Assembly (NCBI RefSeq): GCF_004362045.1
Contig: NZ_SNWX01000001.1
Location: 124,001 to 188,000, forward strand
Direction: 5' to 3'
DNA length: 64,000 nucleotides
Source of the DNA: Halanaerobium saccharolyticum
GTDB lineage: Bacteria > Bacillota > Halanaerobiia > Halanaerobiales > Halanaerobiaceae
The notes under the pieces were generated by a model. The model ran no database searches. It was given only the letters and a program-made list of their open reading frames with translations, and was not told the origin of the DNA. The translations under genes and the position numbers were made by a program. Below, in pieces: positions 1 to 64,000 of the stretch. Position 1 is the stretch's first letter, and each line of letters opens with the position of its first letter.

Positions 1-69
1 GCTCTGGCCAGGGAAGACCTGGGACCTGAATTTAAACAGTACTTAAAAGATTTAACTGAAGATTTTTAG
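1..69 (+). CDS. C-terminal end of an unidentified protein (partial)
   Basis: An open frame enters from the left edge and ends at TAG (67-69). It encodes 22 residues, mostly charged and probably helical, ending in LKDLTEDF. Too little is left to name a family. The gene converges on the minus-strand radical SAM gene, whose stop lies only 6 bases away, so the two 3' ends nearly touch and no terminator hairpin fits between them. Confidence 0.5.
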   Translation, partial: ALAREDLGPEFKQYLKDLTEDF

Positions 70-75
70 ATAAGT

Positions 76-1713
76 TTAGAATTTGAAAAATTGAGCAAGA
101 GTTTCCTGATCAAAATCTGGAGTCAGAAGGGTTTTCAATTCTTCTATATTTTCAGGTTTTTCCAGAATAAGTCGGGAGGCTCTTTTGCTTCCTATACCCG
201 GTATGGCTTCCAGCTCTTTTTTGCTTAAATCGCTAAATTTCTGGGGCCATTTTAAGGCGGTGATGGAGCGGTAACCGTGATCCACAACTTTTGCTTTTTT
301 AAAAAAGTCAGCTGGCTGGTCGATTACTGCAGTTAAAATAGGATAGGTTCCCAGCTGGCGGCAGTAGTTGAGACTTCCTTTTTTCTTTTCCGAATAAAGA
401 TCAGTTAAAATAACACCCCGGGGAAATACTTTTTTCAGCATCTGATGGTTGATTCTTTTATTTATTTTTTCTTTATATTTTTTAAATTCTCCCTGAGAGT
501 ATTTTACTTCGGGATAGCTGCCCAGGCGGACAACCTGACGGATATTGATCCTTCTGAGCAGCAGATCATCAGTAAGTAATTTTTTGAGAAATTGATAGTT
601 GTGCTTTAGAGTTTTCTTGCTTTCCCCGATCAGTCCGTGCAGAAAGTTGAGGCCGGGCAGTAATTTGGGGATTCCATTTTCCCTTCTGCCCCCAATTTCG
701 TTCATTAATTTGATGGCAAAATAATTTTCCTGGCTGCTGCTGTCTATATTGTTTTTCTTTAGAACCTCAGGGTCAGCAGATTCGAGGCCAAAGGCTGCAG
801 TATCACCGGCAGTATTATATTTGCTAATTATTTCTATAATCTCAGCTGCTTTTTCGGGATGGCGGGCAATTTCGGCCGGATTCATATTATCCATATGCAG
901 CACCTTTAGCCCGGGATCAGCCTGACGGATCCCCTGATAAAGTTCTCTAACTTGAGCCGGATTTAAGCTGAAGCTGCCATTGTCCTCTACAGCTCCATAG
1001 AGCAGGAGGTCAGTCTGACTGCCCAGGCGGAAGTGGTGGATTCCGGCTGCTGCCAGTGCTTTAACCTCAGCTGCTACTGCTTCCGGACTGCGGCTGTAGC
1101 TTAGTTTCTTTAATCGTTCACTGCAGAAAGCACAGTGACTTAAGCGGGGACAGCCTCTAAATGTTTCTAACTCAGCCACTATTTTTGGATAATTGGGATG
1201 TCTTGTGAGCAGAGATGCACCGCTTAAGGCAAATTGATTGATATATTTTTCGATTTGTGGGGGCGAAATTTCTATTTCATTTAGACGTTCAAAGATATCA
1301 ACTGCAGCAATTTCTGCTGTCAGAATATCATAATCATCCTTAAATTTAGCTTTCATTTTTTCTATTAAAGTTATCGGACCCCCCAGAACCTTGGTTGGAT
1401 AAAATACTTTTTGGCCGATTTCCTTAATTTCTGCGGCTGTGGCAGGCTGACCGCCGAGATAGTGACCGGGGACTGTGGTACCGGCTATCAAAATTACTAT
1501 ATCTTCAGCTTCCATTTTTTTGAGTTCATTTTCTTTATTGGCTCTAAAATTATCAATGCTTAAGTAACTAAGATTATCCGGGTTAATTCCTGATTCAAGT
1601 AAGGCTCCCCAGAGATAACGAATATGGGGTGAAACATAGGGAGGAACCCCCAGGCAGGAAGGTTCATCTAAATAGCCATCGATCACAGTAATTTTTAACT
1701 GGGTATTTTTCAT
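76..1713 (-). CDS. Radical SAM protein with C-terminal helix-hairpin-helix domain
   Basis: A 545-residue protein. Residues 1-150 look like a B12-binding-type alpha/beta domain, but I see no DxHxxG cobalamin motif. The radical SAM cysteines follow RG at about residue 187 and are spaced CX5CX2C (CPRLSHCAFC) instead of the usual CX3CX2C. A GLESADP segment after it fits the radical SAM core barrel. The last 50 residues contain an HhH motif (IPGIGSKRASRLI), suggesting nucleic acid contact. The family is known mainly as uncharacterised bacterial and archaeal radical SAM proteins, so the substrate cannot be told. The ATG start has GAAAGGAATTTG upstream. It is a monocistronic minus-strand gene, divergent from the exoprotein gene that follows. 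Confidence 0.8.
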   Translation of the reverse strand: MKNTQLKITVIDGYLDEPSCLGVPPYVSPHIRYLWGALLESGINPDNLSYLSIDNFRANKENELKKMEAEDIVILIAGTTVPGHYLGGQPATAAEIKEIGQKVFYPTKVLGGPITLIEKMKAKFKDDYDILTAEIAAVDIFERLNEIEISPPQIEKYINQFALSGASLLTRHPNYPKIVAELETFRGCPRLSHCAFCSERLKKLSYSRSPEAVAAEVKALAAAGIHHFRLGSQTDLLLYGAVEDNGSFSLNPAQVRELYQGIRQADPGLKVLHMDNMNPAEIARHPEKAAEIIEIISKYNTAGDTAAFGLESADPEVLKKNNIDSSSQENYFAIKLMNEIGGRRENGIPKLLPGLNFLHGLIGESKKTLKHNYQFLKKLLTDDLLLRRINIRQVVRLGSYPEVKYSQGEFKKYKEKINKRINHQMLKKVFPRGVILTDLYSEKKKGSLNYCRQLGTYPILTAVIDQPADFFKKAKVVDHGYRSITALKWPQKFSDLSKKELEAIPGIGSKRASRLILEKPENIEELKTLLTPDFDQETLAQFFKF

Positions 1714-2025
1714 GACAAATTCCTTTCTAAGATATTGATTTGCTGTTTTAAGTTCTCAAAAAGAATTTAAAAGAGCAGATTATTGTTCGATAATTGTTCT
1801 ATAATTGGAGTTAAATAAGTATTTATTGTGATTTATAACTTTATTATAACATAAAGCTCAATTTTACGAAAAATACGGGGATAAATCAGAATTTAAAGCA
1901 GGATTTGGGAGATTGAGATAAAATATATATAAGTAGAGAAAAAAGTGGTGGTTAATGGATTTGAAAATACTGCTGGAGTAATTATTATTTGATTATTTAT
2001 AACTATTTAAATGGAGATGAAAATT
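1714..2025. other. Divergent intergenic region
   Basis: About 310 bases separate the radical SAM gene (minus) from the exoprotein gene (plus). The region is very AT-rich. One plausible plus-strand sigma-A promoter is TTGGGA (1905-1910), a 17-base gap, and TATAAG (1928-1933). A short direct repeat of TTGTTCnATAA lies at about 1783-1804. No RNA gene or good small ORF was found. Confidence 0.35.
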
Positions 2026-4215
2026 GTGCCTAAACTGAAAATGTTCATTCCAAAAATTTTATCTTTTGTTTTAGCTATTTTAATTTTGACTGCCCTACCG
2101 GTTTCAGCAGAATTTTATAAGCTGGGACTTGTTGATTTTGTCCAGGGAGAACATCAGATAACAGTGCCTATTTTTTCTCCAGCCAGAGAAATTCCTATCA
2201 CAGCTGAGGCGGATACTATTTTAATGGCTGCCGGGGCTGAGGATTTTAAACTGGAAGCAGGTAAAGAATATTATATCACTCAGGGAGCTTTTAAAAAACA
2301 GCCGGAGCTAAAAAATTCTCAAGTTGAGGCAAAAAGCGGCTGGGGAGTTCAGATTATGGCCAGCTCTTCTGAGGAAAATGCCCTGGAGTATAAAAAGCAG
2401 GCAGCAGCAGATTTTAAGGAACAGATAGTTGTTAAAAAAGAGGCAGGGCTGTTTAAGGTTCTGGTCGGTGCTTTTAAAAAGCACAAAGAAGCCGGGAAAC
2501 TGCAGCAGCGGCTGCAGGAAGCAGGTTATAAGGGCTGGGTGCGAGAATTTGAATTTCTGAGTGAAAAAACAGAGCTGGCTCCGGAGAAGGCTGAGGCGCC
2601 AGCTGCTTTCAGCCCCGAAAGTCAGGTAATTGGAGAAGGTCTTAACTTTTATAATTCTGAAGGTGAAAAATTAAGAGAGGCCCATGTTTTTAAAATAAAG
2701 GGGCAATTTGAAGCTGCCGGCAAAAAAATGCAGGGAGAATATCAGTTTGGACCGATCGGCAACTCGGTTTTATTTAGTTATAAAACTGATCTGGAGGACT
2801 TAACTGCTCATTTGCTGCAGAGTTCCTTTAATCCAGGTGCTCCCACAGCTGCTTTAAAAGCTCAGGCTGTGCTTTATAGAACCGAGCTTCTTTATCAACT
2901 GGAAACCCAGGGCGCCCGTCTGGAAAATATGAATGGTTTAAATTTTGGTAGATTGAGTCCTGTTTTTAAAGAAGCTGCAGCGGCAACAGAAGCTCAGGTC
3001 TTAATTAGAGATGATGAGTTTTATTATAATAATGATTTTTCTTTTAAGGAGATCAGCAGACCCCGGGTCGGGATTGTGCCTCTGGCTCAGGCAGATTATG
3101 ATTACCGGGAAATTATTAGTTATTATTATGAGCGAGCAGAGCTGGCAGAACTGACTGAATTGGTGGATAGTGAGCTTAAATTTACTGCCAGAATTGAGAG
3201 AGGGCTGCAATTTAAAGAGATCAGGCAGATGAGCTGGTCAGGTCCCCGGGTAATAACCGTTATTGACTATGACCTTTCAGCTGACAAATTAAAACTGAAG
3301 CCGGTACTTGCCCGGGGTGTTGTGCCAGGGCGAGAAGATCTGGCAGAGATTATTCGAAATAATTCCGCTCTGGCTGGAGTTAACGGTGGTTATTTTCATT
3401 ACAGTGGTAGGCCGCTGGGTTTACTCTACCTGAATGGTATGCTGGTCAGTGAGCCGCTCTATAATAGAACTTCACTTCTGATCCACCAGAACCAGAAAAT
3501 CTCTTTTGCTCAGGTAGACTGGAAAGGTGAGTTTAAGGTTGCTGAGCTTGCGCGTTCTTTTAATATAAACGGAGTTAACAGACCAGTTGGAGCTGAGGAA
3601 ACAGTAGTTTTTAACAGTTATTTTGGAGCCCGCATGCCTGCTCTCAAAAAAGGTTATTATGATATTGTGGTCCGCTCAGGCGAAATTCTGGGTGTAGAAA
3701 CAGAAGCCGGAGTAAAAACTCCTATCCCACCTGATGGCTATCTTATTCGGGTTGGTTCTAAAGAAAGTGAATTGATTAATGTGATTCCGGAGTTGAAGGG
3801 AAAGACCGCTGAGCTAAAACATAATTTTTCACCGGATTTAGAGGCGAAAAATATTGTCCATGCAGTCGGTGGAGGTCCCAGGCTCCTGGCTGATGGAGAA
3901 ATTAAGATTACAGGAAAAGAAGAGAAATTTCAGCCTGATATTCTAAACGGGAGAGCCCCAAGAACTGCCCTGGGTTTAACAGCAGATAATCATCTGCTGA
4001 TGCTGACTATTGACGGCAGACAGGCAGATTTTAGTATTGGAATGACTCTCCAGGAAACTGCTGAGCTATTAAAAAATCTGGGTGCAGTGGAGGCCATGAA
4101 TCTTGATGGTGGGGCTTCTGCCAGGATGGTAATCAGGGGTTTTACAATGAACAGCCCCAGCGCTGAGAGGCTTATTTCCAATGGAGTGATAGTCAATAAT
4201 AGTGATATTGAATAA
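2026..4215 (+). CDS. Exported SPOR-domain / phosphodiester glycosidase (NAGPA) family protein
   Basis: About 729 residues. The frame opens at ATG 2011, but GGAGATGA (2013-2020) sits correctly for GTG 2026, so I start there. The N-terminus is a signal peptide (hydrophobic ILSFVLAILILTALPVSA). A SPOR-like domain follows at about 105-175 (GWGVQIMASS... GLFKVLVGAFK), a type known to bind glycan strands lacking stem peptides. The C-terminal 250 residues match the phosphodiester glycosidase / NAGPA (DUF2233) fold, with GVNGGYF, GGGPRLL, RTALGLT and NLDGGASA motifs. It probably acts on envelope polysaccharide outside the cytoplasmic membrane. The next gene is exported as well. Confidence 0.8.
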   Translation: MPKLKMFIPKILSFVLAILILTALPVSAEFYKLGLVDFVQGEHQITVPIFSPAREIPITAEADTILMAAGAEDFKLEAGKEYYITQGAFKKQPELKNSQVEAKSGWGVQIMASSSEENALEYKKQAAADFKEQIVVKKEAGLFKVLVGAFKKHKEAGKLQQRLQEAGYKGWVREFEFLSEKTELAPEKAEAPAAFSPESQVIGEGLNFYNSEGEKLREAHVFKIKGQFEAAGKKMQGEYQFGPIGNSVLFSYKTDLEDLTAHLLQSSFNPGAPTAALKAQAVLYRTELLYQLETQGARLENMNGLNFGRLSPVFKEAAAATEAQVLIRDDEFYYNNDFSFKEISRPRVGIVPLAQADYDYREIISYYYERAELAELTELVDSELKFTARIERGLQFKEIRQMSWSGPRVITVIDYDLSADKLKLKPVLARGVVPGREDLAEIIRNNSALAGVNGGYFHYSGRPLGLLYLNGMLVSEPLYNRTSLLIHQNQKISFAQVDWKGEFKVAELARSFNINGVNRPVGAEETVVFNSYFGARMPALKKGYYDIVVRSGEILGVETEAGVKTPIPPDGYLIRVGSKESELINVIPELKGKTAELKHNFSPDLEAKNIVHAVGGGPRLLADGEIKITGKEEKFQPDILNGRAPRTALGLTADNHLLMLTIDGRQADFSIGMTLQETAELLKNLGAVEAMNLDGGASARMVIRGFTMNSPSAERLISNGVIVNNSDIE

Positions 4216-4276
4216 GAAAGAATAAAAAATTTAAGTTGCAATTTATTAAATAAGATACTAGATGAGGAGAGATAAA

Positions 4277-4804
4277 ATGTATAAAAAAACAATTACACTG
4301 ATGATCACAGCCGCAATTATTTTCGCATCCTTTTCGGCAGCCAGCGCAGTTGAGCTGCAGTCGGTTAATTATTTAATTTCTGGAGATTCGATGGAAATTG
4401 ATACTCTGCAGTTGGAACCAAAATTTAGATTTAAGGGAGGACAGCAGGGTAAATTGAATTTAGCTTTTGATGGTGATCAATTCCATATTGGGGGCGATAT
4501 AGGTTTAAATATGGTGGCCCAGAACGAGTTTAGAATGGATCTTCATTTAATGCTGACCGATGAAGTTGACAGCCAGAATTTCGGAAAAAGTGTGGGAATT
4601 TCAGCCGTAACTTTAAATTCTGATTTGAATTTTTTCTGGCAGACCTATTATTTTGTTGATGATAATCTGGATGATCATGCTTATTATCGTGGTGGAGCAA
4701 GATACAAGATTGGTCCCCGCAGTGATTTTGAACTAAGTATTGGTAATCAGTACTGGGATTTAAGCAATAAAGTAATAAATCTCGGAATCAGCTATCAGAT
4801 GTAG
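4277..4804 (+). CDS. Small exported beta-rich protein, outer-membrane-like
   Basis: About 175 residues. An in-frame ATG lies at 4262, but GAGGAGA (4264-4270) is the ribosome site for ATG 4277. There is a clear signal peptide ending SAASA. The mature part alternates polar and hydrophobic residues in short strands (FELSIGNQYWDL, NKVINLGISYQM) and ends in an aromatic/hydrophobic strand, as outer-membrane beta barrels do. I do not recognise a named family. The LPS-heptose genes start 10 bases downstream, which supports an outer-membrane setting. The barrel call is inference from strand pattern only. Confidence 0.6.
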   Translation: MYKKTITLMITAAIIFASFSAASAVELQSVNYLISGDSMEIDTLQLEPKFRFKGGQQGKLNLAFDGDQFHIGGDIGLNMVAQNEFRMDLHLMLTDEVDSQNFGKSVGISAVTLNSDLNFFWQTYYFVDDNLDDHAYYRGGARYKIGPRSDFELSIGNQYWDLSNKVINLGISYQM

Positions 4805-4813
4805 GGGGAAGTC

Positions 4814-5824
4814 ATGGAAAACTATCAGGCAGAGGAATTAGTAAAATATATTAAAAAATTTGCAGAAAAAAGAATAATGGTTCTGGGAGATTTAATTGCT
4901 GATAAATTTATTATCGCTGATCCGGAAAGACTGTCCCGGGAAGCTCCGGTTTTAATTTTAAAACATCAGCAGGAAAAAACTCTTCCCGGTGGGGGAGCAA
5001 ATGCGGCGGCCAATATTGCCAGCCTGGGAGCTGAGGTAGATTTATTGGGTGTTGTCGGTGATGATCTGGCTGCAGAAGCTTTAAAAGAAGAGCTTAATCA
5101 GCGTCAGATTATTACTGCCGGGATTTTTAAAGATGCCAGCCGCCCTACTGCCGAAAAAACCAGAATTCTGGCCGGTGGAGATCAGATAGTCCGCCAGCAG
5201 GTAGTCAGGGTAGATAAGGTTAAAAGTTTTGACATCAGCAGCAGTCTGAGAGAAAAATTACTTTCCTATTTAAAAGAAAATATTGCTCAGAGTGATGCTG
5301 TTCTCTTTTCGGATTATGGGAATGGGATCTTTAATCAAAATACTACTACAGATTTTGTTCAGACTGCAGCTGCCGCTGACAAAAATTCGGCTGTGGACAG
5401 CCGCTATCAGCTGGGTCAGTTTAAGGGTGCTGTAATTGCAACTCCCAACCTGGAGGAAGCTTCTGCAATTTATGGAGAAGAATTAAGAAGCCAGGCTGAG
5501 GTAGAAAAAGCAGGACTGAAAATGAGAAAAGACCTGGAATTACAATATCTGCTGATAACTCAGGGTGGAGACGGGATGAGCCTTTTTGCTCCGGGAGATA
5601 AGATTGACCATATACCTGCTGCTAATTTTACAGAAGTTTTTGATGTGACAGGTGCCGGAGATACGGTTGTGGGTACGCTAATCCTGGCTCTGGCAGCAGG
5701 AGCACCGGTAGAGATTGCAATTAGAATTGCCAATTATGCGGCCGGAATTGTTGTCCGCAAAAGTGGTGTGGCTTCAGTTACAGCAGCAGAACTAATCAGG
5801 GAAGTGAATAAAAATGACAGCTAA
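4814..5824 (+). CDS. hldE1 (rfaE1): D-glycero-beta-D-manno-heptose-7-phosphate kinase
   Basis: A 336-residue PfkB/ribokinase-family sugar kinase. It has the N-terminal LGDLIADKFI and GGGANAAANIASLGA substrate region and the C-terminal FDVTGAGDTVVGT motif holding the catalytic Asp and the anion hole. It phosphorylates heptose 7-phosphate at C1 on the way to ADP-heptose for LPS core. In many proteobacteria kinase and adenylyltransferase are one fused HldE protein; here they are two genes that overlap by 11 bases. GGGGGAAG precedes the ATG. Heptose synthesis points to an outer membrane. Confidence 0.9.
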   Translation: MENYQAEELVKYIKKFAEKRIMVLGDLIADKFIIADPERLSREAPVLILKHQQEKTLPGGGANAAANIASLGAEVDLLGVVGDDLAAEALKEELNQRQIITAGIFKDASRPTAEKTRILAGGDQIVRQQVVRVDKVKSFDISSSLREKLLSYLKENIAQSDAVLFSDYGNGIFNQNTTTDFVQTAAAADKNSAVDSRYQLGQFKGAVIATPNLEEASAIYGEELRSQAEVEKAGLKMRKDLELQYLLITQGGDGMSLFAPGDKIDHIPAANFTEVFDVTGAGDTVVGTLILALAAGAPVEIAIRIANYAAGIVVRKSGVASVTAAELIREVNKNDS

Positions 5825-6299
5825 GATAATGGATTTAGAAGCTTTGAAAAAAGAAATTGAAACTAAAAAAGAGGCAGGAGAGCTGATAGTTTTTACCAAT
5901 GGCTGTTTTGATCTCCTGCATGTAGGACATATTCGCTATTTAAAAAAAGCCGCTTCTCTGGGGGACAGGCTGGTGCTGGCTGTAAACAGTGACAGTTCTG
6001 TTAAAGAACTGAAGGGAAAAGCGCGGCCCTTTGTGCCCGAAAATGAAAGGCTGGAGATGCTTGCTGCTTTAGAGATGGTTGATTATTTAATTCTATTTTC
6101 AGAAATTGACGCCAGACAGCTGCTGGAAGAAATCGAACCGCAGATTTATGTTAAGGGTGGAGATTACAGAATTGAAGACCTGCCTGAAGCAGAAACAGTT
6201 TACAACTACGGTGGGAAAATAGTATTGGTAACAGAAGTTAAAGGAAAATCAACAACAAATATAATCAAAAAGATAAGGCAGAGTAAAGATGAAAAATAG
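5814..6299 (+). CDS. hldE2 (rfaE2): D-glycero-beta-D-manno-heptose 1-phosphate adenylyltransferase
   Basis: A 161-residue nucleotidyltransferase of the cytidylyltransferase-like family. The nucleotide-binding signature TNGCFDLLHVGHIRYL contains the HxGH motif, and KGGDY and TEVKGKSTTNIIKKI match the RfaE domain II C-terminus. It transfers AMP to heptose 1-phosphate, giving ADP-heptose. The start lies inside the kinase gene (11-base overlap, GGGAAG upstream), so the two are translationally coupled. Confidence 0.9.
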   Translation: MTAKIMDLEALKKEIETKKEAGELIVFTNGCFDLLHVGHIRYLKKAASLGDRLVLAVNSDSSVKELKGKARPFVPENERLEMLAALEMVDYLILFSEIDARQLLEEIEPQIYVKGGDYRIEDLPEAETVYNYGGKIVLVTEVKGKSTTNIIKKIRQSKDEK

Positions 6300-6393
6300 T
6301 CAGCTGCAAATTCTTATTCTGCTGACCCTCTTACTTTTAGGTGTGACAATGCTGGAATTAGGAATTTCATTTCAGGATTTGATGAGTTTTTGA
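6289..6393 (+). CDS. Possible small single-span membrane protein (34 aa)
   Basis: ATG 6289 overlaps the end of hldE2 by 11 bases, the same overlap as between the two heptose genes. The predicted peptide starts MKNSQ, has a strongly hydrophobic core (LQILILLTLLLLGVTM) and ends in a short polar tail. It could be a small membrane protein translated by coupling. The ribosome site is weak (AAGGCAGAG), so it may also be a chance frame. Confidence 0.35.
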   Translation: MKNSQLQILILLTLLLLGVTMLELGISFQDLMSF

Positions 6394-6425
6394 GGGAAAA
6401 CTGAGACCAGGATGGGGGGATATTC

Positions 6426-7052
6426 TTGTTTAAAGAGAAGGAAGAAGAAGAGATTATAGAGATGGCCCAGGCTGGAAATGACTTTGCAATAGAATATCTA
6501 ATAGATCAAAATATGGACATAGTCTATGCCAAGGCCCGATTCTTTTTTATCAAAGGTCTGGACCGGGATGATGTGATTCAGGAAGGAAGAGTTGGTTTAT
6601 ATAAGGCAATCAGAGATTTCAAGGAAGATAAAGGAGCCTCATTTAGAGGTTTTTCTCAACTCTGTGTGCACAGACAGCTGGTATCGGCAATTAAAAAGGC
6701 AAATAGACAGAAGCATATGCCTTTAAATACCTCTGCTTCTCTGGATAAGAGTCTGGACTATGGAAATGAAACAGGAAGAACTTTTAATGAAATTTTACCT
6801 GATGAAGGAGAAAACCTGGAGAAAAAATTTATCTGTCAGGAAACTTTAACAACAATTATGGATGAGCTTTCGGAAGAATTAACAGATCTTGAGTGGAATG
6901 TGTTTATGCTTTATCTGGACAGCAAATCCTATCAGGAAATATCTGATGATCTCGATATTAATGTTAAAACTGTTGATAATGCTCTACAGCGGGCAAGAAA
7001 GAAGATTGATGATCTTAAAGAGCACTACAACCTCAAAGGAGTTGTTAATTAA
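6426..7052 (+). CDS. sigH: RNA polymerase sigma factor SigH
   Basis: A 208-residue sigma-70 factor. Region 2 is unmistakable: AKARFFFIKGLDRDDVIQEGRVGLYKAIRDFKEDKGASFRGF read in pieces closely resembles Bacillus SigH (Spo0H), as does KKANRQKHMPLNTSASLDK. Region 4 has a helix-turn-helix near the C-terminus (SYQEISDDLDINVKTVDNALQRARKKI). It directs transcription of transition-state and early sporulation genes. The start is TTG 6426 behind a GGGGGGAT site. A perfect sigma-H-type promoter lies about 850 bases downstream, in front of hpf. Confidence 0.9.
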   Translation: MFKEKEEEEIIEMAQAGNDFAIEYLIDQNMDIVYAKARFFFIKGLDRDDVIQEGRVGLYKAIRDFKEDKGASFRGFSQLCVHRQLVSAIKKANRQKHMPLNTSASLDKSLDYGNETGRTFNEILPDEGENLEKKFICQETLTTIMDELSEELTDLEWNVFMLYLDSKSYQEISDDLDINVKTVDNALQRARKKIDDLKEHYNLKGVVN

Positions 7053-7054
7053 AG

Positions 7055-7801
7055 TTGAAAGTACTGGATATTTTAAAAGATTTAGTTTATCCCGAAAAAC
7101 CTGTCTGTCTTGCCTGTGGAAGAAGACATGATCATTCGGAAATTGAAGGGATTTGTGAACGCTGTCTGGCCCGGTTTTCTTTTATTACCGATGCCTGTCC
7201 TGTCTGTGGGAGAGAGGTCATTCCAGCAGCTCTGATTGAGGGTCAGCCCTGTCCGGAATGTCAGGAGGAGAGGCCTCCCTATAATTTTGCCCGCAGTGTA
7301 TTTACCTATTCCGGCTATGCAAGAGAAGTGCTCTTAGAATACAAATATGGGCACCGGCCAGATCTGGCAGAACCATTTTCGCAGATGTTATTTCTCTACT
7401 ATGATGAATATTTTAAAGATCAGGAGATTGATTATCTGATTCCGGTCCCGATGCACGGGGATCGAAAAACTTACCGCGGCTACAATCAGGCTGCAAGACT
7501 GGCTCAGGCACTTTCTAAAAAAATAAATATCGAATATAAAGATGTTCTTTTGAGAGTCAAAAATTCACTTCCCCTTTATACCTTAACTAAAAAGGCCAGA
7601 AAACTGGAGCTGGAGGGAGCTTTTGAGTTAAAAGAGGATGTTGATTCTTCTATTTTTACGGATAAGAATATTTTAATCATTGATGATATAATTACAACCG
7701 GTACAACTTCTTCCGAAATTTCTCATTTTGTTTTAAAGGAAATGGGAGCTGCTGGTGTTTATGTACTGACAACTGCCTCGGTGCCGGTGAAAACTGACTA
7801 A
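7055..7801 (+). CDS. comF: ComF family phosphoribosyltransferase-like protein
   Basis: 248 residues. The N-terminus has zinc-ribbon cysteines in pairs (CLAC, CERC, CPVC, CPEC), then a type I phosphoribosyltransferase fold with the PRPP loop IIDDIITTGTTSSE near residues 205-220. ComF proteins are linked to DNA uptake in competent bacteria, where they work with the ComFA helicase; comFA is not next to it here. The start is TTG 7055, three bases after the sigH stop, with AAAGGAG inside the end of sigH, so it is co-transcribed with sigH. The order comF-hpf-secA-prfB is common in Firmicutes. Confidence 0.85.
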   Translation: MKVLDILKDLVYPEKPVCLACGRRHDHSEIEGICERCLARFSFITDACPVCGREVIPAALIEGQPCPECQEERPPYNFARSVFTYSGYAREVLLEYKYGHRPDLAEPFSQMLFLYYDEYFKDQEIDYLIPVPMHGDRKTYRGYNQAARLAQALSKKINIEYKDVLLRVKNSLPLYTLTKKARKLELEGAFELKEDVDSSIFTDKNILIIDDIITTGTTSSEISHFVLKEMGAAGVYVLTTASVPVKTD

Positions 7802-7896
7802 CTTTTTTAACCCCGGCGAGAAAAATGACTCCGGCCTGGGAGAGGGTGTTCATCAGATTAAAAACAAATTAAGTTTTCTAATAATTAAATTTTTAA

Positions 7897-7925
7897 GCAG
7901 GAATTAATCTCACTTTGTAGAATAA
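7897..7925 (+). promoter_or_regulatory. Sigma-H-type promoter of hpf
   Basis: GCAGGAATT (7897-7905), an 11-base spacer and GTAGAATAA (7917-7925) match the Bacillus SigH consensus (RnAGGAwww, 11-12 bases, RnnGAATww) at every fixed position. The hpf ribosome site begins 36 bases downstream. In Bacillus subtilis the homologous gene (yvyD) is known to be partly SigH-driven. Confidence 0.75.
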
Positions 7926-7977
7926 TATAATATACAGAGAAACATATAATAATAGATGTAAGAGAGGAGTGAGCTTC

Positions 7978-8565
7978 ATGAAAATTATGACTTATGGTAA
8001 AAACATTGATATTACCCCAGCTTTAAAGGAGCACGCAGAGGAGAAGGTGCAGAAGAAGCTAGACAAGTATTTTGATGGAGAGCCGCTGGAAGTTCAGATC
8101 TCAATGGAAGTAGAAAAGGAAAGACATATTGTTGAAGTTACCGCTTTTATTAAAGGTTTAATTTTAAGAGGAGAAGAAGTTTCCGATGATATGTATACTT
8201 CTATCGATGGTGTGATGGATAAACTCGAGCATCAGATGAGAAAGTACAAATCTAAACTTCATAATAGATATATTGAGAGAAAACAGGAATACAAAGAAGA
8301 ATATAAGAAAAAAAGGAAGGAACAGGTTTTAAATCATCAGCTGGGAAATGACGAAGAAAATGTGGAGACAGATGAGTTTGAGCCCCAGGTGGTTAGAACT
8401 AAAAGTTTCCCGATGAAACCAATGAAGGTAGAAGAAGCCTGTATGCAGATGGATCTTATCGGACACAGCTTCTTTGTTTTTTTAAATGCTGATACAGAAA
8501 AAACCAATGTAGTTTACAAACGGAATGATGGGAACTACGGTTTGATAGAACCAACCTTTGGTTAA
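7978..8565 (+). CDS. hpf: Ribosome hibernation-promoting factor, long form
   Basis: 195 residues. AGAGAGGAG (7961-7969) sets the start at ATG 7978 instead of the in-frame GTG 7969. Residues 1-95 are the S30AE/YfiA domain, which binds the decoding centre of the 30S subunit (YGKNIDITPALKEHAEEKVQKKL in pieces). A charged linker follows, then the C-terminal dimerisation domain (VVRTKSFPMKPMKVEEACMQMDLIGHSFFVF in pieces). The long form makes 100S ribosome dimers in stationary phase. It is a single-gene unit with a sigma-H promoter ahead and a terminator behind. Confidence 0.95.
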   Translation: MKIMTYGKNIDITPALKEHAEEKVQKKLDKYFDGEPLEVQISMEVEKERHIVEVTAFIKGLILRGEEVSDDMYTSIDGVMDKLEHQMRKYKSKLHNRYIERKQEYKEEYKKKRKEQVLNHQLGNDEENVETDEFEPQVVRTKSFPMKPMKVEEACMQMDLIGHSFFVFLNADTEKTNVVYKRNDGNYGLIEPTFG

Positions 8566-8630
8566 TAGCTGAGAAGTAATTTTAAGTTTGATCTTTTAAA
8601 TATAATTTAGTTGAATAAGTTTGAATTCAG

Positions 8631-8663
8631 AGGGGTGCTCTTAACGGAGTGTCCCTTTTTTAT
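8631..8663 (+). terminator. Rho-independent terminator of hpf
   Basis: Stem AGGGGTGCTC (8631-8640), loop TTAAC, and the complementary arm 8647-8656 form 10 pairs including three G-U pairs, followed directly by a T run. Confidence 0.75.
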
Positions 8664-8688
8664 TTATATTATGTTATATATTTCACTA

Positions 8689-8723
8689 GTATCAGATACA
8701 AAACGGCCGTTTGTATCTGATAC
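8689..8723. repeat. 35-bp palindrome between hpf and secA
   Basis: GTATCAGATACAAA (8689-8702) is repeated exactly inverted at 8710-8723, around ACGGCCG. Each arm also contains its own small palindrome, GTATC-A-GATAC. It lies upstream of the secA promoter and does not have a T run. Its form, two inverted units each with a 5-bp stem and an odd centre, resembles the GTACC-G-GGTAC units near uvrA, but the sequence differs. Confidence 0.75.
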
Positions 8724-8747
8724 CTAAGGTTTTTAATCTGCCTTTAA

Positions 8748-8776
8748 TTGAGTTTTAAACCTTAAGATGATATAAT
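8748..8776 (+). promoter_or_regulatory. Sigma-A promoter of secA, with repeated AAACCTTA motif
   Basis: TTGAGT (8748-8753), 17 bases, and TATAAT (8771-8776). The spacer contains AAACCTTAAG (8757-8766). A close copy AAACCTTAGG lies just before the secA ribosome site (8860-8869) and an exact inverted copy CCTAAGGTTT at 8723-8732. The rest of the 315-base gap between hpf and secA is AT-rich and shows no gene. Confidence 0.6.
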
Positions 8777-8880
8777 TACTTTGATTGAGATAGTGAAAAT
8801 GAAATAAATTAATAAAATGGCTGAAACTATTAAAATAAGATTAAAAATTATTAGGTCTTAAACCTTAGGGAGGAAGATAA

Positions 8881-11448
8881 ATGTTTGAGTTCCTCAAGAA
8901 CTTATTTAAAGATGCAAATGAAAAAGAACTGGAAAAATTAGAACCAATTGTAGAGCAAATTAATTCGCTGGAGCCTGAGATGCAGCTTTTAAGTGATCAG
9001 GAATTAAAGGCAAAAACAGAAGAATTTAAAAATAGACATCAAAATGGTGAGAGTCTGGACGATCTTTTAGTGGAGGCTTTTGCTGTCGTGCGGGAGGCTT
9101 CGCAGAGGGCAACAGAAGCTGGATTTCGGCATTATGATGTTCAGCTGATTGGGGGTATTGTACTTCATCAGGGCAAAATAGCAGAGATGAAAACCGGTGA
9201 AGGTAAAACTCTGGCCGCAACTCTGCCTGTTTATTTAAATGCCCTGACAGGTAAAGGTGTCCATGTAGTAACTGTTAACGACTATCTGGCCGAAAGAGAT
9301 AGTGAATGGATGGGCCAGATTTATCGTTTTTTGGGAATGTCAGTCGGTGTAATTTTAAGCGGCATGACTCCTGCTGAGAGACGGGAGGCCTATAACTGTG
9401 ATATTACCTATGGTACCAATAATGAGTTTGGATTTGATTATCTGCGGGATAACATGGCCTATAAGGAAGAAGATCTGGTGCAGCGGGAACACCACTACGC
9501 AATTTTAGATGAGGTTGACAGTATTTTAATTGATGAGGCCCGGACCCCCCTTATTATTTCGGGACCGGTCCAGGAAAAAAGTTCAGATTACCGCAAGTTT
9601 AATCGAGTAATTCCTGCTTTAAAACGGGAAGAAGATTATGAGATTGATGAGAAAAATAAGCTGGTAACTTTAACTGAAGCTGGAGTAGAAAAAGCAGAGA
9701 AAAAATTGAAGGTAGATAATCTGTATTCAGAAGAAAACTTTAAGCTCAATCATCAGTTAAATCAGGCCTTAAAAGCTCATACCTTAATGAAAAAAGACAG
9801 AGATTATATTGTTAAAGACGGAGCGGTAAAAATTGTGGATGAATTTACCGGCCGGGTAATGGAAGGCCGCCGCTACAGTGAGGGTCTGCATCAGGCTATT
9901 GAGGCTAAAGAAGGGGTAGAGGTCCAGAAAGGAAGTCAGACCTTTGCCAAAATCACCCTGCAGAACTTTTTTAGAATGTATGATAAACTGTCCGGAATGA
10001 CTGGTACTGCCGAAACTGAAGAAGAAGAATTTATTAAAATTTACGATATGCCGGTTGTGGTTGTTCCGACAAATGAGCCGATGATTAGAGATGATCTGCC
10101 TGATCTGGTATTTACCAATAAAGAGGCTAAATATAAAAATGTGATTGGAGAAATTAAAAGATTATACGAAAAAGGTCAGCCGGTACTGGTCGGTACAGCT
10201 GATATAGAAAATTCCGAAATGCTGAGTCGGGAACTGAAAAGAGTAAGTGTACCACACGAAGTTCTAAATGCGAAAAACCATGAACGAGAAGCGGAAATCA
10301 TAAAAGATGCCGGACAGAAAAAAAGTGTAACCATTGCGACCAACATGGCCGGTCGGGGTACCGACATTGTTTTAGGTGAAGGTGTTGTAGAACTCGGTGG
10401 TCTCCATGTTTTAGGTACTGAGCGGCACGAAAGTCGTCGGATTGACAATCAGCTGCGTGGTCGTGCTGGTCGTCAGGGAGATCCAGGGTCTTCACAGTTT
10501 TATGTATCACTAGAAGATGATCTTTTAAGGCTCTTTGGTTCCGATAAAATCAATGGTATTCTGGATAAACTGGGTGTGGATGAAGACCAGCCGGTTGAGC
10601 ACAAGATGATATCTAATTCAATTGAGCGGGCCCAGCAGAAAGTCGAAAGCCGCAACTTTGATATCAGAAAAGCAATTTTAGAATATGATGATGTCTTAAA
10701 TAAACAGCGGGAAGTTATTTATGGACAGCGTAAAACCCTGCTGACCACAGAAGAACTGGAAGAAAAGATTGCCGGGATGCTCGAACAGCTCCTGGGAGAT
10801 GTAATGGAGATGTTTATTTCCGAAGATTTACACCCTGATGAATGGGATTTAGAGGGAATGCTCGAGTATTTACATGGAATTGGACTGGCCCGAGATGTCG
10901 AAACTGCTGAGATTAAAGGTCAGGAGCGGTCTGAGATCAAAGAAAAAATTACTCTCAGTTCTCTTGCTTCCTATCAATCCAAGCGGGAAAAGATTGATTC
11001 TGAGCGCTTTAATAAAATAATCAAATTCCTGGCACTAAGGGTAATTGACCGTAAGTGGATGACTCACCTTGATAATATGGATGAGCTGAGACAGGGAATT
11101 GGACTGAGAGCTGTTGGTCAAAAAGATCCGCTGACAGAGTATAAATTCGAATCTTTTGATATGTTTAACGAACTGACATCTTCCATCAGAGAAGATATTG
11201 TAGAAACCGCCTTTAAGGTTGAAGTTGAAGAAAGAGAAAATATGCCCAGCCAGCAGATTAATCAGCGTCAGCTGAATTATTCTTCGCCGGAGGCTGCTTT
11301 AGAAGGTCAGGCAAAAGGTAATGATAAAAGTAATGCTGGTGACGGCAGTATTGGTCAGGCAACTGTTGTTAAGGAAGAAGAACCCGGACGTAATGATCCC
11401 TGTCCCTGCGGCAGTGGTAAAAAATATAAAAAGTGTTGTGGGAGATGA
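8881..11448 (+). CDS. secA: Preprotein translocase ATPase SecA
   Basis: 855 residues, full length. Motifs in order: Walker [12 protein letters not shown] (about residue 103), the [23 protein letters not shown]-box region, the preprotein cross-linking domain, NMAGRGTDI and [13 protein letters not shown] of the second motor domain, and a C-terminal zinc-binding SEC-C motif ([13 protein letters not shown]). SecA drives proteins through SecYEG at the cytoplasmic membrane. GGGAGGAAG lies 5 bases before the ATG. The prfB gene follows so closely that the ribosome site of prfB lies in the last codons of secA. Confidence 0.98.
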
Positions 11449-11453
11449 TTGTA

Positions 11454-12555
11454 GTGAATAATAATTTTAAAGAACATTTTTCAGAGTTAAAAGATAGATT
11501 TCAGGATTTGAGTGATTTACTTTGACCGGGAAAGACTGCTGCAGAACAAAAAAGAGATAGAAGCAGAGATGGCAGCGGGTGGATTCTGGGATGATAAGGA
11601 AAATGCACGTCATAAATCACAGAAGCTGGATCGGATCAAAAAACGCATGCAGGTTATCAATCAGCTGGAAGAAAAATTTGAAGAAGCTGAAGTTTATTTT
11701 GAGCTGGCAGCAGAGGAAGATGAAAGCTTAGCCAGTGAACTTAGAGTGACTTTAACTGAGCTGGAAAAAGAGCTCGAAAAACTTGAGCTTAAGCTGCGCC
11801 TGAATGAACCCTATGATGATCATAATGCAATTCTTTCTATTCATCCCGGGGCCGGAGGTACTGAATCTCAGGACTGGGCTCAGATGCTGCTTCGAATGTA
11901 CAGCCGCTGGGCAGAGTCAAATGGATATCAACTGCAGACTCTAGATTTTAATCCGGGAGAAGAAGCCGGAATTAAAAGTGTGACCCTGATGATCAGTGGG
12001 GATTATGCCTATGGTTATTTAAAAGGAGAAAAAGGGGTGCACCGTCTGGTTAGAATCTCTCCTTTTGATTCCTCAGGCCGGAGACATACTTCTTTTGCTT
12101 CGGTTGATGTCATGCCGGAGATTGATGATGATATAGAGGTTGATATTGATGAAAGCGACTTAAAAATAGATACCTATCGGGCAAGTGGGGCCGGAGGTCA
12201 GCATGTAAATAAAACTGATTCCGCAGTCCGGATTACCCACCAACCGACCGGGGTTGTGGTTCAGTGTCAGAATGAACGTTCACAGCATAAAAACAAGGCA
12301 ACTGCAATGAAAATCTTAACTTCCAAACTGCTGGAGCTGAAAGAAGAAGCTCAGGCCGAAAAGATTGATGAATTAGGTGGAGAGCACAAAGAAATTGCCT
12401 GGGGAAGCCAGATTCGCTCCTATGTTTTTCATCCTTATAATCTGATTAAAGATCACCGGACTGATTTTGAAGAGGGTAATATTGATAAGGTGATGGATGG
12501 TTATCTGGATGAATTTATAGAAGCCTATTTAAAATATAAAAGTTCAAGGCAATAA
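11454..12555 (+). CDS. prfB: Peptide chain release factor 2, programmed +1 frameshift
   Basis: Translation starts at GTG 11454, with GGGAG at 11440-11444 (an ATG at 11445 is too close to that site). It reads 23 codons to CTT, meets an in-frame TGA at 11523 and continues in the +1 frame at GAC 11524. The CTT TGA C site is the classic RF2 autoregulatory frameshift: low RF2 delays termination at UGA and lets the ribosome slip. The product is about 366 residues, with the tripeptide anticodon SPF (ISPFDSSGRRHTSF) and the catalytic GGQ (ASGAGGQHVNKT). It releases peptides at UGA and UAA. The part downstream of the TGA is an open frame on its own, so automated calls may miss the start. Confidence 0.95.
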
Positions 12556-12574
12556 TTATTATATAGAGGAAAAG

Positions 12575-14536
12575 GTGAATTGGTTGAAGAAAATACTAAT
12601 CGGAATTATTTTAATAACCTTTATTGCTGCCGCCTGGACTCTGACTGCAAGAATAGATCAGGTTGATCAGAGCTCAGGGGTAGAAATAGTAATTGATGGA
12701 GAAGCTTATTTAGAGCTGAAATCTCTTGCTCCAGAGATTAATCTGCAGAAATTAAAGAAAAACGGAGTTACTGCACTGGCAGTTTATCAGCAGAGCTTAG
12801 AAGATTTTCTGGATAGTGGGGCTCTAAAAAGAGTTGAAGCTCTGGATCTAATTTTAGCAGGAAATGAACTGCAGACAGAGCTTGAAAATAATGAGATAAA
12901 TATTGGTCAGCTCGAAAATTCAGCGTTATTTGCAGTTTTCAGTGATTCTTTAAGAAAACAGCTTAATAATTTAGCATCTGGACTGGCTGCCGAATACTCA
13001 GCTAAATTTTTTGAGACAGCTGAGTATGATTTTATTTATTTTCCCAAATGGCATGAGCAGCTTAAAGATTTAAACCTGGGTTTTAATGCCGATCAGGTGC
13101 GGGAAGCCAGGGAGTTGGGTCTAAAGGTTGTCTATCGCAGTAATAATAAGTTAAATGCTCTTTCTGCCCTGAAAAATAACCTGGAATTATTAAGTCCGGA
13201 GTATTTGATTTTTGATGGGGAGGAAATAACTGGTTATCCAGGTAGAATTGAAGAAACTGCAGCCTTAATGCAGGAGCATAATTTGATTTTTGGAAAGATA
13301 GAAGCCTTTATTGCTGCTCAGGCTGGAGCAGATAAATTAGCTAAATTGAATGATTACCAGCTGCTGCGAACTCACAGCATGCAGCAGGAAGAAGTAGAAC
13401 AGGCTGACAGCCAGGAAATTATTAATCGTTATTTACTTTCTGTTAGAGAAAGAAGTGTCAGAGTTCTTTATCATAAACCCTATCTTGAGGGCAATCAGCT
13501 GGCAGAGAGGAATCTGGAGCTGCTTGCTGCTTTAAGTTCCCGCCTGGAAGCTGAAGGTTATCAGCCCGGAAGTGCAGAACCAGTATCATATTTTAGTAAT
13601 TCCAGCTGGCATCTGCTGGCGATTCTGTTGGGAGTAACAGCTGCCGGTATTTTACTTCTAAATTATTTTACAGCTTTTAAATATTCTGGAATAATGAATT
13701 TCTTCTTTCTGGCTGCAGCTGTAGCGGGAATTTTTCTTCTGCAGTCCGGTAGAGAAATTTTATTAAGGCAGATCACTGCACTTGGTTCAGCGGTTATTTT
13801 TCCTTCCCTGGCAGTAATTATTTTTCTGCTGGAAAAAGATAGAGGAGGAGAAAAACTGGAGGGTGGATTCAGTCTGGCTTTTGTTTTCTTCAATTTCACT
13901 GCCGCTGTTATCACAGCTCTGATTGGTGGAGTTTTTGTAAGTGCTGCTTTAAACAGCAGTGAATTTATTTTTAAAATTAATTCTTTTAGAGGAGTAAAAC
14001 TTGCCTTTCTGCTGCCCCTGATTATAATTTCTCTTTATTATTTATTTCAGCCCGGAAGCAAAAATTTGAGGCAGGAGATTCCACGCCTGCTGGAAAAAGT
14101 TATTAAAGTAAAGCATATTATTCTGGCCGGTGTACTGGCCCTGATTGCAGTTATCTATATCGGGAGGACCGGGAACTTTCCGCTGCTGCCGGTTCCAGCC
14201 TGGGAATTAACTATTCGCAGTCTGCTGGAAAAAGTCCTGTATGTCAGGCCGCGTTTTAAAGAATTTTTAATTGGACATCCACTTTTTATCTTTGCCCTTT
14301 ATCTGGGTGCGAAAAAGAGAAAAGAATTATACTTTTATCCCCTGCTGATGCTTGCTTCAGTAGGAGTGATTACAACTGTTAATACCTTTTCTCATCTCCA
14401 TACACCGGTGATGATTTCACTGCTCAGGACTTTTCATGCTTACTGGTTGAGTTTTGGAGTGGCTCTAGTTTTAATTGGTTTTTATAAATTATTTAATTAT
14501 CTTTATCAAAAATATTATTTTACCGGGGTTAAATAA
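12575..14536 (+). CDS. DUF5693-like polytopic membrane protein of a cell-wall polymer locus
   Basis: 653 residues. One N-terminal membrane span (about 5-24) is followed by an extracytoplasmic domain of about 320 residues. Its pattern (YLIFDGEEITGYPG) suggests a barrel-like fold of unknown activity. The C-terminal half is polytopic, with about 8-9 hydrophobic segments from residue 348 onward. It starts at GTG 12575 or TTG 12584; AGAGGAAAAGGTG could serve either. Its stop codon overlaps the csaB start. Similar proteins lie next to csaB and wecG/tagA homologs in other Firmicutes, so a role in secondary cell-wall polysaccharide assembly or export is likely but unproven. Confidence 0.65.
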   Translation: MNWLKKILIGIILITFIAAAWTLTARIDQVDQSSGVEIVIDGEAYLELKSLAPEINLQKLKKNGVTALAVYQQSLEDFLDSGALKRVEALDLILAGNELQTELENNEINIGQLENSALFAVFSDSLRKQLNNLASGLAAEYSAKFFETAEYDFIYFPKWHEQLKDLNLGFNADQVREARELGLKVVYRSNNKLNALSALKNNLELLSPEYLIFDGEEITGYPGRIEETAALMQEHNLIFGKIEAFIAAQAGADKLAKLNDYQLLRTHSMQQEEVEQADSQEIINRYLLSVRERSVRVLYHKPYLEGNQLAERNLELLAALSSRLEAEGYQPGSAEPVSYFSNSSWHLLAILLGVTAAGILLLNYFTAFKYSGIMNFFFLAAAVAGIFLLQSGREILLRQITALGSAVIFPSLAVIIFLLEKDRGGEKLEGGFSLAFVFFNFTAAVITALIGGVFVSAALNSSEFIFKINSFRGVKLAFLLPLIIISLYYLFQPGSKNLRQEIPRLLEKVIKVKHIILAGVLALIAVIYIGRTGNFPLLPVPAWELTIRSLLEKVLYVRPRFKEFLIGHPLFIFALYLGAKKRKELYFYPLLMLASVGVITTVNTFSHLHTPVMISLLRTFHAYWLSFGVALVLIGFYKLFNYLYQKYYFTGVK

Positions 14537-15606
14537 TGAAAAAAATTGTAATTTCAGGTTATTATGGTTTTAACAATCTTGGGGACGAGGCTGTTTTAGC
14601 GGGGATAAGCTCACTTTTAAAAAACAATAAAGAAGAACTTAAAATAACTGTTCTTTCAGCCAGTCCGCAAAACACAGCTGAACTCTACAATCTTAATGCT
14701 GTCAGTCGGACTTCTCTGATTCAGATTGCGGCTGCTCTGGCTGAGGCCGATCTTTTTATCAGTGGAGGGGGCAGCCTGCTGCAGGACGTTACCGGCAGTT
14801 TTTCTGTTCCCTATTATCTGGGGCTTGCCTGGCTGGCAAAAATTCAGGGTACTAAAATAGTTTTTTATGCTCAGGGTGTCGGTCCGCTCAATAAATGGTG
14901 GAGCCAGAAATTAACTGCTCTGACACTAAATAGATTTGAACTGCTGGGAGTGAGAGATCAAAGTTCAAAGAAGCTTCTGGAGGAGATTGGTGTCAAAAAA
15001 GAAATTGAGCTGACAGTTGATCCTGTTTTTGCTCTTTATGATCCTCTAAATAATATGAGGCAGCAGATTAAGGGGAAAATAGAAGTTGGAATTTCGGTCA
15101 GACCCTGGCCAGTTGATTATATCTCAGAGCTTGCTGCAGGTTTAAATCATTTTGCCAGGGACAAAAATGTTAAATTTATTTTGTTTCCGATGCACCAGGG
15201 CTCAGATGAAAAAATTTCGAGACAGTTAAAAAACAGCTTGAAGGCTGAAGCTGAGATTTGTGAGCTTCCATCAGGTCCGGAAGAAGCGTTAGAAGAATTT
15301 TCTCAGCTTGATCTATTTGTTGGAGTACGGCTGCACAGCCTGATTTTTGCTCTGCTAAATCAAATTCCACTGCTGGCCTTAAGCTATGATCCTAAAATTG
15401 AAGGATTGATGGCCGGGCTTGATTATCTGCCCCTGATCAGACTGGAAGACTTAGAGGCAGAAAAAGCAGCAGCTGAGCTGGAAGCTGTTTTTGCAGAAAG
15501 GTACAGTCTGCGCAAAAAAATAAAAGAATTTTTAGAGCAGAAAAAGGAAGAAGCTGAAAACTTTGCGGAACTGGTTTTAGAGGAGGTTGACTCTTGCGAA
15601 AGCTGA
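14536..15606 (+). CDS. csaB: Polysaccharide pyruvyl transferase CsaB
   Basis: 356 residues. The N-terminus ISGYYGFNNLGDEAVLAGI, the SGGGSLLQD loop and the VGVRLHSLIFAL motif are typical of CsaB/PssM-type pyruvyl transferases. CsaB adds ketal-linked pyruvate from PEP to cell-wall polysaccharide; S-layer homology (SLH) domains bind the pyruvylated polymer. The ATG overlaps the stop of the preceding membrane protein, and the next glycosyltransferase starts inside csaB, so the three are one translational unit. Confidence 0.9.
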   Translation: MKKIVISGYYGFNNLGDEAVLAGISSLLKNNKEELKITVLSASPQNTAELYNLNAVSRTSLIQIAAALAEADLFISGGGSLLQDVTGSFSVPYYLGLAWLAKIQGTKIVFYAQGVGPLNKWWSQKLTALTLNRFELLGVRDQSSKKLLEEIGVKKEIELTVDPVFALYDPLNNMRQQIKGKIEVGISVRPWPVDYISELAAGLNHFARDKNVKFILFPMHQGSDEKISRQLKNSLKAEAEICELPSGPEEALEEFSQLDLFVGVRLHSLIFALLNQIPLLALSYDPKIEGLMAGLDYLPLIRLEDLEAEKAAAELEAVFAERYSLRKKIKEFLEQKKEEAENFAELVLEEVDSCES

Positions 15607-16328
15607 TAAAAATACTGGATGTAGATATTGACAGGGTCAACCTTGAGCAGGCAGTAGAGAGAGTTAGAGAGTTAATTGTTGATCACAATCGCCCTTCGTT
15701 AGTGGTAACTCCAAATTCGGAAATGCTGGCCCTGGCTGCTGAGGACAGGGAGCTGGCACGGATTTTGAATTCGGCTGATCTGGCAACTGCAGATGGAATT
15801 GGAGTGGTTATTGCTTCTAAAATTATGAGAGAACCGCTGCAGGAAAGAGTTGCTGGATTTGACTTGATCAGTCTGCTGTTTCAGGAAATGGCGGAAGCTG
15901 ATATTAATTTTTATTTTCTGGGTGGAAAGCCCGGGATTGTTGATCAGGCAGCTGCAAATTTGAAAGAAAAGTATCCTGCTTTAAATATTTCAGGTTATCA
16001 CCATGGTTATTTAGATCAGGAAAAGCAGGAAAAGGTGATTTCCGAAATAAATGAGAAGAATATTGATCTGCTGCTGGTGGGAATGGGAGTCCCCCTGCAG
16101 GAAAAATTTCTGGATAATAATTTAGAGAAATTAAATGTGGGAGCTGCAGTTACAGTTGGCGGCAGTTTTGATGTGCTGGCCGGAGAGGTAAAGCGAGCAC
16201 CACTCTGGATGCAAAAAGCTGCTCTAGAATGGTTTTACAGACTGCTGCAGGAACCATCTCGTTTTGGCAGAATATTATCTCTGCCTAAATTTATATTTTT
16301 AGTAATCAAATCGGAATATTTTAGTTAA
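15594..16328 (+). CDS. WecG/TagA/CpsF family glycosyltransferase
   Basis: 244 residues. Family motifs are present: VTPNSEMLALA, the catalytic-region TADGIGVV (conserved Asp), FFLGGKPG, LLVGMGVPLQEKF, and a C-terminal WMQKAALEWFYRLLQEPSRFGR segment. Members transfer N-acetylmannosamine(uronic acid) to a lipid-linked sugar in teichoic acid or enterobacterial common antigen synthesis. With csaB it probably builds the pyruvylated wall polymer. The start is TTG 15594 behind TTTAGAGGAGG, overlapping csaB by 13 bases. Confidence 0.88.
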   Translation: MRKLIKILDVDIDRVNLEQAVERVRELIVDHNRPSLVVTPNSEMLALAAEDRELARILNSADLATADGIGVVIASKIMREPLQERVAGFDLISLLFQEMAEADINFYFLGGKPGIVDQAAANLKEKYPALNISGYHHGYLDQEKQEKVISEINEKNIDLLLVGMGVPLQEKFLDNNLEKLNVGAAVTVGGSFDVLAGEVKRAPLWMQKAALEWFYRLLQEPSRFGRILSLPKFIFLVIKSEYFS

Positions 16329-16373
16329 GATTATTTTTGAACAGGGAGAGAAGTTTATAAGGGGGAAGATAAT

Positions 16374-17216
16374 TTGAAAAAAAGAACAATTATCGATTAT
16401 CTGGGAATCACAGTTGGTTCTTTTTTGATTGCCCTGGCTTTAACTGTGTTTCTGGTTCCAAATAAAATTGCTGCTGGTGGAGTCAGCGGTCTGGCAACTG
16501 TTATTTATTATATAACATCATTTCCCATCGGGATTACAATGCTGATTATCAATATACCGCTTTTTTTGGCCGGGCTTAAAATCATGGGAACCAGCTTTGG
16601 AATGCGGACAATTTATGGTATAATCACTCTTTCAGTATTTACGGATCTGCTGCAGCCGCATATGTCAGCTCTGACTGATGATCTGCTTCTGGCTTCAATC
16701 TATGGGGGAGTAGTCGGTGGAATTGGACTGGGAATAGTTTTTCGTTCCCGGGGAACTACCGGTGGCACAGATATGATTGCCTCACTGATTAATTATTTTA
16801 CCGGGATTACTGTGGGGGAGGGACTTTTAATTGCTGATGGAGTTGTGGTAACCCTTGCCGGAGTCTTTTTCAATCTGGAAGTGGCACTTTATGCGGCAGT
16901 TACTATTTTTATCACTTCTCAAACTATAGATGTTGTCCAGGAAGGCTTGAATTTCAAAAAAGGAGTGCTGATTATCTCTGATCAGGCGGATCAGATTAGA
17001 CAGATGGTAGTTAATGATTTAAACCGCGGGATCACCGAATTTGAGGCAAAAGGTGGTTATACAGGTAACAGAAAACAGGTGCTGCTCTGTATTATTTCTC
17101 GTTCAGAAGTATCAGAACTAAAAAAAGCAGTTTCGAAAATAGATAAGGATGCCTTTGTAATTATCAGTGATGTTCACGAAGTACTTGGAGAAGGATTTAC
17201 GGAAATAGCACATTAA
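16374..17216 (+). CDS. YitT family membrane protein
   Basis: 280 residues. Five or six hydrophobic segments (about 10-170) form the YitT_membrane domain with glycine-rich AAGGVSGLATV and RGTTGGTDMIA loops. A C-terminal cytoplasmic DUF2179 domain (about 205-280) follows, with KGGYTGNRKQVLLCIISR. The function of the family is not established; transport or small-ligand sensing has been suggested. The start is TTG behind AAGGGGGAAG, 45 bases after the glycosyltransferase. Confidence 0.9.
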   Translation: MKKRTIIDYLGITVGSFLIALALTVFLVPNKIAAGGVSGLATVIYYITSFPIGITMLIINIPLFLAGLKIMGTSFGMRTIYGIITLSVFTDLLQPHMSALTDDLLLASIYGGVVGGIGLGIVFRSRGTTGGTDMIASLINYFTGITVGEGLLIADGVVVTLAGVFFNLEVALYAAVTIFITSQTIDVVQEGLNFKKGVLIISDQADQIRQMVVNDLNRGITEFEAKGGYTGNRKQVLLCIISRSEVSELKKAVSKIDKDAFVIISDVHEVLGEGFTEIAH

Positions 17217-17310
17217 TTGACTTTTTGAATTGGAGACAGTGCAGGAGATTTTTAGGTTCAGGATTTATCAATTTTATTATTAGAAATTAAGAAAGCAGGT
17301 GGCGTAGTTA

Positions 17311-18543
17311 ATGAAAAAAATAAGACAAAAATTAAACAATAAATTTTGGTTAATAGCTCTAGCGTTTTTACTTCTATTTACATTTGCAGTTTCTGCTCAG
17401 GATGATGGTGCAGCAGAGCAGCTGCCGCAAAAGCAGCAGCAGGAAGAAAATTATACTAAGGCAGATGCATTTCAGGATGTTATGTTTTTGCTGCAGAATT
17501 ATTATGTTGAAGATGTAAAATTTGAAACTCTGATTGAAGGTGCCATAGATGGAATGTTAAATAAAGTGGACCGTTATTCTTATTTTATGTCTGCTTCTGA
17601 ATATCAAGAAATGCAGCAGGAATATGAAGGTCATTACGGTGGAATTGGAATTGTAATTACTATGAGAGATAATAAGCTGACAATTGTATCTCCAATTAAA
17701 AATACTCCTGGCGAAAGAGCTGGATTGAGAGCAGGAGATATAATTACTGCAATTAACGGCAAGAAAACTGCTGAGATGTCACAGATGAAAGCAGTAGATC
17801 TGATGCGCGGGAAAGAAGGTACAGATGTAACACTGACCATTTCCCGGGGAGATGAAGAACCATTTGATGTTAAAATTACTCGCGAAGATATAGAGGTTCC
17901 TTATGTAGAAAAAGAAATGAAAACTGAGAAAATTGGTTATATCAGTCTGGCTCAGTTTATTGAAAATGTGGGAACAAAGGTTGAAACTGCAGTTTCTGAT
18001 TTGAAAGAGCAGGGTGCCCAGGGTATTATTCTTGACTTAAGAAACAATCCAGGCGGTCTCTTAAATGAAGCAGTTAATGTTGCTTCAGTATTTTTAGAGG
18101 AAGGGGTTGTAGTTTCGGTCAGGCAAAAGGATAAGACTGAAAGAATTTTAAAAGTTAATCAGGAGATTGAGTCACATCCAGAAATCCCATTAATTATTTT
18201 GATTAATAAAGGTTCTGCCAGTGCTTCGGAAATTGTGGCAGGTGCTGTAAAAGATTATGATCGAGGTAAGTTAATTGGGACCACTACTTTTGGTAAAGGA
18301 GTTGTACAATCTGTAATCCCACTTAAGGACGGTTCTGCAGTTAGTTTAACTACTGCCCGTTATTATACTCCTGATGGAAATTATATTCATGAAAAGGGAA
18401 TTAAGCCCGATACAAAAGTGGAATTAGATATGGAAGCTGTACAAAAAGACGGCAGTGATAATCAGCTGCAGAAGGCCATAGACGAAATGGAGAACATGAT
18501 TTTTGTACGTGAGTTTCAGGATAAAAAGGCAGCAGGTCAATAA
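17311..18543 (+). CDS. ctpA: C-terminal processing peptidase, S41 family (CtpA/Prc-like)
   Basis: 410 residues. A signal or anchor segment (about 10-30) leads to a Gln-rich linker and an S41 N-terminal region. A PDZ domain follows (about 105-185; YGGIGIVI, GERAGLRAGDIITAINGK), then the protease core. The catalytic serine is in NKGSASASEIVAGA and the lysine in TTFGKGVVQ, a Ser-Lys dyad. It cleaves C-termini of exported proteins. The next genes, for serine catabolism, are 40 bases away but unrelated in function. Confidence 0.93.
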   Translation: MKKIRQKLNNKFWLIALAFLLLFTFAVSAQDDGAAEQLPQKQQQEENYTKADAFQDVMFLLQNYYVEDVKFETLIEGAIDGMLNKVDRYSYFMSASEYQEMQQEYEGHYGGIGIVITMRDNKLTIVSPIKNTPGERAGLRAGDIITAINGKKTAEMSQMKAVDLMRGKEGTDVTLTISRGDEEPFDVKITREDIEVPYVEKEMKTEKIGYISLAQFIENVGTKVETAVSDLKEQGAQGIILDLRNNPGGLLNEAVNVASVFLEEGVVVSVRQKDKTERILKVNQEIESHPEIPLIILINKGSASASEIVAGAVKDYDRGKLIGTTTFGKGVVQSVIPLKDGSAVSLTTARYYTPDGNYIHEKGIKPDTKVELDMEAVQKDGSDNQLQKAIDEMENMIFVREFQDKKAAGQ

Positions 18544-18582
18544 AGATCTGGAAAGACCATTAATATTTAGGAGCTGAATAAA

Positions 18583-19245
18583 ATGAGTATTTTTGAGATA
18601 ATGGGACCGGCCATGATCGGTCCTTCCAGTTCTCATACTGCTGGTGCTGCCAGAATTGGGAGAATGGCCAGACTCTTATTTGCGGATAAAATTGATCGAG
18701 CAGTTGTTAAACTGCATGGATCCTTTGCAGATACTGCGGTTGGACATGGAACTGATAGAGCAATTATTGGTGGTTTGCTGGGATTTTTACCTGATGATCA
18801 GCGGCTGCGCAGTTCTTTTGAGCTGGCAAAAAATAAAGGGATGGAATTCTCTTTAGAAGAGGTAAAATTAAGAGAGGTCCACCCCAATACAGCTCAGATT
18901 ATACTGTATAATAAGGAAAAAGCTAAAAACTTAGAACTTGTTGCTTCTTCAATTGGCGGTGGGAGAATTAAAGTTACAGAAATAAACGGCAGTACTGTCG
19001 AATTAACAGGTAGAATGCCCACTCTCTGGATTCTACACCAGGATCGTCCGGGCGAGGTTGGAATTATAACTTCTATTCTGGGCAGTTATAAAATCAATAT
19101 TGCTTTTATGCAGGTTTATAGAAATCGAAAAGGTGATATTGGATCCTGTATTATAGAGATGGATGATCAGCCCAATCAAGATGTGATTAAAGACCTGGAG
19201 AAATCTGAAGATATTTTTCAGGTTCGGTATTTACCCCGGATTTGA
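18583..19245 (+). CDS. sdaAB: L-serine dehydratase, beta subunit
   Basis: 220 residues. It starts with the conserved SIFEIMGPAMIGPSSSHTAGAARIGRMAR and carries a C-terminal ACT domain (LHQDRPGEVGIITSILGSYKINIAFMQV in pieces). In Firmicutes the iron-sulfur L-serine dehydratase is made from separate alpha and beta subunits. The enzyme deaminates L-serine to pyruvate and ammonia. The alpha gene follows 10 bases later. Confidence 0.95.
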   Translation: MSIFEIMGPAMIGPSSSHTAGAARIGRMARLLFADKIDRAVVKLHGSFADTAVGHGTDRAIIGGLLGFLPDDQRLRSSFELAKNKGMEFSLEEVKLREVHPNTAQIILYNKEKAKNLELVASSIGGGRIKVTEINGSTVELTGRMPTLWILHQDRPGEVGIITSILGSYKINIAFMQVYRNRKGDIGSCIIEMDDQPNQDVIKDLEKSEDIFQVRYLPRI

Positions 19246-19255
19246 GGTGGAATAT

Positions 19256-20128
19256 ATGGAATATGCTACAATAAAGGAGCTCGTCTCACTGGCTGCAGCT
19301 GCTGAGACTTCTATCTGGCAAATTGTACTTCAGGTTGAAGCTGAAGAGGAAGAAGTGACTGAGTCAGATGTAAGAAAATCAATGCTTACAAATTTAGAAG
19401 TGATGAAAGAGGCAGTTGATTATGGGCGCCAGAATAATATTCAGACCGGTGGTGGTCTGGTTGGAGATGAAGCTCTTAAGCTTGAAAAATACTTTGCTTC
19501 TACATCAGAAGCGGAACAGAATAATATTTACAACAAAATAATAACTTATGCTCTGGCCACTGCAGAGGTTAATGCTGGCATGGGTAAGATTGTTGCCGGT
19601 CCGACTGCCGGGGCCAGCGGAATAGTCCCTGCTGTAGTCCTCTCAATTGGTGAATACAATAATTTGAGTGATCAGAAGCTGGTAGAGGCGCTGTTTACTG
19701 CCGCTGGACTGGGTTATGTTGTTTCCAAAAAAGCAACTCTGGCTGGTGCAGCCGGGGGGTGTCAGGCTGAATGTGGAGTCGGAGCTGCAATGGCTGCTGG
19801 AGCGGCTGTAGAACTCAGGGGCGGCAGCCCCCAGATGGCAGCTGATGCTTTTGCCATGGCTTTAAAAAACCTGCTGGGTTTAGTTTGTGACCCGGTGGCT
19901 GGACTGGTAGAAGTACCCTGTGTAAAACGAAATGCCTTTGCTGCTGCTCATGCCTATACAGCTTCGACAATGGCCCTGGCTGGAATTGAAAGTGTGATTC
20001 CGGCAGATGAGGTCATTATGGCAATGACAGAAATCGGGGATCAGATGCCGACCTGTCTTAAGGAAACCTCCCGTGGGGGACTGGCAGTAACTCCTACTGC
20101 CTTAAAGATTAAGGCAGATCTGCAGTAG
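19256..20128 (+). CDS. sdaAA: L-serine dehydratase, alpha subunit (Fe-S)
   Basis: 290 residues, starting at ATG 19256 because GAGGTGG (19244-19250) fits it better than the in-frame GTG 19247. The cysteines that hold the [4Fe-4S] cluster are visible in GGCQAECGVGAA, GLVCDPVAG and VEVPCVKRN. The catalytic centre is oxygen-sensitive, which fits an anaerobe. It forms the active enzyme with the beta subunit; a terminator hairpin follows. Confidence 0.95.
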   Translation: MEYATIKELVSLAAAAETSIWQIVLQVEAEEEEVTESDVRKSMLTNLEVMKEAVDYGRQNNIQTGGGLVGDEALKLEKYFASTSEAEQNNIYNKIITYALATAEVNAGMGKIVAGPTAGASGIVPAVVLSIGEYNNLSDQKLVEALFTAAGLGYVVSKKATLAGAAGGCQAECGVGAAMAAGAAVELRGGSPQMAADAFAMALKNLLGLVCDPVAGLVEVPCVKRNAFAAAHAYTASTMALAGIESVIPADEVIMAMTEIGDQMPTCLKETSRGGLAVTPTALKIKADLQ

Positions 20129-20216
20129 AGGTGGAACAGACGGAAACATTTTAAAAAGTTGAATTATAAAGATTGAGTTAAAATAATTATAGTAACTAAA
20201 TTTAACTTATAAATTA

Positions 20217-20250
20217 TTAAGGGACAGCATTAAATAATGCTGTCCCTTAA
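20217..20250. terminator. Bidirectional terminator between sdaAA and the HAD gene
   Basis: A perfect 16-bp inverted repeat, TTAAGGGACAGCATTA (20217-20232) and its complement (20235-20250), lies between two converging genes. The T tract is weak on both sides, but position and strength suit a shared terminator. Confidence 0.75.
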
Positions 20251-20271
20251 ATAGTTAGTTTAGTTTTTGAC

Positions 20272-21105
20272 TTATAACTCCTCTTTCAATTCAGCCACAC
20301 TTTCAAAAACATAATCATAATACTTTTGATCAGCATTCAGATCTTTTAAATCATCTCTTTTACTTTCACCACTCAAAACTAAAATCCCTGTAATTCCTGC
20401 CTCATGAGCCATTCTCATATCAGTATATAAGCGATCTCCTACCATAGCCAGCTCCGATTTTTTTAAATTAAATCTTTTTAAAATATATTCAACAGTAAGA
20501 TTGGATGGTTTGCCCACAATTAAAGGTCTTTTACCTGTGGTGGCTGCCAGCAGTTCGATCATTGCACCTGTATCTGGTTGAGTTTTACCCCCACTTAAGG
20601 GACAGACCAGATCCGGATGAGTGGCTACATAATCAACACCGGAGAGTATCAGCTCATGAGCATCCCAGAGTTTTTGATAGGTTAAGGTTTTATCAAAACC
20701 CAGGACTACATAGTCTACACTTTCTGCTTTTTCTTTAATCTTTTCTTCTCCATTGACGATTTGATGGCCAAAACGTTCCATTTCTTTCCTTAAAGACTCT
20801 GTTCCTAAAAGATAAATTCTTTTCCCTTTCTTATCTCCCTCTTCTGCCAGATAAGAGGCAGTAATCTCACCGGAGTTAATAATTTTTTCAGCAGCAGCAT
20901 CAATCTGCATTTGAGCCAGTTTTTGTTGATAATCAGCTCTATTTTTAGAAGAATTATTGGTTAAAAATATGTAATCCCTGTTTGTCTTTTCAAGTTTTTT
21001 TAGAAAATCAAGACTTCCCTCCAGTCTATCATTTTCCAGATAAATTGTCCCATCCATATCCAGCATAAAAAATTTAATTTTTTTTAGATCAATTAAATCA
21101 CTCAT
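20272..21105 (-). CDS. HAD-IIA family phosphatase (NagD-like)
   Basis: 277 residues. HAD motif I is MLDMDGTIYL (nucleophile and acid/base Asp). Motif II is FLTNNSS, the conserved Lys is in VGKPSN, and motif IV is MVGDRLYTDMRMAHEAG. The large C2 cap between motifs II and III places it in subfamily IIA with NagD, AraL and p-nitrophenylphosphatases. It dephosphorylates small sugar or nucleotide phosphates; the substrate cannot be read from sequence. AAAGGGGATCC precedes the ATG. Confidence 0.88.
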   Translation of the reverse strand: MSDLIDLKKIKFFMLDMDGTIYLENDRLEGSLDFLKKLEKTNRDYIFLTNNSSKNRADYQQKLAQMQIDAAAEKIINSGEITASYLAEEGDKKGKRIYLLGTESLRKEMERFGHQIVNGEEKIKEKAESVDYVVLGFDKTLTYQKLWDAHELILSGVDYVATHPDLVCPLSGGKTQPDTGAMIELLAATTGKRPLIVGKPSNLTVEYILKRFNLKKSELAMVGDRLYTDMRMAHEAGITGILVLSGESKRDDLKDLNADQKYYDYVFESVAELKEEL

Positions 21106-21236
21106 TTGGATCCCCTTTCAAAATTTAATTTTATATTAATTGTCTCAAAAAATAAATATTTACCTTCTAAATTCTAGTATTAATTGATGTTAGTATTAAT
21201 TTATCAGTACTTTTAAATAAATTCAAGTATTAAAGC

Positions 21237-21267
21237 AAAACCCGCCTGCAAAATGCAGCCGGGTTTT
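21237..21267 (-). terminator. Terminator of the minus-strand ugp-like operon
   Basis: A stem of AAAACCCGCCTGCA against TGCAGCCGGGTTTT, with one mismatch and a three-base loop, lies about 30 bases past the ugpB stop and ends in a T-rich run when read on the minus strand. Confidence 0.75.
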
Positions 21268-21296
21268 ATTAAAAAGTCTATTTGCTTTGCTTGAAC

Positions 21297-22592
21297 TTAA
21301 TTATCAAATAACTCAGTATAGTCCTGAAGCACTTTATCAGCCTGACTGTCAGCCTTGTTTAGAGCTTCTTCGGCGGAAGAAACGCCAGTAAACGCTTCTT
21401 CTACAGCTGTATCAACAATATCTCTAATTTCAACAAAATTACCCAGGAGTACACCATTAGCTGCTGGGGACTGAACTCCACTTAATACCTGCAGGAAGGC
21501 GGTCAGGTAGTTGGGATTATCACTAAACCAGCGGTTATCCATTAGAGTTTTAACGGCTGCATTTGTAGCCGGGAAATATCCTGTATCTTTGTGCCACTGG
21601 ATTGTTACATCAGTTGAGCTCAGATAGTCAAAGAATTCTACTACTGCAGCATATTCCTGATCACTGTGACCCTGCATTACCCAGAGGGATGCACCACCGA
21701 TAACTGAATTACCAATTCCATAACCTTCAAAACGAGGAAGGAAGGTAGTTCCAACTTCAAAATCAGCAGTTTCCATAATTGAGCTTAGAGAAGAAGTTGA
21801 CTGAATTAACATGGCAACTTCACCTGCCAGAAAATCCTGGTTGGCAGAGTATTCACGGCCGCCATAGGCGATAACACCTTTTTCTACCATGTCTGTCCAG
21901 CTGCTTAAAACCATTTTTGCAAAATCTCGATTGAGATAAACTTCAGTTGCTCTACCGCTGCGTCCATTATTATTGTTTGCATAAGGCTGATTATGATAAG
22001 CATGCATCTGTTCTAAAATCCAGGCAGGCCAGCCAAAAGAGAGACCATGGTTAGCTGCACCACTGTCGATTATCTGCATTCCCATTTTTTCGATATCGGC
22101 CCAGGTATCCGGAGCTTCCTTAATTCCGGCTGCTTCAAAAGCATCTTTGTTATAGTAGAGCATAGCTGTTGAGGAGTTAAAGGGCATAGAATAAAGCTTA
22201 CCATCAATACTATAGTAGTTTAAAATAGGTTGAATAACACTGCCAAAATCAATTTTACCTTCTGCGATTTCATAAACGGGCACAATGGCTTCACTATCTA
22301 ACATTGTCTGGGTACCTACTTCGTAAACCTGAATAATGTGGGGAGGATTACCCGAACGGACAGCAGAGATTCCCTGAGTTAGAGTTTCGGCATAACTGCC
22401 GGTAAATTGTGCTGTTACATTGATATTTGGGTGTTCTGCGTTAAATCCATCAACAATTTTCTGGACCGCTGCAGTCCGGCCGCCGCTCATCGCATGCCAG
22501 AATTCGAGTTCAATTGTTTGGGCAGAGACCATTCCTGCACTGAGAGCAAAGAGAGTAACTAAAATTAAAATAGTAATTGTTTTTTTTAACAT
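21297..22592 (-). CDS. ugpB: ABC transporter substrate-binding protein, UgpB-like
   Basis: 431 residues, with signal peptide ending GMVSAQ. LEFWHAMSGGRTAAVQKIVDGFN and PPHIIQVYEVGTQTMLDS read in pieces match the UgpB family, which binds glycerol 3-phosphate or glycerophosphodiesters. The C-terminus has the RSPAANGVLLGNF-like segment. It is the last gene of ugpA-ugpE-ugpB, separated from ugpE by about 200 bases. Its ribosome site is separated from the ATG by a perfect hairpin (see the regulatory entry). No UgpC ATPase is encoded nearby. A second, diverged copy lies at 40562-41896. Confidence 0.88.
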   Translation of the reverse strand: MLKKTITILILVTLFALSAGMVSAQTIELEFWHAMSGGRTAAVQKIVDGFNAEHPNINVTAQFTGSYAETLTQGISAVRSGNPPHIIQVYEVGTQTMLDSEAIVPVYEIAEGKIDFGSVIQPILNYYSIDGKLYSMPFNSSTAMLYYNKDAFEAAGIKEAPDTWADIEKMGMQIIDSGAANHGLSFGWPAWILEQMHAYHNQPYANNNNGRSGRATEVYLNRDFAKMVLSSWTDMVEKGVIAYGGREYSANQDFLAGEVAMLIQSTSSLSSIMETADFEVGTTFLPRFEGYGIGNSVIGGASLWVMQGHSDQEYAAVVEFFDYLSSTDVTIQWHKDTGYFPATNAAVKTLMDNRWFSDNPNYLTAFLQVLSGVQSPAANGVLLGNFVEIRDIVDTAVEEAFTGVSSAEEALNKADSQADKVLQDYTELFDN

Positions 22593-22598
22593 AAGTTT

Positions 22599-22637
22599 TC
22601 TTCACTTATTTGAATAAGTGAAGATTACACCTCCTTA
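22599..22637 (-). promoter_or_regulatory. Hairpin between Shine-Dalgarno and start codon of ugpB
   Basis: On the minus strand AAGGAGGTG (22637-22629) is a near-perfect ribosome site but lies 36 bases before the ATG. Between them is a perfect 12-bp inverted repeat, TCTTCACTTATT (arms 22599-22610 and 22613-22624). If the hairpin folds, only 10 unpaired bases remain between site and start, a normal spacing. Confidence 0.6.
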
Positions 22638-22791
22638 TTTTGATGAAAAATGAAGCTAAGTTAGATAACTAATTTTGTAATTGTTATTCAGCTTCCTGAT
22701 TTAATTATTCTAGTCTCACCTCCAGCTATAAAGTGTTTTTTAAGTTCACCTTATTGATCCCTCCTTTGATAGAAAGCAATTTTAACTCTAG

Positions 22792-23619
22792 TTATTTATC
22801 CTGCTGCATGGCAAAACCTTCGACCAGACTTTTCTGCAGAGTTAAATAAACTAATAATGGTGGGATAACCCCCATTATTAGTGCTGCCATAATTACATTC
22901 CACTCCGGTTGGGCATCAGATGGGATCAGCATTTTAAGTCCAATCTGGACCACCCGCACCCGGGCACTGTTGGTAGTTACCAGCGGCCAGAGATATTGAT
23001 TCCAGACCCAGATGAATTCGATAGTAAACAGGGCAACTATGTTACTTTTAGAAAGAGGAATTAAAATTGACCAGAGAAATCTTAGTGGAGTAATACCATC
23101 CATCAGGCTGGCTTCCAGCAGTGATTCGGGAACTGTCATATAGAACTGTTTAAATAGCAAAACTCCAGTTGCACTGGCGAAAAATGGAATAGTCAGCGCA
23201 TAATAGGTATCCAGCCAGCCTAAATTGTCCATTAATTGATAGGTGGGAACAATTCTGATCGGCAGCGGCAGCATGTGCGTAATCAAGATCATGATAAAAA
23301 GAATATTTTTGCCCGGGAAATTTCCGAAATAGACAAAGGCAAAGGCTGCCGAAAGTGAAAGTATAATTTTCCCAACTGCTGTGGTAATTGAAATAAAAGC
23401 ACTGTTAAAAAGTAATTTGCCCATATTGGAACGCTGCCAGGCCTCCCGATAATTATTGAGCATATTGTCTCCAAACTGTAATTTTGGCGGAGAAGAATAA
23501 ACTTCATCTATATTTAAGGTACTGACCATTAAGGCATAAATTATTGGAAATGAAACTAAAAATACAGAAATTATTAAAAATAGATGGATAAAAAGTGTTG
23601 TCGACTTTTTGCGCTTCAT
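22792..23619 (-). CDS. ugpE: ABC transporter permease, UgpE-like
   Basis: 275 residues with six membrane spans. The EAA loop reads EASLMDGITPLRFLWSILIPLSKS, where the cytoplasmic ATPase docks. It is the second permease of a carbohydrate-type (CUT1) importer, most like UgpE. GGAGAGAA precedes the ATG, 15 bases after ugpA. The spacer to ugpB (22593-22791) carries several Shine-Dalgarno-like GGAGG runs but no credible gene. Confidence 0.88.
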   Translation of the reverse strand: MKRKKSTTLFIHLFLIISVFLVSFPIIYALMVSTLNIDEVYSSPPKLQFGDNMLNNYREAWQRSNMGKLLFNSAFISITTAVGKIILSLSAAFAFVYFGNFPGKNILFIMILITHMLPLPIRIVPTYQLMDNLGWLDTYYALTIPFFASATGVLLFKQFYMTVPESLLEASLMDGITPLRFLWSILIPLSKSNIVALFTIEFIWVWNQYLWPLVTTNSARVRVVQIGLKMLIPSDAQPEWNVIMAALIMGVIPPLLVYLTLQKSLVEGFAMQQDK

Positions 23620-23634
23620 TCTGAATTCTCTCCT

Positions 23635-24522
23635 TTACTGATAGAATACTTTTTCGCCTGCATATTTAAACTGAATTACGGTGATTACTGCCACAAAAAC
23701 AAAAAGAATAATTGACTGAGCCGAGGCATAACCGGTCCTCATACTTAAAAAAGCATCCCTAAATAATTTATAAGTGACTATATCTGTGGCCCGGGCCGGT
23801 CCCCCCTGAGTCAGCACATCTACAACTCCAAAAGTTAAAAAGAAGACCTGCAGAGTATTCATAATTAGCAGAAAAAATGTGATCGGCGAAATCAAAGGAA
23901 AAGTAATTCGCCAGAATTTTGTAAAAGGACTGGCTCCATCAATATCGGCAGCTTCCAGTAAGGTTGGAGAAACATTCTGCAGAGCAGCAATAAAAAAGAT
24001 AAAATTGTAGCCGAGCATCCGCCAGCTGGAAGCAATAATAATCAGGGTGAAAGCTGCTGTCCCATTATTAATCCAGTTAAACTCAAGGGTGGTTATTAAT
24101 TGTATATAATAGGACATAAGACCTACATTGGGATGCATTAAAACTCCCCAGATGATTCCGGAGAAGGCAAAAGAAAAAGCAAAAGGCCAGATCAATAAAC
24201 TCTTATAAATCTTTGCTCCTCTAATTTTTTTGTTGGTCACTACAGCCAAAATCAGGGCAGAAGCAATAGAAATAAAGACAGTGACTGCTGTAAAAACAAT
24301 TGAGCGGATTAAACTGTTCCAGTAGGCAGGTGAGGTTAAAAGCCGCTGGAAGTTTTCAAAACCAACATACATTTGTCTGTTGCCAAAGGGTGTGGAGCGA
24401 AAAAAGCTTAAGTAAAGTGACTCCAGGGAAGGATAGATCAAAAAGAGTGTAACTATTGTTATTGATGGTGCAATTAAAAGGTAGGCTAGATATCGATATT
24501 TTTTAGCGAACTTACTGTTCAA
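23635..24522 (-). CDS. ugpA: ABC transporter permease, UgpA-like
   Basis: 295 residues with six membrane spans and an EAA loop EAADIDGASPFTKFWRITFPLISP. FLTFGVVDVLTQGGPARATDI is typical of the UgpA/MalF-type CUT1 permease. The start is TTG behind AGGGGG. First gene of the minus-strand operon. No good minus-strand promoter could be picked in the AT-rich region upstream; the twin LacI-type operators lie 300 bases away and could affect both directions. Confidence 0.88.
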   Translation of the reverse strand: MNSKFAKKYRYLAYLLIAPSITIVTLFLIYPSLESLYLSFFRSTPFGNRQMYVGFENFQRLLTSPAYWNSLIRSIVFTAVTVFISIASALILAVVTNKKIRGAKIYKSLLIWPFAFSFAFSGIIWGVLMHPNVGLMSYYIQLITTLEFNWINNGTAAFTLIIIASSWRMLGYNFIFFIAALQNVSPTLLEAADIDGASPFTKFWRITFPLISPITFFLLIMNTLQVFFLTFGVVDVLTQGGPARATDIVTYKLFRDAFLSMRTGYASAQSIILFVFVAVITVIQFKYAGEKVFYQ

Positions 24523-24726
24523 TCTGATTACCCCCTAAAAGTAATAATATTATGAATTTTTAAAACAGAAAAAATAAATAGCAAACTCTAACTTTATATT
24601 TCTCTGTTAAAATTAAAAACCCTGCTTTCAAATAATAAGATTTAAATAAAATTTAATTTTTAAAGTGGAGTTAAAGCAGTTGGAAAAGAATTTTTTAAAA
24701 TAATCAAACTATTTTCAAAATAACTC

Positions 24727-24755
24727 TTGCAAAAAGATTAACAATCAGGTATAAT
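24727..24755 (+). promoter_or_regulatory. Sigma-A promoter of the carbohydrate locus
   Basis: TTGCAA (24727-24732), exactly 17 bases, and TATAAT (24750-24755). The predicted start is near 24762. Both operators lie downstream of it, in the transcribed leader. Confidence 0.65.
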
Positions 24756-24827
24756 AAAAACAACAATCAAATGAAGATAAAAACAAATAAACCAAAAGTA
24801 AAGCATTTGGTTTTATTTTTTAAACTT

Positions 24828-24884
24828 GATTAAGCGCTTTAGCAAGATTCATATATTTTTTTAAATTTGCTTAAGCGCTTAATC
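24828..24884. promoter_or_regulatory. Twin LacI-family operators
   Basis: GATTAAGCGCTTTAGC (24828-24843) and GCTTAAGCGCTTAATC (24869-24884). The second, read on the other strand, matches the first at 15 of 16 bases. Both have the AAGCGCTT core with central CG typical of LacI-family sites. Centres are 41 bp apart, close to four helical turns, so dimers would sit on the same face. The lacI gene at 37876 ends the same locus and is the natural candidate. CcpA-type cre binding is an alternative. Confidence 0.7.
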
Positions 24885-24977
24885 GGATGTGATCCAGCTG
24901 GATTGGGGAATAAAGAGAGTTATTTGAGTTATTTTTTAAAACCCGGCTGACTGGAGTTATTTTTAAGGAGGTGACAG

Positions 24978-26114
24978 ATGAAGAAAGGAAAAGTTTATAA
25001 TTCAAAATTAAACAAAAGCAGAGACAAAGATACAGATGTTGAAGTTATTCGTTTAAATCATAAAGAGGGTAATACTGTGCGTCCCTATTTTACTCAACCT
25101 TTATTTTCGAATGATGGAGCATATCTTCTCACAGCTTCTGATCGAACTGGATCCTGGCAGCTCTATAATCTTGAAATAAAAACAGGTAAAATGACTCAGT
25201 TAACTGAGGAGAGTGATCTAAGTCCACTCACTGCCTGTCTGGATGGCCAAAAAATGAAAGCTTATTACTGGCAGGATAGAAGCCTAAAATCGGTTGATCT
25301 TTCTAATCTGAAGATAGAAGAAATATATCAGGTCCCTCAGGGTTTTCAGCCTTCCATACTTTCTTTGAGTTCTGATGGTAAATATCTTGATTTTTCTTAT
25401 TCGGAAAAATTAAATCTGAGTACCGTTTCTGGTAGAATTTATTCTGGGATGGAGGAGACATTTTATCAGCATCCAACCAGTGTAGTGATGAGAGTTGATA
25501 CAGAAGAAAAATCAGCCCGGGCCATCTGGGGAGAGAGGAACTGGATTTCGCATGTGATTACCTCTCCTGTGGATAGTGATATTATAGTTTTCTGTCATGA
25601 AGGTCCCTGGCATCTGGTGCAGAGATTGTGGGTTGTAAATGCAGTTACTCATCAGGTGCATCCACTTTTAGAACAGCAGAAACATTTTGAAAGAGCAGGT
25701 CATGAAATTTTTACTGCAAAAGGTAGAGTAGTAGCTCAATATGGAAAACGATCTCAGCTGGAAGAAGACTGGAATAATGCGGATCTATTTATTAAGCCTG
25801 ATGGCAGTTGTAAAGAAAAGTTTTCTTATCCCGGCCCCAAGCCAATGCATGTTCAGGTGAGTTCTGACGAAAAGTATGGGGTTGGGGATGGAGCTTATCT
25901 GAATCAGGACTTTAAAGCAGGAGATAAGTATATGTCTTTAATCAAGTATGAAGCCGGTCAGGCTAAGATGAAGCTTCTCTGTCGCCATGACAATTCCTGG
26001 GAGAGTCAGATTTCGCATCCTCATCCAGTATTTACCCCGGATGATCAAAATGTAGTTTTTAATTCAGATCGGGAAGGAAATGTTAATATTTATCTTGCTC
26101 CTGCTGATTGGTAA
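24978..26114 (+). CDS. ogl: Oligogalacturonate lyase, polysaccharide lyase family 22
   Basis: 378 residues, no signal peptide. The repeated SPDG/TSDRTG-like blades indicate a seven-bladed beta propeller. CHEGPWH (206-212), GHE (241-243), MH (290-291) and QISHPHP (344-350) are typical of PL22. Gln344, His347 and His349, probably with His291, would hold the manganese ion by analogy with Yersinia Ogl. Members cleave digalacturonate and unsaturated digalacturonate in the cytoplasm, giving 4-deoxy-5-keto-uronate. First gene after the operators; AAGGAGGTG precedes the ATG. Confidence 0.85.
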   Translation: MKKGKVYNSKLNKSRDKDTDVEVIRLNHKEGNTVRPYFTQPLFSNDGAYLLTASDRTGSWQLYNLEIKTGKMTQLTEESDLSPLTACLDGQKMKAYYWQDRSLKSVDLSNLKIEEIYQVPQGFQPSILSLSSDGKYLDFSYSEKLNLSTVSGRIYSGMEETFYQHPTSVVMRVDTEEKSARAIWGERNWISHVITSPVDSDIIVFCHEGPWHLVQRLWVVNAVTHQVHPLLEQQKHFERAGHEIFTAKGRVVAQYGKRSQLEEDWNNADLFIKPDGSCKEKFSYPGPKPMHVQVSSDEKYGVGDGAYLNQDFKAGDKYMSLIKYEAGQAKMKLLCRHDNSWESQISHPHPVFTPDDQNVVFNSDREGNVNIYLAPADW

Positions 26115-26217
26115 GCACTGGCTTAATTGCTAGTGGAGTCAGGAAACTTTTTTTGGAGTTTAAGCTCAATTAACTGAGGAGAATATAGGGAGGTGAGAAT
26201 ATCGGAGGTGATAATTT

Positions 26218-27021
26218 GTGAAGAAGATAATGAAATGTTTTCCGGATGGTAAACATAAAGTTTTAACCTTAAGTTATGATGATGGTAAAAAAGCAGATAA
26301 AAAATTAGTTAATATTTTAAATAAATTTAATATTAAGGCAACTTTTCATTTGAATTCTGGCTTAATGGACCAGGACCAGCAGCGAATACAGCCAGAAGAA
26401 ATTAAAAATCTTTATCAGGGACATGAGGTAGCAGCTCATACAGCCACCCATCCAACTCTGGCCAGATGTCCGGGAGAAAAAATAGTGGCAGAAGTGATGG
26501 GAGATCGCAGACAGCTGGAAAAAATTGTGGAATACAGTGTGCGCGGCTTTTCCTATCCTAATGGTTCTTATAATCAGAAGATTAAAAAACTGCTGCCTGA
26601 ACTGGGTCTTGAATATGCCCGGATAGTGGGAAACAGCAATAACTTTTCTTTACCAGAAGACTTGTATTCCTGGCAGGCTACCTGTCACCACAATCATAAT
26701 TTAATGGAATTCGCAGAAAAATTTTCAGCTTTAAAAAAGGAACAGTACTTATATATGATGTATGTCTGGGGACACAGTTATGAATTTGACCGGGATCAGA
26801 ACTGGGAGTTAATAGAAAAGTTCTGCCGCTATATTTCTGATAGAGATGATATCTGGTATGCAGCAAACATAGAAATTGTTGATTATTTAAAAGCTCTGGA
26901 TAACCTGATTTTTGCTGCTGACTGCAGCTTTGTTTACAATCCTTCGGTACTGCCTGTCTGGCTTAATGTTGAAGGTGAGAAAATAAAAATAGATGGTGGA
27001 GCAAAGAAAAAAATTAACTAA
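26218..27021 (+). CDS. Polysaccharide deacetylase family protein (cytoplasmic)
   Basis: 267 residues, without signal peptide. NodB-homology motifs are present: LSYDDGKKAD (catalytic and metal Asp), HTATHP (metal His pair) and RGFSYPNG. The family removes N- or O-acetyl groups from sugars. The lack of an export signal and the place between a lyase and an oligosaccharide importer suggest removal of acetyl groups from imported oligosaccharides (inference). The start is GTG 26218 with CGGAGGTGATAATTT before it; a second GGGAGGTGAG run lies 15 bases further up. Confidence 0.75.
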   Translation: MKKIMKCFPDGKHKVLTLSYDDGKKADKKLVNILNKFNIKATFHLNSGLMDQDQQRIQPEEIKNLYQGHEVAAHTATHPTLARCPGEKIVAEVMGDRRQLEKIVEYSVRGFSYPNGSYNQKIKKLLPELGLEYARIVGNSNNFSLPEDLYSWQATCHHNHNLMEFAEKFSALKKEQYLYMMYVWGHSYEFDRDQNWELIEKFCRYISDRDDIWYAANIEIVDYLKALDNLIFAADCSFVYNPSVLPVWLNVEGEKIKIDGGAKKKIN

Positions 27022-27094
27022 ATATTTTGCAATTAAAATAAGATTATTTGAAAGGGGGAAGATGATAAATCTTGAATAAGATTTATCAAAAAAT

Positions 27095-28078
27095 ATGGCA
27101 AGCTTTATTCTTAAAAGAATGCTTAATGTAATACCTTTGTTGATTTTGATTACAATTATCTCTTTTGCAATTATTCAGCTGCCGCCCGGGGACTTTATCA
27201 GCTCTTATATTGCAAGATTACAGCAGATGGGAGAAATGGTGGGACCTGAGCAGGCTGAACAGCTAAGAGACAGATATGGACTTGATCAACCAATTTATGT
27301 TCAATATTTTAAATGGATGAGTGGGGTTTTAAGGGGTGATTTTGGTTATTCATTTGACTGGCAGCAGCCGGTAAGTAAAGTTATTGGTGAGCGGCTGGCA
27401 TTAACACTTGTTTTGACTTTAAGCACCACCCTTTTTGTCTGGATAGTTGGATTTTTGATCGGCCTTTATTCGGCCACCCATCAATATTCAATTGGAGATT
27501 ACATAGTAACTTTTTTTGGTTTTATTGGCCTGGCCACACCTAATTTTATGCTGGCCCTGATTTTGATGTGGATTGCCTATGCCTATTTCGGTCAAAATGT
27601 GGGAGGCTTATTTTCGCCAGAGTTCCTCAGTGCTCCCTGGAGTATTGCCCGGGTTATTGATATGCTTAAACATCTCTGGATACCGGTTATTATAACTGGA
27701 ACTGCAGGTACAGCTGGACTGATCAGAATTTTTAGAGCTAATCTGCTGGATGAGCTGGGCAAACCATATGTGGCAACTGCCAGAGCCAAGGGACTTTCGG
27801 AATTTAAATTAATCTTTAAGTATCCGGTAAGAATTGCTTTAATACCTTTTGTAGCTACTGTGGGCTGGACATTACCGAAACTGATTTCCAGCGCAACTAT
27901 TACCTCTGTAGTTTTGAGTCTGCCGACAGCGGGTCCTGTGTTGTTAAAAGCTCTGCAGAATCAGGATATGTTTCTGGCGGGAAGTTTTATTCTGCTGTTA
28001 AGTGTTTTAACAGTAGTCGGTACTTTAATCTCGGATATTTTACTGGCCTGGGTTGATCCCAGAATAAGTTATAATTAA
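27095..28078 (+). CDS. ABC transporter permease, DppB/OppB family
   Basis: 327 residues with six membrane spans. The N-terminus FILKRMLNVIPLLILITIISF and the binding-protein-dependent transport loop YVATARAKGLSEFKLIFKYPVRIALIPF in pieces are typical of OppB/DppB. In this genomic setting the peptide-type system probably imports oligosaccharides, as known for related systems in Thermotogales. An in-frame TAA lies 18 bases before the ATG and no Shine-Dalgarno is near it. A six-codon reading frame (27062-27079) with AAGGGGGAAG ends just upstream, so translation may depend on reinitiation. Confidence 0.88.
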   Translation: MASFILKRMLNVIPLLILITIISFAIIQLPPGDFISSYIARLQQMGEMVGPEQAEQLRDRYGLDQPIYVQYFKWMSGVLRGDFGYSFDWQQPVSKVIGERLALTLVLTLSTTLFVWIVGFLIGLYSATHQYSIGDYIVTFFGFIGLATPNFMLALILMWIAYAYFGQNVGGLFSPEFLSAPWSIARVIDMLKHLWIPVIITGTAGTAGLIRIFRANLLDELGKPYVATARAKGLSEFKLIFKYPVRIALIPFVATVGWTLPKLISSATITSVVLSLPTAGPVLLKALQNQDMFLAGSFILLLSVLTVVGTLISDILLAWVDPRISYN

Positions 28079-28092
28079 GGAGGACAGCCACA

Positions 28093-29223
28093 TTGTTGAA
28101 TAAAAATAAAAGTGATAAAAAAAATAAACAGCAAAAAGAAATTGATATTTATAGTGCCTCACATAGTGAATTAATCTGGATGAATTTTAAAAAACACCGG
28201 CTGGCCATGACTGCTCTGGGGATATTGATTGTAATTTATATAGTCTCCATTTTTTGTGGCTTCTTTTCTCCAATGGATCCCCAGGCCTACAGTCAGAGAA
28301 GAACATATCAGCCTCCACAGCGAATCAGATTTTTTGATGAAGAGGGCTTTAATTTACGGCCTTTTGTTTATGGGTATCAAGGTTCACGAGATATGGAAAC
28401 TTTAAGAAGAGTTTATAAGGTTGATAAAAGTCAAAAATACCCGATTCAATTTTTTACTCATGGTTATCAATATAAGCTGCTGGGTCTTTTTGAAACTGAT
28501 ATTCACCTTTTTGGAACTGAAGACGGATATATTCACCTGCTGGGAACTGATTCGATGGGGAGAGATGTTTTATCTAGAATTTTATATGGTGGTCGGATTT
28601 CAACTTCCATTGGGTTTATTGGAGTTATTATCAGTTTTGTCCTGGGCATAACTATTGGTGGGATTGCCGGACTTTATGGAGGAATAATTGATAATATAAT
28701 TCAGAGAATAATTGAGTTGATTAGAAGTATACCCAAAATACCGTTATGGATGGGCTTGAGTGCAGCTTTACCATCGACCTGGTCTCCTCTTAAGGTGTAT
28801 GCAGGTATAGTTGCTATTCTGGCTCTTATTGCCTGGACAGGGCTGGCCCGTATAGTACGCAGTAAATTTTTATCATTAAAAAATGAAGATTTTGTTGTTC
28901 TGGCAAGATTATCAGGAGCTTCAGAAAGTAGAATTATTATTAAACATATGGTACCAGCATTTTTAAGTCATATAATTGCATCTTTAACTCTTAACATTCC
29001 ACAGATGATTATTTCTGAGACTTCTTTAAGTTTTCTTGGCATCGGTCTCCGACCTCCTGTGGTAAGCTGGGGAGTTTTACTGCAATCAGCTCAGAGTATT
29101 AACACAGTAGCTCTTGCACCCTGGTTATTATTTCCAGGAGTTGCAGTTATTATTACAGTTTTAGCCTTTAATTTTGTTGGTGATGGTTTGAGAGATGCTG
29201 CTGATCTATATGGTGGGAGGTAA
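28093..29223 (+). CDS. ABC transporter permease, DppC/OppC family
   Basis: 376 residues. Six spans plus a long periplasmic insert (about 60-150) between the first span and HLLGTDSMGRDVLSRILYG, the hallmark of OppC/DppC. The EAA loop reads VVLARLSGASESRIIIKHMVPAF. The insert is longer than in peptide permeases (about 300 residues in total) and is seen in oligosaccharide-linked relatives. TTG start at 28093 (or 28096) with AAGGAGGAC upstream. Confidence 0.88.
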   Translation: MLNKNKSDKKNKQQKEIDIYSASHSELIWMNFKKHRLAMTALGILIVIYIVSIFCGFFSPMDPQAYSQRRTYQPPQRIRFFDEEGFNLRPFVYGYQGSRDMETLRRVYKVDKSQKYPIQFFTHGYQYKLLGLFETDIHLFGTEDGYIHLLGTDSMGRDVLSRILYGGRISTSIGFIGVIISFVLGITIGGIAGLYGGIIDNIIQRIIELIRSIPKIPLWMGLSAALPSTWSPLKVYAGIVAILALIAWTGLARIVRSKFLSLKNEDFVVLARLSGASESRIIIKHMVPAFLSHIIASLTLNIPQMIISETSLSFLGIGLRPPVVSWGVLLQSAQSINTVALAPWLLFPGVAVIITVLAFNFVGDGLRDAADLYGGR

Positions 29224-29228
29224 TGAAG

Positions 29229-30245
29229 ATGAAAGATAATTTGCTGGAAGTTAAGAACTTAAAAACATATTTCAGCTCAGATTTTGGACCCGTAAAAGCG
29301 GTTAATGGAATAGATTTAAATATTGAAAGAGGAAAAATCCACGGTATTGTAGGAGAAAGCGGCTGTGGAAAAAGTGTAACTGCCAGATCGATTTTGCGCA
29401 TACTGGCTCCAGCCGGACAGATTATGGATGGAGAAATTCTCTTTTATAAAGATGGTTCGGACAGGGATCCGATAGATCTTGCCGACTATGAACAAAAATC
29501 AAAAACGCTTAGGAAAATACGAGGTAAGGATATTTCTATGATTTTTCAGGAGCCGATGACGGCCTTTAGTCCTGTTTATACGGTCGGTAATCAGATTATG
29601 GAAGCTATACTGCTTCATCAGGAAACTACCAAAGATGAGGCAAGAGCAGAGGCGATTAATCTGCTGCGGAAGGTGGGAATTTCAAAACCGGAACAACGGG
29701 TAGACGAATATCCTCATCAGTTAAGTGGTGGTATGCGTCAGCGAGCCATGATAGCAATGGCTTTATCCTGTAATCCGAAACTTTTGATTGCTGATGAGCC
29801 AACAACCGCTCTGGATGTAACAATTCAGGCCCAGATTTTAAAATTAATGCTGGATTTACAGCAGGAATTCAATATGTCAATTATGATTATTACCCATGAC
29901 CTGGGGATTATTGCTGAGATGGCGGATTTTGTTTCTGTAATGTATCTGGGAAAAATAGTAGAACAGGCTCCAGTAAAAAAGCTTTTTCAGAATCCTTCTC
30001 ATCCCTATACCCGCTCATTACTGAAATCGATACCTAAAATTGAAGATAAAAAGAAAAGCAAACTGGCTACAATTGAGGGTTCTGTACCTGATCTTTATAA
30101 TGTGCCTCCAGGCTGCAGTTTTCATCCCCGCTGTCCGAAGTTTGTGGAGGGTAAATGTGATGTTGAAGAACCAGAATTAAAAGAAATAAGGGCAGAACAC
30201 AAAGCTAGCTGTTTTTTTGCTGAAGAGGTGATTGCAGATGAATAA
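29229..30245 (+). CDS. ABC transporter ATP-binding protein, DppD/OppD family
   Basis: 338 residues. Walker A GESGCGKS, signature LSGGMRQRAMIAMAL, Walker B LLIADEPTTALD, and the Opp-type C-terminal tail with CSFHPRCP cysteines. GGGAGG (29215-29220) fits ATG 29229; an ATG at 29223 overlaps the permease stop but is too close to that site. The tail domain of this family can bind a 4Fe-4S cluster in some members (CSFHPRCPKFVEGKCDVEEP in pieces has the cysteines). Confidence 0.92.
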   Translation: MKDNLLEVKNLKTYFSSDFGPVKAVNGIDLNIERGKIHGIVGESGCGKSVTARSILRILAPAGQIMDGEILFYKDGSDRDPIDLADYEQKSKTLRKIRGKDISMIFQEPMTAFSPVYTVGNQIMEAILLHQETTKDEARAEAINLLRKVGISKPEQRVDEYPHQLSGGMRQRAMIAMALSCNPKLLIADEPTTALDVTIQAQILKLMLDLQQEFNMSIMIITHDLGIIAEMADFVSVMYLGKIVEQAPVKKLFQNPSHPYTRSLLKSIPKIEDKKKSKLATIEGSVPDLYNVPPGCSFHPRCPKFVEGKCDVEEPELKEIRAEHKASCFFAEEVIADE

Positions 30246-31254
30246 AGATGCATTATTAGAAGTTAAAAATTTAAAAAAATATTTTCCGATTACTGGTGGA
30301 TTCTTTAATAAAGTTGAAGGTTATGTCAAAGCAGTTGACGATCTATCTTTTGAGATTATCAAAGGAGAGGTATTTGGGTTGGTAGGAGAAAGCGGCTGTG
30401 GGAAAAGTACAACAGCCCGCTCAATCTTAAGAGCTCTTGATCCTACTTCCGGTGAGGTTAACTTTTATAATTCTAAAACTGAAGAGGTATATAATCTGGC
30501 CTCAATGGATAAGGCCCAGTTAAGAGGTGTAAGACAGTATATTCAGACTGTTTTTCAGGATCCCTATTCTTCTTTAAATCCGCGGATGACAATTAAAGAA
30601 ATAGTTGCCGAGCCAGTTCTGATCAATAAATTGGCTCCCAAAAGTGAATTTGATGAGATTGTGGCTGACCGGCTGGAAAGAGTAGGACTAAAAGCCAATT
30701 ATATGAGCCGCTATCCCCATGCTTTTAGTGGGGGACAGCGTCAGCGGGTAGCAATTGCCAGAGCTTTAAGTATTAATCCTCAGTTTCTGGTCTGTGATGA
30801 AATTGTTTCCGCCCTGGATGTTTCTGTTCAGGCTCAAATTTTAAACCTGCTGGAAGAACTAAAACAGGAATTTGAACTGACCCTGCTTTTTATAGCCCAT
30901 GATTTAAGTGTTATTAAACATATCTGTGACCGGGTAGCGGTAATGTATGTTGGCAAAATTGTAGAGATAGCAAAAACTGAAGATCTCTTTGCCAATCCAG
31001 CTCATCCTTATACAGAATCACTGCTGGCAGCAGTACCAAAAACTGATCCCGAAAGTGGCAGGGAAATCTTAAGTCTGGAAGGTGAGGTGCCTGACCCATC
31101 CAATCCACCCTCAGGCTGTTATTTCCATACCCGCTGTAAATATGCAGAAGAAATTTGTAAAAAAGAATTTCCCGAGCTAAGAGAGGTAAAGGGAAATAAG
31201 GTTGCCTGTCATTTTGCAAAAGAGCTTGAATTAAATGGAATTGCTGAAATTTAA
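30238..31254 (+). CDS. ABC transporter ATP-binding protein, DppF/OppF family
   Basis: 338 residues. Walker A GESGCGKSTTARS, signature FSGGQRQRVAIARAL, Walker B LVCDEIVSALDVSVQAQIL and the C-terminal CYFHTRCKYAEEIC tail. GAGGTG (30225-30230) sets the start at ATG 30238, overlapping the OppD-type gene by 8 bases. The two ATPases form the heterodimer that powers the importer. Confidence 0.92.
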   Translation: MNKDALLEVKNLKKYFPITGGFFNKVEGYVKAVDDLSFEIIKGEVFGLVGESGCGKSTTARSILRALDPTSGEVNFYNSKTEEVYNLASMDKAQLRGVRQYIQTVFQDPYSSLNPRMTIKEIVAEPVLINKLAPKSEFDEIVADRLERVGLKANYMSRYPHAFSGGQRQRVAIARALSINPQFLVCDEIVSALDVSVQAQILNLLEELKQEFELTLLFIAHDLSVIKHICDRVAVMYVGKIVEIAKTEDLFANPAHPYTESLLAAVPKTDPESGREILSLEGEVPDPSNPPSGCYFHTRCKYAEEICKKEFPELREVKGNKVACHFAKELELNGIAEI

Positions 31255-31421
31255 ATAAATTTTTCGTTTTAAAACTAATGAGTATAAGTAATTTAAGACA
31301 GGAGGAGTTCCTTAATAATAGCTCTAAACCAGGTGGTGATATTTAAACAGATAATTACTTACCTTTGTTTAACTACCAGATATTTGAGTTAAAAAATCAA
31401 GTTATTAGGAGGAGAAAAATT

Positions 31422-33407
31422 TTGAAGAAAAAACTATTAGTTAGCTTATTTGTTTTATCAATGATGGTGGCTCTCTTTTCTCTGAGTGCGGCAGCGGCCG
31501 ATGGAATGTGGAAACTTTATAATACATCTACCGACTTTGAAGAAGAAACAGGAAAGACACTACCGGAATTTAAGCAGGCACCACAGCTAAGTGAACAGGT
31601 TAGTAACGGTGAACTTCCAGCTGTAGGGGAAAGACTTCCGGAAGAGCCAGTAGTTGTGGAACCAGCTAATAAAATTGGTCAGTATGGAGGTACCTGGGTT
31701 AGAGCCTGGAAAGGTCTTTCTGATCAATGGGCAATTAACAAACCGGTCGGAGAAAGATTTTTAACCTTTGATGAAGAAGGAAAAGTAGTACCTAACATTG
31801 CTAAAAGCTGGGAAATAGTTGATGAGGGGAAGGGTATAATTTTCCATCTGCGAAAAGGTATGAAGTGGTCAGATGGCCATCCCTTAACAGCAGATGATGT
31901 TCTTTTCTGGTTTAATGATATTAAATTATATGAAAAATTAGCTACTGTTGAGCCTGGCCCCTGGGATACTTTAAAATATGGGGACAAAGAAGCAGAAATC
32001 AAAAAGATTGATGACTATACATTTAAAGTTTCTTTTGCGGTTGATGTAGCAGAAAAATTTCTGGATGAAAGAGCTGGCTGGGGACCAACTACCATGATTG
32101 CTCCCAGGCATTATCTCAAACAGTTCCACGATAAATACGTAGCGGAAGAAAAATTAAATGCAAAAGCTGTAGAAGCAGGTTATGACAGCTGGATTGAATA
32201 TTTTGGGGAAAAAGTTGATTATCTCAGAAACCCTGATCTTCCTGTTATTTTTGCCTGGCAGGTAGTTAATGATTACAGCAGTTCCGAGTTGAAGCTGAAA
32301 AGAAACCCTTATTATTGGAAAGTCGATACTGCAGGTAATCAGCTTCCCTATATGGATGATATCAGTGCCCTGAGAATTGATGATAATCAGGTCATGGTTA
32401 TGCAGGCAATTAGTGGAAATATCAATCTTCAGAATAGACATATAACTATTGACAATTATCCCCTGCTGAGAGAACAGGAAGATAAAGGAAACTATACTGT
32501 TTACCTTTATCCCCGTGCTGATGGTGCTAATAATGCACTTTATTTTAATCATACACTCGAAGATCCAGTTAAGAGAAAGCTCTATAATAATCCTACCTTT
32601 AAAAAGGCTGTATCTCTGGCTCTCAACAGATCAGAGATTAATGAAATGTTCTATCTGGGAATTGGTAAACCAAGACAGGCAAGTTTTGTAACTAATTCTC
32701 CCTTCTTTGATAAAGAATGGACTAATGCCTATACAGAATATAATCCAGAAAAAGCCAATCAGATGCTGGATGAACTGGGTATGGAACGCGGTGAGGATGG
32801 TTATCGACTTTCACCTGATGGTAAACCATTTGAAATTGAAATCACTATTCAGAGTATGAGTGGTGGTGGAGGCGGATCTGCTTCTCAGATGGCTGAGGTT
32901 TATAAACATTATTTTGACGAAATCGGCCTCAAAAGCAGTATTGAAACTCTGGAACGTTCTCTAATGGAAGAAAGAATGGCAACCAATCAGGTTGATACCC
33001 GTTTATCAAATCTTGGTGATATGTTAAGACCTGATAAACATCTATTTAATCGACTGGTTCCTATGGTTCCCTCTCATGCTTACTGGGCACCAGCCTGGGC
33101 TAAATATTATCAATCTGAGGGCGAGTCGGGACAGGTACCGCCAGCTGATGTTAAAAGATTGCAGGAAATAGCGGAAGCAATTGAAACAGGTCCAAGCTGG
33201 GAAAAGCGAAAAGAGTTAATGGCTGAATTGGCAGATATTTTCAAAGAACATTTATATATCATTGGGACAGTTGGAGAAGTTCCAACCCCTTATGTGGCTG
33301 CTGACTATATGAAAAATATGCCTGAGGAAATCCTGGATACCGGAAGTTACAGAAATATAGCCCGGGTGCTTCCAATTCAGATTTATATTGATAAGTCAGC
33401 TGAATAA
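31422..33407 (+). CDS. ABC transporter substrate-binding protein, family 5 (oligosaccharide-type)
   Basis: About 661 residues. AGGAGGAG (31406-31413) gives TTG 31422 as start; the frame is open further up but without a ribosome site. Signal peptide MKKKLLVSLF... ends in SAAAA. The SBP_bac_5 signature YGGTWVRAWKG ... AKSWEIVDEGKGIIFHLRKGMKWSDGHPLTADDVLFW in pieces is clear. At over 650 residues it belongs to the large type often associated with oligosaccharide and glycan loci, not di- or tripeptides. The 167-base leader before it has extra GGAGG and AGGTGG sites but no convincing gene. Confidence 0.88.
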   Translation: MKKKLLVSLFVLSMMVALFSLSAAAADGMWKLYNTSTDFEEETGKTLPEFKQAPQLSEQVSNGELPAVGERLPEEPVVVEPANKIGQYGGTWVRAWKGLSDQWAINKPVGERFLTFDEEGKVVPNIAKSWEIVDEGKGIIFHLRKGMKWSDGHPLTADDVLFWFNDIKLYEKLATVEPGPWDTLKYGDKEAEIKKIDDYTFKVSFAVDVAEKFLDERAGWGPTTMIAPRHYLKQFHDKYVAEEKLNAKAVEAGYDSWIEYFGEKVDYLRNPDLPVIFAWQVVNDYSSSELKLKRNPYYWKVDTAGNQLPYMDDISALRIDDNQVMVMQAISGNINLQNRHITIDNYPLLREQEDKGNYTVYLYPRADGANNALYFNHTLEDPVKRKLYNNPTFKKAVSLALNRSEINEMFYLGIGKPRQASFVTNSPFFDKEWTNAYTEYNPEKANQMLDELGMERGEDGYRLSPDGKPFEIEITIQSMSGGGGGSASQMAEVYKHYFDEIGLKSSIETLERSLMEERMATNQVDTRLSNLGDMLRPDKHLFNRLVPMVPSHAYWAPAWAKYYQSEGESGQVPPADVKRLQEIAEAIETGPSWEKRKELMAELADIFKEHLYIIGTVGEVPTPYVAADYMKNMPEEILDTGSYRNIARVLPIQIYIDKSAE

Positions 33408-33437
33408 ATAATTTAAGGCTGATAAGTAAATAACAAA

Positions 33438-33472
33438 TCCCCTATTCTGGTAAGTACCGGGATAGGGGTTTA
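33438..33472 (+). terminator. Terminator after the binding protein gene
   Basis: CCCCTATTCTGG pairs with CCGGGATAGGGG (two G-U pairs), followed by TTTAATTAAAATTT. It may act as a partial terminator that keeps the upstream transport genes at higher level than the enzymes that follow. Confidence 0.7.
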
Positions 33473-33546
33473 ATTAAAATTTAAAAGGCGAAAACTTATC
33501 TTTTACAATAAGAAGCTGAAGTAATTTTGATTTGGAGGCGATAAAA

Positions 33547-36471
33547 GTGTCAATTCCTACAGGGTTTTATCCCTTCTGGTTCTGGAATGATGAACTGGAT
33601 AAAGAAGAAATAAAGTGGCAGATTAAAGAGATGGCTGCTCAGGGAATCAAAGGGTTTTATATTCATTCACGTCAGGGCCTTAAACAACCATACATGTCAG
33701 AATCATTTTTAGAAATGGTGGATCTGGCAGTAGAAGAAGCAGAAAAACAGGGGCTGGCAGCAAATTTATATGATGAGTATCCTTATCCCAGTGGAATTGC
33801 TGGGGGAGAGGTGGTGCTGGGTAAGCCGGAGTATTATGCCACTGAATTAATTAATGATCAGCAGATAGTAGACGGAGGTCAGCTGAGAATAGAATATCCT
33901 GCCGGTGCAGTAATTTCTGCTAAAGCATATCCCTATCAGGAGGGAAAAGTTAACTGGAAGCAGGAAATAGATTTGAAGAAGTACATAGGACTGGTCCTGG
34001 TGGAAGATTCTTATATTGAAACCGGACTGACCAATTACAATCAGAAACGTTATTTTGGAAGTGATCCCCGGCCGGTGCTGGATCTAAAGTTACCGGATGG
34101 TAAATATAAAATTTTTGTCAGCCTTCAGCGGGAAGTAAAAAAGTATAAATACTGGGATAAATATATTGATGTTTTAAATGAAGATGTAATTGATCGCTTT
34201 CTTGAGCTAACTCATAAAAAATATGCTGAACGTTACAACAGTAAATTTGGGGAGAAAGTATATTCGATTTTTACTGATGAAATTCATCCTACCTGGTCAG
34301 ATAAAATTCCGACTGAGTTTGAGCAGGAATATGGCTATAATCTGGAGGATTATTTGCCTGCCCTAATGGATGAAACTCATCCCGAACATTCAAATGTTAT
34401 TTTTGATCTCCATCAGTTGAAATATAAACTTTTCTGTCAGAGTTATGAAAAGAAGATAAGCAGCTGGTGTCAGGAAAATAAGATACTTTATGCGGGAGAA
34501 AAACCATCTTTAAGACTGGAGCAACTGCAGTATATGGACATCCCTGGCTGTGATGCCGGGCATAAAAAAGTGGGTTCTGAGCAGCCGGCCTTTGCTGGTG
34601 ATATCAGAGCTAATGCTCGAGCCACTGCTTCTGCTGCCTATTTTTATGATAAAGAACATGCCCTCTGTGAGTGTTATCACAGTCTGGGCTGGAGCGGGAC
34701 TCTGCAGGATGCTAAGTTCAATGCAGAAGAGCTGCTGGCCCTGGGAATAGATTTTCTGGTACCCCACGGATTTTTCTACAGCACCCATGGGCTGAAAAAA
34801 CATGATGCACCACCATCTTTTTTCTTTCAGATGCCTTTCTGGCCTTTGTTCGGTAAATTTTCAGCCAGAATTGATGCAGTCCAGAAAGAAATCGAAGGAG
34901 GTTATCTGGATGCAGATCTGCTGGTAGTGGATCCGGGATCAGGTGCTCCAACAGAAGCCAATCTAAAAGAGTATGAGAAACTTCTTTCCTTTTTGCTGGC
35001 AGAACATCTTGATTATTTAATTACAGATACAAATATCCTGCAGGCAGCTAAAATTAAGGAGGGACTGCTGCAGATTAAAGAGATTACTGTTGATCGAATT
35101 GTAGTGCCTCCAATGCGTAAAATAGAAAGTGAACTTAAAGAATGTCTGAATAAATTTAAAAAAGCGGGCATTAAAGTTATTTATCAGCAGAATAAGCTGG
35201 CAGAAGTCAGTTCAGAAATAACCGAAGGGCTGCCTGTCCAGTTAAGTTTGAAGGCAGAAAACCAGGAAATAGAAGAGCTGCTGGTCAGCAGGAGGATTAT
35301 AGAGGGAAAAAAAGTCTGGTTTGTAGTCAATAGTTCTCAAAAAAAATTCCGGGCAGAAATCAGGACAGCTGCTGGTCATGAACTGAGAGAAGCCGAAATG
35401 GACAAAAAATATACTCTTTTACAGCAAAAAAATGAAGATCTGTATGAGAGAGAAATTTTTCCCTTCGAGTCTTTTGTTTTAAAAGAAGTAAGTCTGAAGG
35501 ATGAACCTGGAGAGTTAAGAACAGAAAAGCAGAAAAATATTCTGGCAGCTGCTAAAGACCAGAAAAAGATAGAAGTTAAAGTTCAGGTAGATCAAGTTGA
35601 TAAAATAAAAGTCCAGAATAAAAATTTATTGCGGATGCATAACTGGCAGCTTTCTCTGCGAAATGAAAAAAATAACTGTCTGCAGACAGCAGAAGTAGAG
35701 GCAGTACCGCTGAGTAATCAGCTGAACAAATCCGCTCTGGCCTTTAGCCCTGATTTTAGAGAATATTTTGGCCACCGTCCGGAAATTGATTTTCCGGAAC
35801 TACAGTTAAATTATCAGTATCAGTTTAAGAACGATTATCAGGGTCGGGTTGAACTGCTGATGGAACCGGAAACTATAAGAGGGGATTATCTAATAAATAT
35901 AAATGGAAAAGGAAAAATAAAGGAAGAAGATTTTAGCCCGACTCAGGCTCATGTCCGGGGCAGTAAATCTATTGATATCAGTGACTTTCTCAGAGAGGGA
36001 GATAATCTAATTGAAATCAAGTTAAAAGCAGCTCAGCCCAGCCAGGGTTTAATTAATCCTCTTTATCTGGCCGGAGATTTTGGAGTTGATCTGGCAGCAG
36101 ATAGACTGACCGAACAGCCCAAAAATGGTCTTTTTGAAGACTATTTATCCAATAAACTTCCTTATTATGCCGGTGTAATTGAGTATCAAAATGAGTTTAG
36201 ACTGGAGGAAGTCCCCGAAACCGGGTCAGTATTATTAAAAATTGACTATCAGGATTATTTTCACGAAGCTGCAGAAGTAGCTATTAATGATAGTGATTAC
36301 TATGATCTTTTATGGGAACCCCGCTGTATTGTGGTTGACAGTTCTGAGCTTAAAAAAGGTAAAAACATTATCCAGACAAAAGTCTATACTACTCTAATTC
36401 GCTCTTTTGAAGGTAAAGAATTTGACTATGAGGACCATAAATATAAGTCATTAAAAAATTTATTGTCATAA
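33547..36471 (+). CDS. GH106-like glycoside hydrolase (probable alpha-L-rhamnosidase)
   Basis: About 974 residues. GGAGG (33534-33538) sets GTG 33547 as start. The N-terminus IPTGFYPFWFWNDELDKEEIKWQIKEMAAQGIKGFYIHSR in pieces is the signature of the GH106 (Glyco_hydro_106) N-terminal barrel. LYDEYPYPSGIAGG, IFTDEIHPTW and the carboxylate-rich core are consistent with a hydrolase, and beta-sandwich modules fill the C-terminal third. Known GH106 enzymes remove alpha-L-rhamnose, for example from rhamnogalacturonan. No signal peptide, so cytoplasmic. Neighbours encode a lyase and a sulfatase. Confidence 0.75.
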   Translation: MSIPTGFYPFWFWNDELDKEEIKWQIKEMAAQGIKGFYIHSRQGLKQPYMSESFLEMVDLAVEEAEKQGLAANLYDEYPYPSGIAGGEVVLGKPEYYATELINDQQIVDGGQLRIEYPAGAVISAKAYPYQEGKVNWKQEIDLKKYIGLVLVEDSYIETGLTNYNQKRYFGSDPRPVLDLKLPDGKYKIFVSLQREVKKYKYWDKYIDVLNEDVIDRFLELTHKKYAERYNSKFGEKVYSIFTDEIHPTWSDKIPTEFEQEYGYNLEDYLPALMDETHPEHSNVIFDLHQLKYKLFCQSYEKKISSWCQENKILYAGEKPSLRLEQLQYMDIPGCDAGHKKVGSEQPAFAGDIRANARATASAAYFYDKEHALCECYHSLGWSGTLQDAKFNAEELLALGIDFLVPHGFFYSTHGLKKHDAPPSFFFQMPFWPLFGKFSARIDAVQKEIEGGYLDADLLVVDPGSGAPTEANLKEYEKLLSFLLAEHLDYLITDTNILQAAKIKEGLLQIKEITVDRIVVPPMRKIESELKECLNKFKKAGIKVIYQQNKLAEVSSEITEGLPVQLSLKAENQEIEELLVSRRIIEGKKVWFVVNSSQKKFRAEIRTAAGHELREAEMDKKYTLLQQKNEDLYEREIFPFESFVLKEVSLKDEPGELRTEKQKNILAAAKDQKKIEVKVQVDQVDKIKVQNKNLLRMHNWQLSLRNEKNNCLQTAEVEAVPLSNQLNKSALAFSPDFREYFGHRPEIDFPELQLNYQYQFKNDYQGRVELLMEPETIRGDYLININGKGKIKEEDFSPTQAHVRGSKSIDISDFLREGDNLIEIKLKAAQPSQGLINPLYLAGDFGVDLAADRLTEQPKNGLFEDYLSNKLPYYAGVIEYQNEFRLEEVPETGSVLLKIDYQDYFHEAAEVAINDSDYYDLLWEPRCIVVDSSELKKGKNIIQTKVYTTLIRSFEGKEFDYEDHKYKSLKNLLS

Positions 36472-36501
36472 AAATATAACTTAAAAAGTGAGGTACAGAT
36501 A

Positions 36502-37824
36502 ATGAAGGGACTAGATAAAAAACCAAATATTTTATTCATTCTTGCTGATGATCTGGGCTGGGGAGATGTAAGCTATCATGGTTCTGAAATAGAAACTCCG
36601 ACTATTGATCGTTTAACAGCAAGAGGAGTAGAACTGGATCAGCATTATGTCTGCCCCCTCTGCACTCCCAGCAGAACCTCTCTTTTAACCGGGGAATATC
36701 CCGGACGCTTTGGTCGTCATGCTACAGTGCCCAGCAGCCAGCCTGTGCTGCCGGATAATTATCCTACCCTGGCTTCAATTTTAAAGGAAAATGGATATAG
36801 TACTGCATTATTTGGTAAATGGCATCTGGGCTCTGATCCAGAATTTTTTCCGGGGAAATATGGTTTTGATTACAGTTATGGCAGTCTGGCTGGAGGGGTA
36901 GATCCCTATACACACAGATATAAAAGTGGTCCTTATTCTCATACCTGGCACCGGAATGGTGAACTAATCGAAGAAAAAGGACATGCCACTGATTTAATTA
37001 CCGCTGAAGTAATTAGCTGGATAAAAAGTAGAGACGAGGATCAGCCCTGGTTCTGTTATCTGCCCTATACTGCAGTTCACACCCCGATTCGGGCACCCGA
37101 AAAATGGCAGAATAAGTACTGGCTGAGGAACTATGATATCGATCCAGCCAGAGATAGTTCTTTTAAAAGCTATGCTGCCTATGTCAGTCACCTGGATTCT
37201 GCAGTAGGAAAAATAGTTGAATCTTTAAAACATCTTTCTCTGCTGGAAAATACAATTATTGTTTTTACTTCAGATAATGGAGCTGTTACCTATAATCCCT
37301 CTCAGGATACGATAAAATATCCAGGCAAATATTATGATACTCCAAGGTTGGGCAGCAATTATCCTCTGCGGGGACATAAAGCCCAGCTTTATGAAGGAGG
37401 AATCAGAACACCGGCTGCAATTTTCTGGCAGCATCAGCTTCAGCCGACTAAAATTGAAACTCCACTTTATATTGCTGACTGGCTGCCGACATTTGTTTCT
37501 CTGCTTGATTTAGATTATAATGAAGAGGAGAAGTGGGATGGAATAGATATTTCTTCTCTGCTCTTTGCTTCCCAAATGAAATTAGAGGAGCGCAGTATTT
37601 ACTGGAATTTGAAAGAAGAAGAATATGCCTATCGGCAGGGAAAATGGAAGTTAATCCTGGATCAGAATAAAAATAGGGAGCTCTATAATTTAGATGCTGA
37701 TCCTGAAGAAGAGCAGAACCTGGCCTCCAATCATCCCGAGATCGTTGATAACTTATTTCAAAAAATACTGTCAGAACAAAAACAGGATAATCGTTCTGTG
37801 CGTTCAGATATTGATAAAATATAA
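36502..37824 (+). CDS. Sulfatase (arylsulfatase family, Cys-type)
   Basis: 440 residues. NILFILADDLGWGDVSYHG carries the metal-binding Asp pair. CTPSRTSLLTGEYPGRFG contains the CxPSR signature whose cysteine is converted to formylglycine. GKWHLG, FTSDNGA and the C-terminal KLILDQNKNRELYNLDADPEEEQNLA in pieces are typical of the S1 family. The Cys form can be matured anaerobically by a radical SAM enzyme (anSME); none is in this window. No signal peptide, which is unusual for sulfatases and implies that sulfated oligosaccharides are taken up whole. Confidence 0.88.
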   Translation: MKGLDKKPNILFILADDLGWGDVSYHGSEIETPTIDRLTARGVELDQHYVCPLCTPSRTSLLTGEYPGRFGRHATVPSSQPVLPDNYPTLASILKENGYSTALFGKWHLGSDPEFFPGKYGFDYSYGSLAGGVDPYTHRYKSGPYSHTWHRNGELIEEKGHATDLITAEVISWIKSRDEDQPWFCYLPYTAVHTPIRAPEKWQNKYWLRNYDIDPARDSSFKSYAAYVSHLDSAVGKIVESLKHLSLLENTIIVFTSDNGAVTYNPSQDTIKYPGKYYDTPRLGSNYPLRGHKAQLYEGGIRTPAAIFWQHQLQPTKIETPLYIADWLPTFVSLLDLDYNEEEKWDGIDISSLLFASQMKLEERSIYWNLKEEEYAYRQGKWKLILDQNKNRELYNLDADPEEEQNLASNHPEIVDNLFQKILSEQKQDNRSVRSDIDKI

Positions 37825-37875
37825 AGAGAAAAATATTCTAGAGAAATAGAGAGAAGAGAGGGAGGTTCTTTAATT

Positions 37876-38928
37876 ATGGGGAATGTTACCATGAAGACAA
37901 TCGCCGATAAAGCCGGGGTTTCAGTCAGCACTGTTTCCTTCTGTCTCAATAATTCGGGGAGAGTTGGAGAAGATACCAAAAAAGAGGTTTTAAGAATTGC
38001 AGAAGAATTAAATTATACTCCTAATCTTTCCGCCCGGGAATTAGCAGGCAAAAAATCGACAACTATCGGAGTTATAATTCCTGACTGTGCTGATTTAAAA
38101 AATGCACCTCTGTTAAAAGGGATAGATAATTCTCTGGAAGCAAATAATTATTTTAATCTGGTCTGTTTTACCCATAATAAAGTAGAAAGAGAGCGGGCTT
38201 ATATTAATCTACTCAGAGGTAAAAATGTTGATGGTCTAATAATTTTTCCGTATGTAGATAGAAAAAGAACACAGAATTCAGCTCAGCTCAATGATCTGGT
38301 TAAGCAGGGGGTCCCGGTAGTTTTTGTTGATACATACTTAAATCAAGTTGATGCTTCCTGGGTGATTACTGATAATTATCAGGCTGCCTACGAAGGAACA
38401 AAGTTTTTGCTGGATCACGGTCATCGAAAAATTGCTTATATTGGAGGTCTGTATCATATTGTAGGCCAGGAAAGGCTGCGCGGTTATACAGAAGCTATGC
38501 AGGAAGCCGATCTCTATGATAAAAACTGGATTTATTCTGAGTGTCAGTTCGGGGATTCAGTGGAGGATATTTCCGACTCAGTTAAAACAATTCTGGCAGC
38601 AGAAAGACCAGAGGCTATAATGGCTTTTAATTATAACTCAACTCTGGCTGTGATTAATACGGTCAAAGAAAATCCATATCTTAAAAAAGAAGATCCAGAG
38701 ATAATAGGTTTTGATTACTTAATGCCAGTACAGGAATATGATCTTGCAATTTATACCTATAATCAGCCGCATTTTGAGATGGGGAAAAAGGCGGTTGAAA
38801 TTTTAATGGAAGATATAAAAAATAATAAAAGAGATAAAGCAAGAAATCAAATAAAATTAACTGCTTCTTTAGAAGCAGTTTCGGTCAAAGCGGCAGCAAG
38901 AATAAAAGATAACAAGAATAAAAGATAA
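37876..38928 (+). CDS. LacI family transcriptional regulator
   Basis: 350 residues. Residues 5-55 are the helix-turn-helix and hinge (MKTIADKAGVSVSTVSFCLNNSGRVGEDTKKEVLRIAEELNYTPNLSAREL in pieces). A periplasmic-binding-protein-like ligand domain follows, beginning KKSTTIGVIIPD. The recognition helix has TVSFCLN where PurR-like proteins have TVSRVLN. Likely controls the locus starting at 24978 through the twin AAGCGCTT operators. The last residues and the stop lie inside a 16-bp tandem repeat. GGGAGG precedes the ATG. Confidence 0.92.
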   Translation: MGNVTMKTIADKAGVSVSTVSFCLNNSGRVGEDTKKEVLRIAEELNYTPNLSARELAGKKSTTIGVIIPDCADLKNAPLLKGIDNSLEANNYFNLVCFTHNKVERERAYINLLRGKNVDGLIIFPYVDRKRTQNSAQLNDLVKQGVPVVFVDTYLNQVDASWVITDNYQAAYEGTKFLLDHGHRKIAYIGGLYHIVGQERLRGYTEAMQEADLYDKNWIYSECQFGDSVEDISDSVKTILAAERPEAIMAFNYNSTLAVINTVKENPYLKKEDPEIIGFDYLMPVQEYDLAIYTYNQPHFEMGKKAVEILMEDIKNNKRDKARNQIKLTASLEAVSVKAAARIKDNKNKR

Positions 38929-38963
38929 CAAGAATAAAAGATAATTAGAATAAAGATAATTAG
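38898..38963 (+). repeat. 16-bp tandem repeat across the end of the lacI gene
   Basis: AAGAATAAAAGATAAC occurs at 38898-38913 and 38914-38929, then with one change at 38930-38945, and a decayed copy to 38963. The stop codon (38926-38928) lies in the second copy. Because 16 is not a multiple of three, gain or loss of a unit changes the C-terminus of the regulator. Confidence 0.85.
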
Positions 38964-38997
38964 CTGTGAATTTAACTTTCTTAAAATATTAAAAAAA

Positions 38998-39044
38998 CTC
39001 CCTTCTGATAAAGCCAGCCAGCTTTATAGAGAAGGGAATTTTTT
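38998..39044. terminator. Bidirectional terminator between lacI and the MFS gene
   Basis: CTCCCTTCTGATAAAGC pairs with GCTTTATAGAGAAGGGA around CAGCCA. A T run follows on the plus strand and an A run precedes it, so it can work both ways for the two converging genes. Confidence 0.8.
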
Positions 39045-40167
39045 ATTTATGATATTCAATTCTGTGCAGCAGATAAAAATAACTGAGTCCGGCGATAAAA
39101 GAAACTGCACTTCCTACAGCATACATTGCAGCACCACCAGCTCCATCATAAATCATTCCTCCAATCAGACTGCTGGCAACAGTACTGACGCTGATAATTG
39201 AAGCATAGAGATTCTGCCCGGTAGAGCGAAATTTTTCTCCAACCAGTTTCGAAATATAGCCAACCGCTGTGACATGGAATAAAGCATAGGTTAAGCCATG
39301 GAAAATTTGAGTTAAAAGTAAAAGCACCGGTGAGGACCAGATAGCAATTAAAAACCAGCGCAGCCCAAAAGTCATGGCTGCTAATAATAAAACTTTTTTG
39401 AGTTTAAATTTTTTCAAAAAAATATCAGCCTTCTGAAAAATAACCAGCTCACTGCCGGCAGCAATAAACATACCCAGTCCCAGCAGTGTTTCTCCACCTC
39501 CAATTGATTTGAAATAGATGGGAAAATAAACAAAATTAGCAGTTAAAGGTGCCTGAATGAAAAAGGTAAAGATCAAAAAATATAATAGATCTTTATTTTT
39601 AAAGAGAAGTTTAAAACTGCTTAAACTTGTAACTTTGATAGTTCTGTCACTCTTTGGTAACTTATAAGCAAAAAATAAAGATAAAAAGAGGCCGGAAGCA
39701 GCTAATATAAAAGTGCTTTCTGATTGAGTCTGTTCAATGACCCAGCCAAAAGGCATAATTCCGAGCATATAACCAAGTGAGCCCCAGACTCTAAATTGTC
39801 CGTACTGTTCAGCTCTGTCTCCCAGATAATTGAGCAGTAAAGAATCAGAAAGAGGTACAATTGAGCTGCTGAAAATTACGAAAAAACTGTAGAGTATAAA
39901 AATTATAAAAAAACTTTCACTCAATAAAAAACTGAGGGAGAAAATAAGAGTCCCCGAGATTGTAAAGAGAAGTATTTTCTTATTAGCCTCAAAATAATCA
40001 GACATCATTCCCCAGATTGGCAGAGCCATAATGGCAGCCGTTTTGGCAGCAGAAGTCATCATTCCTATTTGAGTTGCCGAAAGGCCGATTTCTTCCATGT
40101 GAATATTAATATAGGTGGTAGCTGCTATGTAGATATAGTAAATAAAATAGTATGATTTAAATAAAAT
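39043..40167 (-). CDS. MFS transporter with no standard start codon for its N-terminus
   Basis: The first ATG (40098) gives a 351-residue protein of about eleven spans (MEEIGLSATQIGMM...), resembling MFS_1-like sugar or nucleoside carriers, but it starts in the loop after span 1. In frame upstream, the sequence continues as a plausible first span (ILFKSYYFIYYIYIAATTYINIH) back to a stop near 40210, with no ATG, GTG or TTG. ATT at 40167-40165 has AGAAAGGATG about 10 bases upstream and would give about 374 residues. Alternatively a one-base deletion has separated an ATG (about 40176) from the gene. The substrate is unknown. Confidence 0.75.
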   Translation of the reverse strand: MLFKSYYFIYYIYIAATTYINIHMEEIGLSATQIGMMTSAAKTAAIMALPIWGMMSDYFEANKKILLFTISGTLIFSLSFLLSESFFIIFILYSFFVIFSSSIVPLSDSLLLNYLGDRAEQYGQFRVWGSLGYMLGIMPFGWVIEQTQSESTFILAASGLFLSLFFAYKLPKSDRTIKVTSLSSFKLLFKNKDLLYFLIFTFFIQAPLTANFVYFPIYFKSIGGGETLLGLGMFIAAGSELVIFQKADIFLKKFKLKKVLLLAAMTFGLRWFLIAIWSSPVLLLLTQIFHGLTYALFHVTAVGYISKLVGEKFRSTGQNLYASIISVSTVASSLIGGMIYDGAGGAAMYAVGSAVSFIAGLSYFYLLHRIEYHK

Positions 40168-40561
40168 TGGGTATTCATCCTTTCTAAATATGTATTTATC
40201 CTAGTATAATCATTCTGACTTTCTTTTGCAAGGGTTTTCAGAAATAAATTTAACTATTAAATTAAGTTAATTTACAAAAGTTTAACTTTTTAGAAATCTA
40301 GCTTTAACTTATCTTCTGTATAGTAATAAACAAGGTGACAATTTTAAAATTTTTGCCATAAATTTTCAAAAAATAAAGAATAAGAATTAATATTCTGAAT
40401 TGACAAACAAATCAATTAAATATATAATTAACTTGCAGAAGAATCAAAATTTGTAAATTTTTTATAGAACAAGGTTGTAAGGAGTTCTAAAATATTTTTC
40501 AAAGGGGGGGCAAGATAAAAGGTTGTTTAAACTATTAATTAAAAGGGGAGTGAATTATTCA
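40168..40561. other. Divergent region between the MFS gene and the second ugp operon
   Basis: Nearly 400 AT-rich bases. It holds the consensus promoter at 40400-40428 (separate entry), several short TTAACTT/AAGTTAA repeats at 40255-40310, and a GGGGGGG run at 40505. The ugpB frame is open from TTG 40523, but I place the start at ATG 40562. No RNA gene was seen. Confidence 0.5.
40400..40428 (+). promoter_or_regulatory. Consensus sigma-A promoter of the second ugp-like operon
   Basis: TTGACA (40400-40405), 17 bases, TATAAT (40423-40428): both hexamers and the spacing are exact consensus. The predicted transcript has a leader of about 125 bases. Confidence 0.8.
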
Positions 40562-41896
40562 ATGAGAAAATTTAGTTTCTTAATGGTAATTGTATTTGTT
40601 TTTTTGCTGACTTTCTCTGCTGTTGCTCAGGAACCAGTTACTATTGAATTCTGGCATGCTATGGGAGGCTTTAATGGGGAGATTGTAAACACACTTGTTG
40701 AGAGATTTAATGAAAGTCATGATAATATTCAAGTTGAGGCTCAAAATACAGGCAGTTATAACGATACTTTAACTAAAACTCAGGCAGCAGTTCAAAGTGG
40801 TTCAGCCCCTCATATTGTTCAAATATATGAGATTGGGACACAGGTAATGCTTGATAGCGGGATTATCATACCTGTAGAGGAATTAGGTAGAGAAGTCGCG
40901 CAAGATAATAATTTTGATTGGGGTAAATTTTTAATACCAGTTTCTAATTATTACAATGTAAATGGCCAATTGAATTCTATGCCCTTTAATTCATCTACAC
41001 CTATTCTATATTACAATAAAGATGCCTTTAGAGAAGCGGGTCTTGATCCAAACAGGCCACCGCAAACTTTTGAAGAATTAAAAGAATATGCACGTAAACT
41101 AACAATTCGTGGAGAAGATGGAAATGTAGAACGATATGGTTTTACTCTTGGAATAGTAGGCTGGTTTGTTGAGCAGATGGTTGCCAATCAGGATGCTTTA
41201 CTTGTAAATAATGAGAATGGCCGCAGTGCTAGAGCTACTGAATCTTATTTAGATCAGGAGCCAGCCGTAAGATTTATTAGATTGTGGAAAGAAATGGTTG
41301 ATGAAGGTATCATGCTAAATCCTGGTCGCGGCTGGGATGGAGCTAAACAGGCTTTTCTTTCTGGGAGAGCTGCAATGATGATTGAGTCAACTGCACAGGT
41401 TACTAACTTTACAGAAAATGCTAAAAATGATGGCTATGAATTAGGTACCGCTTTCTTGCCTCGTCCAGAAGGCGTAGATCGTGGCGGAGTTGTAATTGGT
41501 GGTGCAAGTCTCTGGGCAGTAAGAGATCACCCGGAAGAAGAACTTAAAGCTGCCTGGGAATTTCTAAGCTTTCTCACGGAGATGGAACAGCAAGTATATT
41601 GGTTTGAAAACACAGGCTATTTCCCAGTAACAAAAGCAGCTGTAGAGCATGAAATGAACGGGCAATTTTTCGCTAAAAATCCAAATCATTTAACTGCTTT
41701 CCTACAGTTATTATTAAGTAAGAGATCCCCTGCAACTCAAGGTGCATTAATTGGTACCTTCCCTGAAGTCAGACAGATAGTTGAAGAAGCAGTTGAAAAA
41801 ACATTACAGGGAGATCTGACTCCTCAGGAAGCAATGGATGAAGCAGCTGCCAGAGTTGACAGATCATTAGAACAATATAATTCACTATATGAGTAA
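40562..41896 (+). CDS. ugpB: ABC transporter substrate-binding protein, UgpB-like (second copy)
   Basis: 444 residues with signal peptide (MRKFSFLMVIVFVFLLTFSAVAQ). AAGGGGAGTG upstream fits ATG 40562. IEFWHAMGGFNGEIVNTLVERFN and PHIVQIYEIGTQVMLDSG read in pieces match UgpB and the minus-strand paralog at 21297. Near the C-terminus SKRSPATQGALIGTFPEVRQIV is shared with the paralog. A glycerophosphodiesterase ends the operon, which supports glycerol 3-phosphate or glycerophosphodiesters as substrate. No ATPase gene accompanies it. Confidence 0.9.
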   Translation: MRKFSFLMVIVFVFLLTFSAVAQEPVTIEFWHAMGGFNGEIVNTLVERFNESHDNIQVEAQNTGSYNDTLTKTQAAVQSGSAPHIVQIYEIGTQVMLDSGIIIPVEELGREVAQDNNFDWGKFLIPVSNYYNVNGQLNSMPFNSSTPILYYNKDAFREAGLDPNRPPQTFEELKEYARKLTIRGEDGNVERYGFTLGIVGWFVEQMVANQDALLVNNENGRSARATESYLDQEPAVRFIRLWKEMVDEGIMLNPGRGWDGAKQAFLSGRAAMMIESTAQVTNFTENAKNDGYELGTAFLPRPEGVDRGGVVIGGASLWAVRDHPEEELKAAWEFLSFLTEMEQQVYWFENTGYFPVTKAAVEHEMNGQFFAKNPNHLTAFLQLLLSKRSPATQGALIGTFPEVRQIVEEAVEKTLQGDLTPQEAMDEAAARVDRSLEQYNSLYE

Positions 41897-41935
41897 AAGC
41901 TGCAAGAAATTTTTATAGTTCTGAAAGTATTGTTT

Positions 41936-41970
41936 CCCCTTCCTCATTTACTGGGGAGGGGGTTATTTTT
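41936..41970 (+). terminator. Intra-operon terminator after ugpB
   Basis: CCCCTTCC and GGGGAGGGG form a G/C-rich stem around CATTTACT, followed by TTATTTTT. Placed between the binding protein and the permeases, it may let the binding protein be made in excess. Confidence 0.7.
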
Positions 41971-42017
41971 CTAATAAGCATCAATTCAGTTAATATTTTG
42001 GAGGGGGTTGAAATAAA

Positions 42018-42905
42018 TTGAAAGAACAGGATTATGATTCTCATTTCTCTGTCCCATATTTATTAATTTTACCTTCAATGATTATTTTGACATTTTTCTT
42101 ATACTGGCCTACAGTTCAATCTGTGATCTTAAGCCTTTACCGTACGGCACCTTTTGGATCTCGCAAGATTTATTCTGGTTTTGATAATTATATTAATTTA
42201 TTTACTGATCCAACATACAGGGCAAGTTTAGTTAGGACTTCTGTTTTTGTACTGGTAACAATTTTTGGTGGGTTAGCAATATCATTAATTCTTTCGGTAC
42301 TTGTCAACCAGAAATTAAAGGGAATTAAAATTTATCGGACCATATTTTTTATACCGTATGCTATTTCTCCTACAGTGTCCGGTTCTCTCTGGGTATTTCT
42401 TTTAAATCCAGTGGCCGGACATATTAATTATTTTTTAGATCTTTTATTTAATATACAAATTCCCTGGCTGACTAATGGTTTTTTTGCTTTTATTGCTATT
42501 ATAATAGCAACTATCTGGAAAAACATGGGCTTTAATATTATTTTTTTTCTGGCCGGGCTGCAGTCTATACCAGATAGTGTTTATGAGTCTGCCAGGATTG
42601 ATGGAGCTAATTCATTTCAGATTTTCAGGAAGATTACGGTTCCCTTATTGTCTCCTACCACTTTTTATTTGATAATAATGAATATTATTTTTACAGTTTT
42701 TCAGTCTTTTGGTATTGTAGATATTATGACTCAGGGGGGGCCTGCAGATGCAACCAATATTTTGATATATCAGTTGTACAGAGATATGTTCGTTAATTTT
42801 CGGCTGGGATTGGCTGCTGCACAATCTGTAATTTTACTTATCTTAGTTCTAATTGTTACCTTTTTTCACTTTAAATTTGTAAGTAAAGGGGTCCATTACC
42901 AGTAA
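42018..42905 (+). CDS. ugpA: ABC transporter permease, UgpA-like (second copy)
   Basis: 295 residues, the same length as the paralog at 23635. Six spans, EAA loop ESARIDGANSFQIFRKITVPLLSP and FQSFGIVDIMTQGGPADATNI. TTG start behind GGAGGGGG. Second gene of the ugp-like operon. Confidence 0.9.
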   Translation: MKEQDYDSHFSVPYLLILPSMIILTFFLYWPTVQSVILSLYRTAPFGSRKIYSGFDNYINLFTDPTYRASLVRTSVFVLVTIFGGLAISLILSVLVNQKLKGIKIYRTIFFIPYAISPTVSGSLWVFLLNPVAGHINYFLDLLFNIQIPWLTNGFFAFIAIIIATIWKNMGFNIIFFLAGLQSIPDSVYESARIDGANSFQIFRKITVPLLSPTTFYLIIMNIIFTVFQSFGIVDIMTQGGPADATNILIYQLYRDMFVNFRLGLAAAQSVILLILVLIVTFFHFKFVSKGVHYQ

Positions 42906-42978
42906 ACTTTTAATTTGGAATGATTGAAAGTATTTATTAAATCTGGTTTATATAAATTTCTTAAAGGAGTGGCTTAAG

Positions 42979-43815
42979 ATGCGGAAATCTCGAAAAGATT
43001 TTTTAAATAAATTATTTATCCATTTACTTTTAATTGTAATTAGCTTTATAGTATTGATGCCCATTTTACTTGCTCTGAGTGTGAGCTTCCAACCTAGAGA
43101 TCAGATTTTCTCCTACCCACCGTCATTAATACCAGAGAGACTTTATTTTGATAATTATATAAACGCCTGGAACTTAGTCAATCTGGATAGGCTTTTGTTA
43201 AATAGTCTTTTTGCTTCTATAATTGTAATGTTTGGGAAATTAGCTCTTGGAGTTTTAAGTGGATATGCTTTTTCTCACTTTGAATTTAAATACAAAAAAA
43301 CACTGTTTTTTGCTATTTTATTTACTTTAATGCTGCCCATGCAGGTAAGGGTGGTTCCATTATTTGTATTTGTAAGCAATCTCGGCTTAGCCAATACTTA
43401 TTCGGGTTTAGTTCTTCCCTTTTTAGCAAGTGCTACAACCACATTTTTAATGAGACAGCATTTTTTAACTATTCCAAAATCCCTTATGGAATCTGCTCAA
43501 CTTGACGGCTGTGGTCCTTTTCGGTTTTTATTTCAAATCTTGATTCCCTTATCTGGGCCAGCGCTGGCTGGTCTGGCAACTGTAAATTTTTTAGTGATGT
43601 GGAATGCTTACCTCTGGCCTTTAATTATCTTAAACTCTGATGAAATGAAGGTTGCTCAGCAGGGAGTAAAAATGTTATTTACGAGTGCATCGGAGCGTGA
43701 CTGGGGATTAATAATGGCCGGGACAATAATAGTAGTTATACCAACAATAATAGTATTCTTATTGGCTCAGAAATTTTTTGTCAAAGGAATTGCAACTCAG
43801 GGGATAAAAGAATAA
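42979..43815 (+). CDS. ugpE: ABC transporter permease, UgpE-like (second copy)
   Basis: 278 residues, six spans, EAA loop ESAQLDGCGPFRFLFQILIPLSGP. AAAGGAGTGG precedes the ATG. The C-terminus VKGIATQGIKE matches UgpE. With the first permease it forms the membrane channel; the ATP-hydrolysing subunit must come from another locus. Confidence 0.9.
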   Translation: MRKSRKDFLNKLFIHLLLIVISFIVLMPILLALSVSFQPRDQIFSYPPSLIPERLYFDNYINAWNLVNLDRLLLNSLFASIIVMFGKLALGVLSGYAFSHFEFKYKKTLFFAILFTLMLPMQVRVVPLFVFVSNLGLANTYSGLVLPFLASATTTFLMRQHFLTIPKSLMESAQLDGCGPFRFLFQILIPLSGPALAGLATVNFLVMWNAYLWPLIILNSDEMKVAQQGVKMLFTSASERDWGLIMAGTIIVVIPTIIVFLLAQKFFVKGIATQGIKE

Positions 43816-43882
43816 GTAGGGTAAAAATCATGATAAAATAGTATTTAATTGAACTATAATTATTAAGATTATTCAATCTGAT

Positions 43883-43911
43883 TTGCAGCTTTTTATAAAA
43901 AGTTATATTAT
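43883..43911 (+). promoter_or_regulatory. Possible promoter of the glycerophosphodiesterase gene
   Basis: TTGCAG (43883-43888), 17 bases, TATTAT (43906-43911), 52 bases before the start codon. The gene may therefore be expressed both with the transporter and alone. Confidence 0.5.
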
Positions 43912-43963
43912 TAAACTATCAAAACAAAATGTTTTTAAAGATAGATAAAGGGAAGTGAGTTTA

Positions 43964-44683
43964 ATGAAGACAAAAATTATTGGACACCGGGGTGGAGCAG
44001 CGGGTTATCCGGAAAACACTCTGATAGCCTTCCAAAAAGCAGTAGAACTGGGAGCTGATGGGGTAGAATTTGATGTACAGCTTACAAAAGATGGAGAGGT
44101 TGTAGTGATTCATGATGAATTAATTGATAGAACAATGACCGGTAGTGGTCTGGTTGGAGATCATACTCTGCAGGAATTAAAAGAGATGAGTGCGGGAGAG
44201 TTTTATAGTGCAGATTTTAAGAAAGAAAAAATCCCCACCTTAAGGGAGGTACTGGAAGTTGTAAAAGAGTTAGAAATTATTAATATTGAGCTAAAAAATT
44301 ATTTACCTTACCCTAAATTGGAAGAAAGGGTACTGGAGCTGGTGGATGAATTTGAAATTAGAGAGAAAGTTATTATTTCTTCTTTCAATCACTATAGTCT
44401 GCAGAAAGTTAAAAGGATGCAGCCGGAAATTAAAACTGGAGCTTTACTGATGGCAAAAATGATAAACCCATCTGATTATGCATTTAAAAGAGGTTTTGAT
44501 GCTTTACACCTTCATTTTTTGACCGCTGACCAGGAAATAGTTGATAAGACACATTTTATGGGGCTGCAGGTTAATGTTTATACTGTTAATTTTCCGGAAT
44601 CAGTGGTAGAATTATTAGCAAAAAAAGTGGATATGATTATTACTGATGAGCTTGAGATGGCTCTGGACTTAAGAGATGAATAA
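43964..44683 (+). CDS. ugpQ: Glycerophosphodiester phosphodiesterase
   Basis: 239 residues. GGGAAGTG sets ATG 43964 as start, not the in-frame GTG 43955. GDPD motifs: IIGHRGGAAGYPENTLIAF (His and Glu), VEFDVQLTKDGEVVVIHDELIDRT (metal Glu and Asp, catalytic His) and INIELKN. It hydrolyses glycerophosphodiesters to glycerol 3-phosphate and an alcohol. No signal peptide, so it acts in the cytoplasm on substrate brought in by the UgpBAE-like importer just upstream. Confidence 0.92.
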   Translation: MKTKIIGHRGGAAGYPENTLIAFQKAVELGADGVEFDVQLTKDGEVVVIHDELIDRTMTGSGLVGDHTLQELKEMSAGEFYSADFKKEKIPTLREVLEVVKELEIINIELKNYLPYPKLEERVLELVDEFEIREKVIISSFNHYSLQKVKRMQPEIKTGALLMAKMINPSDYAFKRGFDALHLHFLTADQEIVDKTHFMGLQVNVYTVNFPESVVELLAKKVDMIITDELEMALDLRDE

Positions 44684-44755
44684 ATTGGATTCAAGTTTCT
44701 TGATTTATATTAGTTAAGAAATTTACTTCAATCAAGGTTTTATTATATCAGAAAG

Positions 44756-44784
44756 TTGATTTTCAAAAATTTGTATATTATAAT
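44756..44784 (+). promoter_or_regulatory. Sigma-A promoter of the PRC-barrel gene
   Basis: TTGATT (44756-44761), 17 bases, TATAAT (44779-44784), about 78 bases before the start codon. Confidence 0.6.
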
Positions 44785-44861
44785 TATGATATAAGAATAC
44801 AAATTTAGTATAAATTGACCAATCTTATATTTGGACAAAAATTTAAGAGAGGTGAGAATTT

Positions 44862-45644
44862 ATGTTAAGAAAAATGAAAGATCTTAAAGGGTATACTCTT
44901 CATGGTAAAGAAGAAGATCTTGGAGAAGTAGAAGATTTTTATTTTGATCAGGAGCGCTTTGTAATGAGGTATGTAGTTATTGATACTGGTAACTGGCTCA
45001 AGCACGAGCAAACTTTGATTTCTCCAGAGGCATTTGAAGAAATAAATTATAAAACTGAAGAAATTTTTGTTAATCTAAATTCTGAAGAATTAAAAGAGGG
45101 TCCAAGTATCAAAAAAAATAAGCCTGTTTCCAGAGAAATTGAGGAAAAACTTGTCAATCATTTTGAATGGCCAATTTACTGGACAAGCCCCTATCCTTCC
45201 AGCGGTCCTGCAGTTCAGCCGGGTAGTATGATTAGAGATAAGATATTCAATTATGCAGAATCTACAGCAGAGCAAAAACAGACTGGAAAAGAGGATCTAG
45301 AATCAAACCTGCGCAGTTTTAATGAGGTTACTGGATACCACATTCAGGCAGAGGACGAAGAATTTGGTCATGTAGAAGATTTATTTGTTGATGAGGAAAA
45401 TTGGGTAATTCGTTACCTTTTAGTAGACACCCGAAATATTTTACCTGGTAAGGATGTTTTAATTGCACCTGAGTGGCTAGAGAATATAAGCTGGAATGAT
45501 GAAAAAATATTTGTAAATAAAACCAAAGAAGAGATAAAGAGTGCCCCCGAATATCAAGAAGAAAAGTCCGATTATTTAGTGGACCGGGATTATGAAGAAA
45601 AACTTTATGATCACTATGATGAATTGAAATACTGGCAGCAGTAA
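44862..45644 (+). CDS. Protein with two PRC-barrel domains
   Basis: 260 residues in two related halves. MKDLKGYTLHGKEEDLGEVEDFYFD and VIDTGNWL of the first half correspond to NEVTGYHIQAEDEEFGHVEDLFVD and LVDTRNIL of the second. Each half ends with a similar IFVN...EELKEGP/EEIKSAP segment and a YYW/YW motif. PRC barrels occur in RimM and photosynthetic reaction centre H subunits and in many small stress-related proteins; the role here is unknown. No signal peptide. GAGAGGTGAGAATTT precedes the ATG. Confidence 0.85.
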   Translation: MLRKMKDLKGYTLHGKEEDLGEVEDFYFDQERFVMRYVVIDTGNWLKHEQTLISPEAFEEINYKTEEIFVNLNSEELKEGPSIKKNKPVSREIEEKLVNHFEWPIYWTSPYPSSGPAVQPGSMIRDKIFNYAESTAEQKQTGKEDLESNLRSFNEVTGYHIQAEDEEFGHVEDLFVDEENWVIRYLLVDTRNILPGKDVLIAPEWLENISWNDEKIFVNKTKEEIKSAPEYQEEKSDYLVDRDYEEKLYDHYDELKYWQQ

Positions 45645-45700
45645 AGTTGGTTATCAATTTAGGATTATGGAAGCTATTAAGAGACAGGTGGTGAATTTAA

Positions 45701-46162
45701 TTGGAGCAGGATTTTCTTGATAGTATGAGGCAGATTATAAAAGAAGAAATTTCTCCCCTGGAAGAGAAACTGGACAAAAACACAGAGGCGATATCCTCTA
45801 TAGAAGTCAAGCTGGATGAGAACACGGAGGCAATAGCTTCTATAGAAACCAAGGTAGATAAGAACACGGAGGCAATAGCCTCTATAGGAACTAAGGTAGA
45901 TGAGAACACAGAGGCAATAGCTTCTATAGAAACCAAGGTAGATGAAAATACCGGTGGATTAAATTCTGTGAGTCGACAGCTTGAAGAAAATACTCTTATT
46001 TTAAAAGCATTAGAAGAAAATAAGGACTATAGGAATAATCAAATGGACAAATTGATTAATGATGTGGCTGAAATTCAGGGAAGTATTAAACATCTTGAAG
46101 AATCATTTAATAATCACAGCCATGAAGTAAAAACTGAAATTGGCAAAGTTAAAGTAAGTTAA
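45701..46162 (+). CDS. Coiled-coil protein with 14-residue repeats
   Basis: 153 residues, no signal peptide or membrane span. Residues 25-108 are six tandem 14-residue units of the form [LV]DENTEAIASIETK. Spacing of L/V and I residues gives two heptads per unit, and Asn falls at a core position in a [LV]xxNTxxI layer, as in N@d layers of trimeric coiled coils. The C-terminus (residues 109-153) is another helical segment. The start is TTG 45701 behind AGGTGG. The function is unknown; a structural or scaffold role is a guess. A strong terminator follows. Confidence 0.75.
   Translation: MEQDFLDSMRQIIKEEISPLEEKLDKNTEAISSIEVKLDENTEAIASIETKVDKNTEAIASIGTKVDENTEAIASIETKVDENTGGLNSVSRQLEENTLILKALEENKDYRNNQMDKLINDVAEIQGSIKHLEESFNNHSHEVKTEIGKVKVS
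45773..45982 (+). repeat. 42-bp tandem repeats in the coiled-coil gene
   Basis: Five units of 42 bases code the 14-residue repeats; the middle ones are nearly identical (GAACACGGAGGCAATAGC and close variants recur). Such identity suggests recent unit duplication and length variation between strains. Confidence 0.85.
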
Positions 46163-46169
46163 AACACAT

Positions 46170-46195
46170 GAGCCCTTAGTTGGGCTCTTTTTTTT
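46170..46195 (+). terminator. Rho-independent terminator of the coiled-coil gene
   Basis: GAGCCC, loop TTAGTT, GGGCTC, then eight T residues. Confidence 0.85.
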
Positions 46196-46442
46196 ATACG
46201 TATATCTCCTAAGACAAAATAATGCTAATTGATTTTAAATTTAACTTTAATTCAGTAATGATTATTGCTATAATAGAAGAACAACACCTAAACATATATT
46301 CACTTTTTTGAAAAATGTCATAAATTTTACTGAAATTATTTTTAAATAAGAGTATAATAAATGTAATTATGAAAATAAAGAATAGTAAAGATTTTTAGGA
46401 TTCGGCTTAATTCTCAATTAATAAATTTGGAGGGGATAGTTA

Positions 46443-48461
46443 GTGAAGGATGGACAGTTTAAATTAAAGGCCCCTTTTGAACCAAAAGGTGATCAGCCTG
46501 AGGCAATAGAAAAATTGGCTGAAGGAATAAGAAAAGGCCACCGACACCAGACATTACTTGGTGCGACGGGGACAGGAAAGACTTTTACTATGGCTAAACT
46601 GGTAGAAGAGGTTAACAAACCCACTCTGGTTATTGCCCATAATAAAACTCTGGCAGCTCAGCTGACCAGTGAATTTAAGGAGTTTTTTCCGGATAATGCA
46701 GTAGAATATTTTGTCAGTTATTATGATTATTATCAGCCTGAAGCCTATGTACCTCAGACTGATACCTATATAGAGAAAGATTCATCTGTTAATGATGAAA
46801 TTGAAAAATTAAGACTTTCGGCAACAACTTCACTTTTTGAAAGGAGAGATGTGCTGATTGTAGCCAGTGTATCCTGTATTTACGGTCTGGGTTCTCCGGA
46901 TGACTATTTGAATTTATCTCTGGATTTAAAAGTTGGTAAGATTATGGACCGCAAGGAGATTACCAGAAGTCTGATCTTTATGCAGTACAGCCGTAATGAT
47001 ATGGATACATCCCGCGGCCATTTTAGAGTTAAGGGAGATGTAATAGATATTTTTCCTGCTTATAGAGATATTGCAATCAGGGTCGAACTTTTTGGAGATG
47101 AGATTGATAGAGTTACCCGGATCAATACTGTAACCGGTGAGGTTGAAGCTGAAATAGATGAGATGACTATTTATCCGGCCAGCCACTTTGTTACTCCAGA
47201 AGATAAAGTGGAAAGAGCAATTAAAACTATTAAGGATGAGCTGGAGGAGCGTTTAAAAGAACTGCGGGCAGAAAACCGTCTGGTTGAAGCCCAGAGACTG
47301 GAACAGCGGACCCGTTATGACTTAGAGATGCTGGAGCAGATGGGATTTTGTTCTGGAATTGAAAACTATGCCCGTCATCTGGCAGGACGTGAACCGGGTT
47401 CCAGACCAATGGCTCTTTTAGATTATTTTCCAGATGATTTTATGGTGATTATAGATGAGTCACATATGACAGTTCCCCAGATTGGTGGAATGTTTGCCGG
47501 GGACCGTTCTCGCAAGGAAAAGCTGGTGGAGTATGGTTTTCGACTTCCCTCTGCCCTGGATAACAGGCCGCTGAATTTTGAAGAATTTGAACAGGTCGTA
47601 CCTCAGGCAGTTTATGTTTCTGCAACTCCTGGTCCTTATGAGCGGGAGCACAGTCAGCAGATAGTTGAGCAGATTATCCGTCCGACCGGACTTGTTGATC
47701 CGGAAATTGATGTCCGGCCGACAAAGAGTCAGATTGATGATCTGCTGGAAGAAATTAGGCAGGTTGTAGGAGATGATGAGCGAGTTCTGGTTACAACTCT
47801 GACTAAAAAGATGTCAGAGGATCTGACCGAATATCTGGCTGAAGCTGGAATTAGAGTTCGCTACCTTCATTCTGATATTGATACAATTGAACGTTCAGAA
47901 ATTATTCGTGATCTCCGACTGGGAGAATTTGATGTCCTGGTAGGAATTAATCTATTACGAGAGGGTCTTGATTTACCCGAGGTTTCCCGGGTCGCAATTT
48001 TAGATGCTGATAAGGAAGGCTTTCTGCGTTCACAGCGAGCATTGATTCAGACTATTGGACGTGCTGCTCGTAATGTAGGTGGCAAGGTAATTATGTATGC
48101 CGATAAAATTACTGATTCAATGAAAACTGCAATTGATGAAACTGAAAGAAGAAGGGAAATTCAGATTCAGCATAATAAGGACAACAATATTACTCCGGAG
48201 ACAATTATCAAACCGGTAAGAGATGTTGTTAAACCAGTTGAGATGGTAGTTTCCGAAGATAAAAGCCGCTATTATGATAAAAGTCAGGATAATGAAGATG
48301 CTGATGATAATACTCAAAATTATGATAATATGACACGCAAAGAAATTCAGCATTTAATTATAGATTTAGAGGATGAAATGGAGTCTGCAGCTGATAACTT
48401 AGAGTTCGAAATAGCTGCTCAGATTAGAGACGAAATAGAAGAATTAGAAAAAAAATTATAA
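46443..48461 (+). CDS. uvrB: Excinuclease ABC subunit B
   Basis: 672 residues. Walker [11 protein letters not shown], the beta-hairpin [22 protein letters not shown] in pieces (inserted between DNA strands), helicase motifs DESHMTVPQ and [13 protein letters not shown] and QTIGRAARN, and a C-terminal UVR domain ([25 protein letters not shown] in pieces) that contacts UvrC. It verifies damage after loading by UvrA. The start is GTG behind GGAGGGG. It is followed by a 22-bp inverted repeat and uvrA. Confidence 0.97.
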
Positions 48462-48463
48462 TC

Positions 48464-48547
48464 GGTACCGGGTACTTGTCAAAATTTACCAAATATCAAT
48501 AGTGAAAAAAGGAATAAAAAGGCAGATTTTGACAAGTACCCGGTACC
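48464..48547. repeat. Perfect 22-bp inverted repeat between uvrB and uvrA
   Basis: The left arm 48464-48485 starts GGTACCGGGTACTTGTC, ends CAAAAT, and recurs exactly inverted at 48526-48547, with a 40-base spacer. It starts two bases after the uvrB stop codon and ends 20 bases before the uvrA start. The core GTACCGGGTACTT also flanks the transposase gene at 51485, so this looks like a paired REP element (BIME-like). It may also act as an RNA hairpin between the two genes. Confidence 0.85.
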
Positions 48548-48567
48548 CTAAAAGAGGTGTGATTTTA

Positions 48568-51378
48568 ATGGGATTAGAACGTTTAATAGTAAAAGGTGCT
48601 GAAGAGCACAATCTTAAAAAAATAGATATAGATATACCGCGAGATAAACTGATTGTAATTACAGGTTTAAGTGGTTCCGGTAAGTCTTCACTGGCATTTG
48701 ATACCATTTATGCAGAGGGACAGCGCCGGTATGTAGAATCACTTTCTGCTTATGCCCGCCAGTTTTTGGGGCAGATGGAAAAACCGAAAGTGGAATATAT
48801 CGAAGGGCTTTCTCCTGCAATTTCAATTGATCAGAAAACAACCAGCCGTAATCCGCGTTCAACTGTAGGTACAGTAACTGAGATTCATGACTATCTGCGC
48901 CTGCTCTATGCCAGAGTAGGGATTCCGCACTGTCCTATCTGTGGTAAGGAAATTAAATCTCAGACAGTTGATGAGATTGTTGATCAGGTACTGGAGCTGC
49001 CGGAGCGGACTAAGATTCAGATACTGGCTCCGATTGTTCGCGGTCGCAAAGGTGAACACGAGCGTACTTTTCTGCAGGCTCAGAGAGATGGTTTTGTTAG
49101 AGCCCGGGTCGATGGTGAGACAATTCTTTTAGAAGAAGCGGAAAAGCTAGATAAGAATTTTAAACATGATATAGAAATTATTGTTGACCGGCTGGTAGTT
49201 AAGGATGGTATTAGAGAGCGTCTGGCTGATTCAGTAGAAACTGCTCTTGAATATGCTGAAGGTCTGGTAATGATTGACCAGATTGATGGTGAAACTACAA
49301 CTTACAGTGAGAAATTTGCCTGTCCGGAGCATAATATTAGTCTGGAAGAAATGTCTCCCCGGATGTTTTCTTTTAATTCACCCTATGGAGCCTGTGATAA
49401 CTGTGATGGGCTGGGAGTAAAGAAAGAGTTTGATCCGGATTTAATTCTGGATAAAGAAAAATCGATAGCTGATGGAGGAATTATTCCCTGGGCCAGCTCT
49501 TCCAGCCGCTACTATCCAGCTCTTTTAGAGGCAATGGCTGATGAGTATAATTTTAGCCTGGAGACTAAAATTGAAAAGCTGGATGATGAAATTTTAGATA
49601 AACTATTATATGGAGATAACAAAAAAATAACCTTTCCTTATACAAATCGCTATGGTAAAACAAGAGATCATACCACCAGGTTTAAGGGAATAACGGGATA
49701 TCTAAAAGAGAGAATGGATAAATCTGACAGCCCGGGAACCCATAAGAGAATGGAAAGATATATGAATGAAATTCCCTGTCATGTCTGCCATGGTCAGCGT
49801 CTCAAACCAGAAGTGTTGGCAGTAACTGTTGGCGGGATTTCTATAGCAAAATTCAGCTCCTTTACAATCAAAGAAGCCCACGAATTTATAGAAGGGGTAG
49901 AACTGGATGACCGCCGGGCCAGGATTGGTAAGGAAATTTTGAAAGAAGTGAGAGAAAGACTGCGCTTTTTACTGGATGTTGGACTTGATTATTTAAGCCT
50001 GGATCGTTCTGCCGGTACACTTTCTGGTGGTGAGGCTCAGCGGATAAGACTGGCAACTCAGATTGGATCAGGTTTAATGGGAGTATTATACATCCTTGAT
50101 GAACCGAGTATTGGCCTGCATCAGAGAGATAACAACCGTCTGATCAGCACCTTAGAGCATATCCGAGATTTAGGAAACACTGTAATTGTGGTTGAACATG
50201 ATGAAGATACAATTAGGTCTGCTGATTATATTATTGATATGGGACCTGGAGCCGGAAAACACGGTGGTGAAATTGTTGCCGAGGGATCTCTGGATGATAT
50301 TATAGAGGAAGAGCGTTCACTTACCGGCCAGTATTTGTCCGGCAAAAAGAAGATTAATGTACCTGAAGAAAGGTATCAGACTGGAGAAAAGTGGCTCAGT
50401 ATCAAAGGGGCCAGACAGCATAATTTAAAAAGTATAGATGTCGATTTTCCACTGGGAACCTTTACCTGTGTGACTGGAGTTTCTGGTTCTGGTAAAAGTA
50501 CTTTAATTAATAACACACTTAAGAGAAAAATGATGCGGGAGCTTCACGATTCAACTCTGCATCCGGGAGAACACGATAAAGTCGAAGGGATGGATCAGAT
50601 TGATAAAGTGATTAATATTGATCAGTCACCAATTGGCAGGACCCCCCGCTCTAATGCTGTAACTTATACAAAGGTCTTTAATTATATCAGAGATGTTTTT
50701 GCCAGCACCCCGGAGGCCAAACAGCGGGGATATGAAATTGGTCGCTTCAGCTTCAATGTTAAGGGCGGCCGCTGTGAAGCCTGTAAGGGACAGGGAATCG
50801 AAGAAATAGAGATGCATTTTTTACCTGATGTTTATGTCCCCTGTGATGTTTGTAATGGTAAACGCTATAACCGCGAAACCTTAGAAATTAAATACAAAGG
50901 TAAAACAATTGCTGATGTACTTGATATGACAGTGGAAGAGGCTGTCGAGTTTTTTGAAAATATTGAACCAATTCGACGTCGGCTGCAGACACTTTATGAT
51001 GTTGGCCTCGGTTATATCAGACTCGGTCAGCCGGCTACTACATTTTCTGGTGGTGAAGCACAGCGGATTAAAATTTCCAAAGAGCTTGGAAAAAGAAGTA
51101 CAGGAGAAACACTCTATTTACTTGATGAGCCGACAACAGGACTCCATTTTGCTGATATCAAAAAACTGCTGGAGGTTCTGCACCGCCTGCGTGAGGACGG
51201 TAATACAGTAATTGTGATTGAGCATAATCTGGATGTAATTAAATCAGCAGATTATCTAATTGATTTAGGACCAGAAGGTGGAGAAAAAGGTGGAGAAGTT
51301 GTAGCCGTCGGTACTCCGGAAGAAGTAGCTCAAAATGAAAATTCATATACAGGTAAGTTTTTAAAAGAAGTGCTTTAA
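48568..51378 (+). CDS. uvrA: Excinuclease ABC subunit A
   Basis: 936 residues, starting at ATG 48568 behind AAGAGGTG; the frame stays open upstream through the inverted repeat, so an earlier start at 48502 would be wrong. Two ABC ATPase modules: Walker [15 protein letters not shown] and [14 protein letters not shown], signatures [12 protein letters not shown] and [12 protein letters not shown]. Zinc sites [15 protein letters not shown] and CEACKGQG...CDVCNGKRY. UvrA finds bulky DNA lesions and recruits UvrB. A REP-like copy starts two bases after the stop. Confidence 0.97.
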
Positions 51379-51379
51379 A

Positions 51380-52078
51380 GTACCGGGTACTTGGATATCA
51401 TTTCCAATTTTAATTAAATTATTTTCTTTTTATGTAAAAATATGGTATAATTATCACATTCTAATAAAGAAAAGAGGATAATTTATGCCAAAAAAGAAAA
51501 GGATCTGGTATCCAGGTGCAATGTATCATATAATGAGTAGAGGGAACCGAAAAAAGGAATTGTTCAGAAACAAAATTGATTACCAGTATTACTTGAATAT
51601 TTTAAAATCGATAAAAAGTGATTATCCTTTTAGTCTTAGCTCATACTGTTTAATGAAAAATCATGTTCATTTACAGATCAAAACAAAAGGGATTGAGATC
51701 TGGAAGATCATGAGACAAATAAATCTTTATTACGCTAAGTATTTTAATAAAAAATATGACTTAGTGGGCCATGTATTTCAAGGAAGATATAAATCTAAAC
51801 TTATAGTTGATGCTGCTTATGATATTGGATTAAGCCGTTATATTCACTTAAATCCTGTTAAGGCAAAAATAGTTTCAACGCCAGAACATTACAATTGGAG
51901 CAGTTACAACATTTATTTAGGAGAAAAGAAAGATAATTTAGTTGATGTTGATAATATTTTTTCTTACTATTTCTGTAAAAATCCAGTAAGTAGATATAAA
52001 AAATATTGTGAGTCAGGTATAGTAAATGGTGATAATGATGAATTTGATAATTGGTAAAATTTTCTAAGTACCCGGTAC
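51380..52078. mobile_element. RAYT gene flanked by inverted REP-like palindromes
   Basis: GTACCGGGTACTTG (51380-51393) on the left and AAGTACCCGGTAC (52066-52078) on the right are inverted copies that enclose one transposase gene. Each is a 5-bp stem with a one-base centre (GTACC-G-GGTAC), followed by TT. The same unit occurs twice, inverted, between uvrB and uvrA. This is the structure of a REP/RAYT system rather than of a classic IS with long terminal repeats. Confidence 0.75.
51485..52057 (+). CDS. REP-associated tyrosine transposase (Y1_Tnp / IS200-like)
   Basis: 190 residues. The N-terminus YPGAMYHIMSRGNRKKELF, the HUH metal motif NHVHLQI (His60, His62), FQGRYKSKLI and the catalytic-tyrosine region SRYIHLNPVKA (Tyr119) identify a single-strand-specific Y1 transposase of the RAYT group. 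Such proteins nick REP palindromes and are usually kept as single chromosomal copies. AAAGAGGA precedes the ATG, and a TATAAT-like box lies at about 51450. The gene looks intact. Confidence 0.9.
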   Translation: MPKKKRIWYPGAMYHIMSRGNRKKELFRNKIDYQYYLNILKSIKSDYPFSLSSYCLMKNHVHLQIKTKGIEIWKIMRQINLYYAKYFNKKYDLVGHVFQGRYKSKLIVDAAYDIGLSRYIHLNPVKAKIVSTPEHYNWSSYNIYLGEKKDNLVDVDNIFSYYFCKNPVSRYKKYCESGIVNGDNDEFDNW

Positions 52079-52097
52079 CCAAATGGAGGTGCAGAAA

Positions 52098-55000
52098 TTG
52101 GAGAAATCTGACAGACTCAAAGAAATATTTCAATCTAAAGCTGCTGCATTTATTCTGGCTGCAGCCATAATTTTGATTGCCTTACTGGCCAGGCTGGAAG
52201 TTATAGAACCACTTATTATTTTATTTGTAATCTACTGCAGCTTGAGTTTTGCAAAAAAAGGTGCAGTTTATTCAACTATTTTTGCAATTTCTGTACTTGC
52301 TCTTCAGGATTTATATAACTTACATATAGATCTTTCGCAGTATTTAATTGAAGTATCTGTAATTATTATTGCAGCCTTGTATATTTATAAAAGCACCTCC
52401 AGTGTCAAAACATTAAACTTTGAACTCAGAGAACGGGTTAAAGAGCTGACAGGGCTTTATAGAATTTCCGAAGCAGCTGAAAATTTAAATACTGATCTTG
52501 ATCAATTGTTGAATGAAGTTGTTCAGGGAATTCCACCATCTTATCAGTTTCCCGGAGACTGTGAGGCCAGAATTATCTATCAGGGAAATGAATATCAAAC
52601 TCCTAACTTTAGGCAAACAGAATGGTATCAGCAAAAGCCGCTGGAAATTAATAATAAAGAGGTAGGAAGGGTTGAGGTTGTTTATTTAAATCAGCACCCA
52701 ATTCAGCATCAGGGAACAGTCTTTTTAGAAGAAGAGTTTGATTTACTTAATTCAATCACAGCTAAAATCACCAATATTCTTAAAAACTTAGAGCAGGAAA
52801 AAGAAATAAATGAACAGCGCCGCTTTCTTTCTATCACTCTTAATTCTATTGGTGATGGGTTAATCGTAACAGATAAAGAAGGTCGGGTTAAAAGATTGAA
52901 CAGTATTGCTGAAGATTTAACCGGCTGGACTATAGCTGAGGCAAAAAATAGAGATATTAGAGAAATCTTTAATATTGTTAACTCAAAGACTGGAATTGAA
53001 GTCAAAAATCCGGTTGATAAAGTTTTAAAACACGGCAAGATTGTCGGGCTGGCGAACCATACAAAATTGATAGCCAGAGACGGCAGTGAATACCATATTG
53101 CAGATAGTGCTGCTCCCATTAAAACTGATGAGGGTAATATTTATGGAACTGTGATGGTTTTTAGGGATGTCAGTAAAAATTATAAAATGAGAGAAGAAAT
53201 TAAACAGAGAGAAAAAATGTTCTCTACTGCGATCAGTGAGTCACCATTTCCGATTATGGTTCACGCTGAAGATGGAGAGGTTATAACTGTCAACAGCACC
53301 TGGGAAAATATCAGTGGTTATACAGAGGAAGAAATACCTGATATAAAAAGCTGGATAAATAAGGCTTATCAGGGAGAAAATGCGGAAGCTGAAAAAAATA
53401 TTAAAGAGTCTTTTACTCGTCAGAAAGGAAAAGCTGGTGAGTTCGAGATTACAACTAAAAGTGGTGAAAAAAGAATCTGGGAATTCAGCACAGCTCCCCT
53501 GGGGATAGGGGAAGATGGACGTAAGTTAGTGATCAGCACTGCTGTAGATATTACCCGCCGCAAAAAAGCAGAAGCTGAGTTGAGAAAATTAAATAAAATT
53601 TATAGAACCTTAAGTATGGTTAATCAGCTGATTGTCAGAGAAAATTCGATCAGTAAACTTATAGAGGAGGCAGCAAAGATAACCTCTGAGTATGGTAAAT
53701 ATCAAAATATCTGGATTGGAAAAATTAATTCTAGTAATGAAAAAATTAAGATACTGACAACTATCGAAAATAACTGCAGCTATATCAAAAGTGGGGAGAG
53801 CCATGATTTAAAGCTGGAAAATCAATTTTTGAATTTCAAAGAAGAATTAATTGAGCAGGAAAAAGATAGTTTAGTTATCAACAGCTGCAAAAATTCAAAT
53901 AAACTGGACACTCTGCCGGAAAATCACTGCGGCTCAAGAGCTTTTTTTCTACTCAGAGCACTTGGTAAACCCTGGGGTATTTTTTCTTTCTGTACAGCGG
54001 AAGAAAATCATTTTGATCAAATGGAAATTGAATTATTAAAGGAACTGACCGGTGATATTTCACTGGGGATTGAAAAGATTATAAGTGAGCAGAGACGGCA
54101 GGAGTCGGAAAGAAAATTAAAAATAAGTGAAAAGAGATACAGACAGCTATTTGAAAACTCTCCGGTTGGAATTTTCAAAACTACCTCTGATGGTAGAGTG
54201 CAGATGATAAATCCGCATCTTGCTAAAATTTTGGGATTTGATTCAGTTGAGGAAACTATAATGCATTTTAATCATCTGGGCCAGGAATTATATGTAAATC
54301 CAGAACGGCGCCAACAATTTATCAGCCAGATAAAAGAAACAGGAATGGTCAATAATTTTGTCTATCAGGCCTATGATAAAAACAATAATATATTGTGGCT
54401 GGAAATGAATGCCCGGGTCAGCAAGGAAAAGAAAGATGGAAGCTTTGTGATTGAAGGATTCTGCTGGGATATTACAAAACGCAGAGAAAGTGAAGAAAAA
54501 ATTAAATATCTTGGATTTCATGACAAATTAACTGGATTATATAATCGAGCTTTTCTGGAAGAGGAAATAAAAAGGGTGGACACTCCCCGCCAGCAGCCAA
54601 TCAGTATAATTATGGGAGATTTAAATAATTTAAAACTGATCAATGATACCTATGGACATCAGACGGGAGATCAGCTGATTAAAAGTGCGGCCGAGATGAT
54701 CGATAATTCGTGCCGGGATGAAGATATAATTGCCCGCTGGGGTGGAGATGAATTTGTGGTACTGCTTCCTCAGACTAATGTAAAAGAAAGTGAAGTAATT
54801 ATTAAAAGAATTAATCAGCAGATAGAGCAGGAAGAGGGAGAGCTTGCAGTTTCGATTTCCCTGGGAACAGCTTCCAAAACAGATGCAGAGCAGGATTTAA
54901 TGGCTGTCTTAAGTAAGGCTGAGGATAGAATGTATAAAAATAAAATTGCCAGTCGAAAAAGTGCCCGCAGCAGTGTTCTTTCAGCCTTTTTAACTTCTTT

Positions 55001-55508
55001 AAAAGAGAAAAGTTCAGAAACTGAAGAACATGTGCAGCGGATGAGTAAAATGGCAAAAAGATTTGGCCAAAAAGTTGGACTATCGAATTCAGAACAGGAT
55101 AGGCTCTATCTTCTGACCCAGATGCATGATATCGGTAAAATTGCAGTTTCTGAAGAAATTTTAAATAAACCTGGTAAATTAAATGAAGAAGAATGGGAAA
55201 TAATTAAAAAACATACCGAAACTGGTTTTAGAATTACTTCTAATCTCGAAGATTTTGCTCATATCTCACATGAAATTTTGCATCACCATGAGCGCTGGGA
55301 TGGTACTGGTTATCCAGAAAGTCTGGCTGGAGAGGAGATACCACTTCTCTCCCGGATGTTGACCATTATCGATTCCTATGATGTAATGATCAGCGGCCGC
55401 CCCTATAAAGAGGCAATGACTGAAAAGGAAGCGGAAGCAGAACTTAAAGTCTGTGCAGATAGTCAGTTTGATCCGGAGTTGGTGGATAAATTTATTGATA
55501 GTTTGTAA
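52098..55508 (+). CDS. PAS/GAF sensor with GGDEF and HD-GYP domains (c-di-GMP turnover)
   Basis: About 1136 residues. GGAGGTG (52085-52091) fits TTG 52098. N-terminal membrane segments (about 15-95), a coiled region, PAS domains (about 245-370 and 380-500), a GAF-like region (505-665), a third PAS (680-810), GGDEF (810-965) and HD-GYP (975-1130). RWGGDEF is intact, and RDED five residues upstream is an RxxD inhibitory site. MHDIGKI and HHHERWDGTGYP keep the HD-GYP residues. Both synthesis and breakdown of cyclic di-GMP appear possible. A REP-like copy ends just before its ribosome site. Confidence 0.9.
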   Translation: MEKSDRLKEIFQSKAAAFILAAAIILIALLARLEVIEPLIILFVIYCSLSFAKKGAVYSTIFAISVLALQDLYNLHIDLSQYLIEVSVIIIAALYIYKSTSSVKTLNFELRERVKELTGLYRISEAAENLNTDLDQLLNEVVQGIPPSYQFPGDCEARIIYQGNEYQTPNFRQTEWYQQKPLEINNKEVGRVEVVYLNQHPIQHQGTVFLEEEFDLLNSITAKITNILKNLEQEKEINEQRRFLSITLNSIGDGLIVTDKEGRVKRLNSIAEDLTGWTIAEAKNRDIREIFNIVNSKTGIEVKNPVDKVLKHGKIVGLANHTKLIARDGSEYHIADSAAPIKTDEGNIYGTVMVFRDVSKNYKMREEIKQREKMFSTAISESPFPIMVHAEDGEVITVNSTWENISGYTEEEIPDIKSWINKAYQGENAEAEKNIKESFTRQKGKAGEFEITTKSGEKRIWEFSTAPLGIGEDGRKLVISTAVDITRRKKAEAELRKLNKIYRTLSMVNQLIVRENSISKLIEEAAKITSEYGKYQNIWIGKINSSNEKIKILTTIENNCSYIKSGESHDLKLENQFLNFKEELIEQEKDSLVINSCKNSNKLDTLPENHCGSRAFFLLRALGKPWGIFSFCTAEENHFDQMEIELLKELTGDISLGIEKIISEQRRQESERKLKISEKRYRQLFENSPVGIFKTTSDGRVQMINPHLAKILGFDSVEETIMHFNHLGQELYVNPERRQQFISQIKETGMVNNFVYQAYDKNNNILWLEMNARVSKEKKDGSFVIEGFCWDITKRRESEEKIKYLGFHDKLTGLYNRAFLEEEIKRVDTPRQQPISIIMGDLNNLKLINDTYGHQTGDQLIKSAAEMIDNSCRDEDIIARWGGDEFVVLLPQTNVKESEVIIKRINQQIEQEEGELAVSISLGTASKTDAEQDLMAVLSKAEDRMYKNKIASRKSARSSVLSAFLTSLKEKSSETEEHVQRMSKMAKRFGQKVGLSNSEQDRLYLLTQMHDIGKIAVSEEILNKPGKLNEEEWEIIKKHTETGFRITSNLEDFAHISHEILHHHERWDGTGYPESLAGEEIPLLSRMLTIIDSYDVMISGRPYKEAMTEKEAEAELKVCADSQFDPELVDKFIDSL

Positions 55509-55571
55509 AATCTCTACGGCCTGGATTGAAATTAATTTAAAGCAATCATAATTAAAATGTGAGGAGGGCAG

Positions 55572-56779
55572 CTGGATGACAAAAAAATAATTGAGGAAGA
55601 TGCTGAAGTGCTTCTTCTACCTAGACCCAGGCGTTTTGGGAAGAGTTTAAACCTTTCAATGCTGCGCTATTTCTTTGAAAAAAATGAAGATGATAACTCG
55701 AATTTATTTAGTGATTTGAAAATAGCGAATACTGGATCCAGATATCTAGAGAAAATGGGACAGTTTCCAGTGATCAATTTAGATTTCAAAGGTTCTAGAG
55801 CTAATAACTGGGAGCTTGCCCTGCAGAGGCTAAAACGAACAATTTCTGTAGAATTTCAGCGACATAGTTATCTTCTGGAAAGTGATAATCTTTTAGATTA
55901 TGAAAAGGAAGAGTACAAAAATATAATGGCTTTAAAAGCTGAGCAGACTGCTTATGAGTTTGCTTTAGAAAATCTTTCGCGTTATTTAAAAGAATATTAT
56001 CAGCAAAATGTTATTATTTTAATAGATGAATATGATGAAGCGGTTCAAGCTGCTTATTTGAATAATTACTATGATCAGATGCTGATGTGAAGGGTCAATT
56101 TGAAGATTTACTAAAGAATAAATCTTTTAAAACCAGAATAGATGAAAATATTGTCTTTACAGATATTAGAACTAAAAGCAGTTCTCTCTGGAGTTTTCTC
56201 TTATACAGTGGTTATTTAAAAGCAAGAAGTAAACAGCGTAGACAGGGCAGACTTTATTGTGAACTTGAGCTTCCAAACCAGGAAATTAAATATATTTATG
56301 AGGAAATAATTATTGACTGGCTGGAAGAAAGTATAAGTAGCAATAAATTGATTCAAATGCTGACAGCCCTGACTACTGGTAATATAGATGAATTTAACCT
56401 GATTTTTAAAGATTTTGTTTTAAACAGTATGAGTACTTTTGATTCAGTGGGAAACGAAGCAGAAAAAGTTTATCATGCATTCGTTCTAGGATTATTATTA
56501 AATTTAAACGATAATTATGAGATCACTTCAAATCGTGAAAGTGGATATGGCCGCTATGATATTATGATTATTCCTGATAAAAATGATAAGTTGGGGATAA
56601 TAATTGAATTTAAAAAAGCTGGTAATGATGAAAATCTGGATGCAGCAGTTAAAGCTGCTCTGGAACAAATAAAGCAGAGAAAATATCAGCAGGAATTAGA
56701 AAAAAGAGGTATAACTAAGGTGCTGCAGTTAGGAATTGCTTTTTCAGGCAAAAAAGTTAAAATTAAAGCTGCTGAATAA
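55572..56779 (+). pseudogene. Decayed AAA-ATPase-like / PD-(D/E)XK nuclease gene
   Basis: Two frames together resemble the AAA-ATPase-like (PF09820-type) proteins with a C-terminal PDDEXK_9 domain. The first (to 56090) lacks the usual start and first 30 or so residues and begins directly at RPRRFGKSLNLSM (Walker A), ending after the Walker B VIILIDEYDEAVQAAYLNNYYDQM in pieces. The second (56087-56779) jumps to FEDLLKNKSFKTRIDENIVF and ends with the nuclease core YDIMIIPD...IIEFKKAG. About 150 residues are missing between them and the frame changes. Such genes are multicopy and often degraded. Confidence 0.8.
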
Positions 56780-56844
56780 TTAGACACCAATAATTTTGGA
56801 CCTGGTACAAAAGAAATAAATCACAAAATAAAAGGTGATAGAAA

Positions 56845-58695
56845 ATGACTGAAAATGAAAATAGAAAAGAACACATCGAAGCTCAGCTGAAGGAGTTACC
56901 CCGTCAGCCCGGAGTTTATCTGATGAAAGATGAAACTGGAATGATTATTTATGTTGGTAAGGCAAAATCTCTCCGCAGTCGGGTAAGATCATATTTTCGT
57001 AAAAATGATCAGACATATAAAACCAGAATGCTGGTCCAGTATATTGATGATTTTGATTATATAATGACTGATACAGAGGTAGAAGCCTATATTTTAGAGG
57101 CTAATTTGATAAAAAAACATCAGCCAAAATTTAATATTCGGCTGAAGGATGATAAATCTTATCCTTATATTAAAGTTACAAAAAATGTTGATTTTCCCAG
57201 AGTTTTTAAAACCAGGATTGCAAAAAATGATGGAGCAAAATATTTTGGCCCTTTTGCTGATGTTGATGCGATTTATAAAACACTTGATGTAATTAAGGAT
57301 ATTTTTAAATTAAGAAGCTGTAAAAAAGAAATAAAGGCAGGCGAGCCTGCGGACCGCCCCTGTCTAAATTACTATATTGATAAATGTCTGGGACCATGTA
57401 TTGGAGCAGTCAGCAAAGAGGATTATCACGAATTAATTGATCAGGTTTGTTTATTCCTTTCTGGACGTCAGGTAGAATTAAAAAAACAGGTAGAAGAGAG
57501 AATGAAAGAAGCTGCAGCAGAAAGAAATTTTGAAAAAGCTGCCCGTTTTCGTGATGCGCTGGAAGCTTTTGAAAAGCTTAGTGAGAGCCAGAAAGTAATG
57601 ACCGATAAAAATATTGATCAGGATGTTGTTGCTTTAGTTCAGGGGGAGGAAGATACAGCCTGTGCTCAGCTGCTGCTGGTTCGTAATGGCCGCCTGATTG
57701 GACAGGAATATTTTATTCTGCAGGGAACAGAAGAAGAGAGTGCAGCAAAAACAATGGCCTCGTTCTTACAGCAGTATTATGAGCAGGCAGCTGGCATCCC
57801 GGATGAACTGCTTTTAAATACAAAAATTAATTATCAGCAGCTGCTTTCCGAAAGACTGGCTGACATGAAAGGTAAAAAAGTAAGTATCCAGTATCCCAAA
57901 AAGGGAGATAAAAAGAAGATGCTGGAGATGGCTGAGCGGAATGCAGAGCAGAATCTCAAAAAAGAAAATATCCGCAGCAAATATGAAGAACAGCGGACTT
58001 CGGGAGCAGTGGAAAAACTGGGAGAAATTCTGGAGATGGAAAATGATCCCTATCATATTGAAGGATTTGATATTTCCAATATTCAGGGTACGGATACTGT
58101 TGCTTCAATGGTGGTTTTCAAAAATGGACGTCCTTCCAAACAGGATTACCGCCGTTTTAAGATTAAAACTGTAGAGGGACCTGATGATTTTTCCAGTATG
58201 AAGGAAGTTGTTGAGCGCCGCTATGCCCGTCTGCTGCGTGAAGATAGAAAACTGCCGGATTTAATTTTGATTGATGGTGGTAAAGGACAGCTTAGCGCTG
58301 CTTATGAAATTTTAGAGCTGTTAGGAATAGAAGATCTGCCGATTATCGGTCTCGCCAAAAAAGAAGAAGAAATTTTTCGCCCGGGAGAAAGCGAGCCAAT
58401 TAAACTTCCTCACCACACTCCAACTCTGCAGCTGCTGCAGCGGGTTAGAGATGAGGCTCACCGTTTTGCAGTTAGTTATCACCGTAAGCTGAGATCTCGC
58501 AGATTAACTCATTCAATGCTGGATGAGATTCCTGGAGTGGGAGAAACCCGCAGAAACGCACTGCTGCAGCACTTTGGTTCTCTGGCCAGGATTAGAGAAG
58601 CTAAAATCTGGCAGCTAAAAGAAGTTGATGGAGTCAGCGGTAAAACAGCCCGCAAGATTTATGATTATTTAAGAGAAAATATGAGGGCCTATTAA
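56845..58695 (+). CDS. uvrC: Excinuclease ABC subunit C
   Basis: 616 residues, full length. GIY-YIG domain at 15-95 (PGVYLMKDETGMIIYVGKAKSLRSR in pieces). A cysteine group (LRSCKKE...CLNYYIDKCLGPC) follows, then a UVR domain (about 205-240), an RNase H-like endonuclease domain (HIEGFDISNIQGTDTVASMVVF in pieces, LILIDGGKGQL) and two HhH motifs (IPGVGETRRNALLQHFG). It makes both incisions around the lesion. AAGGTGATAG precedes the ATG. Separated from uvrA by 5.4 kb of apparently inserted genes. Confidence 0.96.
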   Translation: MTENENRKEHIEAQLKELPRQPGVYLMKDETGMIIYVGKAKSLRSRVRSYFRKNDQTYKTRMLVQYIDDFDYIMTDTEVEAYILEANLIKKHQPKFNIRLKDDKSYPYIKVTKNVDFPRVFKTRIAKNDGAKYFGPFADVDAIYKTLDVIKDIFKLRSCKKEIKAGEPADRPCLNYYIDKCLGPCIGAVSKEDYHELIDQVCLFLSGRQVELKKQVEERMKEAAAERNFEKAARFRDALEAFEKLSESQKVMTDKNIDQDVVALVQGEEDTACAQLLLVRNGRLIGQEYFILQGTEEESAAKTMASFLQQYYEQAAGIPDELLLNTKINYQQLLSERLADMKGKKVSIQYPKKGDKKKMLEMAERNAEQNLKKENIRSKYEEQRTSGAVEKLGEILEMENDPYHIEGFDISNIQGTDTVASMVVFKNGRPSKQDYRRFKIKTVEGPDDFSSMKEVVERRYARLLREDRKLPDLILIDGGKGQLSAAYEILELLGIEDLPIIGLAKKEEEIFRPGESEPIKLPHHTPTLQLLQRVRDEAHRFAVSYHRKLRSRRLTHSMLDEIPGVGETRRNALLQHFGSLARIREAKIWQLKEVDGVSGKTARKIYDYLRENMRAY

Positions 58696-58721
58696 CTTGT
58701 AACTGAATTGAGGTGAAGATA

Positions 58722-59180
58722 ATGGTTTTGAATGGAAACAAAAAAACTGAGAGTGAAAAAAATAAGCTGATTAAAAAAATTAAAGCAGAAATTAAACAAT
58801 TAAATTTCTTTGAAGAGCTTCAACTTGTTATTTTATTTGGTTCCCGGGCCAGAGAAGAAGAAAAAGCCGATAGTGATTTAGATTTAGCCTTTTTATTAAA
58901 TTCAGGATTTTTCAAACAAATAAATGTTATTGATTTTAGAATTAATTTAATTAATTATTTTTCTGAATTAACTGGAATCGAAAGTGATATAATATTTCTG
59001 AATTCTGCTAAACCATTATTGAAATTCCAGGTTTTAAAATACGGAGAATTAATATATGTAAATGATGATTTTGATTATGCAGGCTATTTTTCTAAGAGTC
59101 TAAGGGAGTATTTTGATTTTAAATACTTTAAAGAATACCATTATCAAAAAATGAGAGAGAGATTATCAAAATCAACTTAA
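58722..59180 (+). CDS. mntA: MNT-type nucleotidyltransferase (antitoxin of MNT/HEPN pair)
   Basis: 152 residues. The minimal nucleotidyltransferase motif GSRAREEEKADSDLDLAF (GSX9-10DxD) is intact. GAGGTG sets ATG 58722, not the in-frame GTG 58713. In characterised MntA/HepT pairs the MNT protein adds AMP to a tyrosine of the HEPN toxin and silences it. The HEPN gene follows 38 bases later. Confidence 0.85.
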   Translation: MVLNGNKKTESEKNKLIKKIKAEIKQLNFFEELQLVILFGSRAREEEKADSDLDLAFLLNSGFFKQINVIDFRINLINYFSELTGIESDIIFLNSAKPLLKFQVLKYGELIYVNDDFDYAGYFSKSLREYFDFKYFKEYHYQKMRERLSKST

Positions 59181-59218
59181 TAACCCCTGTCTTTAACAAG
59201 TAAAGGATGGTGAAATTA

Positions 59219-59632
59219 ATGGTAGATAGAGATGTGGTTTTAAATAGGATTAAACATCTAGAAGATAACATTAATTATCTAAAAAAAATTGAAAATTTTG
59301 ATCAGAAAACTTTTAGCAGTGATCAGGATGTCTATTACCGATTTGAAAGAGCCCTTCATCTTGCAGTTGAAGCTGTTTTAGATCTGGGAAATCGCTTAAT
59401 TGCTGATCAAAATCTTGGCACACCTGATTCTAATCGAGATATTTTTAGGGTTTTATTTAAAAATAAGGTTATAAATGAGGATTTAAAGGAAAGTTTAGTT
59501 AAGATGGCTGGTTTTAGAAATATACTTGTTCATGACTATTTAGAATTAGATCGGGAGCTCGAATATGAAATAATAAAAAACAATATAGATGATATTAAAG
59601 AATTTATGCAGGTTATTTTAAAATATTTGTAA
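59219..59632 (+). CDS. hepT: HEPN-domain RNase toxin (HepT/DUF86 family)
   Basis: 137 residues. The C-terminal RX4HXY motif RNILVHDY is the active site of HepT RNases, and the tyrosine is the known AMPylation target. ALHLAVEAVLDLGNRLI is typical of DUF86. AAAGGATGG suits ATG 59219; the in-frame ATG 59207 overlaps that site. Pair with the nucleotidyltransferase upstream. Confidence 0.87.
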   Translation: MVDRDVVLNRIKHLEDNINYLKKIENFDQKTFSSDQDVYYRFERALHLAVEAVLDLGNRLIADQNLGTPDSNRDIFRVLFKNKVINEDLKESLVKMAGFRNILVHDYLELDRELEYEIIKNNIDDIKEFMQVILKYL

Positions 59633-59682
59633 TTTTTTGCAGGAGATTTGCTCTTAGTCTTTAAATTATAATATAGAGCATC

Positions 59683-59692
59683 TGATATATCA
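59683..59692. promoter_or_regulatory. Operator-like palindrome before the first GntR gene
   Basis: TGATATATCA, a perfect 10-bp palindrome 20 bases before the start codon. It shares TGATATAT and ATATCA with the sites at 60432 and 61128. Confidence 0.4.
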
Positions 59693-59711
59693 CAGAAAAT
59701 TAGGAAGTGTT

Positions 59712-60344
59712 ATGATGGTTATCAATAAAAAAAGCTTGACAGATCAGGTATATACAATGTTAAAAGAAAAAATATTAAATAGAGATGTTGAGCTTGGGGA
59801 ACAGTTAAACACCCGGGAAATTGCAGAAGAACAGGGGATTAGTCTGATGCCGGTTCGGGATGCTCTTCGCCAGCTGGCGAATGAGGATTTAGTAGAAAAT
59901 AAACCTAGAGTTGGTTTTTTTGTTAAGAATTTCTCTGAATCAGAAATAAATGATATTTTAGAAGTTCGTAAAATGCACGAGCTTTATTGTCTAGATAATT
60001 ATTTTGCTGAAATAGATAAAGAAGTAATTTCTGATTTAAAAGATAAATTTGAAAATGAATATCAGGAATATTTTAGTAACTATGATACCAAATTACATAA
60101 AGAAATTGTATTTGCTTCTCATAATAATTATTTAATTGACAAGTATCTTAAATTAATTAATCATTATATTATGTTATTTAGCTATTTAAATTATAAACGT
60201 TCTGAAACTTCTCGCCAGGAACATATGGAATTGATTGATTGCATTTTGAAAAATAATAAGAAAAAAGCGAAAAATATTTTATATAAACATCTGGATAGAG
60301 TTGAAATTTCAAAGGATGTAGATATAGAAGAGGCGAGAATATAA
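59712..60344 (+). CDS. GntR family regulator, FadR/FCD subfamily (copy 1)
   Basis: 210 residues. Winged helix at residues 5-72 (LTDQVYTMLKEKILNRDVELGEQLNTREIAEEQGISLMPVRDALRQLANEDLVENKPRVGFFV in pieces). A helical effector domain of FCD type follows (EVRKMHELYCLD, KLHKEIVFASHNNYLI, EHMELIDCIL). It is about 52-55% identical by eye in the DNA-binding part to the next gene, so the two arose by duplication. Probable local regulator of the dehydratase operon. Confidence 0.88.
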   Translation: MMVINKKSLTDQVYTMLKEKILNRDVELGEQLNTREIAEEQGISLMPVRDALRQLANEDLVENKPRVGFFVKNFSESEINDILEVRKMHELYCLDNYFAEIDKEVISDLKDKFENEYQEYFSNYDTKLHKEIVFASHNNYLIDKYLKLINHYIMLFSYLNYKRSETSRQEHMELIDCILKNNKKKAKNILYKHLDRVEISKDVDIEEARI

Positions 60345-60431
60345 GTTTTTTTAAAAATCTGAAAATTACCCTTGAAATCTAAAACAATATATCATATACT
60401 AAAATCAATCAGAAATTTTGTTTAAGAAATC

Positions 60432-60449
60432 TAATATATTACATATCAG
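60432..60449. promoter_or_regulatory. Operator-like site before the second GntR gene
   Basis: TAATATATTACATATCAG; it agrees with the site at 61128 at 15 of 18 aligned bases. Lies about 57 bases before the start codon. Confidence 0.4.
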
Positions 60450-60506
60450 AAAGATTAAATTTTGGAGTTGGAAAATACAAAAATATTTATAGTAGGAAGG
60501 GTTACT

Positions 60507-61109
60507 ATGAAAAAAAATAACAAAAAAACTATAAATAAAAAGAGCCTTACAGAGCAAATATATTCAATTTTAAAGGAACAGATTTTAAATAAAGAAATTG
60601 AGTTTGGAGAAAAAATAAACACTAGAAAAATAGCTGATAAATATGAAGTAAGCCTGATGCCTGTAAGAGATGCGTTGAGAAGGTTAGCAAATGAAGGTAT
60701 TGTTGAGAAACGCCCCCGAGTTGGTTTTTTTGCCAAAGATTTTAGTAAAAAAGAAATTAAGGAAATTAAAGAATTAAGAAGAATGTATGAATTATATTGT
60801 CTTGGTAATTATTTTCAGAATATAGACAAAGAAAAGGTAGCAAAATTAAGAGAAGAATTTGTGAAAAGTGATCAAAAGTATTTTGATAAAATTGATATAA
60901 AACTACATAAAGCTATTGTAAATGCATCAGAAAACAATTATCTAATTAAACGGTACAACCATCTTGTAAAAAACTTCATTTCACTTTTTAGTTTTACTAC
61001 TTATAAACGATTTGAAGATTCAAAAAAAGAACACATTCAGTTAATAGACGCTATTTTAGATGACAACTTAAAAAAAGCAAAAGAGATTATCTTAAAACAT
61101 TTAGGTTAA
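60507..61109 (+). CDS. GntR family regulator, FadR/FCD subfamily (copy 2)
   Basis: 200 residues, starting at ATG 60507 behind GTAGGAAGGG; an upstream in-frame ATG (60462) lacks a site. The winged helix (LTEQIYSILKEQILNKEIEFGEKINTRKIADKYEVSLMPVRDALRRLANEG in pieces) is very like that of the gene upstream, and the recognition segment SLMPVRDALR is identical, so both may bind the same sites. More AT-rich and lysine-rich than copy 1. The dehydratase gene follows 111 bases later. Confidence 0.88.
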   Translation: MKKNNKKTINKKSLTEQIYSILKEQILNKEIEFGEKINTRKIADKYEVSLMPVRDALRRLANEGIVEKRPRVGFFAKDFSKKEIKEIKELRRMYELYCLGNYFQNIDKEKVAKLREEFVKSDQKYFDKIDIKLHKAIVNASENNYLIKRYNHLVKNFISLFSFTTYKRFEDSKKEHIQLIDAILDDNLKKAKEIILKHLG

Positions 61110-61127
61110 TATTTTATTATTTTGTGA

Positions 61128-61146
61128 TTGATATATTAGATATCAA
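61128..61146. promoter_or_regulatory. Operator-like site before the galactonate dehydratase gene
   Basis: TTGATATATTAGATATCAA, 7-bp arms around ATTAG, 75 bases before the start codon; the best palindrome of the three related sites. Confidence 0.5.
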
Positions 61147-61220
61147 GACCAAACATCGCATAGTAAAATTATTAGATGAATGTTTTTTTATAATTCAAAA
61201 TATTCAGAAGGGTGAAATAA

Positions 61221-62366
61221 ATGAAAATTACAAAACTGGAATTATTTAAAGTTCCACCTCGCTGGTTATTTCTTAAAATCTCTACAGATGAAGGGATTAG
61301 TGGCTGGGGTGAACCTGTAGTAGAAGGAAAAGCAGCTACTGTTGAGGCAGCAGTTAAAGAAATGGAAAGTTATTTAATTAATAAAAACCCTATGCAGATT
61401 GAGGATATCTGGCAGACACTCTATCGAGGAGCTTTTTACCGGGGAGGACCGGTTTTAATGAGTGCCATTGCTGGAATAGATCAGGCACTCTGGGATATCA
61501 AAGGTAAATATTTAAAACAGCCGGTTTATGAACTCTTAGGTGGTAAAGTCCGGAATAAAGTAAGAGTTTATTCCTGGATTGGCGGTGATCGACCAGCTAA
61601 TGTTGCTGAAGAAGCAAAAAAAAGAAAAGAGGCTGGTTTTACTGCAGTTAAAATGAATGGAACATCAGAACTGCATTATATAGATAGTTATAAGAAGGTT
61701 GATCAAGCTGTAGCAAGGGTTGCAGCCATTAGAGAAAAGGTCGGAGATGATTTTGGGATAGCTGTTGATTTTCATGGTAGAGTTCATAAAGGTATGGCTA
61801 GAATCTTGTTTAAAGAGTTGTCTCCTTATCGGTTGATGTTCGTTGAAGAACCGGTGCTTTCAGAAAATTTAGAAGCTTTAGAAACATTGGATACATTTGG
61901 AATTCCAGTTGCTCTGGGGGAGAGATTATTTAGTCGCTGGGATTATAAAAAAGTTTTTGAACTTAATAAAGTAGATATTATACAGCCAGATTTATCACAT
62001 GCAGGTGGAATATCTGAAGCACGAAAAATCGCTGCAATGGCTGAAGCTTATGATACTGCTGTAGCTCCACATTCACCTCTGGGGCCAATCAATTTAGCTG
62101 CCAGTATTCAGCTGGATGCGGCAACTCCCAACGTATTTATTCAGGAACAGAGTTTAGGAATACATTATAATAAAGATAATGATATTCTTGATTATTTAAA
62201 GGATAAAGATGTTTTTAAATACAAAGATGGTTATGCAGAAATTCCAACTGCTCCTGGTTTAGGAATAGAAATAGATGAAGATTTGGTTAGAGAAAAAGCT
62301 CAAGAAACTCATAATTGGAAAAATCCAGTTTGGAGGAATGAAGATGGGACCATAGCTGAGTGGTAA
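61221..62366 (+). CDS. dgoD: D-galactonate dehydratase (enolase superfamily)
   Basis: 381 residues. Very close to Escherichia coli DgoD over its whole length: PPRWLFLKISTDEG, GEPVVEGKAATVEAAV, GAFYRGGPVLMSAIAGIDQALWDIKGK in pieces, SWIGGDRP. Metal ligands lie in AVDFHGRV (Asp), FVEEPV (Glu) and LGERLF (Glu), the catalytic His in PHSPLGPI, and the C-terminus ends NPVWRNEDGTIAEW. It dehydrates D-galactonate to 2-keto-3-deoxy-galactonate; related acid sugars are possible. GAAGGGTG precedes the ATG. It starts a probable operon with the LarA-like gene. Confidence 0.9.
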   Translation: MKITKLELFKVPPRWLFLKISTDEGISGWGEPVVEGKAATVEAAVKEMESYLINKNPMQIEDIWQTLYRGAFYRGGPVLMSAIAGIDQALWDIKGKYLKQPVYELLGGKVRNKVRVYSWIGGDRPANVAEEAKKRKEAGFTAVKMNGTSELHYIDSYKKVDQAVARVAAIREKVGDDFGIAVDFHGRVHKGMARILFKELSPYRLMFVEEPVLSENLEALETLDTFGIPVALGERLFSRWDYKKVFELNKVDIIQPDLSHAGGISEARKIAAMAEAYDTAVAPHSPLGPINLAASIQLDAATPNVFIQEQSLGIHYNKDNDILDYLKDKDVFKYKDGYAEIPTAPGLGIEIDEDLVREKAQETHNWKNPVWRNEDGTIAEW

Positions 62367-62405
62367 AGAAATATTTCTAATATTATTTAATGGGAGGAGA
62401 TCAAC

Positions 62406-63686
62406 TTGGAAAATGAGTTATCCAATAAAAAAGGTTATTTAAATCAAAAAGAAATAACTAATTATTTATTAGAAATTAGCGAAGATATAGAAAATATAGA
62501 TAATCTTTTAATAATTCCTCCAGATTATACCCGCAAATTTTCTGGTTCAGGTAAAATTGTTTCAGAATTATATAAAATATTAGAAGATAAAGTAAGTCAT
62601 ATAGATATTCTAATTGCTTCTGGAACTCATGAGTCGATGTCTAAAAAAATGATTAAGGACATGTTTGGTCAAAATATACCTCTGGAAAATTTTAATTTCC
62701 ATAATTGGCGAGAAGATATAAAGAAAATAGGCATTATACCGGCTGATTTAATTAATAAATTGTCAAAAGGCTATATGAAAGAAGAAATTCCACTAAAAAT
62801 AAATAAAAGAATAGTTGAACCTAAATATGATTTGGTTCTTTCTGTGGGACAGGTCTTACCTCATGAAGTCGTTGGAATGGCAAATTATACGAAAAATATT
62901 GTTGTAGGTTGTGGGGGGCAAGAAATCATAAATAAATCTCATTATTTGGGAGCAATATCTGGGATAGAAAATGTTCTGGGAAGAGATTATTCTCCAGTTA
63001 GAAAATTATATGATTATGCTGAAAATAATTTACTGCAAAAGATACCTTTAAAATATATACTTACTGTTTGTTCAACTAATTTAGATACCGAGACTGATAA
63101 TACAAAGGTAAAAGGCATTTTTTATGGGAGAGATAGAGAGATTTTTGAAAAAGCAGTAAAACTAAGTCAGCAGGAAAATATAATAGAACTTGATCATAAA
63201 TATGACAAAATAATTGTTTATCTTGATCCCGAGGAATTTCAGAGTACCTGGCTGGGTAATAAGGCAGTTTATAGAAGCAGACTTGCTGTTGCCGATAAGG
63301 GAGAGATAATTATTGCTGCTCCAGGTATAAATAAATTTGGCGAGGATAAAGAAATAGATACTTTAATTAGAAAATATGGTCACTTAAAAAGCAGCAAGAT
63401 TACTAGATTAGTTGAAGAAAATAAAGATTTACAAAATAATCTTTCAGCAGCTGCACATTTAATGCATGGTTCTAGTGAAGGTAGATTTAAAATAACCTTA
63501 GCTGCTCCAAATTTGAGTAAAAAGGAAATAGAGAATGTTAATTATAATTATCTGGACATGGATAAACTTAAAAGAAAGTATAAATTAGAGTCTCTTAAAT
63601 CCGGTAAAAATGTGATAGAAATAAATGGTAAAAAGGAAGAAGTATATTATATTGACAACCCTGCAACAGGTCTCTGGAAAGCTTAG
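62406..63686 (+). CDS. LarA-like (DUF2088) nickel-pincer racemase/epimerase family protein
   Basis: 426 residues. DYTRKFSGSG, IASGTHESMSKKMIKDMFG and the central HEVVGMANYTKNIVVGCGGQEIINKSHYLGA in pieces match the lactate racemase N- and C-terminal domains, including the conserved His residues. LarA uses a nickel-pincer nucleotide cofactor made by LarB, LarC and LarE, none of which is here. Homologs act on malate, phenyllactate or short aldonates. Next to D-galactonate dehydratase, an aldonate or uronate-derived hydroxy acid is a likely substrate (inference). TTG start behind GGGAGGAG. Confidence 0.8.
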   Translation: MENELSNKKGYLNQKEITNYLLEISEDIENIDNLLIIPPDYTRKFSGSGKIVSELYKILEDKVSHIDILIASGTHESMSKKMIKDMFGQNIPLENFNFHNWREDIKKIGIIPADLINKLSKGYMKEEIPLKINKRIVEPKYDLVLSVGQVLPHEVVGMANYTKNIVVGCGGQEIINKSHYLGAISGIENVLGRDYSPVRKLYDYAENNLLQKIPLKYILTVCSTNLDTETDNTKVKGIFYGRDREIFEKAVKLSQQENIIELDHKYDKIIVYLDPEEFQSTWLGNKAVYRSRLAVADKGEIIIAAPGINKFGEDKEIDTLIRKYGHLKSSKITRLVEENKDLQNNLSAAAHLMHGSSEGRFKITLAAPNLSKKEIENVNYNYLDMDKLKRKYKLESLKSGKNVIEINGKKEEVYYIDNPATGLWKA

Positions 63687-63757
63687 TTTGTTATTAATGG
63701 ACTAAAATTATATAAGCTTATGAGACTATTAATTAATATTAGAAGTGGGAGGTGATA

Positions 63758-63820
63758 ATGTTTTTGCTCCTGAGTTCTAGATCTACCAATAATTTTTTAA
63801 AAAAATTAAGGAGGAATTAA
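63758..63820 (+). CDS. Possible leader peptide (20 aa)
   Basis: ATG 63758 has a strong GGGAGGTGATA site. The frame codes a hydrophobic start MFLLLSS and a basic end KKLRRN and stops at 63820, three bases before the ATG of the binding protein. Its last codons contain the AAGGAGGA site of that gene, so translation of one would expose or block the other. May be chance. Confidence 0.35.
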   Translation: MFLLLSSRSTNNFLKKLRRN

Positions 63821-63823
63821 TCA

Positions 63824-64000
63824 ATGAGAAAATCAACAATAATTATTCTGGCGGTTTCTTTATTAGTATTATTTAGTGGAGCAGCAGTGGCCCAGGATTA
63901 TGCAGACGAGATTACTGTTTATAATTCAGGTGACTTAGAACATGATCCAGCTACAGCATATGATATTAAGAGATTTGAAGAAGAATATGGTGTCAAAGTA
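63824..64000 (+). CDS. ABC transporter substrate-binding protein (partial, runs off the end)
   Basis: The first 59 codons only. A signal peptide (STIIILAVSLLVLFSGAAVAQ) is followed by DEITVYNSGDLEHDP and DIKRFEEEYGVKV, as in family 1 extracellular solute-binding proteins. AAGGAGGA precedes the ATG. Downstream of the dehydratase and LarA-like genes, it probably belongs to an importer for the acid sugar they use. Confidence 0.75.
   Translation, partial: MRKSTIIILAVSLLVLFSGAAVAQDYADEITVYNSGDLEHDPATAYDIKRFEEEYGVKV

Follow-up and report, generated by a model that had tools for sequence, protein, structure and literature searches.

How translation starts at the ugpB-like gene of Halanaerobium saccharolyticum is not obvious from its leader, in which the strong Shine-Dalgarno (SD) sequence lies 35 nucleotides (nt) from the start codon and a hairpin occupies most of the interval. 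The gene is found, together with two permease genes that precede it, in a stretch of 64,000 nt, referred to below as the window:

23635..24522, minus strand: ugpA-like permease, the first of the two permease genes
22792..23619, minus strand: ugpE-like ABC permease, the upstream operon gene
22593-22791, minus strand: ugpE-ugpB spacer of roughly 200 nt
21297..22592, minus strand: ugpB-like gene for an extracellular solute-binding protein of 431 amino acids, with its ATG at 22592-22590 and matches to PF13416 and PF01547

The best matches of all three genes are ugp glycerol-3-phosphate models, each below its cut-off. The name ugpB can thus be taken only as approximate, as the binding-protein gene scores 325.5 bits against the NCBIfam UgpB model, whose cut-off is 411. 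No in-frame start is possible further upstream, since a TGA in the same frame lies 12 nt before the ATG. The spacer showed no conserved reading frame on inspection by eye, and it harbors two more SD-like motifs, GGAGGGAT and GGGGGTGAG, which are conserved in Halanaerobium.

Read 5' to 3' on the minus strand, the leader consists of AAGGAGGTG-TAA-(TCTTCACTTAT-TCAA-ATAAGTGAAGA)-AAACTT-ATG, the hairpin being given in parentheses. Its elements are the following:

22628..22636, minus strand: Shine-Dalgarno AAGGAGGTG, 35 nt from the start codon and identical in 7/7 orthologues
22625..22627, minus strand: 3-nt single-stranded link TAA, from the SD to the hairpin
22599..22624, minus strand: hairpin of 26 nt between SD and ATG, 11 bp and a tetraloop, conserved with compensatory changes
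22593..22598, minus strand: 6-nt single-stranded link AAACTT, from the hairpin to the ATG

The original prediction had placed the SD 36 nt before the ATG, with a perfect 12-bp hairpin in between and 10 nt left after folding. The separation, the hairpin and the ordinary folded spacing are borne out, and the figures need correction. The arms of the palindrome are 12 nt long, while the foldable stem has 11 bp and a UCAA tetraloop, because a twelfth pair would leave a loop of 2 nt; folding leaves 3+6 = 9 nt after GGAGGTG. Counted from GGAGG, the gap is 37 nt unfolded and 11 nt folded. Across 1.65 Mb of the genome, the distribution of GGAGG-to-ATG gaps has its peak at 6-10 nt and tails off at 11-12 nt; the unfolded ugpB gap is therefore far outside the range and the folded one within it. 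Thus, the SD is indeed too far from the ATG in the linear mRNA, at 35 nt against a genomic norm of 6-10 nt after GGAGG. A closer SD is absent, the best near site reaching -3.9 kcal/mol and the far SD -12 to -13 kcal/mol.

ugpB very probably uses a split, hairpin-accommodated ribosome-binding site, in which the ribosome is taken to act on the folded form of the leader. The 3' end of the 16S rRNA would pair with AAGGAGGTG while the intervening 26 nt kept their stem-loop fold on the 30S subunit. This would hold the ATG at a normal distance from the SD, about 9 nt. The hairpin would be required as a spacer-shortener, so that its sequence should matter little and its length be free to vary.

The STAB-SD elements of Bacillus likewise place a strong SD-like sequence at a long distance before the start codon, in genes that have a second functional SD. 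It might be argued that at ugpB, too, the far SD and the stem-loop mainly protect or delimit the mRNA, through 30S binding of the STAB-SD kind or as a 5' stem left by processing between ugpE and ugpB, which would yield more binding protein than permease. Such a surplus is usually needed, and the SD-like motifs of the spacer are also consistent with such a role. However, this explanation requires another functional SD near the ATG. ugpB, in contrast to the Bacillus genes, has no second functional SD, and the far SD must therefore serve initiation. Protection of the mRNA also leaves unexplained the constant folded distance and the near SD of hairpin-less lineages (see below), and as the main function of the element it is very unlikely.

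The ugpB spacer has a predicted energy of -12.4 kcal/mol, versus -1.9 +/- 1.7 kcal/mol for dinucleotide shuffles, none of which was as good in 2000 trials. The predicted energy of the hairpin is negative at all temperatures up to about 75 C, and under the standard 1 M salt model its pairing probability is 0.92-0.99 from 25 to 45 C. Static folding of the region from -70 to +60 further indicates that in Halanaerobium part of the SD is paired with codons early in the gene (+36 to +46), which makes it somewhat less accessible than in typical genes according to the prediction:

22545-22560 against 22628-22636, minus strand: predicted SD-codon pairing

The hairpin had been proposed to make synthesis of the binding protein depend on temperature or salt. 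In a broader form of this idea, it would be a switch governed by temperature, salt, a protein or an RNA helicase, with synthesis on in the folded state and off in the unfolded one. Halophiles meet changing salt, the layout makes translation depend on folding, and the predicted SD-codon pairing could represent the second state. This pairing is, however, absent from the sister genus, the loops and the upper stem vary so that no binding site is evident, the predicted energy remains negative to 75 C, and the pairing probability hardly changes between 25 and 45 C. No sensing feature was found, and the claim of temperature or salt dependence is not upheld. As the SD is outside the hairpin, melting would turn translation off, not on; this position and the predicted stability also led to the rejection of an RNA thermometer. 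A regulated switch is thus quite unlikely, and the hairpin appears to be constitutive.

Comparison between species supports the split site. The search, with one genome per species, returned six further orthologues at >=79% identity, five from Halanaerobium and one from a sister genus, and the set of seven, reference gene included, hence represents six Halanaerobium species and the sister genus. The SD, a hairpin and the ATG are kept in 7/7. The spacer measures 35 nt in the six Halanaerobium sequences and 41 nt in the sister genus, where the hairpin is different, longer and interrupted by an internal loop. Despite these differences in raw spacing and hairpin sequence between genera, the folded SD-ATG distance is 9 nt in all seven, which supports the central claim that the hairpin brings the SD to working distance as in phage T4 gene 38.

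The compensatory changes that had been suggested as a check are seen between the genera and not, to a significant degree, within Halanaerobium. When the stems are aligned from their base, three of the first six pairs differ on both sides between the sister genus and Halanaerobium. Within the genus, 8/11 pairs are invariant, one is changed on both sides and one has become G-U; three loops differ. The covariation count is not above that of shuffles (90/500), a weak signal explained by the 94% identity of the sequences. The case for pairing at ugpB therefore rests largely on the sister-genus sequence and on the second gene described below.

Nearly all of some 60 more distant orthologues have an SD 4-12 nt from a start and no far SD, the few exceptions resembling starts misplaced by mechanical assignment. 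Two orthologues from the same order, at 48% identity, have the SD at 8 nt. A relative in which the stem is lost and the distance kept was looked for and not found, hairpin-less orthologues having nearly always a near SD. Most of the paralogous binding-protein genes in this genome likewise have their SD at an ordinary, short distance. In the upstream region L017, the start region of one such paralogue lies between short direct repeats, TTGCTAACGATGGCAAAA and TTGCCAACGATGGCAAAA.

These comparisons bear on two further explanations. The hairpin could be a chance structure or a relic that the ribosome simply unwinds, sliding from the distant SD to the start; stems of >=9 bp at such distances are found at about 0.3% of the upstream positions of the genome. 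Yet the hairpin persists in seven species of two genera, with compensating changes and a constant folded distance, and a chance or relic structure is extremely improbable. Alternatively, a transcription regulator could use the near-perfect palindrome between two genes as its operator in the DNA. Even with up to 3 mismatches allowed, the 3.36-Mb genome has no second copy of the palindrome, whose arms differ in the sister genus; one species has a G-U pair in it, and no promoter-like site above chance was found, all of which makes an operator highly improbable. No Rfam match at the gathering score was obtained in the window or at the loci of ugpB and of the second gene, and the operator, terminator and known-Rfam readings of the hairpin were rejected on the grounds of its single genomic copy, the lack of a promoter-like site and the lack of an Rfam match.

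A layout scan of the genome revealed the second gene, which lies outside the window, upstream of fba:

L120:15134-15812 (contig C1, about 55,134-55,812): SD-hairpin-ATG locus of a zinc-ribbon-like gene
L120:15180-15812: zinc-ribbon-like gene, 210 amino acids

Its leader reads AAGGAGGTGACGA-(CCTGGCCT...AGGCCGGG)-ATAAATA-ATG, and its product matches no Pfam or NCBIfam family. All 13 members of the family keep the full set of seven core pairs of the hairpin, of which three are changed on both sides within the family (G-C/A-U, C-G/U-A and C-G/U-A), and 10-13 nt are left after GGAGGTG upon folding. Covariation at the family level is modestly above that of shuffles, which ignore relatedness (8/500 and 4/500). 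Pairs were also counted on hand-anchored stems, the aligner having placed the stem one base off in L206 and L207.

At the level of the order, a hairpin insert precedes the zinc-ribbon gene in 36/37 sequences, with very variable sequence and size. The raw gap after GGAGG ranges from 27 to 69 nt, and the largest insert has several helices. Outside the main stem, 8-14 nt remain in most cases; some values are computed lower (2-7 nt), and the figure is approximate because RNAfold adds weak outer pairs in a few sequences. In the sole genome of the 37 without the hairpin (G014, locus L248), 10 nt separate GGAGG from the ATG. Orthologues with a clear ATG from other families of the class, to which the comparison applies since several others had uncertain assigned starts, mostly have GGAGG 6-9 nt away and no hairpin. 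The matches of model R1, many and weak across the class (E 1e-5 to 1e-2) and mostly due to chance, were used only directly upstream of the orthologous gene. The working distance is thus preserved when the insert is gained or lost, as would be expected of a ribosome that measures the folded distance. As judged by sequence comparison, the zinc-ribbon gene is independent support for the layout proposed at ugpB, and its own layout is far more widely conserved.

The 5' arm of the zinc-ribbon hairpin, which closely follows the SD, begins with ACCTG in most genomes (L244-L260, L198-L210). The AGGT of the SD is a potential alternative partner for it (AGGT-NNNN-ACCT), and a two-state element is therefore possible at this gene.

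A third candidate is located in the window itself, before a peptide ABC permease gene that starts at 27095:

27050-27095, plus strand: SD-hairpin-ATG candidate, hairpin at 27063-27088

Its leader, GAAAGGGGG-AAGA-(TGATAAATCTT-GAAT-AAGATTTATCA)-AAAAAT-ATG, would form an 11-bp hairpin with a GAAT loop and leave 10 nt when folded. The closest relatives of this gene are only 64% identical, and where their start is clear, the SD lies close to it. In a scan of 61% of the genome, a general excess of SD-hairpin-ATG layouts over control motifs was not significant, the controls giving similar counts; a Fisher result for such an excess was discarded, as it counted neighboring positions of only two genes.

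These loci might belong to a small class of chromosomal genes of the Halanaerobiales in which a folded insert sets the SD-to-start distance. The zinc-ribbon gene would have acquired its insert in the common ancestor of the order; ugpB, and perhaps the peptide-permease gene, would have done so independently. With selection acting on the folded distance alone, insert size, up to about 58 nt with several helices, would drift freely, and some inserts may serve control by a helicase or a protein. Such a class is a tentative proposal, and a rather doubtful one in this full form.

Among described systems, the closest precedent found for ugpB is phage T4. Folding shortens the spacing from 22 to 5 nt in T4 gene 38 and from 27 to 11 nt in gene 25 (PMC3014915 and its references 108 and 109), and mutations that destabilize the stem reduce initiation in both (review PMC3014915). 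ugpB resembles these genes in having a strong SD that is too distant, a stem-loop between SD and AUG predicted to restore a normal distance, no alternative SD or start, and a layout that is conserved in close relatives and missing from more distant ones. It differs from them in its spacer of 35-41 nt (9 nt folded), its 11-bp or internally looped stem, and its place in an ABC-transporter operon of a bacterial chromosome. Moreover, the T4 cases are proven by mutation and probing, whereas that of ugpB is supported by sequence comparison and predicted folding.

In E. coli thrS, the SD is start-proximal and not beyond the hairpin. A split ribosome-binding site of the thrS type was rejected for ugpB, as its SD lies upstream of the hairpin. 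The two have in common that a folded hairpin is tolerated on the 30S subunit within the ribosome-binding site, the thrS hairpin (A-14 to U-48) lying between the start-proximal region and a single-stranded standby region further upstream (Sacerdot et al.; PMC3936740). No chromosomal SD-hairpin-AUG case was found in a search of the open-access literature. ugpB is a chromosomal instance of a known but rarely described kind.

The feature is real, the mechanism is probably the one first proposed, and the comparative evidence for it is unusually good. The natural series of insertions and one deletion indicates that, in a cellular genome, the ribosome may read the distance from SD to AUG through folded RNA. 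Sites of this type can persist across an order, and the genes concerned would be miscalled by start-site prediction that relies on an SD close to the start codon. How a stem is held on the 30S subunit can be tested directly on paired orthologues, one having the insert and the other lacking it.
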